From contig NZ_JBBOUK010000001.1 of assembly GCF_038006045.1 (NCBI RefSeq), positions 2,955,001 through 3,019,000 of the forward strand: a stretch of DNA of 64,000 nucleotides. Direction: 5' to 3'. The position numbers were made by a program, and so were the translations under genes. Of this stretch, positions 1 through 64,000 are shown piece by piece; within the stretch, counting starts at the first letter, position 1; each line of letters starts with the position of its first letter. This DNA is from Exiguobacterium sp. FSL W8-0210. GTDB taxonomy: Bacteria > Bacillota > Bacilli > Exiguobacteriales > Exiguobacteriaceae. A model generated the notes under the pieces. It did no database searches. It saw only the letters and a list, made by a program, of their open reading frames with translations, and was not told the DNA's origin.

Positions 1-590
1 AATCGCTCTTCCTCAGCACGCTTTCCCCGGAGACGGTCCATCGTCTTTATGATGTAAGTAAACGGGAGGATGTCTACATTCACACGTATGTCGGACATGA
101 GATTCTGACAGAACAACCGAACGAGTATACGACACTCGAAGGACAATTGACTGGTATGGACGTCATTCCCGTCGCTGATTTTAAAACAGCGATTCAAACA
201 CCTGTCGTCAAGTGTTTAATGATGGCAGAAGAGACACACCTCGCGCGGGTCGAGCAGACGCTTCAACAAGAGCTTGCAGGGGAACTCGCGGTTGCTCGCT
301 CAAAGCCATTTTTCCTTGAATTCACGGAAGACGGTGTCACAAAAGGCACAAGCCTTGCCTTACTGTCTGAGAAGCTTGGTATCGCTCAGGAAGAAGTCAT
401 TGCTTGTGGAGACGGCAACAACGATCTATCGATGATCGAATGGGCAGGTCTTGGCGTCGCGATGGCGAATGCAGCCGATACCGTTAAAGAAAAAGCCCAG
501 TATATGACCGCTTCGAATGATGAAGATGGTGTCGCCCTCGTCGTCGAAAAGTTCATGATGGATGAAGAACCGACTATCTCAAGTCACTGA
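1..590 (+). CDS. HAD-superfamily (Cof-type) phosphatase, 3' part
   Basis: The frame is open from the first base (codon phase starts at base 3), so the gene begins before the window; about 195 residues are visible. The C-terminal Cof/HAD signature is clear: a conserved Lys in KGTSLALL (near base 343) and the motif IV acidic loop GDGNNDLSMIEWAG (near base 408) followed by GVAMANA. The catalytic DxD motif I must lie upstream. This family hydrolyses phosphate from small cytoplasmic substrates such as sugar phosphates or flavin/pyridoxal phosphates; the substrate cannot be told from sequence. An internal ATG at 147 is not the start, because the family's cap domain lies before it. Confidence 0.82.
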   Translation, partial: SLFLSTLSPETVHRLYDVSKREDVYIHTYVGHEILTEQPNEYTTLEGQLTGMDVIPVADFKTAIQTPVVKCLMMAEETHLARVEQTLQQELAGELAVARSKPFFLEFTEDGVTKGTSLALLSEKLGIAQEEVIACGDGNNDLSMIEWAGLGVAMANAADTVKEKAQYMTASNDEDGVALVVEKFMMDEEPTISSH

Positions 591-598
591 GTAACTCA

Positions 599-638
599 AA
601 AAAGCGTGTATTCCGCATTCAACGGAACACACGCTTTT
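599..638. terminator. Bidirectional terminator between HAD gene and ung
   Basis: Inverted repeat AAAAGCGTGT..ACACGCTTTT with an inner TTCCG/CGGAA stem lies between two convergent genes. A-run and T-run on either side suit both strands. Confidence 0.8.
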
Positions 639-641
639 GAT

Positions 642-1301
642 TTACGATAAACACCAGTCAATTGGCTCTCTTCCCTGCTCTTTCAGCCAAGCATTCGTTT
701 GCGAATAAGGTTTGCTACCGAAAAATCCTCGGCTCGCTGATAAGGGACTTGGATGAACGGCTTCGAGAACAAGATGACGATTCGTATCAATCAGCACCTT
801 TTTACTCTTCGCGTGATTTCCCCATAGGATGAACACGATCGGTTGTGTCTGTGTTCCTAGGACTTCAATGACCTGATCCGTGAATGATGCCCAGCCTTTT
901 TTAGCATGCGATCCCGCTTTTCCTTCTTCAACCGTGAGCGACGTATTCAGTAAAAAGACACCTTGTCGTGACCAAGCTTCGAGATTTCCGGATGTCGGAG
1001 CCGGACAACCGATATCCGCGACGAGTTCCTTATACATGTTTCGAAGGGACGGCGGGATCGGAACTCCGTCATGGACAGAAAAGCTGAGTCCATTCGCCTG
1101 ACGTGGACCATGGTAGGGATCTTGCCCTAAGATGACGCACCGGACATCTTCTGGCGCGACTGCATCGAACGCATGAAAAATCCGCTCTTTCGGAGGGTAG
1201 ACGGTCGTCGTTTGATAGGCTTCCTTCAAAAAAGCCCACAGTTCTTGAAAATAGGGTTTTTCCTTTTCTTCTTTTAACACGGTTTGCCAAGATGGATGCA
1301 C
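642..1301 (-). CDS. ung: Uracil-DNA glycosylase (family 1)
   Basis: Removes uracil from DNA as the first step of base excision repair. Family-1 UDG motifs are complete: GQDPYHG with the catalytic Asp near residue 61, and HPSPLSASRGFFG near residue 183, whose His is the second catalytic residue. I place the start at the GTG at 1301, because an AAAGGAG lies 9 bases upstream of it; a longer frame opens at a TTG at 1328 but has no ribosome binding site and adds nine residues that would overlap that Shine-Dalgarno. The resulting 219 aa fits the usual length (about 225). It is convergent with the HAD gene and divergent from the tagA-like gene. Confidence 0.95.
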   Translation of the reverse strand: MHPSWQTVLKEEKEKPYFQELWAFLKEAYQTTTVYPPKERIFHAFDAVAPEDVRCVILGQDPYHGPRQANGLSFSVHDGVPIPPSLRNMYKELVADIGCPAPTSGNLEAWSRQGVFLLNTSLTVEEGKAGSHAKKGWASFTDQVIEVLGTQTQPIVFILWGNHAKSKKVLIDTNRHLVLEAVHPSPLSASRGFFGSKPYSQTNAWLKEQGREPIDWCLS

Positions 1302-1352
1302 GTGAATCCGCTCCTTTTTCAGTCTCAAGTCGCTGTTCGTCCGTCTTGATTC

Positions 1353-1361
1353 TGCTATGAT
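1353..1361 (+). promoter_or_regulatory. Extended -10 element for the tagA-like gene
   Basis: TGCTATGAT fits the extended -10 pattern TGnTATAAT. No good -35 is visible. A start about 7 bases downstream would give a very short leader that still includes the GAGGTGG ribosome binding site (1369-1375). Confidence 0.4.
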
Positions 1362-1381
1362 GGATGATGAGGTGGAAAACT

Positions 1382-2107
1382 ATGATTCAGACAAAACAAT
1401 TATTCGGACTACCATTCGTCGATGCGACACCTTCGCAATGGTATACCCATATTAAAACAATCTTACACGACCGCGGAAAAGCCTTTCTTGTCACAGCGAA
1501 TCCCGAGCTCGTGTTGCGTGCATTACGCGAACCTTCTTACGATGCCATCTTACGACGGGCGACGTTCATCACACCAGACGGAATCGGTGTGACGGCTGCC
1601 AGTAAACGGATGGGAGCACCGCTCACTGCGACATTGCCGGGAATCGAGACGGCACGTGAACTATTGCGGACGGCAGACGCACTCGAGAAGCGTGTCTTTT
1701 TACTCGGTGGACGTCCGGAAGTCATGAAATCGTTGATCCGTCAGTTATCGATTCGTTTTCCGAACATCCACTTCGTTGGAACGTTTCATGGTTTTGGAAA
1801 GACAGAAGAAGCAACGCAAGCCATTACAGAAGCAGACGCTGATCTTGTTCTCGTCGCACTCGGTGCGCCAAAACAGGAAGAATGGATCGCTTCCATCTAT
1901 GATCAAGTCGATCACGGCATCTTTATCGGTGTCGGTGGTGCGTTCGACGTCTGGTCCGGACACAGTAAGCGCGCGCCTAAATTATTCCGTCGCTTCAAGC
2001 TAGAGTGGCTCTATCGTATCTCGACGCATCCTCGTGGATTCGAAAAACTCAAGGATTTGTTACTTTTCCTGACGCTTGTGCTTCGTAAAAAATCAACGCT
2101 CTCTTGA
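1382..2107 (+). CDS. tagA: WecG/TagA/CpsF family glycosyltransferase
   Basis: Membrane-associated glycosyltransferase of the family that adds N-acetylmannosamine to undecaprenyl-PP-GlcNAc, the first committed linkage-unit step of wall teichoic acid synthesis, though relatives act in other surface polysaccharides. Family features are TANPELVLRA near the N-terminus, the PDGIGV loop with its catalytic-type Asp, the LVALGAPKQEEWI segment and the GVGGAFDVWSG segment, across 241 aa. The ATG at 1382 is chosen because GAGGTGG sits 6 bases upstream; an in-frame ATG at 1364 overlaps that signal. It stands alone, with no other teichoic acid genes in the window, so the symbol rests on family membership only. 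Confidence 0.82.
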   Translation: MIQTKQLFGLPFVDATPSQWYTHIKTILHDRGKAFLVTANPELVLRALREPSYDAILRRATFITPDGIGVTAASKRMGAPLTATLPGIETARELLRTADALEKRVFLLGGRPEVMKSLIRQLSIRFPNIHFVGTFHGFGKTEEATQAITEADADLVLVALGAPKQEEWIASIYDQVDHGIFIGVGGAFDVWSGHSKRAPKLFRRFKLEWLYRISTHPRGFEKLKDLLLFLTLVLRKKSTLS

Positions 2108-2120
2108 GCACACACAAAAA

Positions 2121-2240
2121 GGGCTGACTTAAAAAATGACGCGTCCTTTCACGCCCTTTCCTCAGGCGAGACACAAGCAAGAGCGACCCTGCAACGAAGT
2201 GAAGCAGCCCGATGCTTGTCCCAGGAAAACGATGCGAGAT
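2121..2240 (+). repeat. Dispersed structured repeat, copy A (truncated)
   Basis: Bases 2122-2178 match 55071-55131 almost base for base and resemble the reverse strand of 9845-9916. Shared blocks are GGCTGACT, TGACGCGTC, CACGCCCTTTCCTCAGGCG and GAGACACAAGC. The GACACAAGCA block can pair with TGCTTGTC downstream. Unlike the other copies, the closing TTTGAGTCAGC arm is missing here. It lies directly after the tagA-like gene. Confidence 0.6.
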
Positions 2241-2244
2241 GAAC

Positions 2245-2283
2245 AAAAAAGCGCAATTTTTCTCGTTAAGAGAAAAATTACGC
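2245..2283 (-). terminator. Terminator of azoR
   Basis: Stem AATTTTTCTC/GAGAAAAATT closed by GCG/CGC, followed on the minus strand by six T residues. It lies about 55 bases past the azoR stop codon. Confidence 0.65.
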
Positions 2284-2300
2284 TTTGTCTTCAGTCTCAA

Positions 2301-2327
2301 GGCTCCCGACACGGCGGGAGCCTTTTT
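2301..2327 (+). terminator. Terminator-like hairpin
   Basis: GGCTCCCG..CGGGAGCC followed by five T on the plus strand. It probably ends transcription arriving from the tagA side before it enters azoR on the antisense strand. Confidence 0.65.
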
Positions 2328-2337
2328 GACGCTTATC

Positions 2338-2970
2338 TTATGCGTTGACAGTCGAGAATGAACGACCGAGTTCTTTTGCTTTAGCGATTGCTGCTTCTTT
2401 GATCTCTTCTGCTTTTTCTGGGTTCATTGCCATACCTTCGATGAAGAGTGCATCGTAATCTGTTACACCAGTGAAAGCAAGCGCTTGACGGAGGTAGTCA
2501 TCACCGAAGTTGAGACCAGATCCTGTGTAGACGCCACCTGTTGCTTGGATGTGGAGTGCTTTTTTGCCTTCCATCAAGCCTTTTGGACCTTCTGCAGTAT
2601 AAGCGAATGTTTTACCTGCAAGAAGAACGCTGTCGATGTACATTTTGAGACGTGCTGGGAAAGAGAAGTTCCACATTGGTGTGACGAAGACATACTCATC
2701 TGCTTCCATGTATTGCTCGAGATGTTTTGTCATCGTACCGACTTTTGCGATCTCCACTTCTGTTAACTCTTCGCCTGTTGCGAATTTGCCCCATGCGCTA
2801 AGAACATCTGTATCGATTTCTTGGACTGTTTCGTTATATAGATCAAGAACTTCTACTTCAGCTGAAGGATTCGCTGCTTTGTAGCTTTCGAGGAATGCTT
2901 CACCGACTTGAAGGCTGAAAGAATGTTCTGTAGCTTTCGGGTTAACAGTTACATAAAGTAATTTAGTCAT
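2338..2970 (-). CDS. azoR: FMN-dependent NADH-azoreductase
   Basis: Flavodoxin-fold cytosolic quinone/azo reductase, 210 aa, which performs two-electron reductions using NADH and so helps detoxify quinones and azo compounds. The sequence shows the family N-terminus (VNPKATEHSFS, the FMN phosphate loop), the MWNFSFPARLKMYIDS flavin-contact segment and ATGGVYTGSG. AGGGAG lies 8 bases before the ATG. It has its own strong promoter and follows a MarR-type regulator gene transcribed in the same direction, separated by a terminator, an arrangement suggesting stress-induced control by that regulator. Confidence 0.92.
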   Translation of the reverse strand: MTKLLYVTVNPKATEHSFSLQVGEAFLESYKAANPSAEVEVLDLYNETVQEIDTDVLSAWGKFATGEELTEVEIAKVGTMTKHLEQYMEADEYVFVTPMWNFSFPARLKMYIDSVLLAGKTFAYTAEGPKGLMEGKKALHIQATGGVYTGSGLNFGDDYLRQALAFTGVTDYDALFIEGMAMNPEKAEEIKEAAIAKAKELGRSFSTVNA

Positions 2971-3010
2971 TATTATTTCTCCCTTTTATTTAAAGTAAAT
3001 TCTGTAACTA

Positions 3011-3039
3011 AACATACCAACCACCTTTTCGTTTGTCAA
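3011..3039 (-). promoter_or_regulatory. Promoter of azoR with candidate operator
   Basis: On the minus strand TTGACA, 17 bases, TATGTT with a TG one base before the -10 box: a near-consensus sigma-A promoter. The -35 overlaps an inverted repeat GTCAA-N5-TTGAC (3035-3049), a plausible repressor site. Confidence 0.75.
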
Positions 3040-3061
3040 TCAGTTTGACTTCTAAACAAAT

Positions 3062-3093
3062 AAAAAAAAGCTCAAGTCCGTGACCTGAGCTTT
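3062..3093 (-). terminator. Terminator of the MarR-family gene
   Basis: AGCTCAgGTC..GACtTGAGCT followed by a run of eight T on the minus strand, between the MarR gene and the azoR promoter. Confidence 0.85.
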
Positions 3094-3116
3094 CTTGATC
3101 TTATGAGTGCTAATCC

Positions 3117-3575
3117 TTACACATTTTCGAGTGGCGTATAATGTTCGGCTCGTAAACCGATTCGTTTCAACTGATCAATCAACTGTTCCTTTTCAGAAAC
3201 CGACAAATCCTTAAATAAGTCTGCTAAAAAGGCTTCATGCTTCGGGAATGTCTCTTCCATTAGTTCGCGTCCAGCTTCCGTTAATGTCCCAAACGTGACA
3301 CGACGATCCGTCGCACATGATTTTCGCGCAATCAACCCACGCTTTTCAAGTTTATCCACGACATACGTCACACTTCCGCTCGTTAATAGAATCTTATCGC
3401 CAATTTGTTGTAGAGGCGTGTCCCCTTTGTGGTACAGCAATTCAAGAACTCCGAATTCCGATAAATTCAACTGATGTGTTTTGATGTCTGCCTTTACTTG
3501 CTCCGTCACCGCATGCATCGTCCGAGATAGAACAACGAGCATTTTTAATGCCAGCTTCGAGTCTGTCGATTCCAT
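3117..3575 (-). CDS. MarR-family transcriptional regulator
   Basis: 152 aa with the winged-helix MarR layout: helical N-terminus, LSEFGVLELLY, PLQQIGDKILLTSGSVTYVVDKLEKRGLI (recognition helix about residues 63-77) and the DRRVTFGTLTEAGREL wing. Members repress genes for electrophile, quinone or drug defence and release DNA when cysteines or ligands react; one Cys is visible (SCATDRR). Next to azoR, an MhqR- or YodB-like role is likely by context but is an inference. Its promoter carries its own palindrome, which suggests autorepression. Confidence 0.85.
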   Translation of the reverse strand: MESTDSKLALKMLVVLSRTMHAVTEQVKADIKTHQLNLSEFGVLELLYHKGDTPLQQIGDKILLTSGSVTYVVDKLEKRGLIARKSCATDRRVTFGTLTEAGRELMEETFPKHEAFLADLFKDLSVSEKEQLIDQLKRIGLRAEHYTPLENV

Positions 3576-3610
3576 TTTACGTTCGCCCCTCTTTGTGTTG
3601 TATCGTCACA

Positions 3611-3639
3611 ATCATAGACTTCTTTGTCTAACTGGTCAA
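3611..3639 (-). promoter_or_regulatory. Promoter of the MarR gene with spacer palindrome
   Basis: Minus strand TTGACC, 17 bases, TATGAT. The spacer holds the inverted repeat TAGAC-N6-GTCTA (3615-3630), well placed for a repressor blocking RNA polymerase. Confidence 0.7.
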
Positions 3640-3689
3640 TTCTTGCTGAATTTTTGCAATGATCCACTGCTCAAAAATAGTTCTTGCCG

Positions 3690-3703
3690 TGAAACGCGTT
3701 TCA
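3690..3703. promoter_or_regulatory. LacI-family operator
   Basis: TGAAACGCGTTTCA is a perfect 14-bp palindrome with the central-CG style of LacI-family operators. It lies 43 bases before the small gene that precedes a LacI-type regulator, so autoregulation is likely. The centre is GC rather than CG, so it is not a CcpA cre site. Confidence 0.7.
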
Positions 3704-3745
3704 TACTCTATCGTCTTGATATACACTAAAAAGGAGGTAATCATC

Positions 3746-4006
3746 ATGTCGATCCATACTCGGTTAACCCAGCTATTCAAGCGGAATGTTGCTTTTGAGT
3801 GGGCCATCGAACAATTGCATACACCAGCAGGTTATTATTTGTGTCAGCACACGTTGGTTGATCAATACCCTGATTTGTCTCCTCAAGAAAAAACGAGACT
3901 GCTCTCAAAGATCAATGAACTGGCTGAGCAGACAGCTCCATTCTCGGCTCCCGTCTCTCGACAGGATTGGCGCCGACTTGAACGACGATTATCTCGTAAG
4001 ATGTAA
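3746..4006 (+). CDS. Small hypothetical protein before the LacI regulator
   Basis: 86 aa, charged, without signal peptide or membrane segment, and not recognised. The start is fixed by AAGGAGG 8 bases before the ATG at 3746; a longer frame reading through the operator has no ribosome binding site. The C-terminus is basic (RQDWRRLERRLSRKM). It is 17 bases upstream of the LacI-family gene and almost certainly cotranscribed behind the palindromic operator, so it may be the regulated partner of that repressor or a small adaptor. No function can be assigned. Confidence 0.7.
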   Translation: MSIHTRLTQLFKRNVAFEWAIEQLHTPAGYYLCQHTLVDQYPDLSPQEKTRLLSKINELAEQTAPFSAPVSRQDWRRLERRLSRKM

Positions 4007-4023
4007 TCCAGGAGGGATGCGCG

Positions 4024-4977
4024 ATGACGAACATCCGAGACTTGGCACGTGAAGCCAACGTGTCCGTTACGACAGTCTCACGTGTACTAAATGATCATCC
4101 TTACGTTGCGAACGAGAAGCGACAAGCTGTTCGAGAAGCTATCGAAAAACTCGGATATATCCGTAATCAGACTGCCGTCCATCTATCGACGGGTATGACA
4201 AAAACGGTCGGAGTCATGCTTCCGTTCGTTGATCATCCATATCACGCTGCCATTCTCCAAGGCATCGCGCAAGCCGCCTTTGACGCGAGCTATCGGTTCT
4301 TGACGTGGCAAACGAATTATGTGGAAACGCATGAACAACTGGCACTGGATGCGCTGGCGCAACAGGAAATCGACGCACTCATCGTCGTGTCGCACAGTCT
4401 TCCCTTATCAGCGATTTTATCGTATGAACAATATGGCCCGATCGTCTTTTGTGAACATCATGAAGATGTCGCTGCCGTCTATATCGATCACTATACGGCC
4501 TTTCAACAGGGACTTGCACATCTACGACAACAAGGACATACAAGCATTGGTATTTGTCTCTGGCGCCCCGACAGTACGAATAGTTTGGCGCGTAAACATG
4601 CGTATCAAGAAGTTGTCAGTGACGCGTTCGTCTATGAACAGACATTGACGATCGAAGATGGTGCGAACGTCGCAAGGCGCTGGATGCAACAGAAACAACG
4701 ACCGAGCGCCATCTTGACTGCCAGTGATCACGTTGCCGCGGGACTCATCTTGGAACTACGAAAACAAGGCTATCAGGTCCCGGGAGATCTCTCTGTCATT
4801 GGCTTTGATGGAAGTGAGCTTGCTGAAGTCTTATCGATGACGACGATCGCGATTCCGTATGCCACGATCGGACGACATGCTTTTCAGCTAACAGTTCGAA
4901 ACGATATGAATATTCGTCCGCAAATCGAAGTACCGTCAACGTTCATTGCCGGAACGACCGTTCTTCCTTATACCTGA
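4024..4977 (+). CDS. LacI/GalR-family transcriptional regulator
   Basis: 317 aa. The N-terminus is a typical LacI HTH and hinge (NIRDLAREANVSVTTVSRVL, residues 3-22), followed by a periplasmic-binding-protein-like effector domain with GVMLPFVDHPYHAAILQGI and the C-terminal VPGDLSVIGFDGSELAEVL segment. CAGGAGG precedes the ATG. Such proteins bind sugars or related ligands and release their operator. No transporter or catabolic operon lies alongside, so the ligand is unknown; the perfect palindrome at 3690 suggests it controls its own two-gene transcript. Confidence 0.92.
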   Translation: MTNIRDLAREANVSVTTVSRVLNDHPYVANEKRQAVREAIEKLGYIRNQTAVHLSTGMTKTVGVMLPFVDHPYHAAILQGIAQAAFDASYRFLTWQTNYVETHEQLALDALAQQEIDALIVVSHSLPLSAILSYEQYGPIVFCEHHEDVAAVYIDHYTAFQQGLAHLRQQGHTSIGICLWRPDSTNSLARKHAYQEVVSDAFVYEQTLTIEDGANVARRWMQQKQRPSAILTASDHVAAGLILELRKQGYQVPGDLSVIGFDGSELAEVLSMTTIAIPYATIGRHAFQLTVRNDMNIRPQIEVPSTFIAGTTVLPYT

Positions 4978-4989
4978 ATCCATATAAAA

Positions 4990-5022
4990 AAGCGACGAGT
5001 TCATCGATTTGAATTCGTCGCT
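4990..5022. terminator. Bidirectional terminator
   Basis: AAGCGACGA..TCGTCGCTT hairpin between the convergent LacI and NlpC/P60 genes. Confidence 0.75.
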
Positions 5023-5031
5023 TCATTTCGT

Positions 5032-5685
5032 TTAAAGTGCCCCTGCCGCTACATACCGTGATCCCCAGTAGCCGCCACGGAACGATTCTTTGACGACTCT
5101 TCCATAGTACGAGTTCGCATTGATCATCGTACCGCCATCGACAGCGATTCCAACGTGTTGAATCCCACTTCCATGTGTAAAGAAGACGAGATCCCCAGCG
5201 CCAGGTGCCGTACGTTTTGTTGCTGAGTATTGAGCCGCTGCCGTACGTGGGAGTGATTTTCCTAATGCTTGATAAACGTAACGTGTAAATCCAGAGCAAT
5301 CAAAGCTAACAGGACCTGTCGCACCAAAAACATAAGGACGTCCTTTGAGACCTTCTGCTACCGAAACGATCGTTGATCCTGTTTTACTAAGACCTTTCGT
5401 CGCTTTAGCGTTATATGCTTTCGTGTATGTAGAGGCGATGTATGCTGATTTCCCTTGATGACGAATTTGATACCATTCTTTAACCTGACCTACGACGGTT
5501 ACAGCTTGTCCAAGTTTCAATTGCCCGACTCGTTTACTTGATACAGCAGCTTTTGCACGAATATTCAGCACATCCACTGACACCACTACTTTTTTACTTG
5601 TTGCAGCTTGCGTTGATGCTGGGACGAGTGTCCAACTACTGATGAGTAACGTTAAGGTTAACAAAACACGAGTGACAGCTTTCAT
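5032..5685 (-). CDS. Secreted SH3-NlpC/P60 cell-wall endopeptidase
   Basis: 217 aa. Residues 1-27 form a Sec signal peptide ending near PASTQA. Residues about 33-90 are a bacterial SH3 domain (VDVLNIRAKAAVSSKRVGQL, WYQIRHQGKSAYIAS) for wall binding. Residues about 105-217 are NlpC/P60 with catalytic Cys130 (FDCSGF), His177 (IQHVGIA) and a polar third residue in the NANSYYG segment. The family cleaves gamma-D-Glu to diamino acid bonds in peptidoglycan stem peptides. AGGAG lies 9 bases before the ATG. It is monocistronic and convergent with the LacI gene. Confidence 0.92.
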   Translation of the reverse strand: MKAVTRVLLTLTLLISSWTLVPASTQAATSKKVVVSVDVLNIRAKAAVSSKRVGQLKLGQAVTVVGQVKEWYQIRHQGKSAYIASTYTKAYNAKATKGLSKTGSTIVSVAEGLKGRPYVFGATGPVSFDCSGFTRYVYQALGKSLPRTAAAQYSATKRTAPGAGDLVFFTHGSGIQHVGIAVDGGTMINANSYYGRVVKESFRGGYWGSRYVAAGAL

Positions 5686-5829
5686 CGATTCATTCTCCTC
5701 TTATATATGAATGTATTGTACGTCTGAATTGTCAGATAATTTCTGTATTTATCCTATCATGTTCCAGATTTTCATCATATTACAGTTCTTTAACGCGCAT
5801 TATTTTTCGTAATACTTTTGTAACAAAAT

Positions 5830-5879
5830 AAAAAAACAGGTTGTAGAACGGCTTAGGATAGCCATTTCTACATACCTGT
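5830..5879 (-). terminator. Terminator of the TetR-RND operon
   Basis: Stem CAGGT..ACCTG and TGTAGAA/TTCTACA with a GGCT/AGCC top, then seven T on the minus strand. Confidence 0.8.
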
Positions 5880-5904
5880 CAGTTTGAGTCACTTAATCGT
5901 TTTT

Positions 5905-8900
5905 TCAAGAATCAATTGACTTCTTTTTACGGAAACGTGCTAAGAATTCATAGACGATCGGCACGATAAGGAGTGTCAACAACGTCGAACTTGTCAGTCC
6001 ACCGATGACCGTCACACCTAACCCTTTTGAAATCAATGCGCCACCTTCGAGTCCAAGCGCAAGTGGTGCAAGTGCACCAATCGTCGCAAGTGCTGTCATC
6101 AAGATTGGACGTAAACGTGTACCTGCTGCATCGAGTAGTGCTTCACGCGTCGATAAACCTTCCGCTTCTTTATGAATGACACGGTCGATCAAGACGATCG
6201 CATTCGTCACGACGATTCCGATCAACATCAAAGCACCAATCAAGGATGATACAGAAATCGTCTCTCCTGTAATCAACAGAGCAACCAGTCCACCGATGAT
6301 TGCGAATGGAAGTGAGAACAAGATGACGAGTGGTGTCAATGCTCCTCCAAACGTAATGACGAGGACAAGATAGACGATCGCTACAGCTGCTGCCATTGCT
6401 AGACCAAGTTGTGTGAACGACTCTTGGATCTGCTCTGTGACTCCGCCTTGCTCATACGAGACGCCTGTCGGACGATCAATGTTTTTAACGGACTTTTCAA
6501 TCGCTTGAGAAGCCTCTGTTGCTTTATCCGTTTTTAGTTCTGCTGTAACGGTAGCGACGAGTTTTCCATCACGTTCGTTGAGCGAATCAGGAGTCGTTCC
6601 TTTCTTCACTTCAACGAAATCGGACAATTTGCGAACGCCAAGCGGTGTCACGACATCCGTCTCTTCCAAATCTTGAACGGAATCGTATGTCGTTTGTTCG
6701 TTTGGAACGATGACATCGAGTTCCTTCCCATCTACCTTAATAGTAGAAAGTGGTTTTTCTTCTCCTTGGACATTAGCAATGCCTTGCGCAAGTTGTGCTG
6801 TTGAAACGCCGAATTCAGCCGCTTTTTGCTGATCGACTTCGAACGTATATTGCGTATACGCTTCTTTTAAATCTGTCGTTACTTTTCGAACATACTTCGA
6901 TTCACCTTCTATCGCATCAACGAATTTCGGTGTTACTGCTTCTAAATCTTCAATATTATTCGCAAAGATTGAATACGAGACGCCTGACGAAGCTGCGCCA
7001 CCGCTAAAGTCTTGCTCTTTCCATTCTCCTGTCGGAATGTCAGCATTCAGCTGTTTGATGGCTGTCTGTTTAACATCTGCGAAATCTTCCGTGTCTGGAT
7101 CGTATTGGACGATGAAGACCCCTTGTTTCGTATTCCCTGGATTCAATGGATTTTCTCCACCGACGGTAAACTGAAGATTATCGATATTTTTTTGTTTGTT
7201 GAAATAATCTTCTGCTTGATCAGCTGCTTTTAACGAATCATCCAACGTTTGACCTGGTTTTGGATTGTACGTGACGTAGAGTGTCTTTTCTCCTTCTTGA
7301 TTCAAGAAGTTGACACCAATCGTTGGTACGAGAGCAAAACTACCGATCAAAAGCAAGACTGAAAGACCAAAGACGATGAGTTTATGGTTAAGAGACCAAT
7401 TCAGCATACGGCGATACCCATTCGCCAACTTTCCGCCCTCTTCTTTTTCCGGTTTTGGTGCTTTACCACGCTTAAAGAGCGAATCCGCGAACATCGGAAC
7501 GACCGTAACCGCAACGATCAAGGACGCGAACAGTGCAAAGACGACTGTCAAAGCGAATGGTAAGAACAGCTCACCAACGAATCCCGTAACGAATCCGAGT
7601 GGCAAGAAGACCGCGATCGTAACGACTGTCGACGAAGCGATTGGAATGAAGACCTCTCGTGTTGCACTGATGATCAGTTCTTTTCCTTTTAACTTTTCCG
7701 CCGGATCCGTCAAACGACGATAAATATTTTCGATGACGACGATGGAATCATCAACGACTCGACCAATCGCGACCGTCATCGCTCCGAGTGTCATGATGTT
7801 CAAGGAAATATCCATCTGCTTCAAGACAAGAATTGCCATCAGAAGGGATAACGGAATCGAAATAACAGCAATGATCGTTGATTTAATGTTTCGTAAGAAC
7901 AGCAAGATGATGACAATCGCAAATAACGCACCAATCAATGCTTTACTGATCATCGTCGAAACGGATTCCTCAATTGGTTTACCTTGATCAAGTGTCACAG
8001 ATGCATTGACCGAACCGTTTTCTTTTTCGAAGTCTTTGATCGTCTGCTTGACTGCATTGACGACATCGACTGTATTCGCATCTTGCGACTTTGTTACTTG
8101 AACACCAATCGATCGTTCACCATTCGAACGCGAGATCGATTCCTCGATCCCTTTATCCTCAATCGTCGCAACTTGCGACAACGTGACAGTTGGTACTTGC
8201 GTTGGCGCCGTCTGTGTTGCCTGACCGGACGTTGCGCCTGTCGCTGGTGTCGTTTGGGATGCCGCAGGGGCTGACGCTGGAGCTTGTCCTGCTTGTCCTG
8301 CTTGTCCTGCTTGTCCTGCTTGTCCTGCTTGTCCTGCTTGTCCTGCTTGTCCTGCTTGTCCTGCTTGTCCTGCTTGTCCTGCTTCAGGAGTATTCGATAC
8401 TGGCGGCGTATATGGAAGACGAAGATCTTTTAATTCCTTGACCGTCGTTGCTTTTCCATCTAATACGACTGCTTGTTCCTTATCTCCCAACTCGTACAAG
8501 CCAAGCGCTAAACGGGAATCATTAGCTTGAATTAATTGTTTCGCATTCTCTTCGGTTAGACCGTAACGTTCGAGTTTTTTCTCATCGAAGCGAATTTCGA
8601 TCCGGCGAATCTCTTGACCCGCGACTTGAACCGTCTGCGCCCCTTCGATTCCTTCAAGCTTTGGTTGAAGTTCGTTTTCAACGAGTTTCGTCAATTCAGA
8701 TAGGGATCGTTCCTTATCCGAAACGGCAAAACCGATGACTGGGAATGCATCAAAGGAAATCCGTGATACTTGTGGTTCCTGAACACCTTCCGGCAATTCG
8801 ACGTTTGAAAGAGCTTCTTTTACTTTTTGCTCGGCTTCTTCCATATTCGTACTGAAGTTATAGTCGATTTGTAGGTTCGATGCATTTTGGAAGGACGTCG

Positions 8901-9147
8901 AACGTACAGTATCGACTCCTGATAAATTTTCGACCTTACTTTCAAGTTCTCGACTGACTTCATCTAGAACTTGTTCTGGTGTAGCACCTGGATAAATCGT
9001 CGTCACCGACACGGTCGGTGTCGTGATGTCTGGCAATGTCTCGAGCTTCATCGATGTTCCCGCATAAATACCGGCAACCGTGATGATGATCGTCATGAGC
9101 CAGAGGGCAAACTTATTGTTCACCGAAAACTGGATGATCTTTTTCAT
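5905..9147 (-). CDS. RND-family efflux transporter (AcrB/SwrC type)
   Basis: 1080 aa inner-membrane proton-driven exporter with the duplicated RND plan: TM1 near residues 12-30, large extracytoplasmic loop, TM cluster with the proton-relay Asp pair in GRVVDDSIVVIENIYRR, a second loop and TM cluster. In Gram-positives the SwrC relatives export surfactants or antimicrobials; the substrate here is unknown. The start is the ATG at 9147 (GAGGGAG 9 bases upstream); a GTG at 9165 overlaps the tetR stop. The unusual feature is a low-complexity Ala-Gly-Gln repeat at residues 256-289 followed by a Pro/Ala/Thr-rich linker, inserted in the first extracytoplasmic loop. Cotranscribed with the upstream TetR gene. 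Confidence 0.92.
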   Translation of the reverse strand: MKKIIQFSVNNKFALWLMTIIITVAGIYAGTSMKLETLPDITTPTVSVTTIYPGATPEQVLDEVSRELESKVENLSGVDTVRSTSFQNASNLQIDYNFSTNMEEAEQKVKEALSNVELPEGVQEPQVSRISFDAFPVIGFAVSDKERSLSELTKLVENELQPKLEGIEGAQTVQVAGQEIRRIEIRFDEKKLERYGLTEENAKQLIQANDSRLALGLYELGDKEQAVVLDGKATTVKELKDLRLPYTPPVSNTPEAGQAGQAGQAGQAGQAGQAGQAGQAGQAGQAGQAPASAPAASQTTPATGATSGQATQTAPTQVPTVTLSQVATIEDKGIEESISRSNGERSIGVQVTKSQDANTVDVVNAVKQTIKDFEKENGSVNASVTLDQGKPIEESVSTMISKALIGALFAIVIILLFLRNIKSTIIAVISIPLSLLMAILVLKQMDISLNIMTLGAMTVAIGRVVDDSIVVIENIYRRLTDPAEKLKGKELIISATREVFIPIASSTVVTIAVFLPLGFVTGFVGELFLPFALTVVFALFASLIVAVTVVPMFADSLFKRGKAPKPEKEEGGKLANGYRRMLNWSLNHKLIVFGLSVLLLIGSFALVPTIGVNFLNQEGEKTLYVTYNPKPGQTLDDSLKAADQAEDYFNKQKNIDNLQFTVGGENPLNPGNTKQGVFIVQYDPDTEDFADVKQTAIKQLNADIPTGEWKEQDFSGGAASSGVSYSIFANNIEDLEAVTPKFVDAIEGESKYVRKVTTDLKEAYTQYTFEVDQQKAAEFGVSTAQLAQGIANVQGEEKPLSTIKVDGKELDVIVPNEQTTYDSVQDLEETDVVTPLGVRKLSDFVEVKKGTTPDSLNERDGKLVATVTAELKTDKATEASQAIEKSVKNIDRPTGVSYEQGGVTEQIQESFTQLGLAMAAAVAIVYLVLVITFGGALTPLVILFSLPFAIIGGLVALLITGETISVSSLIGALMLIGIVVTNAIVLIDRVIHKEAEGLSTREALLDAAGTRLRPILMTALATIGALAPLALGLEGGALISKGLGVTVIGGLTSSTLLTLLIVPIVYEFLARFRKKKSIDS
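8283..8381 (-). repeat. 9-bp tandem repeat, 11 perfect units, inside the RND gene
   Basis: Eleven uninterrupted copies of CTTGTCCTG (plus strand) encode Ala-Gly-Gln repeats. Each unit keeps the reading frame, so length changes would not disrupt the protein. The next nine bases (CTTCAGGAG) are a degenerate unit. Confidence 0.98.
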
Positions 9148-9161
9148 CGTATGGTTCTCCC

Positions 9162-9719
9162 TCACTCTTCAATTTGTTTATCTAGTCGTCGTGCACGTTC
9201 TATTAATTGCTGAATTAATCGTTGTCGCACATCTGGAGACGGTGCGCCGAACTGAAAATGCTCCGACAATTTCAAACCGTCTAATATAAAGCGAATCGAT
9301 AACACTTCAACCGGATCCATCTGTTCTGTCAGTTGGCGGAAGAACTGCTCCGCTTGTCGCTTTCGTTCCTCGACGAACGTCGCATGATCCTTTAACAAGG
9401 ACAACAAGTAAAGAAGCGCATCCATGTCGAGATGGAACTCCTCTTGTTGCTGGATTTGCAACGTCACGAACGCTTCCATCGGTCCCATCGTCAACTGATG
9501 CTGTTCATATAGTTCAAATTGTCGTGCTTCTTGCGCCTCGATGACCCCCATTAATAAAGCTTCCTTCGAAGCGAAATGATACAATAGTCCACCTTTTGAG
9601 ACATTTGCTTGTTTCGCTACTTCTTCAAGCGTCAATTGGGTGAATCCTTGTTGCAAAATAATCGTCGTCGTTGCTTCAAGAATCCGACGACGAGTCTCTT
9701 GCGCTTTTGCACTGGCCAA
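9162..9719 (-). CDS. TetR-family transcriptional repressor
   Basis: 185 aa with a TetR/AcrR HTH in the N-terminus (LTLEEVAKQANVSKGGLLYHF, residues about 29-49) and a divergent helical ligand domain. The start is TTG, with GGGGAG five bases upstream. It is the first gene of a two-gene operon; its stop lies 14 bases before the RND start and its 3' end contains the RND ribosome binding site, so translation may be coupled. Regulation of its own operon is supported by the palindrome just upstream at 9749-9762. Confidence 0.92.
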   Translation of the reverse strand: MASAKAQETRRRILEATTTIILQQGFTQLTLEEVAKQANVSKGGLLYHFASKEALLMGVIEAQEARQFELYEQHQLTMGPMEAFVTLQIQQQEEFHLDMDALLYLLSLLKDHATFVEERKRQAEQFFRQLTEQMDPVEVLSIRFILDGLKLSEHFQFGAPSPDVRQRLIQQLIERARRLDKQIEE

Positions 9720-9748
9720 TAGTCTCCCCCTTCCCTCATATTTACTGT

Positions 9749-9762
9749 ACCGTCTGGACGGT
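9749..9762. promoter_or_regulatory. Operator for the TetR regulator
   Basis: ACCGTC-TG-GACGGT has perfect 6-bp arms, 30 bases upstream of the TTG start of the TetR gene. TetR-family operators commonly have this form. Confidence 0.65.
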
Positions 9763-9844
9763 TTCTTTTTACAGTGTACGAATTCTTATTTGAAGATGCA
9801 ATCGCTTTGTTTATGTTTCACGTGAAACTTTCGTGAACAAAAAA

Positions 9845-9916
9845 AGACTGACTCAAATGTCAGTCTCTACAAAGATAAGGGCGTAAAAAGACGCGTCATT
9901 CTTTTTGAGTCAGCTT
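9845..9916 (-). repeat. Dispersed structured repeat, copy C (short), with proC terminator
   Basis: Read on the minus strand it starts AGCTGACTCAAAAAG, AATGACGCGTCTTTTTACGCCCTT, matching the first 45 or so bases of the copy at 55.07 kb. It ends in the hairpin GACTGAC..GTCAGTC plus seven T (9842-9866), a good terminator for proC. The two ends (GCTGACTCAAA and TTTGAGTCAGT) are inverted repeats. Confidence 0.6.
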
Positions 9917-9928
9917 CTTTTGAATCCA

Positions 9929-10702
9929 TTATTCGGCTGTTTCGCGTGCACTCTCTCGTAGTGCCGCTTGCATCGTATCGAATAAGTGACGCTCTCGTAG
10001 CACTTGGACGCCACGATCCGTCGGTCCACCAGGTGCCGCAACATCAGCAATCAGACGATCCGTACTTGCGTCGGAGCGCATGAGAATTTCAGCTGAACCT
10101 TTCATCGCTTGAGCAACGATTCGACGTGCATTTCCTTCTTCAAAACCAGCATCCGTCAAAACCGGCACCATGCCAGCTACGACTTCATAGAAGAAAGCAG
10201 GACTACATCCTGCTGCCGCCATGAATGCAGGCATCGTCGATTCATTTGCTTCCGCAATTTCTCCGACACGTCCAAATAATGCTTCGACTACACTTCGGAT
10301 CTCTTCATTCACGCGTGAGCCGAACCATAGTCCAGTCATTCCTAAACGGTGTGCGACTGGAGTATTCGGCATGGCAGCGACTGTCGGACGTTTTGCCAAC
10401 TGTTCGATTTCATATGGTGTAATATGTGCAGCAATCGAAACAATCGTCTGATTCGTCCATTGTTGATTCGCTACATAGTCGAGTACACCATCGGGTTGCA
10501 TGCCCAGCATGACGATATCGTATAAGGAGACATCTTCCTGCTCGACCGTTTGAACACCGTGTCGTGCTGCGACTTCTGTCAAGCGTATCCCGCCACTCCG
10601 ATTCGTCATCGTGATATCTTCTCGTGCAAATCCAGAAGCGACCCATCCTTGAACGAGTGCCTCACTCATCGCACCGGCTCCTACTATTAATAGTTTCATC
10701 AT
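9929..10702 (-). CDS. proC: Pyrroline-5-carboxylate reductase
   Basis: 257 aa; catalyses the NAD(P)H-dependent last step of proline synthesis. The N-terminus has the Rossmann signature VGAGAMSEALVQGW; the central part has PNTPVAHRLGMT; the C-terminal dimerisation domain has DVAAPGGPTDRGVQVL, matching the P5CR signature region. Two adjacent ATG codons are possible starts, with GAGGAAGG upstream. No proA/proB is nearby. ComER-like paralogues exist in Bacillales, so the exact paralogue is uncertain. Confidence 0.85.
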   Translation of the reverse strand: MMKLLIVGAGAMSEALVQGWVASGFAREDITMTNRSGGIRLTEVAARHGVQTVEQEDVSLYDIVMLGMQPDGVLDYVANQQWTNQTIVSIAAHITPYEIEQLAKRPTVAAMPNTPVAHRLGMTGLWFGSRVNEEIRSVVEALFGRVGEIAEANESTMPAFMAAAGCSPAFFYEVVAGMVPVLTDAGFEEGNARRIVAQAMKGSAEILMRSDASTDRLIADVAAPGGPTDRGVQVLRERHLFDTMQAALRESARETAE

Positions 10703-10720
10703 CTATCCTTCCTCTCCCTC

Positions 10721-10747
10721 AAAAAAAGACCAGTCATGAACTGGTCT
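10721..10747 (-). terminator. Terminator of the CBS-domain gene
   Basis: AAGACCAGT-N5-ACTGGTCTT followed by a T-run on the minus strand. Confidence 0.9.
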
Positions 10748-10759
10748 TGTGCGGGTCCA

Positions 10760-11398
10760 TTATACACGAACGGCTAAATCTTCGACAGCAACGACTCGAA
10801 GTCCCTTATCGTCAAGTTTCTTGACGATTTTTTTCTTCGTCTTCTCGTCACAATCCGTCGGTAATGTAATCAATACACGACGCATGACGCTACTCTTCGC
10901 ATCGAGTGTCATCAGACTCGCGACCGTTGAATATTTGTTGACGATCTTCGAGATCTTCTCAAGTGCCCCTTTTTGTTCACTTAGGGCTACTGTCAGGACG
11001 TAACTTCCAGAATCACGGTTCCACGCTTCTTCAAGCATTCCAAGCATTTTTCCGTGAGGTAGAATACCGAAGAAATGACCATCGTCATTTAAGACCGCGA
11101 TATACGGTAATTCCTTGATCGAGAAGAAGACTTCAAAGAAATTACTTCCTGTATAGATGTATTTGGATGTATTCTTAATCAGCGACATGACGTTGTCGTC
11201 TAAGCTGCCACCATTCATCCCATGCCGGTAGATGTGCATCTTATAGATGTTGCCCTTGAAGTCCTGTCCTGATTGGTCAAGGACCGGGACACAGCGGTAT
11301 CCGGTTTTTTCAAGTGTGTCGAGTGCTTCACGAATCGTCGCTGTCTCGGAAATCGTGACACATTGATGCTTCGGAATACATAAACTTTGTACGAGCAT
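10760..11398 (-). CDS. CBS-domain protein, CbpA-like c-di-AMP binder
   Basis: 212 aa cytosolic protein. Residues about 1-125 form a CBS pair (ISETATIREALDTLEKTGYRCVPVLD; LPYIAVLNDDGHFFGILPHGKML), the C-terminal third looks ACT-like (GSYVLTVALSEQKGALEKISKI). This arrangement matches the Listeria-type c-di-AMP-binding protein CbpA as I remember it; ligand binding is an inference from family. GAGGAGG precedes the ATG. An extended -10 (TGATATGAT on the minus strand, 11437-11445) lies upstream. It is divergent from the DUF47-Pit phosphate genes. Confidence 0.7.
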   Translation of the reverse strand: MLVQSLCIPKHQCVTISETATIREALDTLEKTGYRCVPVLDQSGQDFKGNIYKMHIYRHGMNGGSLDDNVMSLIKNTSKYIYTGSNFFEVFFSIKELPYIAVLNDDGHFFGILPHGKMLGMLEEAWNRDSGSYVLTVALSEQKGALEKISKIVNKYSTVASLMTLDAKSSVMRRVLITLPTDCDEKTKKKIVKKLDDKGLRVVAVEDLAVRV

Positions 11399-11739
11399 AA
11401 TAAAATCCTCCTCTTTTAACTGATTACGCAGACTTAATCATATCATTCGATTTTCATGCGCCATATCCTCTTTTCCCACTTCTGATGCGCTTTTATTCTT
11501 ACAATCACAAGACAATCTCTTGCAATTACAACGTAATCCAACTCATTTCAATCAAGTACATTTCAATTTTTCCATTGTCAGACAATTTATTAAATCTACA
11601 ATCACCTTCATATTAAGATTTATTAAGATTTCGTAAAGACGCTTCATAAATGTATTCTTTTACAATACCGTCTGCTACAATCGAACTCGTGAAGTTACTT
11701 CACTATTCTATTCTTGTTCTTAATATGGAGGCAGAAGAA
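11399..11739. promoter_or_regulatory. Intergenic region between CBS gene and DUF47-Pit operon
   Basis: 341 bases without a gene, AT-rich. It contains the extended -10 of the CBS gene near 11437, a perfect tandem 10-mer TATTAAGATT at 11611-11630, an extended -10-like TGCTACAAT at 11673-11681, and the GGAGG ribosome binding site of the DUF47 gene. The tandem 10-mer could be a regulator site for phosphate genes; no classical PhoP box is certain. Confidence 0.4.
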
Positions 11740-12357
11740 ATGTTTAGTAAAAAACAAGATCCATTCGCAGTGAAATTATCCGAAATCGCAGGACACTTAA
11801 AAACGACTTCGCAATTCTTCGTTGACTTTAAAATCAACGGCATCGCGGATGTAAAAGAATTTGCACATAAAGTAAAAGACTTCGAAACAGCTGGGGACGA
11901 TTTGATGCACCAGTTGATCATCGACTTGAACAATGCGTTCATCACGCCGATCGACCGTGAAGACTTACTCGCACTTGCTAACGCACTTGATGACGTCTTA
12001 GACGGTTTTGAAGAATGTTCAGCGATCTTCGAAATCTACAATATCGTTCAAGCAGACGAGCACATGATCAAGTTCGTCGATGAAATCAACATCGCTGTCA
12101 CAGAACTCGCGATGTCAATGGATCTTCTTGTTGCACGTAAATTGCAACCGATGCGTGAACACGTCATCAAAATCAAAGAACAAGAGACGATTTGTGACAA
12201 CCTACGCCGTAAATCGATCAAAGCATTGTTCGCAACAGAAACAGATCCAATTAAAATCATCCAATATAAAGAAATCTATGAATCGCTCGAATCAATCGCG
12301 GACTACTGCCAAGATGCAGCTAACGTCATTGAAACGATCATCATGAAAAACGCTTAA
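11740..12357 (+). CDS. DUF47 family protein, Pit accessory/regulator
   Basis: 205 aa, all-helical, PhoU-like fold expected (TTSQFFVDFKINGIADVKEFAHKVKDFETAGDD; DREDLLALANALDDVLDGFEE). In Bacillales this family (YkaA) always precedes a Pit phosphate permease and is thought to modulate it. The ATG at 11740 has GGAGG 8 bases upstream; an upstream in-frame codon at 11650 has none. It is separated from pit by 16 bases and clearly cotranscribed. Confidence 0.88.
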   Translation: MFSKKQDPFAVKLSEIAGHLKTTSQFFVDFKINGIADVKEFAHKVKDFETAGDDLMHQLIIDLNNAFITPIDREDLLALANALDDVLDGFEECSAIFEIYNIVQADEHMIKFVDEINIAVTELAMSMDLLVARKLQPMREHVIKIKEQETICDNLRRKSIKALFATETDPIKIIQYKEIYESLESIADYCQDAANVIETIIMKNA

Positions 12358-12373
12358 GTGAGGAGCTAACGAG

Positions 12374-13378
12374 ATGGATAGCCTGTTTATCATCACCGCC
12401 ATAATCGTGATTCTCGCACTTAGCTTCGACTTCATCAACGGTTTCCACGATACAGCGAACTCGATCGCGACTTCGGTGTCGACTCGTGCTTTGAAACCAC
12501 GTCATGCCATCATCTTGGCTGCATCGATGAACTTCCTAGGTGCAATCACGTTCACTGGAGTCGCAAAAACGATCTCTGGTGACATCGTTGACCCGTCAAC
12601 ACTTGAACATGGTAGCTACGTCGTCATCGCTGCCTTGATTTCAGCCATTGCCTGGAACCTTTTGACTTGGTACTTCGGTATTCCGTCAAGTTCTTCGCAT
12701 ACACTGATCGGTTCGATTGCTGGTGCTGCTGTTGCCTCTGTTGGATTCGGAGGAATCGAAGCAAAAGGCTTCTTGAAAATCGTTCAAGCCTTGCTCATTT
12801 CACCAGTACTCGCATTCACACTTGGTTTCATCGTTTATGCAATCTTTAAAGTCATCTTCAAAAAAGGAAACTTGGCGAAGACGAATCGTCGCTTCCGTCA
12901 TGTTCAAATTGCAACCGCTGCTTTGCAGTCGTATACACACGGTACGAACGACGCACAAAAAGCGATGGGGATCATCACGCTTGCTTTGATCTCATCTGGT
13001 TATCAAACAGATCACGAAGTTGCGACTTGGGTTAAACTCTCATGTGCGATCGCGATGGGTCTCGGAACATCTGTCGGTGGATGGCGGATCATCAAAACAG
13101 TTGGTGGTCAAATCATGAAAATCCGTCCGGTCAATGGGGTTGCAGCTGACTTAACATCAGCAGCGATCATCTTTGGAGCGACAGCGATTCATCTTCCGGT
13201 TTCGACGACACACGTCATCTCTTCTGCCATCTTGGGTGTAGGTACATCACACCGTAAGAAAGGTGTAAAATGGGGAACTGCACAACGTATGCTCATCACA
13301 TGGGTCATCACATTGCCGATTTCGATGGCTTTCGCTGCCTTGATCTACTATATTCTCGACTTCTTATTCATTAAATAA
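12374..13378 (+). CDS. pit: Low-affinity inorganic phosphate transporter, Pit family
   Basis: 334 aa integral membrane protein that imports metal-phosphate coupled to protons. Both halves of the internal duplication carry the family signature (FINGFHDTANSIATSVSTRAL near the N-terminus and YTHGTNDAQKAMGII in the middle), each followed by hydrophobic segments; WYFGIPSSSSHTLIG and PVSTTHVIS are also typical. GAGGAG lies upstream of the ATG. Operon with the DUF47 gene. Confidence 0.93.
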   Translation: MDSLFIITAIIVILALSFDFINGFHDTANSIATSVSTRALKPRHAIILAASMNFLGAITFTGVAKTISGDIVDPSTLEHGSYVVIAALISAIAWNLLTWYFGIPSSSSHTLIGSIAGAAVASVGFGGIEAKGFLKIVQALLISPVLAFTLGFIVYAIFKVIFKKGNLAKTNRRFRHVQIATAALQSYTHGTNDAQKAMGIITLALISSGYQTDHEVATWVKLSCAIAMGLGTSVGGWRIIKTVGGQIMKIRPVNGVAADLTSAAIIFGATAIHLPVSTTHVISSAILGVGTSHRKKGVKWGTAQRMLITWVITLPISMAFAALIYYILDFLFIK

Positions 13379-13385
13379 GTACTTG

Positions 13386-13414
13386 CCCCGCCTACTCAAA
13401 AGAGGTGGGGTTTT
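13386..13414 (+). terminator. Terminator of DUF47-pit operon
   Basis: CCCCgCCT..AGGtGGGG followed by TTTTGT. Confidence 0.75.
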
Positions 13415-13437
13415 GTGTACGTTAGAAGCGTCGACAG

Positions 13438-13466
13438 TTGTTGTTTTTCCCATAATTCGCTATGAT
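13438..13466 (+). promoter_or_regulatory. Promoter of pdxK
   Basis: TTGTTG, 17 bases, TATGAT, about 44 bases before the ATG. Confidence 0.6.
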
Positions 13467-13509
13467 GAAGAACAAGAAGGATTGTCTATTTCTTTAGGAG
13501 GAATGCCCC

Positions 13510-14325
13510 ATGACAAAACGTAAAGCCTTAACGATTGCTGGTTCCGACACGAGCGGTGGAGCTGGTATTCAAGCTGATTTGAAAACATTCCAAGAACTTG
13601 GTGTCTATGGAATGAATGCTTTGACGGTCATCGTCGCCCAAGACCCTGATCACTCTTGGCACCATGCGGTTTACCCAATCGACACAGAACTCGTCCGGAC
13701 ACAAATCCACACGGTCCTTGGAGGTATTGGTGTTGATGCGATGAAGACGGGTATGCTCCCGACTGTCGAAATCATTGAAGCCGTAGCTGAGAAAATCAAA
13801 TCATCCGGCGTTCAAAACGTCGTGATTGATCCTGTCATGGTCTGTAAAGGTGAAGACGAAGTACTGAACCCTGATACGGCAAACGCACTTCGTGATGTCT
13901 TGACACCACTTGCGACGGTCGTCACACCGAACGTCTTCGAAGCCGGACAACTGTCGGGCCTTGGTAAGACACCAGCAACGATCGACGAGATGAAACTTGC
14001 AGCAGCACGGATTCACGAAAAAGGTGCGCAATACGTTCTTGTCAAAGGTGGCAGCAAGATTGACCATCCACAAGCAGTTGACGTGCTTTATGACGGAAAA
14101 GAGTTTATCCTGATTGAGGACGAACGAATCGAGACACCGTACACGCACGGTGCTGGCTGCACGTACTCTGCAGCAATCACGGCCGAACTCGCAAAAGGTG
14201 CATCGGTAGAAGCTGCTGTCCGTACAGCAAAATCTTTCATCACTTCCGCGATTCGTCATTCATTCCGTTTGAATGAATACGTCGGACCAACTGATCACGC
14301 TGCACATCGTATAGTCCAGTCTTGA
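13510..14325 (+). CDS. pdxK: Pyridoxine/pyridoxal kinase (ThiD-like)
   Basis: 271 aa ribokinase-fold enzyme phosphorylating pyridoxine, pyridoxal and pyridoxamine in B6 salvage. It follows the B. subtilis PdxK sequence closely (AGSDTSGGAGIQADLKTFQE; DAMKTGMLP; VIDPVMVCKG) and has the ATP-site HGAGCTYSAA segment with its conserved Cys. ThiD hydroxymethylpyrimidine kinases share this fold, but no thiamine genes are near and the resemblance to PdxK is stronger. AGGAGG is upstream. It has its own promoter and terminator. Confidence 0.9.
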   Translation: MTKRKALTIAGSDTSGGAGIQADLKTFQELGVYGMNALTVIVAQDPDHSWHHAVYPIDTELVRTQIHTVLGGIGVDAMKTGMLPTVEIIEAVAEKIKSSGVQNVVIDPVMVCKGEDEVLNPDTANALRDVLTPLATVVTPNVFEAGQLSGLGKTPATIDEMKLAAARIHEKGAQYVLVKGGSKIDHPQAVDVLYDGKEFILIEDERIETPYTHGAGCTYSAAITAELAKGASVEAAVRTAKSFITSAIRHSFRLNEYVGPTDHAAHRIVQS

Positions 14326-14332
14326 TCCGCTT

Positions 14333-14363
14333 AAGAAGTCCGCGATATCCGCGGACTTCTTTC
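14333..14363 (+). terminator. Terminator of pdxK
   Basis: AAGAAGTCCGCG..CGCGGACTTCTT followed by T residues; very stable stem. Confidence 0.88.
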
Positions 14364-14386
14364 TGTATAGGAGAGGAGAAAAGTTT

Positions 14387-14755
14387 ATGCAAGCCATTGA
14401 TGTACAAGAAATACAGCGTTATATCGACGAACATGCGAATACACCGTTATATGTACACGTCGAGACGACGAACGGTGCCTACGCGACGCACCAAGATCCA
14501 ACTTTCCATAGCGCGGGGATGTTTTTCCGTAATGCGGAAATCACTTACGAACGTGGTCTGATCACAGGAAACGGACCTTACCGGATCGGTTTGAAACTTG
14601 CCCACGGCTGGTTATACGGTGAAGGATTGACTGACTTCGAATTTGCTGGGGAACAATTGTTGATTGCCGGTCACGATATCGAAGGACGTCTTGCGATTGC
14701 TTTTGAACTTAGCCCGACACCATTCGCTCAAGGTGCAGAGGAGGTAGACGCATGA
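14387..14755 (+). CDS. yojF: YojF family protein (DUF1806)
   Basis: 122 aa soluble protein matching the YojF/DUF1806 family (YVHVETTNGAYATH; GMFFRNAEITYERGLI; YRIGLKLAHGWLYGEGLT). Function is not established, but the gene is characteristically paired with bshB2, as here, where the two overlap by four bases (ATGA). A role tied to bacillithiol synthesis or use is inferred from this pairing. Confidence 0.85.
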   Translation: MQAIDVQEIQRYIDEHANTPLYVHVETTNGAYATHQDPTFHSAGMFFRNAEITYERGLITGNGPYRIGLKLAHGWLYGEGLTDFEFAGEQLLIAGHDIEGRLAIAFELSPTPFAQGAEEVDA

Positions 14756-15402
14756 CACACGAAGATCATTTACTCGTCGTCTTCCCTCACCCGGATGACG
14801 AAGCTTTCAGTTCTGCCGGTACGATCATCGAGCACGCAGAAAATCGTGGTCCTGTCACATATGCTTGTTTGACGCTCGGTGAGATGGGCCGTAACATGGG
14901 ACGCCCTGTCTTTACGAACCGGGAACAGCTCGCAACGATTCGCAAACGTGAGTTGATCGATGCAGCTGAAAAAATGAAGATTTCGGATCTCCAAATGTGG
15001 GGACTTCGCGATAAGACCGTTGAATTCGAGGATGAAGCGGCACTTGCTGACCGTATCCTTACCTTGATTCAACAGACGCGCCCGACTCGCTTGATTTCAT
15101 TTTATCCGGGTTACGCGGTCCATCCCGATCACGAAGCGACAGCTCGCGCCGTCGTTCGTGCCCTTCGGATGATGGATCCTGCCGATCGCCCTGAGTTCCT
15201 TGCGGTCGCTTTTGCGAACAATACGAAAGAAGAGCTTGGAGAAGGAACATTCATTCACGATGTCAGTGCCTATACGGATCAAAAGATCAAGGCACTCGAA
15301 GCACACGCTTCACAAACAGGTGGTTTGATGAAAGTCATCTCGGAAGACTCGAACATCCGTGACCTGCTCCTCAAAGAACGCTATTACCACTATCCGCTGT
15401 AA
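14752..15402 (+). CDS. bshB2: Bacillithiol biosynthesis deacetylase BshB2
   Basis: 216 aa LmbE-like zinc deacetylase; removes acetate from GlcNAc-malate to give GlcN-malate, or acts as the bacillithiol-S-conjugate amidase type. Zinc motifs are visible: PHPDDEAFSSAG (residues about 12-23) and AVHPDHEATARA (about 124-135). Starts inside the yojF stop codon. bshA, bshB1 and bshC are not in the window. Confidence 0.88.
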   Translation: MTHEDHLLVVFPHPDDEAFSSAGTIIEHAENRGPVTYACLTLGEMGRNMGRPVFTNREQLATIRKRELIDAAEKMKISDLQMWGLRDKTVEFEDEAALADRILTLIQQTRPTRLISFYPGYAVHPDHEATARAVVRALRMMDPADRPEFLAVAFANNTKEELGEGTFIHDVSAYTDQKIKALEAHASQTGGLMKVISEDSNIRDLLLKERYYHYPL

Positions 15403-15411
15403 TTTCCTATT

Positions 15412-15454
15412 AAGAGATGCCGATCGTCCGAGCGACAATCAGCATCTCTTTTTT
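15412..15454 (+). terminator. Terminator of yojF-bshB2
   Basis: AAGAGATGC..GCATCTCTT followed by TTTT. Confidence 0.85.
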
Positions 15455-15520
15455 GGCCTTCATTAGAAAACGTCGACTTTTTTGACGGCTTCTGCTAGTG
15501 TGAATAGTTGAGACTACGTC

Positions 15521-15557
15521 TCCGGAGTTCGTAACCTCCTCCGTTATAAAAACTAGG
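15521..15557 (+). promoter_or_regulatory. preQ1-I riboswitch
   Basis: Stem CGGAG/CTCCG (15523-15527 and 15539-15543) encloses a short loop TTCGTAACCTC, followed by the A-rich tail TTATAAAAACTAGG. This is the compact H-type pseudoknot layout of class I preQ1 riboswitches. The 3' tail runs into the AGGAATGGAAG region before the queC start, so translational control by hiding the ribosome binding site is likely. No terminator follows. Confidence 0.85.
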
Positions 15558-15573
15558 AATGGAAGTGTACATT

Positions 15574-16230
15574 ATGAAAAAAGAACGTGCTCTTGTCGTC
15601 TTTAGTGGCGGCCAAGACTCGACGACTTGTCTGTTTCAAGCATTGAAACAGTATGAAGAAGTCGAAGTCGTGACGTTTAATTACGGACAACGTCATGCAC
15701 AAGAACTCGAAGTCGCACGCGACATCGCCTCTGAGCTCGGTGTCAAACACCATGAGCTTGATCTCTCTCTTCTCAGTCAACTAACGAGTAACGCCTTGAC
15801 TGACCACAGCCAAACCATCACGACGAATGAAGATGGTCTCCCTTCTACTTTCGTAGATGGACGAAACCACCTGTTTCTTTCGTTCGCAGCCGTCCTCGCG
15901 AAAGGACGCGGAATCCGTCATATCGTCACTGGCGTATGTGAAACGGACTTTTCTGGTTACCCAGACTGCCGTGATGCCTTCATCAAGTCACTGAACGTGA
16001 CATTGAACCTTGCAATGGACTATCCATTCGTACTGCACACGCCACTCATGTGGCTCGACAAAAAAGAAACGTGGGCGCTTGCCGACTCGCTCGGTGCGTT
16101 TGATTTCGTTCGAAATCGCACGTTGACGTGTTACAACGGCGTCATTGGAGATGGTTGCGGCGAATGCCCGGCCTGTGAATTACGAAAAAATGGATTAGAT
16201 GCATACATCAAGGAGGTTCAACACACATGA
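15574..16230 (+). CDS. queC: 7-cyano-7-deazaguanine synthase
   Basis: 218 aa ATP-dependent enzyme converting CDG to preQ0. The PP-loop is [10 protein letters not shown] (residues 10-19), and the zinc cluster is [16 protein letters not shown] near residues 187-202. The ATG at 15574 is preferred over an in-frame ATG at 15559, because GGAAG lies 8 bases before it and B. subtilis QueC begins with the same MKKE-type sequence. First gene of queCDEF; the ends overlap by four bases with queD. Confidence 0.94.
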
Positions 16231-16682
16231 CATTCAATTACGAAGCACCTGAAACGGTCGAGCGCCCGACTGGCGACTCGCTTATCTATACGAAATCTCG
16301 CGTCATGATTGTCAAAAAATTAACGTTTGACGCAGCGCACCATCTATATGATTACGATGGAAAATGCCGTGCGCTTCATGGTCATACGTACCATGTCGAT
16401 ATGGGCATCAGTGGTTTTCTTGATCACCGCGGTATGACACTTGATTTTGGTGATCTTAAGAAAATCTTTAAAACACATCTCGAACCACTTCTCGATCACC
16501 GTTATTTAAATGAATCATTACCATACATGAATACAACAGCTGAAAACATGGCGGCGTGGATTTTTGAGACGCTCGGTCAACACCTTCCAGACGAACGTGG
16601 ACTTCGTGTCGAATTCGTCAAACTCTATGAGACGCCGACTGCTTTTGCTGAAGTCCGTCGTGAGTGGATGAACGAAGCATGA
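16227..16682 (+). CDS. queD: 6-carboxytetrahydropterin synthase
   Basis: 151 aa tunnelling-fold enzyme that makes CPH4 from dihydroneopterin triphosphate. Zinc-binding His are seen in FDAAHHL and LHGHTYHVD and the catalytic Cys47 in GKCRALHGH; a late [10 protein letters not shown] segment is typical. The first 25 or so residues ([16 protein letters not shown]) are longer than the minimal family but keep in step with Bacillales homologues. Overlaps queC and queE by four bases each. Confidence 0.92.
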
Positions 16683-17395
16683 GTGCCTTAACGAAAACGC
16701 CAAAAATTCCGGTTCTCGAGATTTTCGGACCAACGTTCCAAGGGGAAGGACGATCAATCGGTCAAAAGACGATGTTCGTCCGAACCGGTGGCTGCGACTA
16801 TTCCTGTTCGTGGTGTGACTCCGCCTTCACATGGGATGGTTCTGAAAAACCCGAACTCTTGACGGCAGAGACGATCATGGAACGCCTCGATGCACTCGGC
16901 TCTTACGGACATGTCACGATTTCCGGTGGGAACCCGTTACTTCATGCTTCGATCGGTACGCTGGTTGAGGCATTAAAAGAACGAAACATCACGATGTCGG
17001 TTGAGACACAAGGTTCTTACTGGCAAAATTGGTTGCTTGATATCGATGACGTCACACTCAGTCCTAAACCCCCTTCAAGTGGCATGAAGATTGATTTTGA
17101 TCGTTTGGATGTTTTTTTCAAGCGTCTACCGGAACAACAGCGTGCCGTTAAAATCGTTATTTTTGATGAGGCAGATCTCGACTTCGCGGCGATGATTTCA
17201 GAGCGATATGCCTTAAAAACGCTCTATCTATCACTTGGAAATCCGGATCCGCACGAAGAAGGAACGATCGCCCCACGGATGTTACACGATCTAAAAACAC
17301 TTTGGGAACGCGTCGCCCGTGATGAACGCTTTAATCACGCGCGTGTTCTACCACAATTACATGCCCTCGTTTTTGCAAACGACCGTGGCGTTTAA
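16679..17395 (+). CDS. queE: 7-carboxy-7-deazaguanine synthase (radical SAM)
   Basis: 238 aa. The radical-SAM cluster is C39-x3-C43-x2-C46 (GGCDYSCSWCDSAF), preceded by EIFGPTFQGEGRSIGQKTMF, and TISGGNPLL gives the SAM-binding glycines. Catalyses ring contraction of CPH4 to CDG. The start is the ATG overlapping the queD stop (16679); a GTG at 16664 lies within queD and is less likely. Confidence 0.94.
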   Translation: MSALTKTPKIPVLEIFGPTFQGEGRSIGQKTMFVRTGGCDYSCSWCDSAFTWDGSEKPELLTAETIMERLDALGSYGHVTISGGNPLLHASIGTLVEALKERNITMSVETQGSYWQNWLLDIDDVTLSPKPPSSGMKIDFDRLDVFFKRLPEQQRAVKIVIFDEADLDFAAMISERYALKTLYLSLGNPDPHEEGTIAPRMLHDLKTLWERVARDERFNHARVLPQLHALVFANDRGV

Positions 17396-17408
17396 GGAGA
17401 AATGATTC

Positions 17409-17897
17409 ATGCGACCTGAAGACTTAAACGATTTGTCATTACTCGGCCAAAAAGCCGTACCTTATATTTTCGAATACCAACCAGAAGTACTCGAAGCGTT
17501 TCCGAACCGCCATCCGGAAAATGATTACTTCGTGAAATTCAATGCACCAGAATTTACGAGCCTTTGCCCGATTACGAATCAACCGGACTTCGCGACGATC
17601 TACATTTCGTATATCCCGGATGAAAAACTCGTCGAATCGAAATCACTTAAATTGTATCTATTCAGCTTCCGTAATCACGGTGATTTCCACGAGAACTGCA
17701 TCAACGTCATCGGGAAAGATCTCGTGAAATTGATGGAACCGCGCTACCTCGAAGTGTGGGGGAAATTTACGCCACGTGGTGGAATTTCGATTGACCCGTA
17801 CTACAACTACGGAAAACCTGGTACAAAATATGAACGAATGGCAGAACATCGTCTATTCAATCACGATCTCTATCCTGAGACTGTCGATAATCGTTAA
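17409..17897 (+). CDS. queF: NADPH-dependent 7-cyano-7-deazaguanine reductase
   Basis: 162 aa single-domain (type I) nitrile reductase converting preQ0 to preQ1. The nucleophile is Cys53 in [12 protein letters not shown] with Asp60 as the acid, and the QueF motif is [17 protein letters not shown] lies before the ATG. It completes preQ1 synthesis, the product that the leader riboswitch senses; the GTP cyclohydrolase and Tgt/QueA/QueG steps are not in the window. Confidence 0.95.
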
Positions 17898-17904
17898 ACG
17901 CTCA

Positions 17905-17942
17905 AAAGAGGAACAGTGGACTTTTCCACCGTTCCTCTTTTT
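17905..17942 (+). terminator. Terminator of queCDEF
   Basis: AAAGAGGAAC..GTTCCTCTTT with inner GTGGA/TCCAC, then TTTT. It also serves the convergent XRE gene. Confidence 0.85.
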
Positions 17943-17950
17943 CATACCTA

Positions 17951-18238
17951 TTAACTCGATGGGATGTCGATCAAGGTCGTACGATCGTGCTGACCGATGA
18001 CTTCAGATGACCAAATATAAATATGCCGTAACAAATGATCCGAAGTAATCTGCAAAGCACGGACCAGCCGCTCAATCATCGAAAAAGACGGATCCACAAT
18101 GCTATTTTCGATACATCGAATCACCTCAGGTGTCATTTTAGTCAATTCAGCTAATGTATGCTGATCTAACTGATGACGTTCTCGTAATGTACGAATCCGC
18201 TGACCGTACTGCCCGATCGGTTGAATCCCTTCTTTCAT
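17951..18238 (-). CDS. XRE-family small HTH protein
   Basis: 95 aa from the ATG at 18238 (a TTG at 18268 would add ten residues; neither start has a strong ribosome binding site). An HTH of the XRE type spans about residues 10-65 (YGQRIRTLRERHQLDQHTLAELTKM, then PEVIRCIENSIVDPSFSMIERLVRAL). The C-terminal 30 residues are not recognised. It is convergent with queF and divergent from the PTS gene; it might regulate either itself or that transporter, but no evidence decides this. Confidence 0.7.
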   Translation of the reverse strand: MKEGIQPIGQYGQRIRTLRERHQLDQHTLAELTKMTPEVIRCIENSIVDPSFSMIERLVRALQITSDHLLRHIYIWSSEVIGQHDRTTLIDIPSS

Positions 18239-18392
18239 CCGCCCAACATCTTTTCTTTTTGAAACCAAACAACGTTCACTGTAGTCTTATTCCCACTTTT
18301 TTTAAATCTGAATACCTTTCCGAACTATCAATTTTTAATCAAAATAAAATTTAAATATTTTTCTTATAAAACACTAGCTTTTTAAAAAGTTA

Positions 18393-18436
18393 TCGCTTAC
18401 AATTCTATATGCAAACGGTTGCATTAATCGCTTACA
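18393..18436 (+). promoter_or_regulatory. Operator region before the PTS EIICB gene
   Basis: TGCAAACGGTTGCA (18410-18423) is a near-perfect LacI-family palindrome with a central CG. It is flanked on both sides by the direct repeat ATCGCTTACA (18393-18402 and 18427-18436). Two positions differ from the CcpA cre pattern, so a dedicated LacI-type repressor is also possible. Confidence 0.55.
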
Positions 18437-18496
18437 TTATTGCACTGTTCTTACACACATATTAGAGAAAAAGAGATACAAAAGGAGTGAATGATC

Positions 18497-20158
18497 TTGA
18501 AAAATGCTATTTCGTTCGATTTTTGGCAAAAACTCGGTAAAGCCTTGATGGTCGTCATCGCGGTTATGCCTGCTGCAGGAATCATGATCTCGGTCGGGAA
18601 ACTGATCGGCATGTATGGAGGCGATATCGCGTTAATGCAAACGATTGCTCGAATCGTTGAAGATTTAGGTTGGGCTATCATTACGAACCTTCATGTCTTA
18701 TTCGCCGTCGCGATTGGTGGGTCATGGGCAAAAGAACGTGCTGGTGGTGCGTTCGCAGCGTTACTCGCCTTCATTTTGATCAACCGTGTCACAGGAGCTA
18801 TCTTCGGTGTCAACGCTGACATGATCGCGGACCCAAAAGCAACGGTCGATTCATTGCTTGGTTCTGAGCTCATCGTAAAAGATTATTTCACTTCAGTTTT
18901 AGGGGCACCTGCTCTCAACATGGGAGTATTCGTCGGAATCATCTCTGGTTTCCTTGGTGCCGTTCTCTTTAATAAATTTTATAACTTCAGTAAATTGCCA
19001 GATGCGCTTGCATTCTTCAACGGAAAACGTTTTGTACCATTCGTCGTCATTGGTGGATCAGTCGTTGCAGCATTCGCCTTATCACTCGTTTGGCCGTTCG
19101 TTCAAGGCTTATTGAATGACTTCGGTCGCTGGATTGCCTCTTCACGTGATTCTGCACCGATCATTGCACCGTTCGTATACGGTACACTCGAGCGTCTATT
19201 ACTTCCGTTCGGTCTTCATCACATGTTGACTGTCCCGATGAACTACACGGAACTCGGTGGAACGTACAAAATCCTGACAGGTGCTGCTCAAGGATCGACG
19301 GTTGCTGGTCAAGATCCGCTTTGGTTAGCTTGGATCACTGACCTCGTTAATTTAAAACAAGCCGGCAACACACAAGGATACAATGACTTAATCAACAGTG
19401 TCGTTCCTGCTCGTTTTAAAGAAGGACAAGTCGTCACATCACTTGCTTCATTGATTGGTATTGCTGTCGCAATGTACATGTCAGTTGATGAAGATAAGAA
19501 GAAAGCATACAAACCTGTCTTCTTATCTGCTGGACTTGCAGTTTTCTTGACAGGTGTCACGGAGCCAATCGAATTCATGTTCATGTTCATCGCTCCTGTT
19601 CTTTACGTCATCTATGCTGTGCTCACGGGTGTTGCTTTCGCACTAGCAGATGTCATGCATCTTCGGATTCACGCATTCGGTGCGATCGAACTCTTGACGC
19701 GGATTCCATTGATTGCAAAAGCTGGATTAATTGGTGATTTAATTCGTTTCATCGGTGTCTGTGTGTTCTTCTTCTTCTTGAACTTCTTCACGTTCCGTTT
19801 CGTCATCAAGAAGTTCAACTATGCGACACCAGGTCGTAACGGGAACTATCTGGACGATATCAACGTATCTACAACTGAAGCTTCAGGTGAGGCTGCTGCG
19901 ACATCAGCTCCTGCCGACGATTCGCAAGCTTCACAAATCATCGATTTGCTTGGTGGACAGCAAAACATCGAGGACGTCGATGCCTGCATGACGCGTCTTC
20001 GTGTCACTGTCAAAGATCCAGCGCTTGTTGCAAAAGAAGCAGACTGGAAAGCAAACGGTGCACTTGGTCTGATCCTTAAGAACAATGGCGTGCAAGCCAT
20101 CTACGGTCCAAAAGCCGATATCTTAAAATCAGATATCCAAGACCGGATCGGCGCATAA
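18497..20158 (+). CDS. PTS EIICB permease, glucose/maltose family
   Basis: 553 aa membrane permease that takes up and phosphorylates a hexose or alpha-glucoside. The EIIC part has about ten hydrophobic segments and family motifs LPFGLHHMLTVPMNYTELGG and GVTEPIEFMFMFIAP; a Ser/Ala-rich linker leads to a C-terminal EIIB with phospho-Cys497 in VDACMTRLRV. No EIIA is attached, so a separate EIIA(Glc) is needed. The TTG at 18497 is preferred: AAAGGAG ends 9 bases before it but only 3 bases before the ATG at 18491. The substrate is not assigned; the adjacent EEP gene occurs with such permeases in other lactic-type Firmicutes as I recall. Confidence 0.85.
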   Translation: MKNAISFDFWQKLGKALMVVIAVMPAAGIMISVGKLIGMYGGDIALMQTIARIVEDLGWAIITNLHVLFAVAIGGSWAKERAGGAFAALLAFILINRVTGAIFGVNADMIADPKATVDSLLGSELIVKDYFTSVLGAPALNMGVFVGIISGFLGAVLFNKFYNFSKLPDALAFFNGKRFVPFVVIGGSVVAAFALSLVWPFVQGLLNDFGRWIASSRDSAPIIAPFVYGTLERLLLPFGLHHMLTVPMNYTELGGTYKILTGAAQGSTVAGQDPLWLAWITDLVNLKQAGNTQGYNDLINSVVPARFKEGQVVTSLASLIGIAVAMYMSVDEDKKKAYKPVFLSAGLAVFLTGVTEPIEFMFMFIAPVLYVIYAVLTGVAFALADVMHLRIHAFGAIELLTRIPLIAKAGLIGDLIRFIGVCVFFFFLNFFTFRFVIKKFNYATPGRNGNYLDDINVSTTEASGEAAATSAPADDSQASQIIDLLGGQQNIEDVDACMTRLRVTVKDPALVAKEADWKANGALGLILKNNGVQAIYGPKADILKSDIQDRIGA

Positions 20159-20182
20159 ACCTGCGAGATTAGGGAACTACCT

Positions 20183-20216
20183 AAAGGTGAAGCTCTTTTA
20201 TAAGAGTTTCACCTTT
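20183..20216 (+). terminator. Terminator or attenuator after PTS EIICB
   Basis: AAAGGTGAA..TTCACCTTT with inner CTCTT/AAGAG; weak T-run, so some readthrough into the EEP gene is possible. Confidence 0.6.
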
Positions 20217-20244
20217 CTTATTTGAAAAATCAGGAGGACCACTC

Positions 20245-21048
20245 ATGCGTCTACTCACACTAAATTGTCATTCGTGGCAGGAAGAACAGCCACTCGAAAA
20301 ATTAAACCAGATCGTTCAACAAATTCTCGCTCAAGATTATGATGTCATCGCACTGCAAGAAGTGAGTCAATTGATGGATACACCCATCGTCTATGACGAT
20401 GTGCGCAACGATAATTTTGCCTATTTGATCCAGCAAGCGTTAAAAGAACAAGGTCAAACCTACTCCCTCGTCTGGGATTTTGCTCATATCGGCTATGATA
20501 AGTATGAAGAAGGACTCGCTCTTTTGACGAAACATCCAATCTTAAAATCGGACAGTTATTATGTTAGTCGTAGTCAAGATACATTCGATTGGAAATCACG
20601 AAAAATCGTCCGTGCGACGATCCAAGTCGACGGTACACCGATTACGTTCAATACATGTCATCTTGGCTGGTGGGCAGATGAAGTCGAACCGTTCCAGGAA
20701 CAATTCAATCATTTGATGGCTCGGATGGATCCACTCGAATGGACATTCTTCCTCGGTGATTTCAACAACGATGCCTTAGAACGAAATACAGGTTATGACT
20801 ATATGATGCAACGGGGATTGCACGATGTCTTCCTGCTAGCTAAGGAAACAGTCGGAATTGAGACGATCAATGGCAACATCGATGGATGGGAAGACAATCA
20901 ACAAGGATTGCGGATTGATCTCGTCTTATCGAATCGGAAAATTGACGTTGAACGCGTCGGTGTCGTGTTTGATGGGATTCACGGTCCCGTCGTTTCCGAT
21001 CACTACGGGGTTGAGGTCGATATTCAGATTCAAAAAAATGAATATTAA
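20245..21048 (+). CDS. Endonuclease/exonuclease/phosphatase-family hydrolase
   Basis: 267 aa, cytosolic, EEP fold. Metal- and phosphate-binding elements are in the usual order: LNCHSW near residue 6, ALQEVSQL near 36, FNTCHLGWW, FLGDFNNDA, RIDLVLSNRK and PVVSDHYGVEV at the end. The family hydrolyses phosphodiesters or phosphoesters in DNA, RNA, sphingolipids or sugar phosphates; the target cannot be chosen. CAGGAGG is upstream, and the gene follows the PTS permease, suggesting a linked metabolic or housecleaning role. Confidence 0.82.
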   Translation: MRLLTLNCHSWQEEQPLEKLNQIVQQILAQDYDVIALQEVSQLMDTPIVYDDVRNDNFAYLIQQALKEQGQTYSLVWDFAHIGYDKYEEGLALLTKHPILKSDSYYVSRSQDTFDWKSRKIVRATIQVDGTPITFNTCHLGWWADEVEPFQEQFNHLMARMDPLEWTFFLGDFNNDALERNTGYDYMMQRGLHDVFLLAKETVGIETINGNIDGWEDNQQGLRIDLVLSNRKIDVERVGVVFDGIHGPVVSDHYGVEVDIQIQKNEY

Positions 21049-21051
21049 GTA

Positions 21052-21081
21052 TTGACAACGCTTTCTTTTCTCCTTTAAGAT
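21052..21081 (+). promoter_or_regulatory. sacP promoter with overlapping CcpA cre site
   Basis: TTGACA, 18 bases, TAAGAT. TGACAACGCTTTCT (21053-21066) matches the cre pattern TGWNANCGNTNWCA at all but the last position and overlaps the -35, as expected for catabolite repression. Confidence 0.7.
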
Positions 21082-21100
21082 GAAATCAAATCAATAGTGC

Positions 21101-21176
21101 GGATTGTGACAGTACGGCTGGCAAGACCGAAATGACACCTCGTTAGGAGAGGTGTTGTTCGGTCTTGCCTTTTTTT
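21101..21176 (+). promoter_or_regulatory. RAT antiterminator and overlapping terminator before sacP
   Basis: GGATTGTGAC..GGCTGGCAAGACCGAAA (21101-21132) matches the ribonucleic antiterminator of the B. subtilis sacPA type, as recalled. Its 3' half is also the 5' arm of the terminator GGCAAGACCGAA..TTCGGTCTTGCC plus seven T (21120-21176). Binding of a SacT/SacY-type protein would prevent the terminator. Confidence 0.88.
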
Positions 21177-21217
21177 GTCTCATTCAGCACGTTTCATGAA
21201 AAAGGAGGACTTTTCCG

Positions 21218-22630
21218 ATGGATTATCAACAAACTGCTAAACGTGTGCTCGAACTCGTCGGCGGACGTGAGAACATCATCACTGCCGCTCACTGTGCGAC
21301 ACGCTTACGCCTTGTCTTGCATGACGAATCAAAGGTCGATCAAGCGGCACTTGAAGATTTGGATGGTGTAAGTGGTGCCTTCTCGAGCTCTGGTCAATAT
21401 CAAATCATCTTCGGGACCGGTACCGTTAATAAGGTATTCGCTGCGTTTGCACCACTCGCTGGTGTGAAAGTCGATGGAGAAGAGCCACTCGACGTTAAAA
21501 AGGCTGCATCGCAAAAATTAAACCCGTTCGCCCGTCTTGCCCGTTCGCTCTCGAACGTCTTCGTTCCACTCATTCCGGCAATCGTCGCAGCTGGTCTCTT
21601 GATGGGATTACTCGGTATGATCAAGGCATTCGGTTGGGTCGAGGGCAATTCGCCGATCGTTCAACTACTTGATATGTTCTCGTCTTCAGCCTTCATCATC
21701 TTACCGATTCTGATCGGTTTCTCGGCAGCTCGTGAATTCGGTGCAAATCCGTATCTCGGTGCCGTCATCGGGGGAATCATGACACACCCGTCCCTCTTGA
21801 ATCCATGGACACTTGGGAACAGTGATCCTGAAGTCATGAAATTCCTCGGAATGAACATCGAGTTAATCGGATACCAAGGAACGGTCTTCCCGGTTCTCTT
21901 AACTGTCTGGGTCATGGCAAAGATTGAACAACAAGTCCGGAAACGAACACCCGAGACGCTCGACTTACTCGTCACACCATTCGTTACGGTCCTCGTCACT
22001 GGTTTCCTGGCGTTGATCGTCATCGGTCCAATCGGAACGTTGCTCGGGAAAGGAATCTCATTCGTACTCGTCTTCTTCTACGAACAGTTCTCAGTCGTCG
22101 CTGGTCTCCTCTTTGGTGGACTTTACTCGACGATCGTCATCACTGGGATGCATCACAGTTTCCATGCAATCGAAGCAGGGTTACTTGCCGATAAAAGTAT
22201 CGGAAAGAACTTCCTTTTACCGATCTGGTCGATGGCGAACGTCGCTCAAGGCGGTGCCGGACTTGCCGTCTACTTCTTGACAAAGAACGTCAAACTCAAA
22301 GCACTTGCCCTACCGTCTGCGTTCTCAGCCTTTCTCGGTATCACGGAACCTGTCATCTACGGCGTCAACTTACGTCTTGGAAAACCATTCATCGGCGGTG
22401 CAATCGGTGGTGCGATTGGTGGCGGTTATGTCGTCTTGACGCAAGTCGCGGCGAACGCCTACGGACTAACTGGAATCCCGATGATCGCGATCGTCGCCCC
22501 GCTCGGTGCAACGAATTTGATCAACTACCTCGTTGGATTCGTGATTGCGGTCGTCACTGCTTTTGTTTCGACTGTCGTCTTGATGCGTCTTGATGCACGT
22601 AAACAAAAAGAAACAGACATTGCTGCTTAA
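21218..22630 (+). CDS. sacP: Sucrose-specific PTS EIIBC
   Basis: 470 aa. The N-terminal EIIB has phospho-Cys26 in ITAAHCATRLRLVL; the EIIC domain has about ten membrane segments with ITEPVIYGVNLRLGKPF and ITGMHHSFHAIEAGLL. Imports sucrose as sucrose-6-phosphate and relies on an external EIIA(Glc). The whole sequence resembles B. subtilis SacP. AAAGGAGG precedes the ATG. Expression depends on the upstream RAT and cre. A closely related trehalose or beta-glucoside permease is less likely because sucrose-type regulator and fructokinase follow. Confidence 0.88.
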   Translation: MDYQQTAKRVLELVGGRENIITAAHCATRLRLVLHDESKVDQAALEDLDGVSGAFSSSGQYQIIFGTGTVNKVFAAFAPLAGVKVDGEEPLDVKKAASQKLNPFARLARSLSNVFVPLIPAIVAAGLLMGLLGMIKAFGWVEGNSPIVQLLDMFSSSAFIILPILIGFSAAREFGANPYLGAVIGGIMTHPSLLNPWTLGNSDPEVMKFLGMNIELIGYQGTVFPVLLTVWVMAKIEQQVRKRTPETLDLLVTPFVTVLVTGFLALIVIGPIGTLLGKGISFVLVFFYEQFSVVAGLLFGGLYSTIVITGMHHSFHAIEAGLLADKSIGKNFLLPIWSMANVAQGGAGLAVYFLTKNVKLKALALPSAFSAFLGITEPVIYGVNLRLGKPFIGGAIGGAIGGGYVVLTQVAANAYGLTGIPMIAIVAPLGATNLINYLVGFVIAVVTAFVSTVVLMRLDARKQKETDIAA

Positions 22631-22636
22631 TCCTTC

Positions 22637-22677
22637 ATGCGACCAAACCGGGTCCACTGACTCGGTGGTCGCATTTG
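22637..22677 (+). terminator. Terminator of sacP
   Basis: ATGCGACCA..TGGTCGCAT followed by TTTGT; short T-run. Confidence 0.6.
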
Positions 22678-22681
22678 TCGG

Positions 22682-22711
22682 TTCGCAAAGCGTCTACGTT
22701 CGCTTTATAAT
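22682..22711 (+). promoter_or_regulatory. Candidate promoter of the antiterminator gene
   Basis: Perfect TATAAT at 22706-22711 with TTCGCA 18 bases upstream. Confidence 0.5.
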
Positions 22712-22741
22712 AAAGAAAAGACTGGAAAGGAGGACGTCAGG

Positions 22742-23599
22742 CTGATTATTCATAAAATCCTCAACAACAATGCAGTTGTCGTTAAAGAAAATGGACAAGA
22801 ACGCATCGTCATGGGACCCGGTATCGCCTTTGGAAAAAAGAAAAAAGATCCGATCCAAGCGACGAAGATCGAAAAAATGTTCATCCCTTCGTTTGAAAAT
22901 GCGGAACAGTTCAAAGAGATTCTGACGACGACACCACTCGAGATCATCGACTTATCCGAACGCATCATCTCGCATGCAGAAGGTGAACTTCAGACGCCGT
23001 TTCATGACTATATTCATGTCAGTCTGACGGATCACCTCGCTCATGCCGTACGGCTAGCACGTGAACAACTCGTCGTGCATAATCGACTAGCGGAAGAGAT
23101 TCGTCTTTTATATGGACCGGAGTATGCGATCGGAGAATGGGCAGTCCTTGAAATCGAACGCGCGTTACAGGTCACCCTCCCTAAAGAAGAAGCAGCGAAC
23201 ATCGCGCTTCACTTATATAATGCACGCCAGACTCATCCGAACATGGCAACTGCTTTGCAGACGGTGACGTTACTCAATGAACTGCGCGAACAGATTGAAG
23301 TCTTTTTTGGACAAACGATCGAGACCTCATCGATGACGTATTATCGTTTCTTCACGCATATGAAATTGGTCCTCGCCCGAATTGAACAAGGAGAAACCTT
23401 ACACGACATGGATGATGTGATTTTATCTGCCGTCAAAACACGTTATGCTGAGGCTTATGCCTGTGCGAGTCAAATGGGCAATTGGTTGACTGTCGAACTC
23501 GATACACGTGTACCTGAATCAGAAATCGGCTATATGGCTTTACACATCGAACGGATTCGTCCGGATCTTGAAAGGAGTTCTACGTATGAAAATCTTTAG
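22742..23599 (+). CDS. sacT: BglG/SacT-family transcription antiterminator with CTG start
   Basis: 285 aa. The RNA-binding CAT domain (residues 1-55) begins (M)IIHKILNNNAVVVKENGQ, which is reached only if translation starts at the CTG at 22742; AAAGGAGG ends 8 bases before it, and the next in-frame ATG (22811) would delete 23 residues of the RNA-binding domain. Two PRD domains follow, with their phosphorylatable His in SLTDHLAHAV (about residue 98), NIALHLYNARQ, YRFFTHMKL and GYMALHIERI. Binds the RAT before sacP when sucrose is present. SacT versus SacY cannot be separated by sequence alone. Overlaps the fructokinase by 14 bases. Confidence 0.85.
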   Translation: MIIHKILNNNAVVVKENGQERIVMGPGIAFGKKKKDPIQATKIEKMFIPSFENAEQFKEILTTTPLEIIDLSERIISHAEGELQTPFHDYIHVSLTDHLAHAVRLAREQLVVHNRLAEEIRLLYGPEYAIGEWAVLEIERALQVTLPKEEAANIALHLYNARQTHPNMATALQTVTLLNELREQIEVFFGQTIETSSMTYYRFFTHMKLVLARIEQGETLHDMDDVILSAVKTRYAEAYACASQMGNWLTVELDTRVPESEIGYMALHIERIRPDLERSSTYENL

Positions 23600-24521
23600 T
23601 TTGGGGGAAGCATTGATTGATTTGATTCCTCTTGATGCTGAAAACATGACGTTTCAAAAAAATCCTGGAGGTGCTCCTGCCAATGTCTCTGTCGGACTCG
23701 CTCGATTAGGCGCTGATAGTTATTTTCTTGGAGCTGTCGGTGATGATTCGATGGGACACTTCTTGAAAGATACGTTACATCATTATGGTGTTCGTACCGA
23801 TCATCTCGTCCACGATTCGACGCAAAAAACAGGACTTGTGCTCGTTACGAACGGTCAGGATGGAGAGCGGTCGTTCGAGTTCATCAACGCGGAGCGCGCT
23901 GATATGCAATTTCACGAAACACATGTCCCGGAGGATTTCACATCCGTCGATTTATTACACATCGGTTCGATTTCTTTAATCACTGGAGAATCCGTCAACG
24001 CGACACGAAAAGCCATCGCACGTGCAAAAGCACACGAAGTACCGGTTTCTTACGATCCGAACTTACGAGAGTCGTTATGGCCGAATCTTGACGAAGCGCG
24101 GACGACGATCCGGTCTGTCCTACCGGATGCACAAATCGTCAAACTTGCTGAGGAAGAATTGACGTTTCTAACTGGACAAACGAATCTTGATGACGGGGCT
24201 GCTGAATTGTTAGCTGAATATCCGATTCGTCTTCTTGCCATCACGCGAGGAAGTGAAGGATCGATTCTCTATACGGATCGTGCGATGGCTGTCATCGATG
24301 CGATTACGGTCGACGCAATCGATACGACAGGAGCTGGAGATGCCTTCATGTCCGGTTTACTCTACCAGTGTGCGTTACGCGATTTTTCATTTGATTGGTC
24401 TGAAGATGAACTTCGCGACATCGGTCGATTCGCAGCGATTTCAGGCGGACTTGCTGCTTCCGTCAAAGGAGCGATGGCTGCTTTGCCAACGCTCGACGAA
24501 GTCGCTCATCGCTTGAGTTGA
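23586..24521 (+). CDS. scrK: PfkB-family fructokinase
   Basis: 311 aa cytosolic ribokinase-fold enzyme, most likely ATP-dependent fructokinase in sucrose catabolism. N-terminal signature GGAPANVSVGLARLGADS and C-terminal DTTGAGDAFMSGLLY with the catalytic Asp are intact. The ATG at 23586 is supported by AAAGGAG 8 bases upstream and lies inside the antiterminator gene, so translation is probably coupled. Other PfkB substrates (for example 2-keto-3-deoxygluconate) cannot be excluded, but the sucrose context favours fructose. Confidence 0.88.
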   Translation: MKIFSLGEALIDLIPLDAENMTFQKNPGGAPANVSVGLARLGADSYFLGAVGDDSMGHFLKDTLHHYGVRTDHLVHDSTQKTGLVLVTNGQDGERSFEFINAERADMQFHETHVPEDFTSVDLLHIGSISLITGESVNATRKAIARAKAHEVPVSYDPNLRESLWPNLDEARTTIRSVLPDAQIVKLAEEELTFLTGQTNLDDGAAELLAEYPIRLLAITRGSEGSILYTDRAMAVIDAITVDAIDTTGAGDAFMSGLLYQCALRDFSFDWSEDELRDIGRFAAISGGLAASVKGAMAALPTLDEVAHRLS

Positions 24522-24541
24522 ATCGATGACTCAGTAGAAAT

Positions 24542-24589
24542 AAGGATGGAGAGATTCCGGACTCAGTGCCGAAATCTCTCCATCCTTTT
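24542..24589. terminator. Bidirectional terminator
   Basis: AAGGATGGAGAGATT..AATCTCTCCATCCTT followed by TT; very stable hairpin between convergent genes. Confidence 0.88.
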
Positions 24590-24608
24590 CGTTTGATTGA
24601 TGAATCGA

Positions 24609-25304
24609 TTAAGGTGTATCGATAAATCGTTTGATTTCATCTAATGACTCATCCTGTTGTTCTTTTGACGTTAATGGGCTGCTATTGTCCCCTTTTTGTC
24701 GACCGTACATACCAAAGTTCGCGTGGTTCCCTTGCTTGATTTCATGGAATACCGCATCTTTTCGAACGTCCTGTTTACTTTTTTCGATATCAGCGACTGG
24801 TAAGACACCATCTCGTCCCCCATAAATCGTCAACGAGGGCACATCAATCGAATCAATCGGATAGGACGCGAGGAAAACGATCCCCTTAATTTTTGGATGT
24901 TGTTCAACGATCGTTGAAGCTGCGCTTCCACCGAGCGAATGCCCGATCAGATACCATTTTTTGATTTGCGGATATTCCTCGATGATATCGAGTCCTTCGT
25001 TTGAGTCAAGCAACGCAATCCGAAACGGTAGCTTCGGGATGACGACGAAGTGCCCGTCTTTCGCTAGTTGCTTACCGTAATAACTGTAGGCCGCTGCATC
25101 GACTTTTGCCCCTTGATAAAAGATGAATCCGACATCACTCGTCTTCTTTCCAAATGTCAGTTGACGGGGTGTATCTGTCTCCACGTAAGACTTCGCTTGC
25201 GTAGAAGCATCATAGTCGAACTGTGCCCAAATCATGAAGGCAACTACGAGCAGTGCCAACAGCGCAGCAATCGTTCCAATGATTCGTATACTCCATTTTT
25301 TCAT
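24609..25304 (-). CDS. Membrane-anchored alpha/beta hydrolase
   Basis: 231 aa. Residues about 7-28 form a single hydrophobic N-terminal segment, so the catalytic part probably faces outside. The hydrolase triad is visible: Ser in GHSLGGSAA, Asp in YGGRDGVLP and His in GNHANFGMYG. The family resembles dienelactone-hydrolase/peptidase-like alpha/beta hydrolases; the substrate is unknown. The ATG at 25304 is preceded by GGAGGG; a longer frame to 25337 has no ribosome binding site. Confidence 0.82.
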   Translation of the reverse strand: MKKWSIRIIGTIAALLALLVVAFMIWAQFDYDASTQAKSYVETDTPRQLTFGKKTSDVGFIFYQGAKVDAAAYSYYGKQLAKDGHFVVIPKLPFRIALLDSNEGLDIIEEYPQIKKWYLIGHSLGGSAASTIVEQHPKIKGIVFLASYPIDSIDVPSLTIYGGRDGVLPVADIEKSKQDVRKDAVFHEIKQGNHANFGMYGRQKGDNSSPLTSKEQQDESLDEIKRFIDTP

Positions 25305-25462
25305 CTCATTCCCTCCCGTTATCGTTATACCCCACATTATGTGTTAAATCACATACGAAAACAAATATTAGAATTTTCAGTCATTGTAAGCATCCCTATC
25401 GCTTTTTCATGAATTAGTTTAAGATGAAACCAATATTGTTTTTTCGAAAGGAGATTCACGTT

Positions 25463-26734
25463 TTGCCGCGTACCCTTGTGTCTACGATTCAATGGTTTTT
25501 ATTCATCATCTGTACTAACATTGCCCCGCCCCTTGCCATCGCAGCATCGTTTGAACTCTCGGGTGCCGAGACGCTTTCCTTCTTATCTCGTTGTCTATTC
25601 GTATTTGCCATCTTAAGTCTCTTTCAAGTCCTGCTCGGACACCGTCTACCAATCATGGAAGGTCCTGCTGGAATTTGGTGGGGTGTATTTGCCCTTTATT
25701 CGTCGATTGGTGTCACATTGTACGGCAGTTATTCAAACACGTTACAGTCGCTTGGATTCTTACTCCTACTCAGCGGTATCATCTGTATCGTCTTGACGAT
25801 GACAGGTGTCTTACGGCGCTTAGTCCCTCTTTTTACACCGCAAGTCATCGGTGTCTACATGCTGTTGCTGTCGGCACAGCTGTCCGGATCCGTCATGAAA
25901 GGATTGCTCAATATCGAGGATGGACGAATTCAAGTATTACCTGCCGTCATCTCGATTCTGACGGTCTTGATCTCGCTTTATTTAGAACGAAGCGATCGCT
26001 TACGCCAGTACGCTTTATTAATCACGTTACTCGTCGGTTGGAGCATGTTTGCATTGATCGGTCGTGCCGAGATGCCAAGCTTCGACGGTCCACTGTTCAC
26101 TTTACCGAGCTTGTTGCCGTTCGGCGGTATTCATGTCGACTGGAGCTTATTACCGACAGCTCTCATCATCTCGTTGTTGTTAATGACGAACGTCTTAGCA
26201 AACATTAAAGTCATTGAACGAATCATCAGTGCCAAGCGTGGTGAAACCGTTAAAGGACAAGTCGGAACAGCTGGTATCACGGCTGGTATCGGACAACTCT
26301 TCGCTGGTTTGTTCGGTACAGTCGGTCCTGTCGCCATTTCCGGAACGGCTGGTTTTATTGCCTCAACAGATAACACGGACCGCAAAGCGTTCGTCTATGC
26401 GAACATCACGTGCCTTTTCCTCAGTATCGTGACACCATTCGTCGGTTTGATCGCTAAAATCCCCGTCGCTGTCGGTTATGCGATGGTCGCACCGATTGTT
26501 GCCGGGATGGCGATCATCGGCGTCACGGAAGCAGCCCGCGACTTGAATCGTCAAACGGCGATGATCACGGTCGGTCTCCCGGTCCTCGTCGGCATCGGTG
26601 CGTTGTTACTACCGAAAGGGGCAACGGCCGATTTACCGCCACTCGTGACGACCCTGATGTCAAACGGTCTCGTCCTCGGAACATTGGTCGCCTTGCTCGC
26701 AGAAGGGTTACGCCATATCCGGACGAATGATTAA
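25463..26734 (+). CDS. Xanthine/uracil permease family transporter (NCS2)
   Basis: 423 aa with 12-14 hydrophobic segments. NCS2 features include IMEGPAGIWWG in the first half, the PVAISGTAGFIASTDNTDRKA segment (substrate/cation site of the family) and VAVGYAMVAPIVAG. Imports a nucleobase with protons or sodium; guanine, hypoxanthine, xanthine or uracil cannot be distinguished. The start is TTG at 25463, with AAAGGAG 9-10 bases upstream. Monocistronic. Confidence 0.82.
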   Translation: MPRTLVSTIQWFLFIICTNIAPPLAIAASFELSGAETLSFLSRCLFVFAILSLFQVLLGHRLPIMEGPAGIWWGVFALYSSIGVTLYGSYSNTLQSLGFLLLLSGIICIVLTMTGVLRRLVPLFTPQVIGVYMLLLSAQLSGSVMKGLLNIEDGRIQVLPAVISILTVLISLYLERSDRLRQYALLITLLVGWSMFALIGRAEMPSFDGPLFTLPSLLPFGGIHVDWSLLPTALIISLLLMTNVLANIKVIERIISAKRGETVKGQVGTAGITAGIGQLFAGLFGTVGPVAISGTAGFIASTDNTDRKAFVYANITCLFLSIVTPFVGLIAKIPVAVGYAMVAPIVAGMAIIGVTEAARDLNRQTAMITVGLPVLVGIGALLLPKGATADLPPLVTTLMSNGLVLGTLVALLAEGLRHIRTND

Positions 26735-26735
26735 T

Positions 26736-26772
26736 AAAAAGACGCTTTCTCGATCGAGAAAGCGTCTTTTTT
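26736..26772. terminator. Bidirectional terminator
   Basis: AAAAAGACGCTTTCTC..GAGAAAGCGTCTTTTTT, a perfect stem between convergent genes. Confidence 0.92.
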
Positions 26773-26778
26773 CATGCA

Positions 26779-28272
26779 TCAGCGAATACCGCGCATGTAT
26801 TTTTGAAGTTTTGATGCGAAAGCGAACAAAAGTAATCCGAAGATGACGGCAACGATACCCGTGATACCGAAGTACAAAATCTCCGTGTCATTCGTGTAGT
26901 ATTTAACGATTTGTGCGTTGACCGCTTGACCCGTTGCGTTCGTCAAGAACCACAGACTCATCGTTTGCGCTGAGAAGGCAGCCGGCGCCAGTTTTGTTGT
27001 TGCCGATAGACCGACTGGTGACAAGAAGAGCTCACCGATGACGACGAGGAAGAAGCTCAGTGCAAGCCAGAGTGGACTAACTGACGTCTCCACACCGAAC
27101 AGGATACCTGGTAGTGTCATGACGATGAACGAAAGTCCAGCGAACAGAAGACCAAACGAGAACTTTTGCATCGTCGTTGGTTGACGGTCACCGAGTTTGA
27201 CCCAGAAGCTCGCAAAAACAGGTGCTAACACGATGATGAAGAGCGGATTCAACGATTGGAAGAATGCCGGTTGAATCTCAAATCCTAAGAATGAAAGATT
27301 CGTCCGTTCACTTGCGAAGATGGAGAGGACGTATGAACCTTGTTCTTGGATTGCCCAGAAAATCGCTGCTGCGATGAACAAAGGAATATACGCAATCAAA
27401 CGTGAGCGCTCATCATCCGTGATCTTTGGACTACGAAGCATGACTGTGAAGTAAGCGATCGGAATCAAGATCCCGAGAATCGTGACCATTAAAGTAAAAC
27501 GAGAAATCGTCAACAGTCCTGTCATCGATGCAACGACACCGAGTACCGCAACGACGACGACAACGATTGATGCGATCGTGATGAAGCGTTTTTTCTCGTC
27601 CCCTTTTAATGGGTTCAAGACGTACGTACCCGCTTGACCAAGGTTTTTCTTTTTCGTCAAGACGAAGACGACAAGTCCTGCGAACATCCCGATGGCAGCG
27701 AGTGCGAAACCAGCGTGATATCCACCACGGTCAGCCACTTCACCGACGACGAGTGGTGAGAGGAATGCCCCAGCGTTGATCCCCATGTAGAAGATACTAA
27801 AACCAGCATCGCGGCGGTTATCCGTCTTGCTGTACAAATCACCGACGATATTCGATACGTTCGGTTTCAAGAAACCAGTACCGATGACGATAAGTCCCAT
27901 CGAGATGAAGAGAGCTGTAATGCCTGCTGGTAAAGCAAGGACGATATGCCCTAGCATGATCAAGATACCACCATAGAAGACGGTGCGTGACGTACCGAGT
28001 AAACGGTCAGCTACCCATCCCCCAATGATCCCTGACATGTAGACGAGCGAACCATAAACGGCCATGATTGACGCAGCTGTCGTCTTATCGATACCTAGAC
28101 CACCGTTGGCAACTGAATCGTACATGTAGAAGATAAGGATGGCACGCATGCCATAGTAGGAGAAACGCTCCCAAAACTCAGTGAAGAAGAGGGTGAACAA
28201 CCCTTTCGGATTCCCGAAGAATCCTTTTTGCGGAACGGTCTTGTAGACCTGATCGCGATCAAACTCTGCCAT
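26779..28272 (-). CDS. dtpT: POT-family di-/tripeptide transporter
   Basis: 497 aa proton-coupled peptide symporter with about 14 membrane segments. Family signatures: the ExxERFSYYG motif (FWERFSYYGMRAIL), FSIFYMGINAGAFLSPLV and the early LFFTEF. The ATG at 28272 has AAAGGAG 8 bases upstream; a frame extending to 28377 lacks one. The intergenic segment up to the IS element (28273-28490) holds only the promoter region. Confidence 0.93.
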   Translation of the reverse strand: MAEFDRDQVYKTVPQKGFFGNPKGLFTLFFTEFWERFSYYGMRAILIFYMYDSVANGGLGIDKTTAASIMAVYGSLVYMSGIIGGWVADRLLGTSRTVFYGGILIMLGHIVLALPAGITALFISMGLIVIGTGFLKPNVSNIVGDLYSKTDNRRDAGFSIFYMGINAGAFLSPLVVGEVADRGGYHAGFALAAIGMFAGLVVFVLTKKKNLGQAGTYVLNPLKGDEKKRFITIASIVVVVVAVLGVVASMTGLLTISRFTLMVTILGILIPIAYFTVMLRSPKITDDERSRLIAYIPLFIAAAIFWAIQEQGSYVLSIFASERTNLSFLGFEIQPAFFQSLNPLFIIVLAPVFASFWVKLGDRQPTTMQKFSFGLLFAGLSFIVMTLPGILFGVETSVSPLWLALSFFLVVIGELFLSPVGLSATTKLAPAAFSAQTMSLWFLTNATGQAVNAQIVKYYTNDTEILYFGITGIVAVIFGLLLFAFASKLQKYMRGIR

Positions 28273-28521
28273 ATGATCGGCTCCTTTCATCAATCCTAAA
28301 TAAGTGCATAATCCATCATCTTTTTCCCGCTTTCCCCAAACGATAAGCGTGACGAAACAGATAGGATACGAATACACTGTTTTGCCTGAATTGTCTCACT
28401 TCTTTTTTTATATATGAGACAGCACTTTACCATTCAACAGCAAATCATTTGATGAGTCAAATATTATTTACGTTACAAGAATAACAAAAAGAGGCTGGGA
28501 CATAACTAGCTGAATTTAACG

Positions 28522-28568
28522 AAAAGAAGGAATTGCCATCACTCAGGATGTGCAATTCCTTCTTTTTT
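28522..28568. terminator. Left-end hairpin of the IS
   Basis: AAAAGAAGGAATTGC..GCAATTCCTTCTTTTTT just inside the left end; terminates the transposase transcript and blocks readthrough. Confidence 0.8.
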
Positions 28569-28580
28569 CATCGTCTCTCG

Positions 28581-30164
28581 TCAAGCTGCCCTTCGGGCAA
28601 CGCTTTGGATGAGCCATTTCCTCAAATTTACGGCCATGAGGATGAAGCCGAGCTCACGCTTCACCTTCGCTTTTCCTCGCACAGAAAAGCGAGTGAAACT
28701 CAAATTAGCCTTCAGATATCCAAAAACTGGTTCCACGTCTATCTTCCGTTTCGCATAGAGGGATCCTGTTTTTTGATCTGAAAGCCATTTTTTCATCTGT
28801 TCTTTTTGTTCTTCCCATGAAGTGTTTATGTGTACCTGTCGGTGACGCCCTTCTTCGGCCTTTGTACAACGGGAGCGGAACGGGCAGCCATCACACCCTT
28901 CACTTTCATACACCTTGAAATCACGCGTGAATCCGTAACGATCTGTTCTCTTGGACATGTAACGGAACGTTACGTCCTGTCCATTCGGGCACACAAACCG
29001 ATCCGCCGTTTCATCGTAAGACCAGTTCGCTGTGTTAAAGGGATCGTTGCGCCATTTTCGCGACTTTTCTTTTTCGAACATCGTGTAAGGGATGAGTGGA
29101 ATGCGCCCACGGCGCATCAGAATATCCTGATAATTCTCCTGACTCCCATAGCCGGCATCCGCAACGATATGCGGTGGTAGTGGTAAATATGAGCTGACCT
29201 CATCTAAAAAGGGGAGTAACGTCCGGGCATCCGTCGGATTCGGATAAATATCATAAGCGAGTGTGTATTGTCCTTCGGTCGCGATTTGAACGTTATAGCC
29301 TGGTTTGAGTTGTCCATTTTGCATATGATCTTCCTTCATTCGCATGAACGTCGCGTCTGTGTCCGTTTTCGAATAGCTGTTCCGTCCAGCGAGCGTCCTC
29401 TTTTGAAGGGCGTATCTCTGTTTCCGCTCGATGAAATCTGTAATCTCCTTTCGAAGGAGACGTGGTTCCTTCCGTTCAGAACGCAGACGTTTTCTTTCTT
29501 GAGTGTCCGTACTCGCCTCGATTTTTTGGTTGATGGAAGCGATATGTGCGTCTACAGCTTCACCCATGTGTTCGAGTTCTGAGAGAGTGAGCTCGTCCGG
29601 GCTTTCTCGTTCAATTTCCGGTAGGATGTCTTGTTCGACGAGGTTGTCATAGATACGATTCGATTTGTCCACGAGAGACGCACTATGACGTTCAATCGAT
29701 TTCCGCCAAACAAAGGTATATCGGTTCGCATTCGCCTCTAACTTTGTACCATCGATAAAGATGGCTTCTTCATTGATTTCTCCCATCTCGACGAGATGGC
29801 AACGGAAGGTAACGAAGGCTTGCTTCAATATCGGAGTGACTGCGGGATGCACTCGAAAACGGTTGATGGTACGATAGCTCGGCGCATTCCCTTGTGCTAG
29901 CCACATCATCCGCAGACTATCGGATAGTAATCCTTCAATCTTCCGACCGGAGAAGACCGATTGTGTGTAGGCACATAAGATGATTTTCATCATCATGCGT
30001 GGATGGTAAGCCGGGCATCCTGTCGTGCGCATGAAAGGCTCGAACACATCGTCTGGAATGGATTCGACGAGATGGTGGACAGCGAACGCGATATCGTTTT
30101 CTTGAAGACGAACTTCTAAATCTAAGGGCAGAACCAGCTGGTTCATGTTATAATCTTTAAACAT
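28581..30164 (-). CDS. IS1182-family transposase
   Basis: 527 aa DDE transposase. The N-terminal region (FAVHHLVESIPDDVFEPFM; HPRMMMKIILCAYTQSVFSGRKIE) and the catalytic acids are those of IS1182: Asp in FIDGTKLEANANRYTFVW, Asp in VADAGYGSQENY and Glu in KIDVEPVFGYLKANLSFTRF. A Cys-rich segment (CDGCPFRSRC) is also typical. GGAGGTG lies 5-6 bases before the ATG. No frameshift or truncation is visible. Confidence 0.95.
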   Translation of the reverse strand: MFKDYNMNQLVLPLDLEVRLQENDIAFAVHHLVESIPDDVFEPFMRTTGCPAYHPRMMMKIILCAYTQSVFSGRKIEGLLSDSLRMMWLAQGNAPSYRTINRFRVHPAVTPILKQAFVTFRCHLVEMGEINEEAIFIDGTKLEANANRYTFVWRKSIERHSASLVDKSNRIYDNLVEQDILPEIERESPDELTLSELEHMGEAVDAHIASINQKIEASTDTQERKRLRSERKEPRLLRKEITDFIERKQRYALQKRTLAGRNSYSKTDTDATFMRMKEDHMQNGQLKPGYNVQIATEGQYTLAYDIYPNPTDARTLLPFLDEVSSYLPLPPHIVADAGYGSQENYQDILMRRGRIPLIPYTMFEKEKSRKWRNDPFNTANWSYDETADRFVCPNGQDVTFRYMSKRTDRYGFTRDFKVYESEGCDGCPFRSRCTKAEEGRHRQVHINTSWEEQKEQMKKWLSDQKTGSLYAKRKIDVEPVFGYLKANLSFTRFSVRGKAKVKRELGFILMAVNLRKWLIQSVARRAA

Positions 30165-30258
30165 AAGGGCACCTCCGATGGTTATGGTTTGGTCACTTTA
30201 ACTTTATCAGAGGTTGTCCTTATTTGTTTATTCAGAATCGGTTTTTCTTCATAGAACA

Positions 30259-30295
30259 AGGCCCTCGAAACGTATAGTCGTTTCGAGGGCCTTTT
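30259..30295. terminator. Right-end hairpin of the IS
   Basis: AAGGCCCTCGAAACG..CGTTTCGAGGGCCTTTT lies upstream of the transposase gene. It probably stops outside transcription from entering the element. Confidence 0.78.
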
Positions 30296-30323
30296 GTTTG
30301 TGAAACTGAGTTATGTCCCAGCC

Positions 30324-30959
30324 TCAGGATTGCATCTGTTTCGATTCGATGATTGTAATTCCAGGCGGTGCATGTAATGTTTCACGGATCATCGCCGCAG
30401 CGACTTGACCAGCTTCGATCGGAGCAATGGCGCTCCGCTTCAACAAGGGGCGTAAGACCGTCGAAATTTTCGCAGCCGCTTGTTCGCCTAAGCGGAATTC
30501 ATCTCGATCCCCTAATAACAAGGATGGTCTAAAAATCAATAACGCGTCATACCCCAGTACACGTAATCCGTTTTCCGTGTCCCCTTTTACGCGATTGTAG
30601 AAGGTTTTGGCATTCGGATGGGCACCGAGCGCCGAAATCAAGGCAAATCGTGTCGCCCCGAGGTCTAACAATTCACGGCCAAGTTCAATCGGATATGTGT
30701 AGTCAACCAAACGAAACGCCTCTTGCGATCCTGCTTGTTTGATCGTCGTGCCCAGTGCACAATAGACATGGTCAACGACAGGTAATTCGATTTCTGTCAC
30801 ACGATCAAAATCAATCACCCACTCTTCCAATTTCGGATGAAAACGGCGCATCGGGCGGCGAACGAGAACATGTACCTCGCTATATGCATCTTCTGCCAAC
30901 AAACGATCCACGAGTTCTTGTCCGACTAGACCAGATGCTCCTAAAATTGCTGCTCTCAT
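30324..30959 (-). CDS. NAD(P)-binding Rossmann oxidoreductase (TIP30-like)
   Basis: 211 aa atypical short-chain dehydrogenase. The dinucleotide site is ILGASGLVGQELVDRLL at the N-terminus, followed by VHVLVRRP, VYCALGTTIKQAGS and the Tyr/Lys pair in YNRVKGDTE. The reaction is unknown. GGAGGGAG is upstream of the ATG. Oddity: the TGA stop shares its last two bases with the terminal GA of the adjacent IS, so the insertion touches the very end of the gene. Confidence 0.82.
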   Translation of the reverse strand: MRAAILGASGLVGQELVDRLLAEDAYSEVHVLVRRPMRRFHPKLEEWVIDFDRVTEIELPVVDHVYCALGTTIKQAGSQEAFRLVDYTYPIELGRELLDLGATRFALISALGAHPNAKTFYNRVKGDTENGLRVLGYDALLIFRPSLLLGDRDEFRLGEQAAAKISTVLRPLLKRSAIAPIEAGQVAAAMIRETLHAPPGITIIESKQMQS

Positions 30960-30979
30960 ACGTTTCTCCCTCCTTCATG

Positions 30980-32179
30980 CTATCGACCAATTGGTACGAA
31001 ATAAGAACGGTTTCCAGTAATCCGTTCTCCGGCACGGACACCAATCGCACTTGGTCTTCCTCCTAAAATAAAGACACCGTACATATACGCGACTTCTCCC
31101 TCTTCCCGAAGTGAGTACGTCGGTAATTCTTGATACGCTTGATAAACAGCCGGTTGATCACGAAACGTATGCTGTTCGTTCTTTAACATGATATTTCCGT
31201 GTCCATCATGGACCGTCACGGTATCTCCCTCACGCCCGAAAATCGGTTTTTTAACGAATGATCGCTGGCTTGAAATGAATGGATCAGCGGATAAGTACGT
31301 CGGTAAAAAATAACGCGCAATCGTCATGTGGTCCGTTTCGCTCAAGTACGGATGATTGGCTTCATGCAACATCCAGATCAATGCAAGAACCGACTTAGCT
31401 TGCATTAAAAAGGCAGACGGCGGGTTGATGATTTCGAGTCGACCCGTCTCGACGAGTTGCAGGAGTAATTGTCCTAAATTTCTTCCGTCCTCATCCCGGT
31501 CAAGTAAGGCCATCTCGATCGGAAAGGTTTGACGATATAAGATATCGATTCTTTTACCAGCCTCATCGTACAGACCTTCTTCCGGACGAATCTCTAATGC
31601 ATGAAGTGGACAATAGGTCGCATCACTCCAAAACGACTGCAAATACTCAGCCGTCAATCGATCCTCGATGTGGTCACCATGTGAGGTGAAGACGACATGC
31701 GGATGCTGTTTCGTCCGATGTATCGCGGCTTCGATCGCACGACAGACAGTTGCCTTCAGCCATTTGTTTTCCCCATCGTTGACCCGTTCAAAACCTTGTT
31801 TTTCCGCTACGACATCATTGACTTCAAATACTTCTTTAATGAAAGTCGGCGTATCCGCGTTCCATTCCATGAGTGAGATACGATCTGCCGTCGCAATGAA
31901 ATCAAAGCGTCCGATGACGGTCAATGGTCGCATCGTCTCGAGTCGTAAAAAAGCGAGACTTTCAACTGGAAAGCCAAGCTCGAGCAGTGCCTCATCATCC
32001 ATCGATCGAAGAATCGGAAGTACTTTTTCAAATATCTTGTAAACTTCTTGCGCTGCGATATGCAGTTGAGTGATTCGTTCGTCCGAGATAGGCATGATTT
32101 CCGTCACAGCGTACGGTTCCCCGTCTAGCACATCCCAAAAACGATCGATGTCTCCGTAAAAGGTTTGTCGTCTGTTCAT
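30980..32179 (-). CDS. Glutathionylspermidine synthase-like ATP-grasp protein
   Basis: 399 aa, matching the preATP-grasp/ATP-grasp GSP_synth family. It lacks the amidase domain of bifunctional GspSA. Family landmarks: SLMEWNADTPTF, VVFTSHGDHIEDRLTAEYL, DILYRQTFPIE, KPIFGREGD and VYQAYQELPTY. Such stand-alone proteins (E. coli YgiC/YjfC type) probably ligate a peptide or amino acid to an amine, but the substrate is unproven. Starts inside the stop codon of the upstream lipoprotein gene (ATGA overlap). Confidence 0.85.
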   Translation of the reverse strand: MNRRQTFYGDIDRFWDVLDGEPYAVTEIMPISDERITQLHIAAQEVYKIFEKVLPILRSMDDEALLELGFPVESLAFLRLETMRPLTVIGRFDFIATADRISLMEWNADTPTFIKEVFEVNDVVAEKQGFERVNDGENKWLKATVCRAIEAAIHRTKQHPHVVFTSHGDHIEDRLTAEYLQSFWSDATYCPLHALEIRPEEGLYDEAGKRIDILYRQTFPIEMALLDRDEDGRNLGQLLLQLVETGRLEIINPPSAFLMQAKSVLALIWMLHEANHPYLSETDHMTIARYFLPTYLSADPFISSQRSFVKKPIFGREGDTVTVHDGHGNIMLKNEQHTFRDQPAVYQAYQELPTYSLREEGEVAYMYGVFILGGRPSAIGVRAGERITGNRSYFVPIGR

Positions 32180-32514
32180 CCGCCGAAAAAGCCGGAAGAT
32201 GAGCCTGTTCCGAATCCCTTTGTCTTCGTGTTATAACTCTTTACTTCTTTTGATTTCGGCGTATACCCTTTTGTTCGCATCGCACTATGCATCAAGGCAC
32301 GTGATGCGAAATAACTACCACCCCAGTAATAGTATCCTGAATGGGTTGATGAACTATCATCACAGTACCAAACGCCTTCATCATTATCATACTCATAGTC
32401 ATCACAATCCGGATCATCTGGTCGTTCCGCTCGTGCATCATCCGATCCACACCCACTCAGTGTCGTTCCGATCAACAGTGTTGCAGCTAGTGTCGCTTGT
32501 TTCATCCAATTCAC
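32176..32514 (-). CDS. Small lipoprotein paired with the GSP-synthase-like gene
   Basis: 112 aa. GTG start with AAGGGGA upstream. The signal peptide ends in the lipobox LSGC, so the mature protein starts at Cys22. The mature part is Asp/Ser/Tyr-rich (DDPDCDDYEYDNDEGVWYC) and ends with a Gly/Ser-rich FGTGSSSGFFGG tail, with a STHSGYYYWGGSYFASRAL segment. It resembles the DUF1190/YgiB type, which in enterobacteria also precedes the GSP-synthase-like YgiC. Function unknown; a membrane-anchored partner or substrate is plausible. Confidence 0.8.
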   Translation of the reverse strand: MNWMKQATLAATLLIGTTLSGCGSDDARAERPDDPDCDDYEYDNDEGVWYCDDSSSTHSGYYYWGGSYFASRALMHSAMRTKGYTPKSKEVKSYNTKTKGFGTGSSSGFFGG

Positions 32515-32652
32515 CGTCTCAGTCCCCTTTCCTTTTACTCTCTTTATGGATAGTATACGCTTTTTTGGAGAGAAAAGTTTCTTTGTTCTGCCGGAACTTT
32601 TTTTCCTTGAAGGTGGTAATAGTATCTATAGAATGAAAAGGAGGATTTACGC

Positions 32653-33096
32653 ATGTCACTTGCCTACTACGTTGAAGAAAATGGTGAATTCCAGCCGATC
32701 TATCAATATGATCGCTATGCGATCGAACCGGAAGAGATCATCGCCCACCAACTCTGTGAATTCCATATCATCGAAGGACATCAATACGAGCTTCGTTCCA
32801 ATGAGATGGCAGGTGATTACGATCAATTGATCGTCGATCATATCAAGGCATCACCGCGTGCGACAGAAGAACGCGTTTATCCACCGCACCAAATTCATAT
32901 CGAGTTCAGACAGTATTTGTCCGACAGCGCTCAACCGCTCCTAAAGACATCAACGGTTCCGAATCACATCCAAGCGATGCGTTTTTTGATCAAAGACAAG
33001 ATCGAAGTCGAAGGCCACGGTGTGTTTGAGCGTGACAGCTGTGAAATCGATATCGACCGAAATTGTTACGTCGTCTATCTTGCCGATACACTTTGA
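32653..33096 (+). CDS. Hypothetical protein
   Basis: 147 aa soluble, acidic protein, not recognised. AAAAGGAGGA lies before the ATG, confirming translation. It contains several His and Tyr residues (CEFHIIEGHQYELRSNEMAG; HQIHIEFRQYL) and a C-terminal beta-rich stretch (CEIDIDRNCYVVYLAD). No signal peptide or membrane segment. Flanked upstream by a divergent lipoprotein gene and downstream by a terminator, so it is monocistronic. Confidence 0.75.
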   Translation: MSLAYYVEENGEFQPIYQYDRYAIEPEEIIAHQLCEFHIIEGHQYELRSNEMAGDYDQLIVDHIKASPRATEERVYPPHQIHIEFRQYLSDSAQPLLKTSTVPNHIQAMRFLIKDKIEVEGHGVFERDSCEIDIDRNCYVVYLADTL

Positions 33097-33109
33097 GATG
33101 TAAAATCAG

Positions 33110-33139
33110 GTCTCTTCATTTCCAAGAGACGTTTTTTTT
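33110..33139 (+). terminator. Terminator
   Basis: GTCTCTT-N7-AAGAGAC followed by eight T. Confidence 0.85.
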
Positions 33140-33182
33140 GGCATACTAGAAAGTAAGAACGAATCAATCGAGGTGAACGAAC

Positions 33183-33356
33183 ATGAGTGAACAACCAAAA
33201 AAACTATCATTGCAAGAGGCAATGATTGAACGCTTGAAAGCAAAAAAACAAGCGCAAACAAAACGTCCGACTGGCTTACAAGGAACACAAACGAAACAAT
33301 TGACGAGCCAACAGACGAAAAAAGCAAACAACCAGAAAAAACGGACAGGCGTCTAA
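33183..33356 (+). CDS. Small basic Lys/Gln-rich protein
   Basis: 57 aa starting MSEQPKKLSLQEAMIERL, continuing with KAKKQAQTK and ending KKANNQKKRTGV. GAGGTG lies 8 bases before the ATG, and the gene sits in its own gap between a terminator and the ABC-F gene 31 bases downstream. Highly positively charged and probably disordered, which suggests nucleic-acid or ribosome binding; this is inference. It may be cotranscribed with the ABC-F gene. Confidence 0.7.
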   Translation: MSEQPKKLSLQEAMIERLKAKKQAQTKRPTGLQGTQTKQLTSQQTKKANNQKKRTGV

Positions 33357-33387
33357 GTCACAGGAATTCATGAAATAAGGAGTAATT

Positions 33388-34944
33388 ATGAGTATTTTAA
33401 CGGTATCTAACTTAAGTCACGGATTCGGTGACCGCGCCATTTTCGAAAATGTCTCCTTCCGCCTGTTAAAAGGCGAGCACATCGGTCTCGTCGGTGCGAA
33501 CGGTGAAGGAAAATCGACGTTCATGAACATCATTACGTCGCAACTTGAGCCGGATGAAGGAAAAGTCGAATGGGCGAAGCATGTACGCGTTGGTTATTTG
33601 GATCAGCACGCTGTCCTTGAAAAAGGATTAACCATCCGCGATGCACTTAAAGGTGCATTCCAGTACATGTTCGACATCGAACAGGAAATCAATGATTTGT
33701 ACGGTAAAATGGGCGAAGTCGAGCCAGAGGAACTGGAAAAAATGCTCGAAGAAGTCGGCGTCTTGCAGGACATTCTGACGAATAACGACTTCTATACGAT
33801 CGATGCAAAAGTCGAAGAAATCGCGCGCGGTCTTGGGCTCGATGAGATCGGACTCGACCGGGATGTACAAGAGCTCAGTGGTGGACAGCGGACGAAAATC
33901 TTGCTCGCCAAACTCCTTCTTGAAAAACCGGACATTCTCTTACTTGATGAGCCGACCAACTATCTCGATGTCCAGCATATCGAATGGTTGAAACGCTACT
34001 TGAATGAATATGAGAATGCGTTCATCTTGATTTCGCACGACATTCCATTCCTCAATAGCGTCATCAACTTGATTTATCATATGGAAAATCAAGAATTGAA
34101 TCGTTATGTCGGTGATTACGACAACTTCGTTACGATCCATGAAGCGAAGAAAAAGCAACTCGAGTCTGCGTTCAAGCGTCAACAGCAGGAAATCTCTGAG
34201 TTGAAGGACTTCGTTGCCCGGAACAAGGCACGTGTCTCGACACGGAACATGGCGATGTCACGTCAGAAGAAGCTCGATAAGATGGATGTCATCGAACTTG
34301 CGCAAGAGCGTCCAAAACCAGAGTTCCACTTCCTCCAAGCACGGACACCAAGTAAATTGATGTTCGAAGCAAAAGGTCTCGTCATCGGATACGATGAGCC
34401 ACTTTCGCGCCCTCTTGATCTGACGATCGAACGTGGGCAGAAGATTGCGTTGCACGGTGCGAACGGAATCGGTAAATCGACGTTGCTCAAGAGTTTGCTC
34501 GGTGAAATTTCAGCTGTCTCGGGTGTCGTTGAGCGAGGCGAGAACTTGCATATCGGGTACTTCGAACAAGAAGTTAAAGAGAAGAACTCGAATACGTGTA
34601 TCGAAGAGATTTGGAATACGTTCCCGTCTCTGACACAACAACAAGTCCGTGCCATGCTCGCGAAGTGTGGTTTGATGACGAAACACATCGAATCGAAAAT
34701 CGAAGTGCTCAGCGGTGGGGAAAAAGCGAAAGTCCGTCTTTGTAAATTGATGAATACGGAATCGAACATCCTCGTACTCGATGAGCCGACGAACCACTTG
34801 GACGTCGAAGCCAAAGAAGAATTAAAACGTGCGTTACAAGAGTACAAAGGAACCGTCCTGTTGATCTCACACGAACCAGAATTCTATGAAGCTGTTGCGA
34901 CAGACTTATGGAACTGTGAATCATGGACGACAAAAGTATTCTAA
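33388..34944 (+). CDS. ABC-F family ATPase (YkpA/YbiT-like)
   Basis: 518 aa with two ATP-binding domains and no membrane segment. Walker A: GANGEGKS (about residue 37) and GANGIGKS (about 355). ABC signatures: LSGGQRTK and LSGGEKAK. Walker B: LLLDEPTNYLD and LVLDEPTNHLD. The linker between the domains (EAKKKQLESAFKRQQQEISELKDF) is the ribosome P-site tRNA-interaction region of this family. Members act on stalled or initiating ribosomes; some give antibiotic protection. The sequence is closest to housekeeping YkpA/YbiT types. AAGGAG precedes the ATG. Confidence 0.9.
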   Translation: MSILTVSNLSHGFGDRAIFENVSFRLLKGEHIGLVGANGEGKSTFMNIITSQLEPDEGKVEWAKHVRVGYLDQHAVLEKGLTIRDALKGAFQYMFDIEQEINDLYGKMGEVEPEELEKMLEEVGVLQDILTNNDFYTIDAKVEEIARGLGLDEIGLDRDVQELSGGQRTKILLAKLLLEKPDILLLDEPTNYLDVQHIEWLKRYLNEYENAFILISHDIPFLNSVINLIYHMENQELNRYVGDYDNFVTIHEAKKKQLESAFKRQQQEISELKDFVARNKARVSTRNMAMSRQKKLDKMDVIELAQERPKPEFHFLQARTPSKLMFEAKGLVIGYDEPLSRPLDLTIERGQKIALHGANGIGKSTLLKSLLGEISAVSGVVERGENLHIGYFEQEVKEKNSNTCIEEIWNTFPSLTQQQVRAMLAKCGLMTKHIESKIEVLSGGEKAKVRLCKLMNTESNILVLDEPTNHLDVEAKEELKRALQEYKGTVLLISHEPEFYEAVATDLWNCESWTTKVF

Positions 34945-34956
34945 GCTACACCATAC

Positions 34957-34993
34957 AAAAGATGGGATGCCCAGAAGGGTATCCCATCTTTTT
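34957..34993 (+). terminator. Terminator of the ABC-F gene
   Basis: AAAAGATGGGAT..ATCCCATCTTTTT with inner CCC/GGG. Confidence 0.9.
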
Positions 34994-35076
34994 AGTTCAC
35001 ACACTTAATCATTGCATGATCGTGCATCTTCACGCACACTAAGACTTAGAAAATGATTATGAAGGAGCGTGTTTTT

Positions 35077-35862
35077 TTGGAAACGATCACGAAAAAGGCA
35101 ACACTATCCTATCTCCATGTTCCAAGCGGTGGTTCAGAACAGTTGATTGCCCGTCTCTATTCACCTGAACATACAGCGGATGCTCCACTGATTGTCCTCT
35201 TCCACGGATTTCCCGGGAAACAGTTGAACATGGACTGGGCAGTTCAACTTCAAAGCGCAGGATACCATGTACTCGTCACGTCGTATCGTGGAACGATCGG
35301 GAGCCCTGGAACCTTCCGATTCCAACATGTTTTGGAAGACGCGACCGCGACACTACAGCACGTCTGCTCAGAGCCTTTCACTGCCGAACATGGCATCAAG
35401 GCGGATCAGATTACCGTCGTTGGTCATAGCATGGGTGGATTCGCCGGTCTACATGCTTTTGCTGAGACACCGGAGGCTGCACATTATGTCGGAATCTCTC
35501 CGTTTAATTTTGGTCTCGTCGGTCAGCTCGTCCTCGAACATCCGGAATACGAAGCTGCGCTACACGGTGTACTCGAACGAGGAGCTTCGTTCCTGAATGG
35601 TGCCGTTGCTGACGCGTTACTCGATGAGTTGAAGCACCATCATACGACTTGGAATTTACTGACGCTAAAAGAACGTCTAGCCGATCGCTCGATGTTGCTT
35701 ATGACGTCAGAACGGGACGAAACATCGATCAAAGCACTCCATCATGACTTATTGCTACCCGGCAGTCCGTTCGAGGAAGCGATCGTCGATAGTGATCACA
35801 ACTATATCGAAAATCGGGACGCTGCCTTTAACGAATGGACGTCTTGGCTCGCCCGACAATAA
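35077..35862 (+). CDS. Alpha/beta hydrolase
   Basis: 261 aa cytosolic hydrolase. Oxyanion-hole segment LIVLFHGFPGKQLNMDW, nucleophile elbow VVGHSMGGFAGL, and a late SDHNYIENRD with the catalytic His. The substrate is unknown (esterase, lipase or peptidase-like). The TTG at 35077 is the likely start, with AAGGAG 9 bases upstream; the in-frame ATG at 35053 would place that signal inside the gene. Confidence 0.82.
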   Translation: METITKKATLSYLHVPSGGSEQLIARLYSPEHTADAPLIVLFHGFPGKQLNMDWAVQLQSAGYHVLVTSYRGTIGSPGTFRFQHVLEDATATLQHVCSEPFTAEHGIKADQITVVGHSMGGFAGLHAFAETPEAAHYVGISPFNFGLVGQLVLEHPEYEAALHGVLERGASFLNGAVADALLDELKHHHTTWNLLTLKERLADRSMLLMTSERDETSIKALHHDLLLPGSPFEEAIVDSDHNYIENRDAAFNEWTSWLARQ

Positions 35863-35896
35863 AAAGAGCGCTCAGCGTACGACTGAGCGCTCTTTT
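35861..35896. terminator. Bidirectional terminator overlapping gene ends
   Basis: AAAAAGAGCGCTCAG..CTGAGCGCTCTTTT, a near-perfect stem spanning the end of the convergent membrane-protein gene. Confidence 0.9.
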
Positions 35897-36450
35897 GCTG
35901 AAGTTTGATTTCGTTGCACAGGACGAATCCGCATCCGATAAAGGACGAGCGTAAACATCGTCAGTGATGAGATAGCGTACCAAATCGTCGTGAACAGGGT
36001 TCCGATATCCGTACCGATGAAAAGACCATGTGCCGTCATTAATAGCCAAGCAGGTAAGACAAGCCAGTGCGTCAATTTCCAAAGCGTCTTGCCTAACGTC
36101 TCCTTTAAGAAATCTGATGTCACGAGAACGAAGCCGAATAAGTAGAGACTGATCGTTCCTAGCGCATTCCAGAGTGGTTCATAAGAAGCTTGGCCCGGAA
36201 TCAGGACTTCAAAGATCGTCAGTGGTGCGTATGAATCGACGATGATGAGCGTCGCATGAAGGACGATTGCGAGCAAACCTGCCCAGCCACTATATAAATG
36301 CACGTGATGCAGTCGTGCTTTTTGTTTTTTGAGTGCCGGGTAGGAACCGAGCAATCCCGCTAAGACTGAAATCGTCATGAAGAAGTGCCCACTTAATCCA
36401 CTCAACCGGATCATCGTCCATGTTGAGAACAACCATTTCATCCAGTCCAT
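35872..36450 (-). CDS. Ferric-reductase-like transmembrane protein
   Basis: 192 aa with five or six hydrophobic segments. His residues that could hold haem lie in paired helices (HHVHLYSGWAGLLAIVLHATLII and LTHWLVLPAWLLMTAHGLFIG), as in the ferric reductase-like/YedZ family, although no flavin or NAD domain is fused. It would carry electrons across the membrane. Its start overlaps the end of apbE by 13 bases, so the two are coupled. The acceptor is unknown. Confidence 0.8.
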   Translation of the reverse strand: MDWMKWLFSTWTMIRLSGLSGHFFMTISVLAGLLGSYPALKKQKARLHHVHLYSGWAGLLAIVLHATLIIVDSYAPLTIFEVLIPGQASYEPLWNALGTISLYLFGFVLVTSDFLKETLGKTLWKLTHWLVLPAWLLMTAHGLFIGTDIGTLFTTIWYAISSLTMFTLVLYRMRIRPVQRNQTSAKERSVVR

Positions 36451-37328
36451 GTCTCACTCACTCCTTTCTGTTCACTTCGCCATTCCCCAGCAGTATCCAA
36501 AATCAATAATCGTCCTTTTGGAAACCAACGAAACAGCTTTTCTTGACGTTCTGTCTCTGTCATCTGAAAGGCAAGTTTCGTCATGACTTCCGCTTCATAG
36601 AGTTGTGGCGCATATGCGGTCACTTGAAGAATCGGACTTTTCGTCGGACGTCCTGTTCGTCCATCTAATAAATGATGATGCGTCTGTCCGTCCGTCTTCC
36701 ACGATCGGTAGACGCGGTTCGATGTCGCGACCGCGCCTTGTCGCAACTGCACATCAGCGACGCGTTGTTCGGTCTCGGGATGCGTGATCGTGATATTCCA
36801 TGGTTCCTCATCGGACCAGACGATGACGTCGCCTCCCGCTTCAATCAATCCACGATTCCAGCTTTTTCGTAGTCGTTGCGCTGCAATCATCGCGGCAGCT
36901 CCTTTTCCGATTCCACCTAGGTCGATAAAACCGCCTCCGACTCGAGTCACGTCACATCCTTCAATGATGAACGGGGCGATCTCTGGTGGAGCAACCTCTT
37001 CATAAGCGACAGCTTGTGTGAATGGAAATGATTGGCGATAGCCATTGGCTTGTTGTTGCGCCAGCAGGAATGGGGAAAAATAACGTTCGGTCTGCTCGAA
37101 ATATCGTGTGGCGCGGGCAAGCAAGCGGGCTAACGGTAAGGACACCGATAACGTGTCGCCAATCCGTAAGCGATTCAATCGACTGACTTCGCTTTGCTCA
37201 TCAAAGCGTGACCACTGCCGATCCACATAATGAAAGAATCGGACAAGTTCCTCCCATTCTGCTTCATCGATCAGCTGATCCGTTACGAACCGCACCTGAT
37301 TATGCATCGCATACAATTGTCGCTCCAT
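36438..37328 (-). CDS. apbE: FAD:protein FMN transferase (ApbE)
   Basis: 296 aa. ApbE attaches FMN from FAD covalently to a Thr/Ser of extracytoplasmic redox proteins. Landmarks: GGFIDLGGIGKGAAA, IEAGGDVIVWS, AVATSNRVYRSW and the metal/flavin-site HHHLLDGRTGRPT. No lipobox or clear signal peptide is present, so it may act from the cytoplasm or be exported in complex. AAGGAGG precedes the ATG. No protein with an evident flavinylation motif is in the window; the flavin acceptor must lie elsewhere or be unorthodox. Confidence 0.9.
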   Translation of the reverse strand: MERQLYAMHNQVRFVTDQLIDEAEWEELVRFFHYVDRQWSRFDEQSEVSRLNRLRIGDTLSVSLPLARLLARATRYFEQTERYFSPFLLAQQQANGYRQSFPFTQAVAYEEVAPPEIAPFIIEGCDVTRVGGGFIDLGGIGKGAAAMIAAQRLRKSWNRGLIEAGGDVIVWSDEEPWNITITHPETEQRVADVQLRQGAVATSNRVYRSWKTDGQTHHHLLDGRTGRPTKSPILQVTAYAPQLYEAEVMTKLAFQMTETERQEKLFRWFPKGRLLILDTAGEWRSEQKGVSETWTG

Positions 37329-37339
37329 CTTCCTCCTCC

Positions 37340-37648
37340 TTACCTCGAATGGCTAGACTGACCGTCACTCGATCCGCCGGGTTGACTGAAGCCAGACGAT
37401 TCATCACCTTGCCATTGATCATCATCGTCTTCTTCGTAATATCCATCATCCCCTTCGTATTCGCCTTCATCATCGCTATATTGATTCCCTTGAGATGGTA
37501 ATGTCGTATCGTTCGAATACGTATCGCCTGTCGAAACAGGTGTCGTCGAGGAATCGTTCGAACTGACACTCAACTGACCAATGGCGAGTCCGATGAAGAC
37601 GGAACTACTAAGCCCGACGAGCCATTTCGCAAATGGTTTGGGTTTCAT
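37340..37648 (-). CDS. Small acidic membrane-anchored protein
   Basis: 102 aa. After KPKPFAKWLVG a single hydrophobic segment (residues about 9-24) is followed by a Ser/Thr-rich stretch and then a very acidic tail (DDEGEYEGDDGYYEEDDDDQ) with a Gly/Ser/Gln end. The ATG at 37648 has GAGAGGAAA upstream. First gene of the operon with apbE and the ferric-reductase-like gene. The charged tail could bind metal ions outside the membrane; that is inference, and the family is not recognised. Confidence 0.75.
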   Translation of the reverse strand: MKPKPFAKWLVGLSSSVFIGLAIGQLSVSSNDSSTTPVSTGDTYSNDTTLPSQGNQYSDDEGEYEGDDGYYEEDDDDQWQGDESSGFSQPGGSSDGQSSHSR

Positions 37649-37692
37649 CTGTTTCCTCTCCCTTCTTGTTACGTTTACTGTATCGAAAAAAA

Positions 37693-37709
37693 CTGACAAC
37701 TAACTGACG
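37693..37709 (+). promoter_or_regulatory. Direct-repeat site, probable response-regulator box
   Basis: CTGACA-N5-CTGACG, an 11-bp-period direct repeat of OmpR-family type, lies between the divergent redox operon and the response-regulator gene. A GATAAT -10 follows at 37720. The same pattern recurs at 39595-39611. Confidence 0.65.
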
Positions 37710-37749
37710 GCAACTATGGGATAATGAGAAAAAAAGAGGAGCGATGTGC

Positions 37750-38427
37750 ATGCGCGTTTTGGTAGCAGAAGATGATCAGCGTCTTGCGAAGATGTTACGC
37801 CTCCATTTAGAGCGGGCAGGATATCAGGTAGATGTTGCGCAGGATGGAGTGGAAGCACTCCTCCAATGTCAGACGTATCGCTATGACTTACTCGTTCTCG
37901 ATTGGATGATGCCTCGTAAGAGCGGAATCGAAGTCGCCGCTACCTTACGCCAAGAACAGTTCGAAGGCGGCATCTTGATGCTGACTGCTCGTGATACGGA
38001 AATCGATCTCGTTCATGGTCTCGATAGTGGAGCCGATGACTATCTCGTTAAACCGTTTCAATCGAATGAATTACTGGCACGACTGCGCGCGCTCAGTCGT
38101 CGTCAACAAAAGGCATTCGTGTCAACGGTCTCTTTCAATGGACTAGTCCTCGATCTGTCCTCACAAACGATTTCCTACGAGCGACATCCAATCGATTTAA
38201 CACGACGTGAATTTGAATTCCTTTCTTTGCTCTTAAGACGACCTGAACAGGTGATGAGTCGTGAATTGATCATCGAAGTCGTATGGGGGATCGGAGCGGA
38301 TATTACGGATAACGCGCTCGATGCACTCGTCCGACTCGTTCGGAAAAAATTAGATGCGGTCGGAGCTCCTAATTTGATTCGGACAGTTCGCGGATTCGGT
38401 TATCGTTTAGGTGATCCGCATGCTTGA
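37750..38427 (+). CDS. OmpR-family response regulator
   Basis: 225 aa. Receiver domain: acidic pair EDD at residues 8-10, phospho-Asp in LLVLDWMMPRKSG (about residue 51), Thr in LMLTARD and Lys in YLVKPF. C-terminal winged helix with FEFLSLLLRRPEQVMSRELI and RTVRGFGYRL. The ATG at 37750 has GAGGAG 8 bases upstream; the ATG at 37744 is too near it. Partner of the downstream kinase, with which it overlaps. Confidence 0.92.
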   Translation: MRVLVAEDDQRLAKMLRLHLERAGYQVDVAQDGVEALLQCQTYRYDLLVLDWMMPRKSGIEVAATLRQEQFEGGILMLTARDTEIDLVHGLDSGADDYLVKPFQSNELLARLRALSRRQQKAFVSTVSFNGLVLDLSSQTISYERHPIDLTRREFEFLSLLLRRPEQVMSRELIIEVVWGIGADITDNALDALVRLVRKKLDAVGAPNLIRTVRGFGYRLGDPHA

Positions 38428-39589
38428 ATCGATTCGAAAACGACTAACCTTGTTATTCAGTGGTTCGTTTTTTCTTGTACTAGTCCTCATCCTGATCGGA
38501 GTGTATGTCACAAACGCCCAATTGCTGAATCGGATGGAATTGAATCAATTGAAGGGCGTATCTGATCGAGATATCTTCGAACGGATCGAGCATGCGGAAG
38601 ACCAATTCATTCGAAATCCGATCTACTTCCAGTTACTCGACGGTTCAGGAAACGAACGCTATGCAAGTCTGCCGCCTGGCGTCGAGATGAAAACACTACG
38701 CCGTTTTTTAAGTTCGAATGATACGACGAAACAAGTGGAATGGGATGATCGACACTTCTTGCTGTATCAACGGAGTACCGAAGAAGGACGACTACTACTG
38801 ATGAAGGACATCTCTCCGACCGAAGACACCTTACAGCGATTGATTGCCGTTCTGGCGGGGATCGCGGTGCTCGCAACGATTGTCCTGACGCTAGTCGGAT
38901 ACATCCTTGCTGGTCGAGCCGTCATTCCGGTGCAACAAGCATTCGATCGCCAACGTCGTTTTACGTCCGATGCTTCACATGAACTACGGACACCTCTGAC
39001 AATCGTCTATAGCGGAATTGAATTGCTAGAAGCGGAATCACTTTCGAATGAAGGACGTACGATTCTAGAGGACATTAAAGCAGAAACGGCAGGCATGCAG
39101 TATTTAGTCTCTGATTTATTATTACTTGCGCGAGAAGGACAACCTTCACCGAAACAGGAAGTTGATCTTAGTTCACTCGTCCAAAAGACTGTCGAACGTT
39201 TTCAGCATGCCTACTCGGATCGTGTCATCCATGCTTCGATTGCGCCTAACTTACGCATGAAAGGGGATGCCCATCAATTGAACCGCTTATTGACGGTCTT
39301 TCTTGAGAATGCTCTCGTCTACAGTGATGACGTCATTGATGTCTCCCTCGAAGAAACTACTACAGAACGCCAGTTGATGATACAGGACCGTGGAATCGGT
39401 ATCGCTTCCAATCAACAAACTAAAATATTCGAGCGTTTTTACCGGGGGGACCATTCGCGTCACGGAACAGGAACTGGTCTTGGGTTATCAATCGCTCAAT
39501 CCATTGCGGAGCAACATGGTGGAACGATTTCCATTGATTCAACATTAGGTGAGGGCACACGGTTCATCATTCATTTCCCCACTCTTTAA
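38420..39589 (+). CDS. Membrane sensor histidine kinase
   Basis: 389 aa. TM1 about residues 12-32, an extracytoplasmic sensor of about 110 residues, TM2 about 147-170, then a HisKA domain with phospho-His in DASHELRTPLTIV and an HATPase domain with the N box LLTVFLENALVYS, G1 QDRGIGIAS and G2 GTGLGLSIAQSIAEQHGG. Overlaps the response-regulator gene by 8 bases. The sensed signal is unknown; the setting beside apbE and the reductase-like gene suggests metal or redox state. Confidence 0.9.
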   Translation: MLESIRKRLTLLFSGSFFLVLVLILIGVYVTNAQLLNRMELNQLKGVSDRDIFERIEHAEDQFIRNPIYFQLLDGSGNERYASLPPGVEMKTLRRFLSSNDTTKQVEWDDRHFLLYQRSTEEGRLLLMKDISPTEDTLQRLIAVLAGIAVLATIVLTLVGYILAGRAVIPVQQAFDRQRRFTSDASHELRTPLTIVYSGIELLEAESLSNEGRTILEDIKAETAGMQYLVSDLLLLAREGQPSPKQEVDLSSLVQKTVERFQHAYSDRVIHASIAPNLRMKGDAHQLNRLLTVFLENALVYSDDVIDVSLEETTTERQLMIQDRGIGIASNQQTKIFERFYRGDHSRHGTGTGLGLSIAQSIAEQHGGTISIDSTLGEGTRFIIHFPTL

Positions 39590-39594
39590 AACGA

Positions 39595-39611
39595 TGTCAG
39601 TTAACTGTCAG
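39595..39611 (-). promoter_or_regulatory. Second copy of the response-regulator direct repeat
   Basis: TGTCAG-N5-TGTCAG on the plus strand, which is CTGACA-N5-CTGACA on the minus strand, the same pattern as at 37693 in the opposite orientation. It lies in the promoter region of the DUF2231 gene. Confidence 0.65.
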
Positions 39612-39668
39612 ATAAGCAGGGTAAAGTGAAATTATGCTTTACCATACTTATCCAAGGAGGTTTTTGAT

Positions 39669-40082
39669 ATGTTGGGGAACGTACCGCTTCATCCACTTCT
39701 TGTCCATGCACCGATTGCACTTTTATTATTTGCGACGATCCTATTACTCATCAGTCTGAAGTGGACACAATTCAAACTGTTTGCCCTTTTTACGTTAGTC
39801 GTCGGTCTGATTTCTGGAGTTGCTGCCTATTTGTCTGGAGACGGGGCAGAGGAGTATGCGGAAGCGAACTTAAGCAGCGTTACCCATGCTGCCATCGAAA
39901 ATCATGAGCATTTCGCGTTGTTCAGTCTTGTTGCCTTTGGTGTCTCACTGTTATTTCTTTTGTTGGGTTACCGCTCGAACAAAAAAATGTTTTTATTACT
40001 CAGTTTCGTTGTTGCCATCGTCGGTAGCGGACTACTTGCTTATACTGGTCATCTCGGTGGTCAAATGGTCTATGCCAAATAA
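39669..40082 (+). CDS. DUF2231-family membrane protein
   Basis: 137 aa, four hydrophobic segments. Family features: HPLLVHAPIALLLF at the start, SGDGAEEYAE, ENHEHFALFSL and the terminal TGHLGGQMVY. The conserved His in two helices suggest haem binding, as is predicted for this family. It follows the sensor kinase, with AAGGAGG upstream and the TGTCAG repeats in its promoter, so it is likely part of the same regulon. Confidence 0.8.
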   Translation: MLGNVPLHPLLVHAPIALLLFATILLLISLKWTQFKLFALFTLVVGLISGVAAYLSGDGAEEYAEANLSSVTHAAIENHEHFALFSLVAFGVSLLFLLLGYRSNKKMFLLLSFVVAIVGSGLLAYTGHLGGQMVYAK

Positions 40083-40138
40083 TACAAGAGCCGGTCTATT
40101 TTCTCTTTTGATGAGAGAAGTAGACCGGCTCTTGTATG
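40082..40138. terminator. Long bidirectional hairpin
   Basis: ATACAAGAGCCGGTCTA..TAGACCGGCTCTTGTAT with an inner TTCTC/GAGAA stem, between convergent genes; little T-run but extremely stable. Confidence 0.75.
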
Positions 40139-40148
40139 TTGTTTCGAT

Positions 40149-41381
40149 TTATTTACGATGTGCACGTCCCGGGCGACGGTTATTCGAACGACGCGTGTTT
40201 CCGCGTCCTTCTGTCGTCTTCCGTGATCCTTTACTTTGATCGTGCTGTGCGCGAATCGCCTCTTCAGACAATTCGACGACGATCGGCGTGACCGAGATGT
40301 TCAATTCCCGTTCCATATCACGGAACGTCCGACCATCTTTCGGTGTCACGATGGAAACGGCAATACCGTCGTTCCCAGCACGTCCCGTCCGACCGATTCG
40401 GTGAACGTAGCTTTCCGCATCGTCCGGTAAATCATAGTTAAAGACGTGTGTCACACCTGTCACATCGAGTCCACGCGAAGCAACATCTGTTGCGATCAGG
40501 AATTGTGTTTTTCCTTGATAGAACTTTGCCATCGCTTTTTCCCGTTTCCCTTGCGTTAGTCCACCGTGCAATTCATCCGTCGGATACCCTTGCATCTGCA
40601 TTTCTTCGTTCAATTTACTAACGCGACGTTGTGTACGGCAGAAAATGATTGCTGCGTATGGACGCATCTCGTCAAGCATCGTCCGCAGTGTCGCTTGTTT
40701 GCGGCGATCCGTCGTCTCGACGACGAACTGTTCGATCGCTTCAACAGTAATGCTTTCCGCTTCCACCTGTACTTCGACTGGATTACGCAAATACGTTTTC
40801 GCCAGTTCCTCTACTTTCGGTGGCATCGTTGCAGATAACATGACGAATTGACGATCAACCGGTGCTGCTTCGATGATGTCTTCAATTTCTGGCAAGAAAC
40901 CGATTTGCAGCATTTGGTCCGCCTCATCCAAGACAAGCGTCCGTAATTCACTTAAATCAAGTGTACCGCGACCGACGTGGTCAAGAATTCGTCCTGGTGT
41001 CCCAATGATGATTTGTGGCATCCGACCGAGACGTTGAATCTGTTTAAAGACGTCTTGTCCGCCATATACAGCAAGTGCACGATACTGTTCCGTGTTCCGA
41101 ATCAGTTTATGCGTCTCATCGGCAATTTGACGCGCAAGTTCACGTGTTGGTGCAACAATCAATGCTTGAACCGTTTGTGATTCGACATCGATTTGCTCAA
41201 GGATTGGTAAGAGAAACGCTAACGTCTTTCCTGTTCCCGTTTGCGCCTGCCCAATCAAGTCACGTCCGTCGAGTAATGACGGAATCGCTTGTTCTTGAAT
41301 GGGTGTTGGCTCCTTGATGCCTTGTTTTTGTAATTTTTTTATCCACAGATCGCTGATGTGTAATGTTTCAAATGTTGACAT
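40149..41381 (-). CDS. DEAD-box ATP-dependent RNA helicase
   Basis: 410 aa. All motifs are present: Q motif, AQTGTGKT (I), PTRELARQ (Ia), TPGR, DEAD in LVLDEADQML (II), SAT (III), IIFCRT, ATDVASRGLD (V) and HRIGRTGRAG (VI). A short basic Arg/Asn/Lys tail (RGNTRRSNNRRPGRAHRK) may add RNA affinity. Probably a cold- or ribosome-related helicase of the CshA/RhlE group; the paralogue is not assignable. AGGAGG is upstream. Its leader and first codons contain four DnaA boxes. Confidence 0.93.
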   Translation of the reverse strand: MSTFETLHISDLWIKKLQKQGIKEPTPIQEQAIPSLLDGRDLIGQAQTGTGKTLAFLLPILEQIDVESQTVQALIVAPTRELARQIADETHKLIRNTEQYRALAVYGGQDVFKQIQRLGRMPQIIIGTPGRILDHVGRGTLDLSELRTLVLDEADQMLQIGFLPEIEDIIEAAPVDRQFVMLSATMPPKVEELAKTYLRNPVEVQVEAESITVEAIEQFVVETTDRRKQATLRTMLDEMRPYAAIIFCRTQRRVSKLNEEMQMQGYPTDELHGGLTQGKREKAMAKFYQGKTQFLIATDVASRGLDVTGVTHVFNYDLPDDAESYVHRIGRTGRAGNDGIAVSIVTPKDGRTFRDMERELNISVTPIVVELSEEAIRAQHDQSKGSRKTTEGRGNTRRSNNRRPGRAHRK

Positions 41382-41459
41382 GATATATCCTCCTAAAAAT
41401 TATCCACAGAAAAAAGCTGTGGATAACCTGCTTCGCATAGACAAAAACAGTTATCCACA
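41339..41459. promoter_or_regulatory. Cluster of four perfect DnaA boxes
   Basis: TTATCCACA occurs at 41339-41347, 41400-41408 and 41451-41459, and its reverse complement at 41418-41426. Three lie between the DUF3817 and helicase genes and one within the first codons of the helicase. Two of them form an inverted pair (TTATCCACAG..CTGTGGATAA) that could also fold as a hairpin. Confidence 0.92.
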
Positions 41460-41485
41460 GCCGTGCTCTATTCAGTATACACAAT

Positions 41486-41785
41486 TTACGCGTTTGTTGC
41501 TTCCTGTTTTAGCTTCCAGTCGAGCACGAATGTACCAAACGGGATGAATGATGCAATGAACGCAATCCCAGCCTTGATAATCGACCAATCGTATTTGAAT
41601 TTCACGACCGCGAGCCAGAGTGCATACATGACGAATAAGACACCGTGAAGTGCACCAACGACCGAAACAGCTTGCGGAATATCCGCCATATACTTCAACG
41701 GCATCGCAATCAACAGTAAGACTAAAAACGAGATTCCTTCTAGTATCGCAATCATTCGGAATTGCCCAAGCGTAGTTCTTAACAT
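41486..41785 (-). CDS. DUF3817-family membrane protein
   Basis: 99 aa with three hydrophobic segments and the family pattern FRMIAILEGISFLVLLLIAMPLKY near the N-terminus and VSVVGALHGVLFVMYALW in the middle. Function unknown. AAGGAG precedes the ATG. Located just upstream of the DnaA-box cluster, in the same direction as the helicase. Confidence 0.85.
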   Translation of the reverse strand: MLRTTLGQFRMIAILEGISFLVLLLIAMPLKYMADIPQAVSVVGALHGVLFVMYALWLAVVKFKYDWSIIKAGIAFIASFIPFGTFVLDWKLKQEATNA

Positions 41786-41863
41786 CCCGTCACTCCTTTT
41801 TCTTGATTCCTGTTCTTAGTATACGGGATGGACGATCCTTCTGTGACCTGTGTCACAGGATTG

Positions 41864-42829
41864 TCAGATTTCGAGTGGACGTAACCGTGCTTCGATGGCA
41901 GCTCGCTTTGGTTCAAGAAACGGTGGTAACGCAAGCGTCTCTCCTAACGTTTCAACCGACTCATCCGTCGCGAACCCTGGTGTGTCTGTTGAAAGCTCAA
42001 ACAAGATATGGTTCGGTTCCCGGAAGTAAAGAGCTTGGAAATAGTGACGATCGACTTTACCGGAGTTCGGTAAGTGATAGGCATTCAAGCGTTCGACCCA
42101 CTTTTCATATTCATCACTGTTCGGCACTCGGAACGCGACGTGATGCACACCACCACGACCTAGACGTTCTCGGTCGAGATCTGGACGTGCCTCAATATGA
42201 ACCTCTGCTCCGATTCCACCTTCTCCCGTTGCATAGACTTCAATCGGTGCAAAGTCACCTGCTAAAGATGGATAAAAACCTACTTTTCGGAATCCCATGA
42301 CTTCCGTCAGAACACGAATCGTCAACGTCGGATCGTTGACCGTTAATGTGACAGCTCCCAGTCCAACGATGGCATGCTCCGATGGAATCTCTTCTTGCGG
42401 CCATGGTACACCACCTGCGACACCTGCCTCACCATCTTCCGCGACGAGAATCAAGCGTGTTCCTTCCTGATCACGAAAGGCTAGTGTTTGGCGCCCTGCT
42501 CGCTCGACAATTTCATCGTGATCCACACCTTTCACTTCAAAACGTTGTTTCCAAAAATGAAGTGCAGCCGTTGTTTTGACACGAAGCGATGTCGAAGAGA
42601 TACTCGATGCTCCCGGTACGCCCGTTCCAAGATGCGGAATATCAAAAAACGTCAAGTCCGTTCCTGGATTCCCTTCCGCATCTCCATAAAACAAATGATA
42701 CGATGTCGTGTCATCTTGATTGACAGTCTTTTTGATCAGACGCATGCCAAGTATTTGTGTGTAGAATTGATAATTGCGTTCTGCCATGCCTGTTAAGATC
42801 GATACATGATGAATTCCGAGTAATTCCAT
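41864..42829 (-). CDS. VOC-family ring-cleaving dioxygenase (MhqO-like)
   Basis: 321 aa with two tandem glyoxalase/VOC modules. Candidate Fe ligands are His in GIHHVSILTG, His in GGVHHVAFRV and Glu in ILFELSTDTPG. Relatives (MhqO/MhqE) belong to the quinone-stress regulon of B. subtilis and cleave hydroquinone-type rings. The ATG at 42829 has AAGGAG 8 bases upstream; a GTG at 42838 overlaps it. Promoter with an MhqR-like operator lies directly upstream. Confidence 0.85.
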   Translation of the reverse strand: MELLGIHHVSILTGMAERNYQFYTQILGMRLIKKTVNQDDTTSYHLFYGDAEGNPGTDLTFFDIPHLGTGVPGASSISSTSLRVKTTAALHFWKQRFEVKGVDHDEIVERAGRQTLAFRDQEGTRLILVAEDGEAGVAGGVPWPQEEIPSEHAIVGLGAVTLTVNDPTLTIRVLTEVMGFRKVGFYPSLAGDFAPIEVYATGEGGIGAEVHIEARPDLDRERLGRGGVHHVAFRVPNSDEYEKWVERLNAYHLPNSGKVDRHYFQALYFREPNHILFELSTDTPGFATDESVETLGETLALPPFLEPKRAAIEARLRPLEI

Positions 42830-42863
42830 CTTCCTCACTCCTTGTCAATGATTTGGTAATTGG

Positions 42864-42896
42864 AGTATATCTCATATTTACCTTGAATTCAAGATA
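42864..42896 (-). promoter_or_regulatory. Dioxygenase promoter with MhqR-like operator
   Basis: Minus strand TTGAAT, 17 bases, TATACT. The -35 sits inside the palindrome TATCTTGAATTCAAGGTA (42879-42896), which resembles the remembered B. subtilis MhqR box (TATCTCGAATTCGAGATA type). Confidence 0.65.
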
Positions 42897-42905
42897 TTAG
42901 TCTAA

Positions 42906-42933
42906 TAAAAAACCGCCCCTCCGAAAAGGGACG
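42906..42933 (-). terminator. Terminator of the cold-shock gene
   Basis: CGTCCCTTTTCGGAGGGGCGG followed by six T on the minus strand, imperfect stem. Confidence 0.6.
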
Positions 42934-42948
42934 ATTGAATAGTTGAAA

Positions 42949-43149
42949 TTAAAGTTTTACGACGTTAGCAGCTTGTGCTCCACGTGCGCCTTCAGTGATT
43001 TCGAACTCAACTTCTTGACCTTCGTCAAGTGTTTTGAAGCCTTCACCAGTGATTGCTGAGAAATGTACGAATACGTCTTCTCCGCCTTCAACTTCGATGA
43101 AACCGAAACCTTTTTCTGCGTTAAACCATTTTACTTTACCTGTGTTCAT
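42949..43149 (-). CDS. Cold-shock protein (CspA family)
   Basis: 66 aa single OB-fold RNA chaperone with RNP1 ([10 protein letters not shown]) and RNP2 (DVFVHFSAI). Start [10 protein letters not shown] at 43149; GGAGG lies 8-9 bases upstream. An in-frame extension of five residues is unlikely. The long leader of about 150 bases is typical of cold-regulated csp mRNAs. CspA/B/C naming is not possible from this copy. Confidence 0.93.
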
Positions 43150-43382
43150 GGGAACAACCTCCAAAAATAAATTACTTAATACATATGCTGAGCATATGAA
43201 AGGAATTCATTATTGTCCCGAAATACATGGAGCAACGAAAAGATTGTTCGTGACACGATGTGAATCCGTAATGACAATAACAATATTAAGCTAACGTAAG
43301 TATAAAATGGATGCGCTTTAAAAGTCAAGTTGCCAGACCAATGTTTTTCCAATTGATTCCACTTCTTCTACGTAACTCAAAC
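43150..43382 (-). promoter_or_regulatory. Leader and promoter region of the cold-shock gene
   Basis: About 230 bases with no gene. Probably includes the csp promoter and a structured, long 5' leader; no single clear promoter could be chosen. The left-hand part approaches the M6 protease terminator. Confidence 0.4.
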
Positions 43383-43411
43383 AAAAAACAGGTTCAGCTG
43401 AAACTGAACCT
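43383..43411 (-). terminator. Terminator of the M6 protease gene
   Basis: ACAGGTTCAG..CTGAACCTGT followed by six T on the minus strand. Confidence 0.88.
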
Positions 43412-43423
43412 GTTCTTCTGTTT

Positions 43424-45817
43424 TTAACGGTGGATCCAGACTGCTCCAGCAGAGTTATCTTTTGCTTCACCGATGACTTGAATCTTCAGCCCGTTGTTCG
43501 GAAGCAATTTTCCTGCGTCCGGAATCAACTGGTTGATGTACGATTTTGAATCATCAAACTTCGTCACACCTGGGAGACCTTTGTAGTCGTATGTTCCACG
43601 TGATGGCGAATCGATGAGCCATGCAGGTGCTTTATCGTAGCTGAACGCAGCATCTGCGATCTGGTAACGTGTGCTTCCTGTCGTGACCGGCTTACCGTTA
43701 AGTGTTCCAACGATTGCTTCAGGGTGCGAGTCAACGACTCCGAGGAATCCTTCACCTGGGTGTACGCCAACCCAGTTATTGTCAAAGCTCGAGTCACCGT
43801 ACCAGACGACAAGACCTGTGTTGTACTTGACGCCACGTGCATGCTCGAGTGCTTTATCCGAGCCTGCATAGTTACGCCATTCGAGGTAGTATGCGTTATC
43901 AGCATAAGAGAAACCATTTGAAGCGATGAAACCATTCAATGTGAATTTCGGAGTGCCTTCTGCATCATCTTCGAAGACGACTTTTCCGTCGACTGTCAAC
44001 TTCGCGTTATCAAGTGCGAATCCGTCGAGTGCGAGACCCGCATCACCGACATATTCGAACTTCAACGTGACTTTTTTACCAGCAAATTCGCTCAGATCAT
44101 ACGATTTATCAACCCATGCACCTTTTGTTGAATCAGCGCGCTGATCGCCATCTGTATCTTCATCACCGATTTTGTCGATGATTTTTGATTGACCACCGGC
44201 AGTTGCCGTGACAGTCAAGAAGTCATAGTTGTATTCAACGTCATACAGTGTCTTGAAGTCGAATTTCGCTTCTTTTGCATTCGTCAAATCGAATTCTGGT
44301 GATGTCATCGACGTTTTCAAATCATTTCCTTTTGTACTGTAGTAATATTTTTGACCGAACGCCGGCGCGATACCTTTTACCGGTTTTTTCGGTAGGTTAA
44401 CCTTGATGATTCCTGGATTTTTTGATTTCGTTACGCTTTGGTCGAGGTACGATGCCGTCCCTGCCTTAGTGAGCGAATCAAAATCAATCTGTTGGATGTT
44501 CGCCCAGTTTCCACCCATCACGTTTTGGAAGAACTCTTTGTTTTGTGGCGAGAAACTTGTTGGTTCTGTTCCAGCAACTTTACCATTCCAGCTACCACCA
44601 CTCATGATCGACCATGAAGCGACCGGTTCACCTTGACCTGTGTACTGTGTATCGTACTCATCAGGAAGTCCAAGATCATGACCAAATTCGTGCGCGAAGA
44701 CGCCGACTGCACCATCTTCTGGTTGAACCGTGTAATCATATGCAGCCATTTTTCCGCCCCAGTAATTGACGCTTGCCGTCGTATCCGCTACAGGATATAC
44801 GCTACCAAGTGTCCAGCGGTGTGACCAGATCGCGTCGTCACCGAGCTTACCGCCACCCGCTTCTTGTCCAGTACCCGCGTGAATGATCATCAAGTGATCG
44901 ACGAGACCGTCTGGCTCATTCAAGTTGCCGTCTCCATCCATATCGTACTGGTCAAACTTATCGTAATCTGCTAAGTTGATGCCAGCTTTAACAGCTGCAG
45001 CTAACGAATCTTTGACGAGACCACGTGGTCCTTTTGCTCCCGGTAGATTATCATTCCCGCCTTTTGGATCATCTGAACCGTAATCCTTAGCAGTTCCTGG
45101 AACCGTTAGCCAGTTCGAAACCTTCCCGTCAACGGAATAACTTCCACCTGATTGCTCTTCGTAATATTGTTTGAATGTCTTTACTTTTTCTCCATTGAAG
45201 AGTTTGAATTCCTTATCACCAAACATTAAGTCTTGATAATGTTTTTGGTTGAAGTCATTCGAATACATATATCCAGGCTCCTGCACGACGTTATTATGCT
45301 TGAAGTCGCTATATTCGACGAGAAGAACGAGGACTTTATCCGTCCGTGTTGCTCCGTTATAGGCAGCCTGTTTCGCTTTATCAACTTTGACGAAGCCATT
45401 CGGATTGCCTTTTTTATAGTTGTCATGCTTTTTCTTTAATTGTTTAGCCAATTGATCTTTCTGTTTCGATAAGAAATCTTTTGTTTTCTTATCGAATGCG
45501 GCTTCTTTACTTGATTCATGATGATCATGATCATGATCGGCTGCCGGTTTCCCATTCGCCTTTTTATCAAGATACTTTTGAACGGCTTGTTGCTTCGTCG
45601 CGGCTGAAGCTGCTTTTGAAATGACCCCACGTTTTTCAAGCACTTTGACTAAACGATCCTGATCGACCGTATTTAAGTCCATTGGTGCACCAGAGGCTGC
45701 TTTTTCTGCTGCTTGTACGGATTTTACCTGCCCACCAGGTAAGACCGGACCGACAGCAAAAGCAGCTGCCGTAATTCCAGACAGTACGGCTAAGCTAAGC
45801 TGTTTCTTTTTTCCCAC
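43424..45817 (-). CDS. Secreted M6-family metalloprotease (immune inhibitor A type)
   Basis: 797 aa. GTG start with AGGGGGT upstream, then a Sec signal peptide ([21 protein letters not shown]) and a propeptide containing a His/Asp-rich stretch ([11 protein letters not shown]). The catalytic zinc motif is [14 protein letters not shown] at about residue 377; further M6 features are [23 protein letters not shown] and, towards the C-terminus, a MAM-like module with ANNW-type [20 protein letters not shown]. Bacillus InhA relatives degrade antimicrobial peptides and host proteins. An upstream TTG at 45880 is in frame but has no ribosome binding site. Confidence 0.9.
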
Positions 45818-46073
45818 GTGAATTGACCCCCTATGTAGTAGTGAAAAGTAAAAGATTACTATACTTTTCTGAATATTCAAATCTTAGTTTATTTTACTTC
45901 CTTAATCAATCTTTTCTAAGATAATTAGTGCTTTATGACCATACCTATTTTTGAGTATTAATTTCAAAAGTTTTTCAAAAGATTCTTTCACCTTTTTTTC
46001 AAAAAAAACATCCTTCCACCGTTTTAGAAAACGGTACGCTGAAAGCACTCTAATTCACTAAAGGGAGGATATA

Positions 46074-47561
46074 ATGAGCGCTTTACAACGTTTTGAACGC
46101 CACTTACTAAGAAACTATCTGCTCGGTTCATTCATCGCGGTGTTCGGCGTCGGGTGTCTGTTTATTTTTGAGACCCTTACTTTCACGAGGAATGAACAGT
46201 TGATTTTAATGGGTATCATGGGTTTATCTGTCAGTCTGATGGTTTTACTCGAATATATGCTTTATTCTCGGCACATCGGTGCCTTACGACGCTTCTTCCA
46301 AAACGAGATTCCTTCACTCGCCTCTTTCCAAGAGGCTTATCAAACGACCCATCACTTTCCGGTTCTGACTGTTCAACGCATCATGGGACCACACTTCTTA
46401 GGTCTCTCAGTTCCCGCATCACTCCTGACAGCACTCGCAATCTCTCAAGAGTGGTTAAAGATGCCGTACTACTTGATTGGTCTCGCCTGTTTTGGTGCTG
46501 TCCTCGTCGCGATTTTACACGGTCTGATTGAATTTTTTCTAACCTACCGCGTTACGGAGCATATGCTCCTCACGTTAGAGAAGTATGCCTTCGAACATGG
46601 CTTTGATGTTCCAAGAAAAACGACGGTCGTCACGTTAAAGCAAAAAATGCTGATCAGCACATTGATTATCGGTGTTTTTCCGATCATGTTGTTCGTGCTC
46701 GCCTCAGCCGTTCAGTTAACGGAAAATGAAAGCCTCCGCTCTTATTGGAGCTGGTCGACGCTTATTTTAATCGTCATCTTGTCCGTCGCGACGTTTTGTA
46801 GTCTTCTTCTTTATGAGAACATTCGAAAACCGATTGCGATTCTTCAACAAGGTATTCAAGATGTCGAAAACAATCGTCTCGTCTCGTTACCAAATCCGTA
46901 TTCAGATGAATTCTCGCACCTCGTCTCTGGTTTTAATCTGATGATGGAAGGAATCAAAAAACGCGATGAACAGAATGAGCAATTGCTGGACAGTCTGTTT
47001 ACGTTATTTGCCGCAACACTTGATGCCCGGGATCCTTATACGGCAGGACACTCGCTTCGTGTCGCTGCTTATTCAGTGGAAATCGCTACGGCTGCCAACC
47101 TGCCGTATGAACAAATCGAGCTGTTACGCAAATCAGCTTTGTTGCACGATATCGGAAAAATCGGCATTCGTGACGATGTGTTATTAAAAGAAGGTCGCCT
47201 GACTGACGAAGAGTTCCAGATCATTCAGCAACACCCTGTCATCGGTGTGCATATTCTATCCCAAGTTCAGCTGCCAAAGACGTTACAACCAATTCTTCCT
47301 GGGGTAAAGTACCATCACGAACGCTATGACGGAAAGGGGTATCCGGAAGGACTCGCAGGAGAGGACATCCCACTCTTCGGTCGGATCATGGCGATTGCTG
47401 ATGCCTACGCTGCGATGACATCTGACCGTCCTTATCGTAAGGGAATGCCAGTGGAAAAAGCTTTATCCATCTTAGAAGAGGGCATGGGTACACAATGGGA
47501 CGCCACCTTTACGCGTCTTTTTCTAGACTTGAAACGTTCGCCGATTGAAGACGTGTCGTAA
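46074..47561 (+). CDS. Membrane HD-GYP phosphodiesterase
   Basis: 495 aa. About six hydrophobic segments in the first 260 residues, a HAMP-like region (ENIRKPIAILQQGIQDVENNRL) and a C-terminal HD-GYP domain: AGHSLRVAAYS, LLHDIGKIGI (about residue 357) and HHERYDGKGYPEGLAGEDIPLFGRI (about 413). All the metal and GYP residues are intact, so hydrolysis of cyclic di-GMP is expected. No GGDEF protein is in the window. AGGGAGG precedes the ATG. Confidence 0.92.
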   Translation: MSALQRFERHLLRNYLLGSFIAVFGVGCLFIFETLTFTRNEQLILMGIMGLSVSLMVLLEYMLYSRHIGALRRFFQNEIPSLASFQEAYQTTHHFPVLTVQRIMGPHFLGLSVPASLLTALAISQEWLKMPYYLIGLACFGAVLVAILHGLIEFFLTYRVTEHMLLTLEKYAFEHGFDVPRKTTVVTLKQKMLISTLIIGVFPIMLFVLASAVQLTENESLRSYWSWSTLILIVILSVATFCSLLLYENIRKPIAILQQGIQDVENNRLVSLPNPYSDEFSHLVSGFNLMMEGIKKRDEQNEQLLDSLFTLFAATLDARDPYTAGHSLRVAAYSVEIATAANLPYEQIELLRKSALLHDIGKIGIRDDVLLKEGRLTDEEFQIIQQHPVIGVHILSQVQLPKTLQPILPGVKYHHERYDGKGYPEGLAGEDIPLFGRIMAIADAYAAMTSDRPYRKGMPVEKALSILEEGMGTQWDATFTRLFLDLKRSPIEDVS

Positions 47562-47580
47562 GTACGGAAAGGAGTTTCTC

Positions 47581-48012
47581 ATGCATCCTAAAATCGTGGA
47601 ACGTCATGAATTTTATTTTGTTGGTCTTGGACTAACATGTGAAGAAAACGAATTGCATACGTTAATGCCGGAACTCTGGCGTGAATTTTCAAGACGCTCA
47701 CATGAGATTCCTGCAAAACCAGATAGCTATCCGCTCGATATCTCACTCGAACGAAACGGAACCAAATACTCGCAATGTGTCGGGTATCCGGTCTCGTCAC
47801 TCGACGATATTCCAAAAGGAATGAAAGGTCACCGTATTCCTGCTGCACGTTATATTTTTTGGAAACATGAAGGACCTGATATCGAAATTTGGAAGTCCTT
47901 CGAAAAAATTCAACGTTTTGCCTCGAAACAAGGGATTGAACTTGATCCTCATGACTTTAAGATTGATGAGACACGAGATGATGTCCACCATCTCTACCAA
48001 CGGATTCGTTGA
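47581..48012 (+). CDS. GyrI-like/effector-binding domain protein
   Basis: 143 aa, soluble. The pattern (VERHEFYFVGLGLTCEENE, YPLDISLERNGTKYSQCVGYPV, ARYIFWKHEGPDIEIWKSFEKI) fits the GyrI-like small-molecule-binding fold found on AraC/MerR regulators but without a DNA-binding domain. The ATG at 47581 has AAAGGAG upstream. Placed 19 bases after the HD-GYP gene, so cotranscribed; its ligand is unknown. Confidence 0.7.
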   Translation: MHPKIVERHEFYFVGLGLTCEENELHTLMPELWREFSRRSHEIPAKPDSYPLDISLERNGTKYSQCVGYPVSSLDDIPKGMKGHRIPAARYIFWKHEGPDIEIWKSFEKIQRFASKQGIELDPHDFKIDETRDDVHHLYQRIR

Positions 48013-48039
48013 ACCATTCGCTTGAATGGTTCTTTTTTT
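48011..48039 (+). terminator. Terminator of HD-GYP operon
   Basis: GAACCATTC-N4-GAATGGTTC followed by seven T. Confidence 0.92.
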
Positions 48040-48152
48040 GCGTTGAAATATCTTTCATACTTAATAATTCAGTACAGGTACTACGGACTATATTCAGAAA
48101 ATTCGATTTAATTCGAATGACTTATTCTCGCTTTCTTAATTCTTTGGCATAG

Positions 48153-49682
<1,530 letters not shown>

Positions 49683-49713
49683 GAAAATCTCCTCCCAAAG
49701 GATTTTCATATTT

Positions 49714-49744
49714 CCTCCCGAGTGTCGGACTCGGGAGGTTTTTT
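49714..49744 (+). terminator. Terminator of the M4 protease
   Basis: CCTCCCGAGT-GTCG-GACTCGGGAGG followed by TTTTTT. Confidence 0.93.
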
Positions 49745-49748
49745 GCGC

Positions 49749-49781
49749 AAAAAAAAGACGGATTCGCTTGAAGCGAATCCG
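49749..49781 (-). terminator. Terminator of the SH3-like membrane protein gene
   Basis: GGATTCGCTT-GA-AGCGAATCC, followed on the minus strand by GTCTTTTTTTT. Confidence 0.88.
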
Positions 49782-49789
49782 CTGTTCAT

Positions 49790-50650
49790 TCATTCTTGTC
49801 CAGGATCACGCGCAAGACGCAGACGCATCTTTCCGTTGTCCGGGAACACTTTTAGTTGTAAGGATTCTCCCTCGTACCACGTACCATAGTTCGTATCGAC
49901 GACGGGTTCACCGAGCGTTGACAAGGCGTTCGTTGAGGCATTCGTCCAGTCGATCGCTTCAATGATTCCGTCCGAGACGACGAGCAGGTATCCGGCGTTC
50001 GAGAAGTAATACGTATTGACCGCGTCCTGTTGCGTATTACCAACAGCACCATATTTTGCTTCGAAGTCAGCAATTGGTTTTCCGAGATACTGCTCCGGCT
50101 TATCAATCGGTTGGTTGGCAACTGCTTGCGAGAGTGCCGTAAGGACTGCTTTATCTGATGTTCCTTTTGGTGCTTCTAATCGGACATCGGTCTCAGGCAA
50201 ATACCCTTCGATACTATCATTGAGTTTCAAGTGGACCATTCCGTCTTTTGCATCCAATACCTCATAGACATCACCTAAATCTGCTTTATAGATGACACTA
50301 CTTCGGCTTGCATCGCGATAGACGTTCGCGAACGGACGTGTCACCCAAGCTGCTTGCGCATACTCTGCCACCTTTTTCTTTGATTTCTTCTTCTCTTTTT
50401 TCGCTTCTTTTGGATCCTTTGTCGAGGCTGTCTCTTTCTTCGACTTTTCGTTTTTCGTTGCTTGATCCGTCGTTTTCGGCTTCTCAAGCGTCGATGTTGC
50501 TTGAGAGGCATCGTTATTCGTCAACATATACAACCAGCCACCTACGATGAATAGCGTTGCTAAAATACCGCCAAACGCAATCCCTCGGCGATTGCGTTTC
50601 TGTTTCCGTCGTTCTTGTCGAGACTGTCGTTCTTGTTGGTGTTCACTCAT
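49790..50650 (-). CDS. Membrane-anchored protein with SH3-like domain
   Basis: 286 aa. A very basic cytoplasmic N-terminus (RQSRQERRKQKRNRRG) precedes one hydrophobic segment (residues about 24-42). A Lys/Glu/Thr-rich linker leads to an SH3-like module (TRPFANVYRDASRSSVIYKAD..DVYEVLDAKDGMVHLKL) and a C-terminal domain (YLGKPIADFEAKYGAVGNTQQDAVNTYYFSN..) that is not recognised. Likely a cell-wall-facing protein. AGGAGG lies before the ATG at 50650. Confidence 0.75.
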   Translation of the reverse strand: MSEHQQERQSRQERRKQKRNRRGIAFGGILATLFIVGGWLYMLTNNDASQATSTLEKPKTTDQATKNEKSKKETASTKDPKEAKKEKKKSKKKVAEYAQAAWVTRPFANVYRDASRSSVIYKADLGDVYEVLDAKDGMVHLKLNDSIEGYLPETDVRLEAPKGTSDKAVLTALSQAVANQPIDKPEQYLGKPIADFEAKYGAVGNTQQDAVNTYYFSNAGYLLVVSDGIIEAIDWTNASTNALSTLGEPVVDTNYGTWYEGESLQLKVFPDNGKMRLRLARDPGQE

Positions 50651-50717
50651 GTATGGTTCCTCCTGAAAAGTCGACACAGTTTTTCCCCACTATACCACCA
50701 ATGTTTACTCGAAATAT

Positions 50718-51701
50718 TTAAATTTCGATGACAGTTCGACCACGGTGACGAGAAGTCAGCAGAGCTTCTGCGATTTTAGGTAAGTCGTTCAGTGTTTTGA
50801 CGTCGACTTCTGGTTCAAGATCGACGCGCCACTCATCCGCCAGCCGTTGCCATAAGATCTCTCGATATGCAATCGGTGTTTGTACCGCATCGATTCCGAT
50901 CAAGCGAACGCCACGCAGGATGAAGGGATAGACTGTCAGTGTCATCTCTGCCCCACCGACGTTACCACACGTCGTCACGACACCACCATACTGTACGAAG
51001 CGAATGACGGATGCGAGCAATGGACCCCCTACCGTATCAATGACACCTGCATACGTTCCTTTTTTTAATGGACGGTCTGTTTCTTCTAAGAACGTAGTGC
51101 GGTCTAATACCTCTGCCACACCTTTTTTAAGTAATCGTTCTTGTTCTACTCGTTTCCCGGTTACGGCGTGTACTGTATAGCCTAATCGAATCAGTAAGGC
51201 GATCGCAATCGTACCGACACCTCCTGTCGCTCCAGTCACAAGGATGGGTCCTGTCTCCTTTGAGACAATTCGTGATAGTTCATCGACTGATTGCGCTGCT
51301 GTCAATCCTGCCGTTCCATGTCGCATCGCTTCTAATGGGCGAATGGATTCTGGAAGTTGCGTCACCCAATCGGCTGGTACGCGTATGTATTCTTGAAATC
51401 CGCCAGAGGTATTCATTCCAAAATCAAAGCCATTGACGACGACCGCTTGACCGCTTTGAAACCGTTCATCTGTCGTTTGTTCGATATATCCTGCTGCGTC
51501 AACGCCTGGTGTGTGCGGATAGGATTTCGTCACCCCTCGATTACCCGACATCGATAAGGCATCCTTATAATTGACACAGGAATGCGTGACACGAATTAAG
51601 ACGTCTCCTTCCGGTAAATCATCGACTTGTTTCGCCTCAACCTTCCCTTCATAGTTCCCATCCACCTCTCGTACGACGAATGCTGAAAAAGTGTGTTTCA
51701 T
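50718..51701 (-). CDS. Zinc-less quinone oxidoreductase / acrylyl-CoA reductase-like (YhdH/YhfP type)
   Basis: 327 aa medium-chain dehydrogenase/reductase. GroES-like N-terminus (VLIRVTHSCVNYKDALSMSGN) and Rossmann GATGGVGTIAIALLIRLGY; the YhdH-type VIDTVGGPLLASVIRFVQYGGVVTTCGN is present and no zinc-binding Cys/His cluster is seen. Uses NADPH to reduce conjugated carbonyls or quinones. GAAAGGAGAG is upstream. Its upstream region holds a palindromic repeat element. Confidence 0.88.
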   Translation of the reverse strand: MKHTFSAFVVREVDGNYEGKVEAKQVDDLPEGDVLIRVTHSCVNYKDALSMSGNRGVTKSYPHTPGVDAAGYIEQTTDERFQSGQAVVVNGFDFGMNTSGGFQEYIRVPADWVTQLPESIRPLEAMRHGTAGLTAAQSVDELSRIVSKETGPILVTGATGGVGTIAIALLIRLGYTVHAVTGKRVEQERLLKKGVAEVLDRTTFLEETDRPLKKGTYAGVIDTVGGPLLASVIRFVQYGGVVTTCGNVGGAEMTLTVYPFILRGVRLIGIDAVQTPIAYREILWQRLADEWRVDLEPEVDVKTLNDLPKIAEALLTSRHRGRTVIEI

Positions 51702-51756
51702 GATGTCTCTCCTTTCTCTTGTGCTTCTCTATACCCTGTTGTTTCCATCGACACAC

Positions 51757-51955
51757 TAAAAATCCCTGTCGTTTCTCAAAGAAACGACAGGGATCGGGGA
51801 CGGAAAAAACATCAGCGTTCCATAGGTGGTCAAAGGTAACAGGTCAGCCTGTCAATGGTTCATGGTCATCGGTTTGCCATCGCCATCTCTTCTCCACAGA
51901 GGAAAATTGAGGTCCGTCCCCTCTCCTTGACGTGGAGTCTCACCACGTCAAGGAG
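51757..51955 (-). repeat. Palindromic repeat-like element
   Basis: Three nested or adjacent inverted repeats: a perfect 13-bp stem CTCCTTGACGTGG/CCACGTCAAGGAG (51923-51955), the pair GGGGACGG (51796-51803)/CCGTCCCC (51914-51921), and the stem ATCCCTGTCGTTTC/GAAACGACAGGGAT (51757-51794) with a T-run on the minus strand. Between them lie ACAGG-TCAG-CCTGT and other small hairpins. No gene. It could be a REP/MITE-type element or a structured 3' or 5' leader. Confidence 0.6.
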
Positions 51956-52462
51956 TTACATATAACGTCCACCATCAAAGTCAATTGTCGTTTGATAGTT
52001 CGCGGCATTGATCGCATTCGATACTTTGTGTGCTTGCCGTTCCACTTCCTCCGCTTTTAAGCGATAGGCATCTGGATCGAATAAGGCATGACGAATGATC
52101 GTCGTCCCTTCAAATCCGTATTGGAACTCGCGTTTTGGTCGACTTGCGAGCATCTGATAATTTTGTGCCTTTGCCCGCAATTGGGTCGCCCACTCGATTG
52201 CTTCGACGAGCGGCATTTCTCCTTCATCCGTCGCGATCACGGTGTTTAAATTTGCTGCATAAACGAGACGATCTAAGACCCGCATGTCGTAACGCACAAT
52301 GTCCATTGCGGCTTCTACGTCAGTTATCGTTCGTCCTTGTTGCGTCGGGAGTGCTTCTCCCTTTTCTAAATCAATGAACGCGACGCGCTCCATTTCTTCG
52401 ATTAGCTGATCGAGTTGTTTCCTCAAAATACTCTTTAATTTCACGGCATCTGCTAGGTACAT
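51956..52462 (-). CDS. DIP1984/septicolysin-like hypothetical protein
   Basis: 168 aa, mostly helical and charged (YLADAVKLKSILRKQLDQLIEEMERV; AIEWATQLRAKAQNYQMLASRP; AEEVERQAHKVSNAINAANYQTTIDF). The layout is like the DIP1984 family (functionally uncharacterised). Three ATG codons are in a row; AAGGGGAG favours the third (52462). No signal or membrane segment. The stop abuts the palindromic element. Confidence 0.6.
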   Translation of the reverse strand: MYLADAVKLKSILRKQLDQLIEEMERVAFIDLEKGEALPTQQGRTITDVEAAMDIVRYDMRVLDRLVYAANLNTVIATDEGEMPLVEAIEWATQLRAKAQNYQMLASRPKREFQYGFEGTTIIRHALFDPDAYRLKAEEVERQAHKVSNAINAANYQTTIDFDGGRYM

Positions 52463-52511
52463 CATCATCTCCCCTTTCCTGTTCCATTTACGTCATTCCT
52501 TTCAAAAGGTT

Positions 52512-53279
52512 TCAATCAAACTGATGGACAAAGGCACCAAATTCTCCCTGAATCGTTTGCTTGTCCATCTCCGATATCGTAGCAGTTCGTTCTGTGTAGC
52601 GTTCTAAGAGGTAGGCTTTTATTAGGATATGTGACGGTTGGAATCCGATCCGCAGGCACCATTCCTGAAGTGTTTCTGTATCATGTCGCTGTAAACGGAC
52701 CGGGAGAATCTGATTGAACTGGATAAGCTGTTTGCGAATCCAGACATCTGGTAGCTCGACCGGATTCTCAGTTAAAACAAAGTCGTTGGCTAAGGGCTGT
52801 AACGGGATGTCGGCTCTGATCGATTCCTCGTCCTGCTTCTTGGTCTTTCGACGTTTCCGCCAAACGATATAGCTTATGATGAATAGAGGTAGAACAATCA
52901 GACTCATCAGTAACATCGATGAGGACGATTCCCCTTTTTCATTTATACCTCGCTTAGCATTTTCAACCCCTACAACGATGAGCTTATTCTTTTTCGGTTT
53001 GAGGTCTTTCTGCTTTTTGGGCTTTTCATTCGTGTCCCAAACACGTAAATCTTCGTCATTCTTCGTCTGCTTTTTAGGCAACCACGAAAGAAATGGAATG
53101 TTTAACAGCTTGCCGTTTTTCTTGCAGTTCGGTTTACAGGATCCGTTCGTTTCAACTCCTGACATCTTTATCGCTTGTGGCTTCAATGCTTGAAAAGCCG
53201 CTTCCGTCAGCGGCTTACTAATCCCTAATATCAGCAAAATCAATCCGATACCAATTACGAGTCGTTTGCGAAGTGACAT
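52512..53279 (-). CDS. Membrane protein of unknown function
   Basis: 255 aa. An N-terminal hydrophobic segment (residues about 8-25, possible signal), an extracytoplasmic Lys-rich region with a CKPNCKK pair of cysteines, a second membrane segment (about 122-142) followed by RKRRKTKK, and a cytosolic C-terminus (about 170-255) with HDTETLQEWCLRIGF and AYLLERYTERTATISEMD, reminiscent of DUF4129-type tails. AAAAGGAGGG is upstream. Function not assigned. Confidence 0.7.
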   Translation of the reverse strand: MSLRKRLVIGIGLILLILGISKPLTEAAFQALKPQAIKMSGVETNGSCKPNCKKNGKLLNIPFLSWLPKKQTKNDEDLRVWDTNEKPKKQKDLKPKKNKLIVVGVENAKRGINEKGESSSSMLLMSLIVLPLFIISYIVWRKRRKTKKQDEESIRADIPLQPLANDFVLTENPVELPDVWIRKQLIQFNQILPVRLQRHDTETLQEWCLRIGFQPSHILIKAYLLERYTERTATISEMDKQTIQGEFGAFVHQFD

Positions 53280-53420
53280 CAAAAGCCCTCCTTTTTATAA
53301 ATCCATTATAATCCAACTGTATAGTTTTAGTGTATTTTTATGGATGTTATGAAACAAGGAATGATTGTTCAATTAGAGGGGAAAAGGTAGACAGACCTAT
53401 TCAGAGAGGAGAACTATTTC

Positions 53421-55058
53421 ATGTTGAAACTCGATCACACGCATGATCCGTATCAAAATGCGGCGCTGATTCAAGAATACGTTGAAACATCAAGCAACGA
53501 ACAGGCTGTTCGACAAGCAGAACGACTACTACACGATAGTACATTTATTGCACCACGACGTGATCCTAACCTCAGTCGAACACTTCGTTCGATGATCTCA
53601 CCGTTATTTTTGACAAACCGTGATAAACATATTTTACCGCTGACACCAGCTTTCGTAACGCCACACGATGAGATTCGACCGAGTTGGTTCGGGCGGCTCA
53701 ATCATGAGTTCGAACGTTTGATCAGTGAAGTCGAAATCGTTGATATCACTTCCTATGGTGCGGTCGGTGATGGACAGACAGATGATACACAAGCGTTCAT
53801 CGAAGCGCTCGGTGATGGACATCGACAAGTCCATGTTCCAGCCGGTACGTACATCGTTCGAGGAATTCGTTTACCTAGTTATACGATTTTAACGGGAGCT
53901 GGCAAAGGGAAAACGATTATAAAGATGCACGATGACGCACCTAAAGGACGACGTCTTGTGACGAACCAAAATTATCTCCTTGGCAATCATCACCTGCTTG
54001 TTGAGAAAATGACGCTTGATTGGAACATCAAACGAATCGGTGACGCAAAGAAAAGTAGCACATGGGGCAATCACTCCAGTTGTCTCACATACGCACATGT
54101 CACTTATGGTTGGGTCTTTGATGTCGAAGCTGTCAATCCAGGACTCCATTGTTTTGATATCTCGACACCGTATTACAATTACAACGGGGACGGTGCTCGA
54201 GCAAATTTAAGTAGTTCATTCATCTGGTTCGATGGATTGATCGGTTCTGGATTCGGCGATGACGGGATTACGACGCATCATAGTGATCATCTCTTCATCT
54301 CGAACTGTTTCATGCATGACCCAAGTGGACGTGCTCATGCAGAAGGTTTCTCGAATTCAAATGGTATTGAAATCGATGATGGATCACGCGACGTTTGGTT
54401 GTTCAACAACGCAACAAGTCGTTGTTTCGGTGGACTTGAGATTAAGGCACATGCAACCTCTTCTGCTGCCTCGACCGTCAAAATCGTCGGGCACCTATCG
54501 ATTGATGATCATCGCGCCTTTAACTTCCGACACATCGGTCACCATCAAGCGACTGATCCGACGTCTCAGACGGCTTATAATATCATCGCAACGCGTTTGA
54601 TTGCTCAGACTCCTAAATATACAGAACTCTATGCGAATTCAAAACCGCGTGCGCTCGTCGTTTCCGCTTATCGTAATGTCGTCATACATGATTTTACGGT
54701 GCTCGGTGATCCATATTATGACTATCAAGAACAACCGATGATCGGAATTCAATATAAGGCACGAAACGTCACGCTCAGTCAGTTGAAGATGAGCGGATTC
54801 CGTCAAGCGAAAACGGATATTCAAATCTTTGGTGGAGAAAACGGAGCTGAGGACGTACGCCTTCGTGATATCCGCATTGAGGATTCCGCCAAACACGGGA
54901 TTACGATCGGTCCAGACATCACGCGTGTCAAGCTAACGAACGTGGCATTAAAAGGAGACGGAACAGTTGGCTTGAACGCTAAATCGGAACCGGAAATGGA
55001 ACGGTTCATCGCGACCGGATTCAAAGTACCGATTCGCACCAAGTCGACACAAGTATGA
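53421..55058 (+). CDS. Right-handed beta-helix protein (pectate-lyase-3/GH28-like)
   Basis: 545 aa. The first 110 residues are not recognised. A Pectate_lyase_3 type start (VDITSYGAVGDGQTDDTQAFIEAL) leads into parallel beta-helix rungs (GTYIVRGIRLPSYTILTGAGKGKTII; GFGDDGITTHHSDHLFISN; GIEIDDGSRDVWLFNN). No signal peptide is seen, so if it acts on polysaccharide outside, export is by another route. It may be a polysaccharide lyase, epimerase or a structural beta-helix. AGGAG lies before the ATG. Confidence 0.72.
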   Translation: MLKLDHTHDPYQNAALIQEYVETSSNEQAVRQAERLLHDSTFIAPRRDPNLSRTLRSMISPLFLTNRDKHILPLTPAFVTPHDEIRPSWFGRLNHEFERLISEVEIVDITSYGAVGDGQTDDTQAFIEALGDGHRQVHVPAGTYIVRGIRLPSYTILTGAGKGKTIIKMHDDAPKGRRLVTNQNYLLGNHHLLVEKMTLDWNIKRIGDAKKSSTWGNHSSCLTYAHVTYGWVFDVEAVNPGLHCFDISTPYYNYNGDGARANLSSSFIWFDGLIGSGFGDDGITTHHSDHLFISNCFMHDPSGRAHAEGFSNSNGIEIDDGSRDVWLFNNATSRCFGGLEIKAHATSSAASTVKIVGHLSIDDHRAFNFRHIGHHQATDPTSQTAYNIIATRLIAQTPKYTELYANSKPRALVVSAYRNVVIHDFTVLGDPYYDYQEQPMIGIQYKARNVTLSQLKMSGFRQAKTDIQIFGGENGAEDVRLRDIRIEDSAKHGITIGPDITRVKLTNVALKGDGTVGLNAKSEPEMERFIATGFKVPIRTKSTQV

Positions 55059-55068
55059 ACAAAATGAC

Positions 55069-55308
55069 GAGGCTGACTCAAAAAAAGAATGACGCGTCTT
55101 TTCACGCCCTTTCCTCAGGCGAGACACAAGCCAGTTTTCCTGCTTCGTTGAAGCAGGAAAACGGGTCTTGTTTGTCTCTGACAGCGCGATGCGCTTTTTC
55201 CTGTAGGAGTGGCGTGTGACGCGCCATTCTTTTTGTTACGAGATAAGGGAGGCAGATCATCATTCTGCCACTCGTATCTTTGGGAAAATCGACTTTTGAG
55301 TCAGCTCC
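55069..55308 (+). repeat. Dispersed structured repeat, copy B (full length)
   Basis: About 240 bp with terminal inverted repeats GAGGCTGACTCAAAA/TTTTGAGTCAGCTCC. Inside are the pairs AGAATGACGCG/CGCGCCATTCT, a GAGACACAAG/CTTGTTTGTCTC stem and the tight hairpin GTTTTCCTGCTTC/GAAGCAGGAAAAC. The block AATGACGCGTC to GACACAAGC is shared with copies at 2.1 kb and 9.9 kb. Confidence 0.7.
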
Positions 55309-55316
55309 GTCATTTT

Positions 55317-56138
55317 TCATTGGGATCGAATATACGCGAGAACGCGTGTATCAATCGCACGATCCGCTTGTTCGCGCATCTCGAAGTTTTCCGTATGCAG
55401 ATATGTCCGGAACGCGTCTTCGAAATCACCCCGGTAGCCGAGCGCTAATAATTTATCCATCAACTCTGACTCTAAGACATCATCGATTGGCTTGATTTCT
55501 TCTGGCTTACTCGGTTGCAAATAAAGTGTATGCAGTTGATAGATCCGTTCGAGCTCTTCAATCGGACTCGGATGATCGTCAACGCGTAAATCAATATAGC
55601 GGTCGTTGAATCCACCGTATCCGCCCCCCTCCTTGACGACGAGGAGTGCCGCTGATTGCATTCCGCGTGAATCCCCGCCTGCTGCTTGACCTGCTGCTAA
55701 CGCACGCAACAAACGTTCTGCAAGCGGACCTTGCGTTGATTCAAAGACGCGTGCCATCTCTTTCACCGTATTGCCGTCTACAAGAATATTCCCTTGTGCT
55801 GCAAAGTGTTTACCGGCAATACCACCTGCCCAGTCGTTACATCCCTCACCCGTGAATGTCGCACTCTTGCCATTCGCATCGATGATCCCGACCTGGCGAT
55901 CCGCTCGTCCTTCATCTGCTTCCGTCAATCGACGTAACACCTCGTCCGCTGAAGCGCCTTGTTCGATCATCCGCAATCCTTCAGGACCATACGTCGTGTT
56001 TGCAAACGACTGTGTCGCTACCGCACCCACTCCCGCCTTCGCAAATGGTACGGCACTCCCTACCGCTAAAAACTTCGACTGAACGGCAACACCCCACGCT
56101 TGTTCTTTTTCACAATACCCAACGATTGAATATGTCAC
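55317..56138 (-). CDS. DUF1028-family protein (Ntn-hydrolase-like)
   Basis: 273 aa. Typical DUF1028 sequence: VTYSIVGYCEKEQAWGVAVQSKFLAVGS, then AVATQSFANTTYGPEGL, GIIDANGKSATFTGEGC and VDGNTVKEMARVF, AGGDSRGMQSAALLVV. Hydrolase activity is proposed for the family because of an Ntn-like fold. The GTG at 56138 is the start because AGGGGG precedes it. The last third (DDVLESELMDKLLALGYRG) resembles a peptidoglycan-binding-like extension. Adjacent to the YfcC transporter. Confidence 0.82.
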   Translation of the reverse strand: MTYSIVGYCEKEQAWGVAVQSKFLAVGSAVPFAKAGVGAVATQSFANTTYGPEGLRMIEQGASADEVLRRLTEADEGRADRQVGIIDANGKSATFTGEGCNDWAGGIAGKHFAAQGNILVDGNTVKEMARVFESTQGPLAERLLRALAAGQAAGGDSRGMQSAALLVVKEGGGYGGFNDRYIDLRVDDHPSPIEELERIYQLHTLYLQPSKPEEIKPIDDVLESELMDKLLALGYRGDFEDAFRTYLHTENFEMREQADRAIDTRVLAYIRSQ

Positions 56139-56202
56139 TTCAGTTCCCCCTTTAGTCATTACCTATTCCGTTCGTGATAACTCTTCCCGATTCCTGCAAC
56201 TG

Positions 56203-56232
56203 AAAAACCTTCCGGACAGATGTCCGAAAGGT
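56203..56232 (-). terminator. Terminator of the YfcC transporter gene
   Basis: ACCTTTCGGAC-ATCT-GTCCGGAAGGT followed by five T on the minus strand. Confidence 0.8.
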
Positions 56233-56237
56233 CGACT

Positions 56238-57641
56238 TCATTGAATACCAAGCGTTACGGCAAGTAATAAGGCGGCACATGCTAAAGCAATCCAAATCGC
56301 GAAGAGTTTCCAGACGAAACGTAACCATTGCTCATACGGAATACCTGCGATTGCGAGAAATGCCATCAAATGTGCGCTCGTCGGGAAAATCATGTTCGTC
56401 AGTCCATCCCCATATTGGAATGCTAAGACAGCCACTTGACGCTCGATCCCCAATAAATCGGACAATGGCGCCATGATGGGCATCGTCGTCGCCGCTTGTC
56501 CACTCCCCGATGGAATAAAAAAGTTCGTAATCAATTGCACGGCGTACATCCCGATGACGGCAAAGAACGTCGGTAAATGTCCTACGGCATTCGATAAGCC
56601 GTAAATGACCGTATCGATAACACGTCCTTCTTCGAGAATGACGACGATCGCACGAGCAAATCCAACAATCAATGCGCCGAACGTCACGGCTTTCGCACCG
56701 TCAATCAAACTCTCGAACGTACCGTTCACACCAAGCGTAACGATTCCCGCAATCATACCGATGATCAAGAAGGATGCGGTTAATTCCGTCAAATACCAGC
56801 CCCACTCAAAGATTCCGATCACATTGAGCGTAATGCCTCCGATTAAAACCAGTAAAACAAAGGCATGACGTTTCGAAAAGCGTGAAATCGTCGTCGCTGC
56901 TTCTTCCGAACGACGTTGTTCGAGATCATAAACAAGACTGCGCGCCGGATCATGTTTGACTTTCCGTGCGTAGTTCATGACATAAAGAATCGTCACCGCT
57001 AAAAATACGATATACACAGCCGTTCGATATCCGAGACCACTAAAGAGCGGTACTTCCGCAATTGATTGAGCGACACCTACCGTAAACGGATTCAACATCC
57101 CGCCGGCAAAACCAACCGCCGCCCCTAGACTGACGATCGCGGCTCCTGTCATCGCATCATATCCAAGGGCACGCGCTAACATGATCCCAATCGGCACGAA
57201 GATGATCGTTTCCTCTGCCATACCAATCGTCGCCCCGGCAATCGAAAAGACGAACATCGTCATCGGAATCATGATGTGCCCCTTTTGACCAAACCGACGG
57301 ATTAATTGATTGATCCCCGCCTCGATGGCGCCGGTTTGACGAATGATACCGAAGACACCACCGACAAGAAAGATGTAGAAGATGATCGCAGCACCTGCTT
57401 CCATACCTTTTGGGATTGCTTCAAATAAACCAAAAAGATTGACAGGTGCAGACTCTACCGCGCGATATGTACCGTCGATGACGACAGTCTGTCCGTCTTG
57501 CTTTTCACGATCGAATTGTCCTGCTGGAAGTGTATACGTCAAGATGACTGAGATGATGAGAATCGCCATGATGATGGCATATGTATGAGGCATCTTGAAG
57601 AATGATCGCTTCGACCCTGCTGCATTCGTTCGTTCATTCAT
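56238..57641 (-). CDS. YfcC-family (DUF3360/ArcD-like) membrane transporter
   Basis: 467 aa with about 12 membrane segments; opening KMPHTYAIIMAILIISVILTYTLPAGQF and the motif NFFIPSGSGQAATTMPIMAPLSDLLG are diagnostic for the YfcC/C4-dicarboxylate-like family. Probably exchanges or imports a carboxylate or amino acid or peptide; the substrate is unknown. AAAGGAGG precedes the ATG. A DUF1028 gene lies directly downstream after a terminator; both may act on the same compound. Confidence 0.82.
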   Translation of the reverse strand: MNERTNAAGSKRSFFKMPHTYAIIMAILIISVILTYTLPAGQFDREKQDGQTVVIDGTYRAVESAPVNLFGLFEAIPKGMEAGAAIIFYIFLVGGVFGIIRQTGAIEAGINQLIRRFGQKGHIMIPMTMFVFSIAGATIGMAEETIIFVPIGIMLARALGYDAMTGAAIVSLGAAVGFAGGMLNPFTVGVAQSIAEVPLFSGLGYRTAVYIVFLAVTILYVMNYARKVKHDPARSLVYDLEQRRSEEAATTISRFSKRHAFVLLVLIGGITLNVIGIFEWGWYLTELTASFLIIGMIAGIVTLGVNGTFESLIDGAKAVTFGALIVGFARAIVVILEEGRVIDTVIYGLSNAVGHLPTFFAVIGMYAVQLITNFFIPSGSGQAATTMPIMAPLSDLLGIERQVAVLAFQYGDGLTNMIFPTSAHLMAFLAIAGIPYEQWLRFVWKLFAIWIALACAALLLAVTLGIQ

Positions 57642-57802
57642 GATAAAAGCCTCCTTTTTGTGTCATTATAAGAATAATGCCCTAATCAGGGAAAAACTAA
57701 CAGTTTCAATGAAATGTCATACGATTGTAAAAGAAAAGTGGAATACTGCTAACTTAAAGTTTCGTTAAAAGTAGAGGCTTTGATCAACCGTGTCGCATGA
57801 AA

Positions 57803-57848
57803 CAAAAAAGGAAGGTATTCTAGGCCATGAACCCCGAATACCTTCCTT
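57803..57848 (-). terminator. Terminator of the monooxygenase gene
   Basis: AAGGAAGGTATTC..GAATACCTTCCTT followed by six T on the minus strand. Confidence 0.9.
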
Positions 57849-57872
57849 ATGTGTTACGTCAATCTCTTATGA

Positions 57873-58154
57873 TTATGCTTGGAACGATTGAACGTCTAAT
57901 GGTTTAGCAAGAGCCGTTTGAGCAAACGCAACGAATTGTCCGAAATGGGCACTCGTGTTGTGTGCTTCAATTGCAGCTTGGTCTTCCCATTTTTCAATCA
58001 TCATGAAGACATTTTCGTCTTCTGTACTTTGGAACAGATCGTAGCTGATGTTTCCAGCTTCAGCACGCGATCCTTCTACTAATGTTTTAGTTGCTGCTAA
58101 AAATTCTTCTCGTTTTGCGGGTTGTACTTCTAACTTTGCTTCGATGGCGATCAT
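57873..58154 (-). CDS. ABM-domain monooxygenase (YgiN-like)
   Basis: 93 aa single antibiotic-biosynthesis-monooxygenase domain (IAIEAKLEVQPAKREEFLAATKTLVEGSRAEAGNISY up to the EKWEDQAAIEAHNTSAHF segment). Such dimeric cofactor-free or haem-related enzymes oxidise quinols or aromatic compounds; YgiN acts on quinols. AAAGGAGGCT is before the ATG. Monocistronic. Confidence 0.85.
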   Translation of the reverse strand: MIAIEAKLEVQPAKREEFLAATKTLVEGSRAEAGNISYDLFQSTEDENVFMMIEKWEDQAAIEAHNTSAHFGQFVAFAQTALAKPLDVQSFQA

Positions 58155-58310
58155 CGGAAAGCCTCCTTTGTAATTTCGTTAACTTAAGCATCGTAGCACC
58201 TCCCGATTCGTTACGCCATAAAGATGCTCGGACGATTGATGATATTTAATTACGGGTAATTACAGAGGGAATTATTACTTTGTACCACATCAGAGAAGGG
58301 AGCAACGAAG

Positions 58311-58796
58311 ATGCGTGTTGAGGTATTTTACTTTGAGGATGACGGACATATTCCGAATAACCCTAATTTTCCGGTGTTGATTTATCGGCATGCATTTGAA
58401 GAACCGTCACGCATCGAACAGACTTTCCATTCACATGACTGGCGCAATAGCTGGGTGGATGGCATTTTTGATTTTCATCATTATCATAGTATCGCCCATG
58501 AAGTAATCGGTATCCTCGAAGGACATGCGACCGTCCAACTCGGTGGTCCACTCGGTAAGACCTTCACCTTGACGAGTGGAGACGTTCTCTTACTTCCTGC
58601 AGGCACAGGACACAAAGCACTTGATACAAGTCGACACTTCCGTGTGATCGGTGCCTATCCGAATGGTCAAGACTACGACACACTGACAGGTCAAACAAGT
58701 GAACGTCCGGAAAATCTTCAACGGATTCGTCAGGTGATACGTCCCAATCAAGATCCTGTACTCGGTAATCACGGTCCTTTATTTGAGCATTGGTGA
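58311..58796 (+). CDS. Cupin-domain protein (YjlB-like)
   Basis: 161 aa single cupin. Metal-binding His/Glu are seen in FDFHHYHSIAHEVIGILEGHATVQLGG and a second motif VLLLPAGTGHKALDTS. Resembles B. subtilis YjlB. Activity unknown (dioxygenase, isomerase or binding). GAGAAGGGAG lies upstream. Divergent from the ABM monooxygenase. Confidence 0.82.
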   Translation: MRVEVFYFEDDGHIPNNPNFPVLIYRHAFEEPSRIEQTFHSHDWRNSWVDGIFDFHHYHSIAHEVIGILEGHATVQLGGPLGKTFTLTSGDVLLLPAGTGHKALDTSRHFRVIGAYPNGQDYDTLTGQTSERPENLQRIRQVIRPNQDPVLGNHGPLFEHW

Positions 58797-58883
58797 CATC
58801 TCCTTCTTGTGAAGAAGACGTTTTTGTTCGGAGTTCGCGTGGTAAACCCTACTATTGTCTCTCTATTTAAAGGAGGAAGAACG

Positions 58884-59774
58884 ATGAACACAACAGAAAA
58901 GACGTTGATACTTGCTGCATTAAAGCAAAAAACAGTGACGTTTTCCGATCAGACACATGTTCGGGCACTCGGACAAGGCACATGGCGGATGGGAGAAGAG
59001 TCGGAGAAGCACGAAGCAGAAATCGAAGCACTCCGTGTCGGTCTCGATAGTGGAATGGAACTCATCGATACGGCAGAGATGTACGGGGAAGGTGCTTCTG
59101 AAGAATTGATTCGCGACGCGATTGCAGATCGACGAGAGGAAGTCTTTCTCGTCTCGAAAGTGTATCCGCATCACGCTGGCGGAGAAGCATTGAAGCAGGC
59201 TTGTTCCAAATCGCTTGAACGTCTCGGTACGGATTATCTTGATCTCTATCTTCTTCACTGGCGTGGCGACATTCCACTAAAGGAAACCGTTGAAGGACTG
59301 GAAGCCTTAAAACAAGAGGGCAAGATTCGCCGTTGGGGTGTATCGAATTTTGACGTATCAGACATGAAAGAACTGTTGGCACTACCAAACGGTGACCAGT
59401 GTGCTGTCAATCAGGTACTCTATCACCTCGGCTCACGCGGAATCGAGTATGAACTGCTCCCGTTACTACGCGAACATGGTATTCCAGTAATGGCGTATTG
59501 CCCACTAGCTGAAGGTGGTTCACTGCGTGATCAACTCCTAAATCATCCGACCGTCGAGGAACTCGCTGAGACACATGGTGTTGAACCGGCACAGATCTTA
59601 CTTGCTTGGGCGATGCGTGAAGGTGACGTCATCGCTATTCCTAAAGCCGGACAAGCACATCATGTCGAAGCCAATGGTCGCGCTGCGCTTCTGAATTTAA
59701 CAGAGGAAGAGCTAGCTGCACTTGATCAAGCGTTCCCAGCACCAACAAAAAAAGAACCACTCGATATCGTTTAA
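58884..59774 (+). CDS. Aldo/keto reductase
   Basis: 296 aa TIM-barrel NADPH-dependent carbonyl reductase. The catalytic tetrad is present: Asp and Tyr in [16 protein letters not shown], Lys in [10 protein letters not shown], and His in YLLHWRGD. The C-terminus contains the IPKAG coenzyme motif. ATG at 58884 follows AAAGGAGG. Placed 13 bases before the next aldo/keto reductase, so they form an operon. Confidence 0.88.
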
Positions 59775-59787
59775 GGAGGTCATTTTC

Positions 59788-60720
59788 ATGACAAAACATG
59801 TTCAACTCGGTCAATCTAACTTATTCGTTCACCCCATCGGTCTCGGTACGAATGCTGTCGGTGGACACAACTTGTATCCGAATCTCGATGAGCAAGCCGG
59901 ACGCGATCTCGTTCGTGTCGCTTTGAAGCAAGGAATCAATTTCCTCGACACAGCTTTTATCTACGGACCAGAACGTTCGGAGGAACTCGTCGGTGAGGTC
60001 TGGAACGATACGGTCGCTCGAGAAGATGTCGTCCTCGCGACGAAAGGTGCGCATCAGTTCGTTGACGGAAACGTCGTCATGAACAATTCACCAGACTTTC
60101 TCCGTCAATCGGTCGAAGAGAGTTTAAAACGTCTTCAGACAAACTATATCGATTTGTATTACATTCATTTTCCGGATGAATCGACACCAAAGGATGAAGC
60201 GGTCGCAGCACTCGCTGAACTGAAAAAAGAAGGAAAGATTCGCGCAATCGGTGTCTCGAATTTCTCACTCGAACAACTGAAGGAAGCGAACAAAGACGGA
60301 CATGTCGACGTCTATCAAGGGGAATACAACCTATTCAAACGGGATGCGGAAAAAGAATTACTCCCGTATATCGTTGAGAACGGTATGTCCTTCGTCCCGT
60401 ACTTCCCACTCGCTGCTGGATTATTGGCAGGGAAATATACGAAAGAGACGACGTTTGATGATCTACGAAAAAATGATCCCTTGTTCCAAAAAGATGTCTT
60501 CGAACAAAATCTCGCAAAAGTCGATCAACTACGTCCGATCGCAGAAGCACACGATGCGGAAGTCGCACACGTCGTACTCGCGTGGTATTTAGCACAGGAC
60601 GGCATCGATGCCATCATTCCTGGTGCCAAACGACCAGATCAGGTGACGGATACGTTGCGTACGTTAGACGTTCAGTTGTCGCAAGAGGATATCAAAAAAA
60701 TCGACCAAATTTTTAGCTGA
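59788..60720 (+). CDS. Aldo/keto reductase (IolS/AKR11-like)
   Basis: 310 aa. Tyr and Asp in [19 protein letters not shown], Lys in LATKGAHQF, His in YYIHFPDE, and [10 protein letters not shown] for coenzyme binding. TAAGGAGG lies before the ATG at 59788. It resembles the IolS/YhdN class. It shares a transcript with the preceding paralogue; both probably scavenge reactive aldehydes or ketones. Confidence 0.88.
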
Positions 60721-60803
60721 TCGATCTCTTCCTATGTATATGAGCAGAATAGGCGAAAAATCATACTAAACTTCGTATGATGGAGGCATGGAGGCGATTG
60801 ATC

Positions 60804-61253
60804 ATGAAGCACCATTTTCATTTAACTGCAGACTGGCCGGGCAATCGCAATGATGTCGGTCAGATCGAGACGGGTGAACTAAAAACAAAAATCTCAATTC
60901 CGGACGCCATGGATGGTCCAGGGGTTGGTACGAATCCAGATGAGATGTTACTTGGGGCTGCTGCTACGTGCTATATCATCACGCTTGCCGCGATGCTTGA
61001 GCGTAGTCACATTCCAAAAGTCTCGTTAACGATGGAATCTGAAGGCATCGTCGATGTCACGAACGGTGTCTTCACATACGACGCGATCATTCATCGTCCG
61101 AAACTCTTATTGCCATCTGATCTGTCGGATCGTGATGTGGAGAAGGCACAACGTCTTGCTGAAAAAGCGGAAGGTTCGTGTATGATTACGCGGGCGCTAG
61201 CTGGTAATGTTAAAGTATCGCTTGAGGCTGTTGTGGAGCGAATCTCAAATTAA
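60804..61253 (+). CDS. OsmC-family peroxiredoxin
   Basis: 149 aa from the ATG at 60804 (TGGAGG upstream); an in-frame ATG at 60777 has no better signal. OsmC/Ohr fold reduces organic hydroperoxides: the first Cys is in GAAATCYIITLAAML and the second in AEGSCMITRALAGN. The spacing suits the YhfA/OsmC-like rather than the Ohr clade. Followed by a terminator. Confidence 0.8.
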   Translation: MKHHFHLTADWPGNRNDVGQIETGELKTKISIPDAMDGPGVGTNPDEMLLGAAATCYIITLAAMLERSHIPKVSLTMESEGIVDVTNGVFTYDAIIHRPKLLLPSDLSDRDVEKAQRLAEKAEGSCMITRALAGNVKVSLEAVVERISN

Positions 61254-61260
61254 CAAATAA

Positions 61261-61301
61261 AAATCATCGTTTAACTTTTTAGTTAAATGATGATTTTTTT
61301 A
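61261..61301 (+). terminator. Terminator of the OsmC gene
   Basis: AAATCATC..GATGATTT with TTTAAC/GTTAAA, then seven T. Confidence 0.9.
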
Positions 61302-61380
61302 CTTTATTTATCTATTTATTGGTATATTATTGATGATTTATTCATTGTAAATACCATTTACTATCATTCGGAGGATAACC

Positions 61381-64000
61381 ATGTCTTATTATGAAACACT
61401 ACGTTCTTCAACTGAAACTAACTCACAATCCGATACAACAAGTGTCTCTGTACCAGCACATGACTACACAACAGAATTACTTACACATCTCAATCAAGTA
61501 CTATATCAATCTTTAGACCATTTACAAAAACAAGATGAACCTGATCAAATGGTTGAAACAGTCAATGAATGGCTCCTGCATTTAAATCAACCTCCGATCG
61601 ACTCGCCACTTCATCGTGAACTCTCTACTAGCACAACTCATGCTTTACCTACACAATATAAAAATTCTTTGCGTGCTTGGGAACTCATCGCTCCTGGCCA
61701 ACTCGAACAAGAACAGTTATTGCATCATATCAATCAAGAATTATGGACAGCATCTGCTGCTGATTGGATGGTGAGTTTTACACGACATTCTGGAATCCAA
61801 ACGCTTGTACCAGCTTTAAAAGAAGCAGAAGCTCAAAACAAACCAATTCGCATTTTGACTTCATTTTATATGAATATTACAGAAGCGAAGGCTATCCGGC
61901 ATTTGATGGAATTCAGCAATATCGAAGTAAAAATTTATGAACCGATTAAAAAAAATCATGCGTTCCATCCGAAAGCATATTTATTTTCTCGTCCTGATCA
62001 GTTGGATAGTGCTATTGTTGGCTCCTCTAATTTATCAAAGTCGGCTTTAACACACGGTATGGAATGGAACATTCGTATACCTTCTACACCCGTCACAACA
62101 TTAGTCACTCAAGCGAAAAGCTTGTTTGAACAGCTTTGGAACAGCCACGAAGCGACTGTATGTACAGAAGAATTATTACTTCAATACGAACAGTACCAAC
62201 AAGAAACACCACCTATAAAATCATTTTCTATCCGCGATACAATTGCCGAACCCGCTGTCGATTACACCGTTATTGAACCAAACCTCATGCAGATTCCGGC
62301 TTTAGAAGAACTGGATCGTTTGCGCGAGCGAAAAGAAACAAAAGCAATGGTCATTGCGGCAACAGGAACGGGGAAAACGTACTTAGCAGCATTTGATGTT
62401 CGTCAAGCTCAGGCTAAAAAAGTGTTATTTGTTGCACATCGCGGAAAATTGCTATCACAAGCTGAGCATACATTTAGACAAGTTTTTTCAAATGAAAGTT
62501 ATACATTTGGTAGATATTCAGGATCACAACAAATTCAAGATGCACAATTTACCTTCGCTACCGTTCAAACACTCTCAAAAGAGGTTCATCTTAATCAATT
62601 TTTAAAGGATACGTTTGACTACATCATCATTGATGAATTCCATCATGCTTCATCTGCTTCTTACCAAAACATTCTTAACTATTTTAAGCCCCAATTTTTG
62701 CTTGGCGTAACGGCAACACCAGAACGAATGGATGGTCAAAATATCTTTCAGCTTGTTGACTATAATGTTGCTTACGAAGTACGTCTGTATGATGCCTTAG
62801 CACAAGATTTACTTTCACCATTCCATTATTTTGGGATTCAAGATGATGAATCGATTGATTATTCTCTTATTCCTCAACAAAACGGATTTTATGTAGAACA
62901 AGATCTTGTTGTTGCACTCGAACGATCAACACGAACAGATTATATTGTTGAAATGATTCGTAAATTTGGGTTCAGTGGTAATCAGGCTGTTGGACTAGGA
63001 TTCTGCGTCAATATTAATCATGCAGAGTTTATGGAGCAGGAATTTAAACGACATCAGATTGAAGCAATGGCTGTTACAAGTAAACAGTCCGAAGATGAAC
63101 GCGAAGAGGCCATTCGCCGACTAGAGGACGATCAAGATCCACTGCAATATATTTTTACAGTTGACTTGTTTAACGAAGGCGTCGATATTCCAAAAGTCAA
63201 TCTAATGCTATTTTTACGTCCAACGGAGTCTCCTACTATTTTTATTCAACAATTGGGGAGAGGCTTACGTAAACATAGCTCAAAAGAATTTGTTACGATT
63301 TTAGATTTTATCGGAAATAGCCAAAAGGCTTTTGTTGCACCGCTTGTGTTGTCTGGTCAACAATCGTTTCATTCTATTGATCGTTATAAAATTGCTACTG
63401 CTGTAAAACAGCATTTTCCGATTTTACCGGAAGGATCTTTAGCCATTCTAGATTCAATTACAGAAAGATTTATTATTGAACAAATGAAAAAAATAGAGTT
63501 TTCAGCTAGCAAACAGCTCCGTGAAAGTTATCAAAGGCTGACACGCATGATCGGAAATCCTCCGAGTTTAAATGATTTAGTTACGCATAAAGACGCACCA
63601 GCTATTGAAAGTATTGTTCAGCAATGGAGAAGTACATTACGTCTTAAACAACTTGAAAAACATGCTACCGACGAAGAACTACGTTTATTGCTCGATGACA
63701 CTACACGCAAAATTGTGGAACAGCTCGAAGGACTATTCCCAATTCGTGAGCCCTTCAGCTTACTGATTTTAAAACATTTACTGCATCATCCTTCTGCTTC
63801 AGTTCAAGATATTGAACAAGAAGTTTTCAAAGAATTCGCCTTATCGACGAATCACTCTTTCTCAAAGCGACCTATTATTCATCATCTTTTTAAACGCTGG
63901 TCTACTGCGTTTAAAAATGATCGTATTCAATTGCTAGATGCTGTATCAAAAGAGCGCTATCGCTTTTCAAATACAGTCGGCCAAGCACTTCAACAATCAA
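61381..64000 (+). CDS. PLD-nuclease/SF2 helicase fusion, 5' part (runs off the window)
   Basis: 873 residues visible, no stop before the window end. CGGAGG lies 6 bases before the ATG. Residues about 130-290: PLD/HKD-type nuclease half with HPKAYLF (about 196) and VGSSNLSKS (about 214). Residues about 320-660: SF2 helicase with ATGTGKT (about 328), DEFHH (about 418), GVTATPERMDG, TVDLFNEGVDIPK and QLGRGLRKH (about 626). The C-terminal part is likely the DUF3427-type region. Such COG3886-COG1061 fusions occur in phage-defence and restriction islands. Base and codon use (AT-rich, AAA/TTT/CAT) differ from the rest. Confidence 0.85.
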   Translation, partial: MSYYETLRSSTETNSQSDTTSVSVPAHDYTTELLTHLNQVLYQSLDHLQKQDEPDQMVETVNEWLLHLNQPPIDSPLHRELSTSTTHALPTQYKNSLRAWELIAPGQLEQEQLLHHINQELWTASAADWMVSFTRHSGIQTLVPALKEAEAQNKPIRILTSFYMNITEAKAIRHLMEFSNIEVKIYEPIKKNHAFHPKAYLFSRPDQLDSAIVGSSNLSKSALTHGMEWNIRIPSTPVTTLVTQAKSLFEQLWNSHEATVCTEELLLQYEQYQQETPPIKSFSIRDTIAEPAVDYTVIEPNLMQIPALEELDRLRERKETKAMVIAATGTGKTYLAAFDVRQAQAKKVLFVAHRGKLLSQAEHTFRQVFSNESYTFGRYSGSQQIQDAQFTFATVQTLSKEVHLNQFLKDTFDYIIIDEFHHASSASYQNILNYFKPQFLLGVTATPERMDGQNIFQLVDYNVAYEVRLYDALAQDLLSPFHYFGIQDDESIDYSLIPQQNGFYVEQDLVVALERSTRTDYIVEMIRKFGFSGNQAVGLGFCVNINHAEFMEQEFKRHQIEAMAVTSKQSEDEREEAIRRLEDDQDPLQYIFTVDLFNEGVDIPKVNLMLFLRPTESPTIFIQQLGRGLRKHSSKEFVTILDFIGNSQKAFVAPLVLSGQQSFHSIDRYKIATAVKQHFPILPEGSLAILDSITERFIIEQMKKIEFSASKQLRESYQRLTRMIGNPPSLNDLVTHKDAPAIESIVQQWRSTLRLKQLEKHATDEELRLLLDDTTRKIVEQLEGLFPIREPFSLLILKHLLHHPSASVQDIEQEVFKEFALSTNHSFSKRPIIHHLFKRWSTAFKNDRIQLLDAVSKERYRFSNTVGQALQQS

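Follow-up and report, generated by a model that had tools for sequence, protein, structure and literature searches.

Four perfect DnaA boxes (TTATCCACA) lie within 121 bp at the start of a DEAD-box RNA helicase gene in Exiguobacterium sp. FSL W8-0210, and two of them also form the stem of a terminator-like hairpin in the helicase leader (Table 1). The cluster is real and conserved across the genus, and it looks functional. We consider it probable that it is an oriC-proximal cluster of the Bacillus subtilis type, at which DnaA would bind and lower helicase transcription while a side reservoir of DnaA is held. The helicase promoter, DnaA binding, repression, termination, and reservoir function discussed below are what we infer from the sequence.

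The boxes were located by a motif search of the window (the whole 64-kb stretch of DNA that was analysed), which confirmed the four matches that the first-pass annotation had placed in the leader and first codons of the gene and found no further perfect box anywhere else in the window. Read in mRNA sense, the order is putative -10, box A, box B (inverse), box A', AGGAGG, start codon, and coding box, with all three leader boxes (A, B, and A') upstream of AGGAGG. The putative -10 falls within a 14-nt block, AAATTGTGTATACT, that is invariant in 14/14 distinct leaders, to which 29 loci (19 genomes and 10 named records, some from the same species) were reduced. No good -35 was seen for this putative promoter, and a consensus scan gave no promoter on the minus strand. 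The helicase scores 473.6 bits against the CshA equivalog model NF053631 (NCBIfam) and, because this is under the curated cut-off of 646, is labelled only CshA-like. A second helicase relative in the same genome (C1:661989) is 48% identical, and among the matches listed, the other DEAD-box genes (C1:651360, 661989, 901963, and 3037944) have their nearest perfect box >15 kb away. Also on the minus strand, a cold-shock protein gene (window 42949-43164) is the third one upstream of the helicase, and an ORF at 43424-45880 (minus strand) encodes an 818-aa protein carrying a motif that we take to be zinc-protease-like.

Table 1 Features of the helicase leader and of related DnaA-box clusters. Positions refer to the window unless a contig (C1, of the same genome) or a locus (L) is given.
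Feature	Position	Strand	Remarks
DEAD-box RNA helicase, 410 aa, CshA-like	40149..41381	-	Pfam DEAD and Helicase_C
Coding-sequence DnaA box, codons L-W-I-K near start	41339..41347	+	perfect; 11/19 genomes
Helicase start codon	41379-41381	-	from sequence
Ribosome-binding site AGGAGG	41389..41394	-	from sequence; invariant among leaders
Alternative weaker hairpin, B with A'	41395..41427	-	loop CTTTTTT, then T5
DnaA box A', directly upstream of ribosome-binding site	41400..41408	+	perfect; 13/14 distinct leaders
Terminator-like element	41410..41461	-	12-bp stem GCTGTGGATAAC/GTTATCCACAGC from boxes A and B, then T6
DnaA box B, inverted relative to the other boxes	41418..41426	-	perfect; 14/14 distinct leaders
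DnaA box A (mRNA sense), first in leader	41451..41459	+	perfect; 14/14 distinct leaders
Putative -10 element TATACT	41474..41479	-	in invariant 14-nt block
Weak box GTATACACA, 7/9 match	41475-41483	+	overlaps putative -10
Upstream DUF3817 protein gene	41486..41785	-	ORF and profile matches
oriC cluster between dnaA and dnaN	C1:1396-1489		DnaA, DnaN identified
oriC cluster upstream of dnaA	C1:3111518-3111908		
dnaA-leader inverted pair	C1:3111889-3111914 (L249)	dnaA coding strand	own genome (G000)
Outside cluster, helicase	C1:2996339-2996459		about 115 kb from dnaA; outermost
Outside cluster, RlmI-like rRNA methyltransferase-domain gene	C1:3021716-3021768		about 90 kb from dnaA
Outside cluster, rlmH/yyzF/htrA	C1:3086381-3086609		about 26 kb from dnaA
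DegV-associated four-box clusters, sister genus	L155:1501-1635, L276:777-911, L277:792-926		

A genome-wide box count and cluster comparison, proposed in the first-pass annotation, gave 36 perfect boxes in the 3.35-Mb genome (8 contigs) against 10 for a reversed-motif control, and five clusters on contig C1. From the reversed-motif count, ~4e-4 perfect boxes are expected per 121 bp, in agreement with the earlier remark that even one such 9-mer would be rare by chance. Expectations for an equally dense cluster anywhere in the genome, computed from the observed density of 36 boxes, depend on how many independent events are counted: ~1e-8 for four independent boxes, ~3e-5 if the two hairpin arms are one event (three events), and ~0.05 if all three leader boxes are one event (two events).

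Within Exiguobacterium, the helicase and its leader were found in 19/19 genomes (own genome included). Boxes A and B are present in all 19 and A' in 18, the altered A' being that of the E. flavidum type (L097/L039). The 52-nt A-B element, searched with three loop positions left open, occurs once in each of the 19 genomes (control, 0), so that spacing and orientation, whose conservation the first-pass annotation had proposed to test, are kept across the genus. The coding box is found in 10/14 distinct leaders and 11/19 genomes, and is missing in the other 8. Its Ile codon is the rare ATA in 11/11 carriers, compared with 10/570 Ile codons elsewhere in the 19 helicase genes (21/581 overall), and this constancy points to selection acting on the DNA word as such. 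The coding box was probably present early and later lost in the E. sibiricum group, a reading drawn from its presence in the divergent E. flavidum-type genome rather than from a tree. Among the aligned leaders, 26/27 box columns and 41/45 inter-box columns are invariant; with the inter-box columns nearly as invariant as the boxes, something besides the boxes also seems to be kept. By comparison, the four-fold sites of the helicase gene are only 42–54% identical between the own type and the ten genomes of the other types.

Conservation in relatives, whose failure would have spoken against the first-pass reading, thus stands within the genus (18–19/19 for the leader boxes) and does not extend beyond it. 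No leader box was found among 38 helicase-relative loci outside Exiguobacterium, a few of which ended at contig ends; one of these loci carries a perfect box inside the gene. Likewise, no shared box element was seen by eye in the 18 of the 38 outside leaders that were folded (together with Exiguobacterium L053). Across 19 genomes of the sister genus, the helicase gene itself is absent: no close orthologue was found, the best matches being longer proteins of 45–47% identity, and neither was the helicase-type inverted-pair element. The patchy coding box and A' within the genus and the box-free leaders of distant helicases are what might be expected if the boxes were functionless products of chance or drift. 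We nonetheless regard this as extremely improbable, given a conservation far above that of four-fold sites and chance expectations of 1e-8 to 3e-5 unless the leader boxes are counted as a single event.

The leader boxes can also be read as RNA. A perfect 12-bp inverted repeat is built around boxes A and B, with T6 directly behind it, and the hairpin begins 25 nt past the DUF3817 stop codon. The bases of the boxes thus have the appearance of an intrinsic terminator or attenuator as well; the arrangement of a stable hairpin directly before a T-tract, by which intrinsic terminators are recognized, is conserved in 19/19 genomes. The first-pass annotation rightly pointed to possible hairpin folding of an inverted pair in the mRNA; it did not mention the stronger hairpin pairing 41451 with 41418 ahead of T6, and it missed both the terminator-like layout and the parallel upstream of dnaA described below. 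The loop region of the A-B element comprises 22 nt with an inner stem, and four variants of the element fold at -25.5 to -28.6 kcal/mol, while the alternative B-A' hairpin reaches -13.0 kcal/mol when folded without A. A simple consensus terminator scan did not list the A-B hairpin because it was limited to loops of 3–8.

How far this fold exceeds what the boxes alone impose was gauged by shuffling. A 96-nt leader stretch folds 3.9 standard deviations below shuffled sequences (z -3.9), mostly because the boxes are inverted. In a test that kept the boxes in place and shuffled every other letter, including T6, the hairpin stretch beat 1988/2000 shuffles and the whole leader 1892/2000. When loop letters alone were shuffled, 113, 198, 117, and 47 of 2000 shuffles folded as well in the four variants, a slight advantage. 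The terminator-like layout is thus plain, but the inner fold taken alone is weak evidence. An Rfam search of the leader returned a single match, far under its gathering score. No compensatory changes were found in the stem among the 14 distinct leaders, where both arms are invariant and leave no room for covariation.

These observations bear on an alternative in which the element is primarily an RNA device, either terminating the DUF3817 transcript or attenuating transcription in the helicase leader (cold-shock proteins or the helicase itself might, for instance, relieve it at low temperature), and the match to the DnaA box is secondary. The 12-bp stem with T6 just past the DUF3817 stop, the z-score, the invariant inter-box letters, the result of the fixed-box shuffles, and the ability of B to pair with A' as well are all in its favor. 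Moreover, if an RNA fold explained all leader boxes, only the coding box would be left, for which ~0.05 per genome is expected by chance. At low temperature, RNA helicases rise in both E. sibiricum and E. antarcticum (PMC2615787, PMC4247613), in published accounts that neither identify this gene nor allow a locus to be assigned. However, the 9-mers are exactly the oriC box, the coding box is preserved by way of a rare codon even though the A-B hairpin can form without it, and the fold is unremarkable under loop-only shuffles, with no compensatory changes and no Rfam family near threshold. On balance, we think that a primarily RNA-based function is unlikely.

The genomic position of the cluster speaks for DnaA. 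Five clusters account for 24 of the 35 boxes on C1; two are at oriC, and the other three are all on one side of it, at about 25–116 kb (distances assume a circular C1 of 3,112,010 bases with the dnaA start at C1:1; the cluster census left aside small-contig boxes, of which G000 (the own genome), G001, G023, and G030 have one each). The cluster, described in the first-pass annotation as far from any dnaA or dnaN gene, is thus far from them within the window; in the genome it is about 115 kb from dnaA, the corresponding distance being 116 kb for G012 and 127 kb for G001. Counterparts of the three outside clusters were recognized by position and spacing in the four other Exiguobacterium genomes mapped (G001, G005, G006, and G012), with adjacent genes checked in part (G006 was outside the cluster census, and its boxes were taken directly from the genome map). 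G005 has an additional three-box cluster (C1:17239-17366) ~17 kb away on the opposite side of oriC, including one 2-bp-spaced pair. In box density, oriC proximity, and conservation, the helicase cluster therefore matches an oriC-proximal DnaA-box cluster (DBC), a type reportedly described in B. subtilis by Okumura et al. in 2012 (cited in PMC5295017 and PMC13220808). Clusters of this known kind are present in the genome, and the helicase cluster takes its place among them by position and make-up.

The other two outside clusters have features of their own. The rlmH/yyzF cluster (L024:1489-1717) comprises four boxes, including a 3-bp-spaced double box, within and close to a yyzF-like gene that is flanked by rlmH and htrA; this gene belongs to the YyzF family (PF14116, TIGR04129), and the HtrA protease gene adjoins it. 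The methyltransferase cluster (L019:1501-1553) has three boxes, two of them forming TTATCCACATGTGGATAA, around a TATACT -10-like element, and the ORF just upstream of it in the own genome presumably encodes an IS3-type transposase, judging by its general look. Clusters outside oriC are often located at genes acting on RNA, namely rlmH, the RlmI-like gene, and the RNA helicase here, and in B. subtilis trmE and yydA (the latter being, we assume, rlmH), both of which act on RNA.

Clusters confined to within 116 kb of oriC, on one side, could also be explained by a pure DnaA reservoir that titrates DnaA near oriC, with the location at the helicase incidental. Deletion of six B. subtilis clusters leads to early initiation according to the review PMC5295017, which states elsewhere that no B. 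subtilis clusters with a significant role in initiation control were identified. Sister-genus genomes are informative here: in 4/4 mapped genomes, all without the helicase, a different cluster of 2–3 boxes occurs at the start of an S66 LD-carboxypeptidase gene (L205, L206, L207, and L278), ~3.6 kb from the DUF3817 gene. We rejected the idea that this is the same site as the helicase cluster; the intervening genes differ, and we therefore speak of the same neighborhood only. The inverted pair of the S66 cluster has a 35-bp step, as in the methyltransferase cluster of Exiguobacterium, and a cold-shock protein relative lies near DUF3817 in 2/3 sister-genus stretches examined (L206 and L207). The sister genus also has 2–3 boxes at the place of the rlmH cluster in 4/4 mapped genomes (adjacent rlmH confirmed in three) and, in 3/4, four boxes clustered shortly after the end of a DegV-family gene, 50–65 kb from oriC. 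A pure reservoir, however, would not need A and B at a fixed place, and these occupy the same position between putative promoter and start codon in 19/19 Exiguobacterium genomes, which makes this explanation quite improbable in our view.

The layout of the helicase leader recurs upstream of dnaA. Genomes of the family were searched for two perfect boxes in inverted orientation (gap 0–30), followed by two letters and then four T; 38/38 matched (control, 0), each with one match formed by the palindrome TGTGGATAA-NN-TTATCCACA and a T-tract. In 32 genomes, the T-tract lies 94–97 nt from the dnaA start codon on the same strand and the same stretch; in the remaining six, the palindrome is at the end of a contig and dnaA at its beginning, which fits the same distance if the contig is circular. 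The second match in the 19 genus genomes is the helicase element; near oriC, an additional match occurs in G005 and in G010. When 151 genomes sampled evenly from the class were searched, the element was detected in 11/11 family members and 3/140 others; in these three, dnaA is not beside it within the reach of the loci. Among the same 151, the reverse layout (B-A' type) was detected in four genus members and six others, beside dnaA in 4/6 of these others. By this class survey, such a layout is uncommon, and the helicase leader has it in common with the stretch preceding dnaA. Both leaders have an inverted perfect pair followed by a T-tract (T4-T5 for dnaA) on the coding strand of the gene, and the dnaA element, too, looks like an intrinsic terminator. 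Unlike the helicase pair, whose boxes are 24 bp apart, the dnaA boxes are separated by 2 bp, forming a 9-bp stem with a 4-nt loop, and are part of oriC. Upstream of the dnaA element, a promoter-like TTGCCA-17-TACACT was read by eye in G000 and G005.

Taken together, the clustering near oriC, the conservation across the genus, the DNA-level constraint on the coding box, and the match of the rlmH/yyzF cluster to a known B. subtilis cluster support the suggestion, already made in the first-pass annotation, of a DnaA-controlled gene and/or a titration cluster. In the preferred reading, DnaA would occupy the four boxes just downstream of the putative helicase promoter and block the path of RNA polymerase in the leader, which would be the main route to reduced helicase transcription. 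The weak box overlapping the putative -10 may also contribute, and the cluster would hold some DnaA away from oriC as a nearby reservoir. Because boxes A and B are also hairpin arms, a polymerase stalled by DnaA would stall where its nascent RNA can terminate; speculatively, a stall at B or A' might keep polymerase near T6, where the A-B hairpin could release it. Several observations count against this reading: the coding box is missing in 8/19 genomes, A' is altered in the E. flavidum type, and the extra G005 cluster is on the opposite side of oriC. Tandem double boxes with 2–3 bp spacing, which E. coli DnaA prefers (PMC11317965), are contained in the rlmH and oriC clusters, whereas none was found in the helicase cluster (best partner at such a spacing, 5/9), and this counts against strong DnaA binding there.

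A broader possibility is that Exiguobacteriaceae use boxes arranged as terminator-shaped inverted pairs, in the dnaA leader and, in one genus, the helicase leader, that are read twice, as a DNA roadblock and as an RNA attenuator, with bound DnaA setting termination in a small regulon that ties initiation to RNA remodelling; as a whole, this proposal seems doubtful to us. The coupling of replication to ribosome and RNA remodelling through DnaA, also raised in the first-pass annotation, is similarly a hypothesis here. If DnaA does control the helicase, the Firmicutes DnaA regulon would reach RNA remodelling, echoing the DnaA site detected upstream of rne by E. coli ChIP-seq (PMC11317965). More generally, the related terminator-like layouts of the dnaA and helicase leaders would provide an example of DNA-binding sites with a possible second role as RNA attenuators.

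The literature searched offered little on such a link. A query of open-licence PMC articles for "DnaA box" and Exiguobacterium returned a sole match, concerning a Psychrobacter plasmid, and DnaA control of a DEAD-box gene did not come up in the titles and abstract openings listed from the same literature; the word DnaA is absent from PMC6178137, on B. subtilis DEAD-box genes. DARS and datA are defined by box arrangement with IHF/Fis sites and by their effect on the nucleotide state of DnaA. A reactivation site of this type, which the first-pass annotation had also considered, is without support, and a review lists datA, DARS1, and DARS2 as absent from B. subtilis (PMC13220808).

The closest known systems are those of B. 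subtilis and E. coli. According to PMC4447404, the sites bound in vitro by DnaA of B. subtilis are oriC, a region upstream of yydA that spans yyzF, and ywcI/vpr, gcp/ydiF, trmE, ywlC, and sda; DnaA appears to repress several of these genes, with ywlC, vpr, yyzF-yydD, trmE-noc, and ywcI-sacT given as DnaA-repressed promoters. The main text of that paper never uses the word helicase and thus names no cluster at such a gene. As in B. subtilis, boxes in Exiguobacterium are clustered outside oriC, mostly at promoter regions, and the rlmH/yyzF and yydA clusters correspond in gene context. The helicase cluster differs in its inverted pairs, which shape a terminator-like hairpin, and its DnaA binding is predicted. 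It likewise resembles the DnaA-repressed promoters in having boxes in the promoter or leader, several of those targets also acting on RNA, and differs in its target gene, for which regulation is proposed. In E. coli, DnaA has been described as a roadblock promoting termination inside transcribed regions, at asnC and guaB (cited in PMC11317965, whose ChIP-seq did not detect DnaA at guaB). There, too, a DnaA box in a transcribed region is an obstacle to RNA polymerase; by contrast, the helicase leader has several boxes, two of which also form a hairpin with a T-tract. Relative to known clusters, what is new here is therefore the target gene, an RNA helicase, and the terminator-shaped layout.
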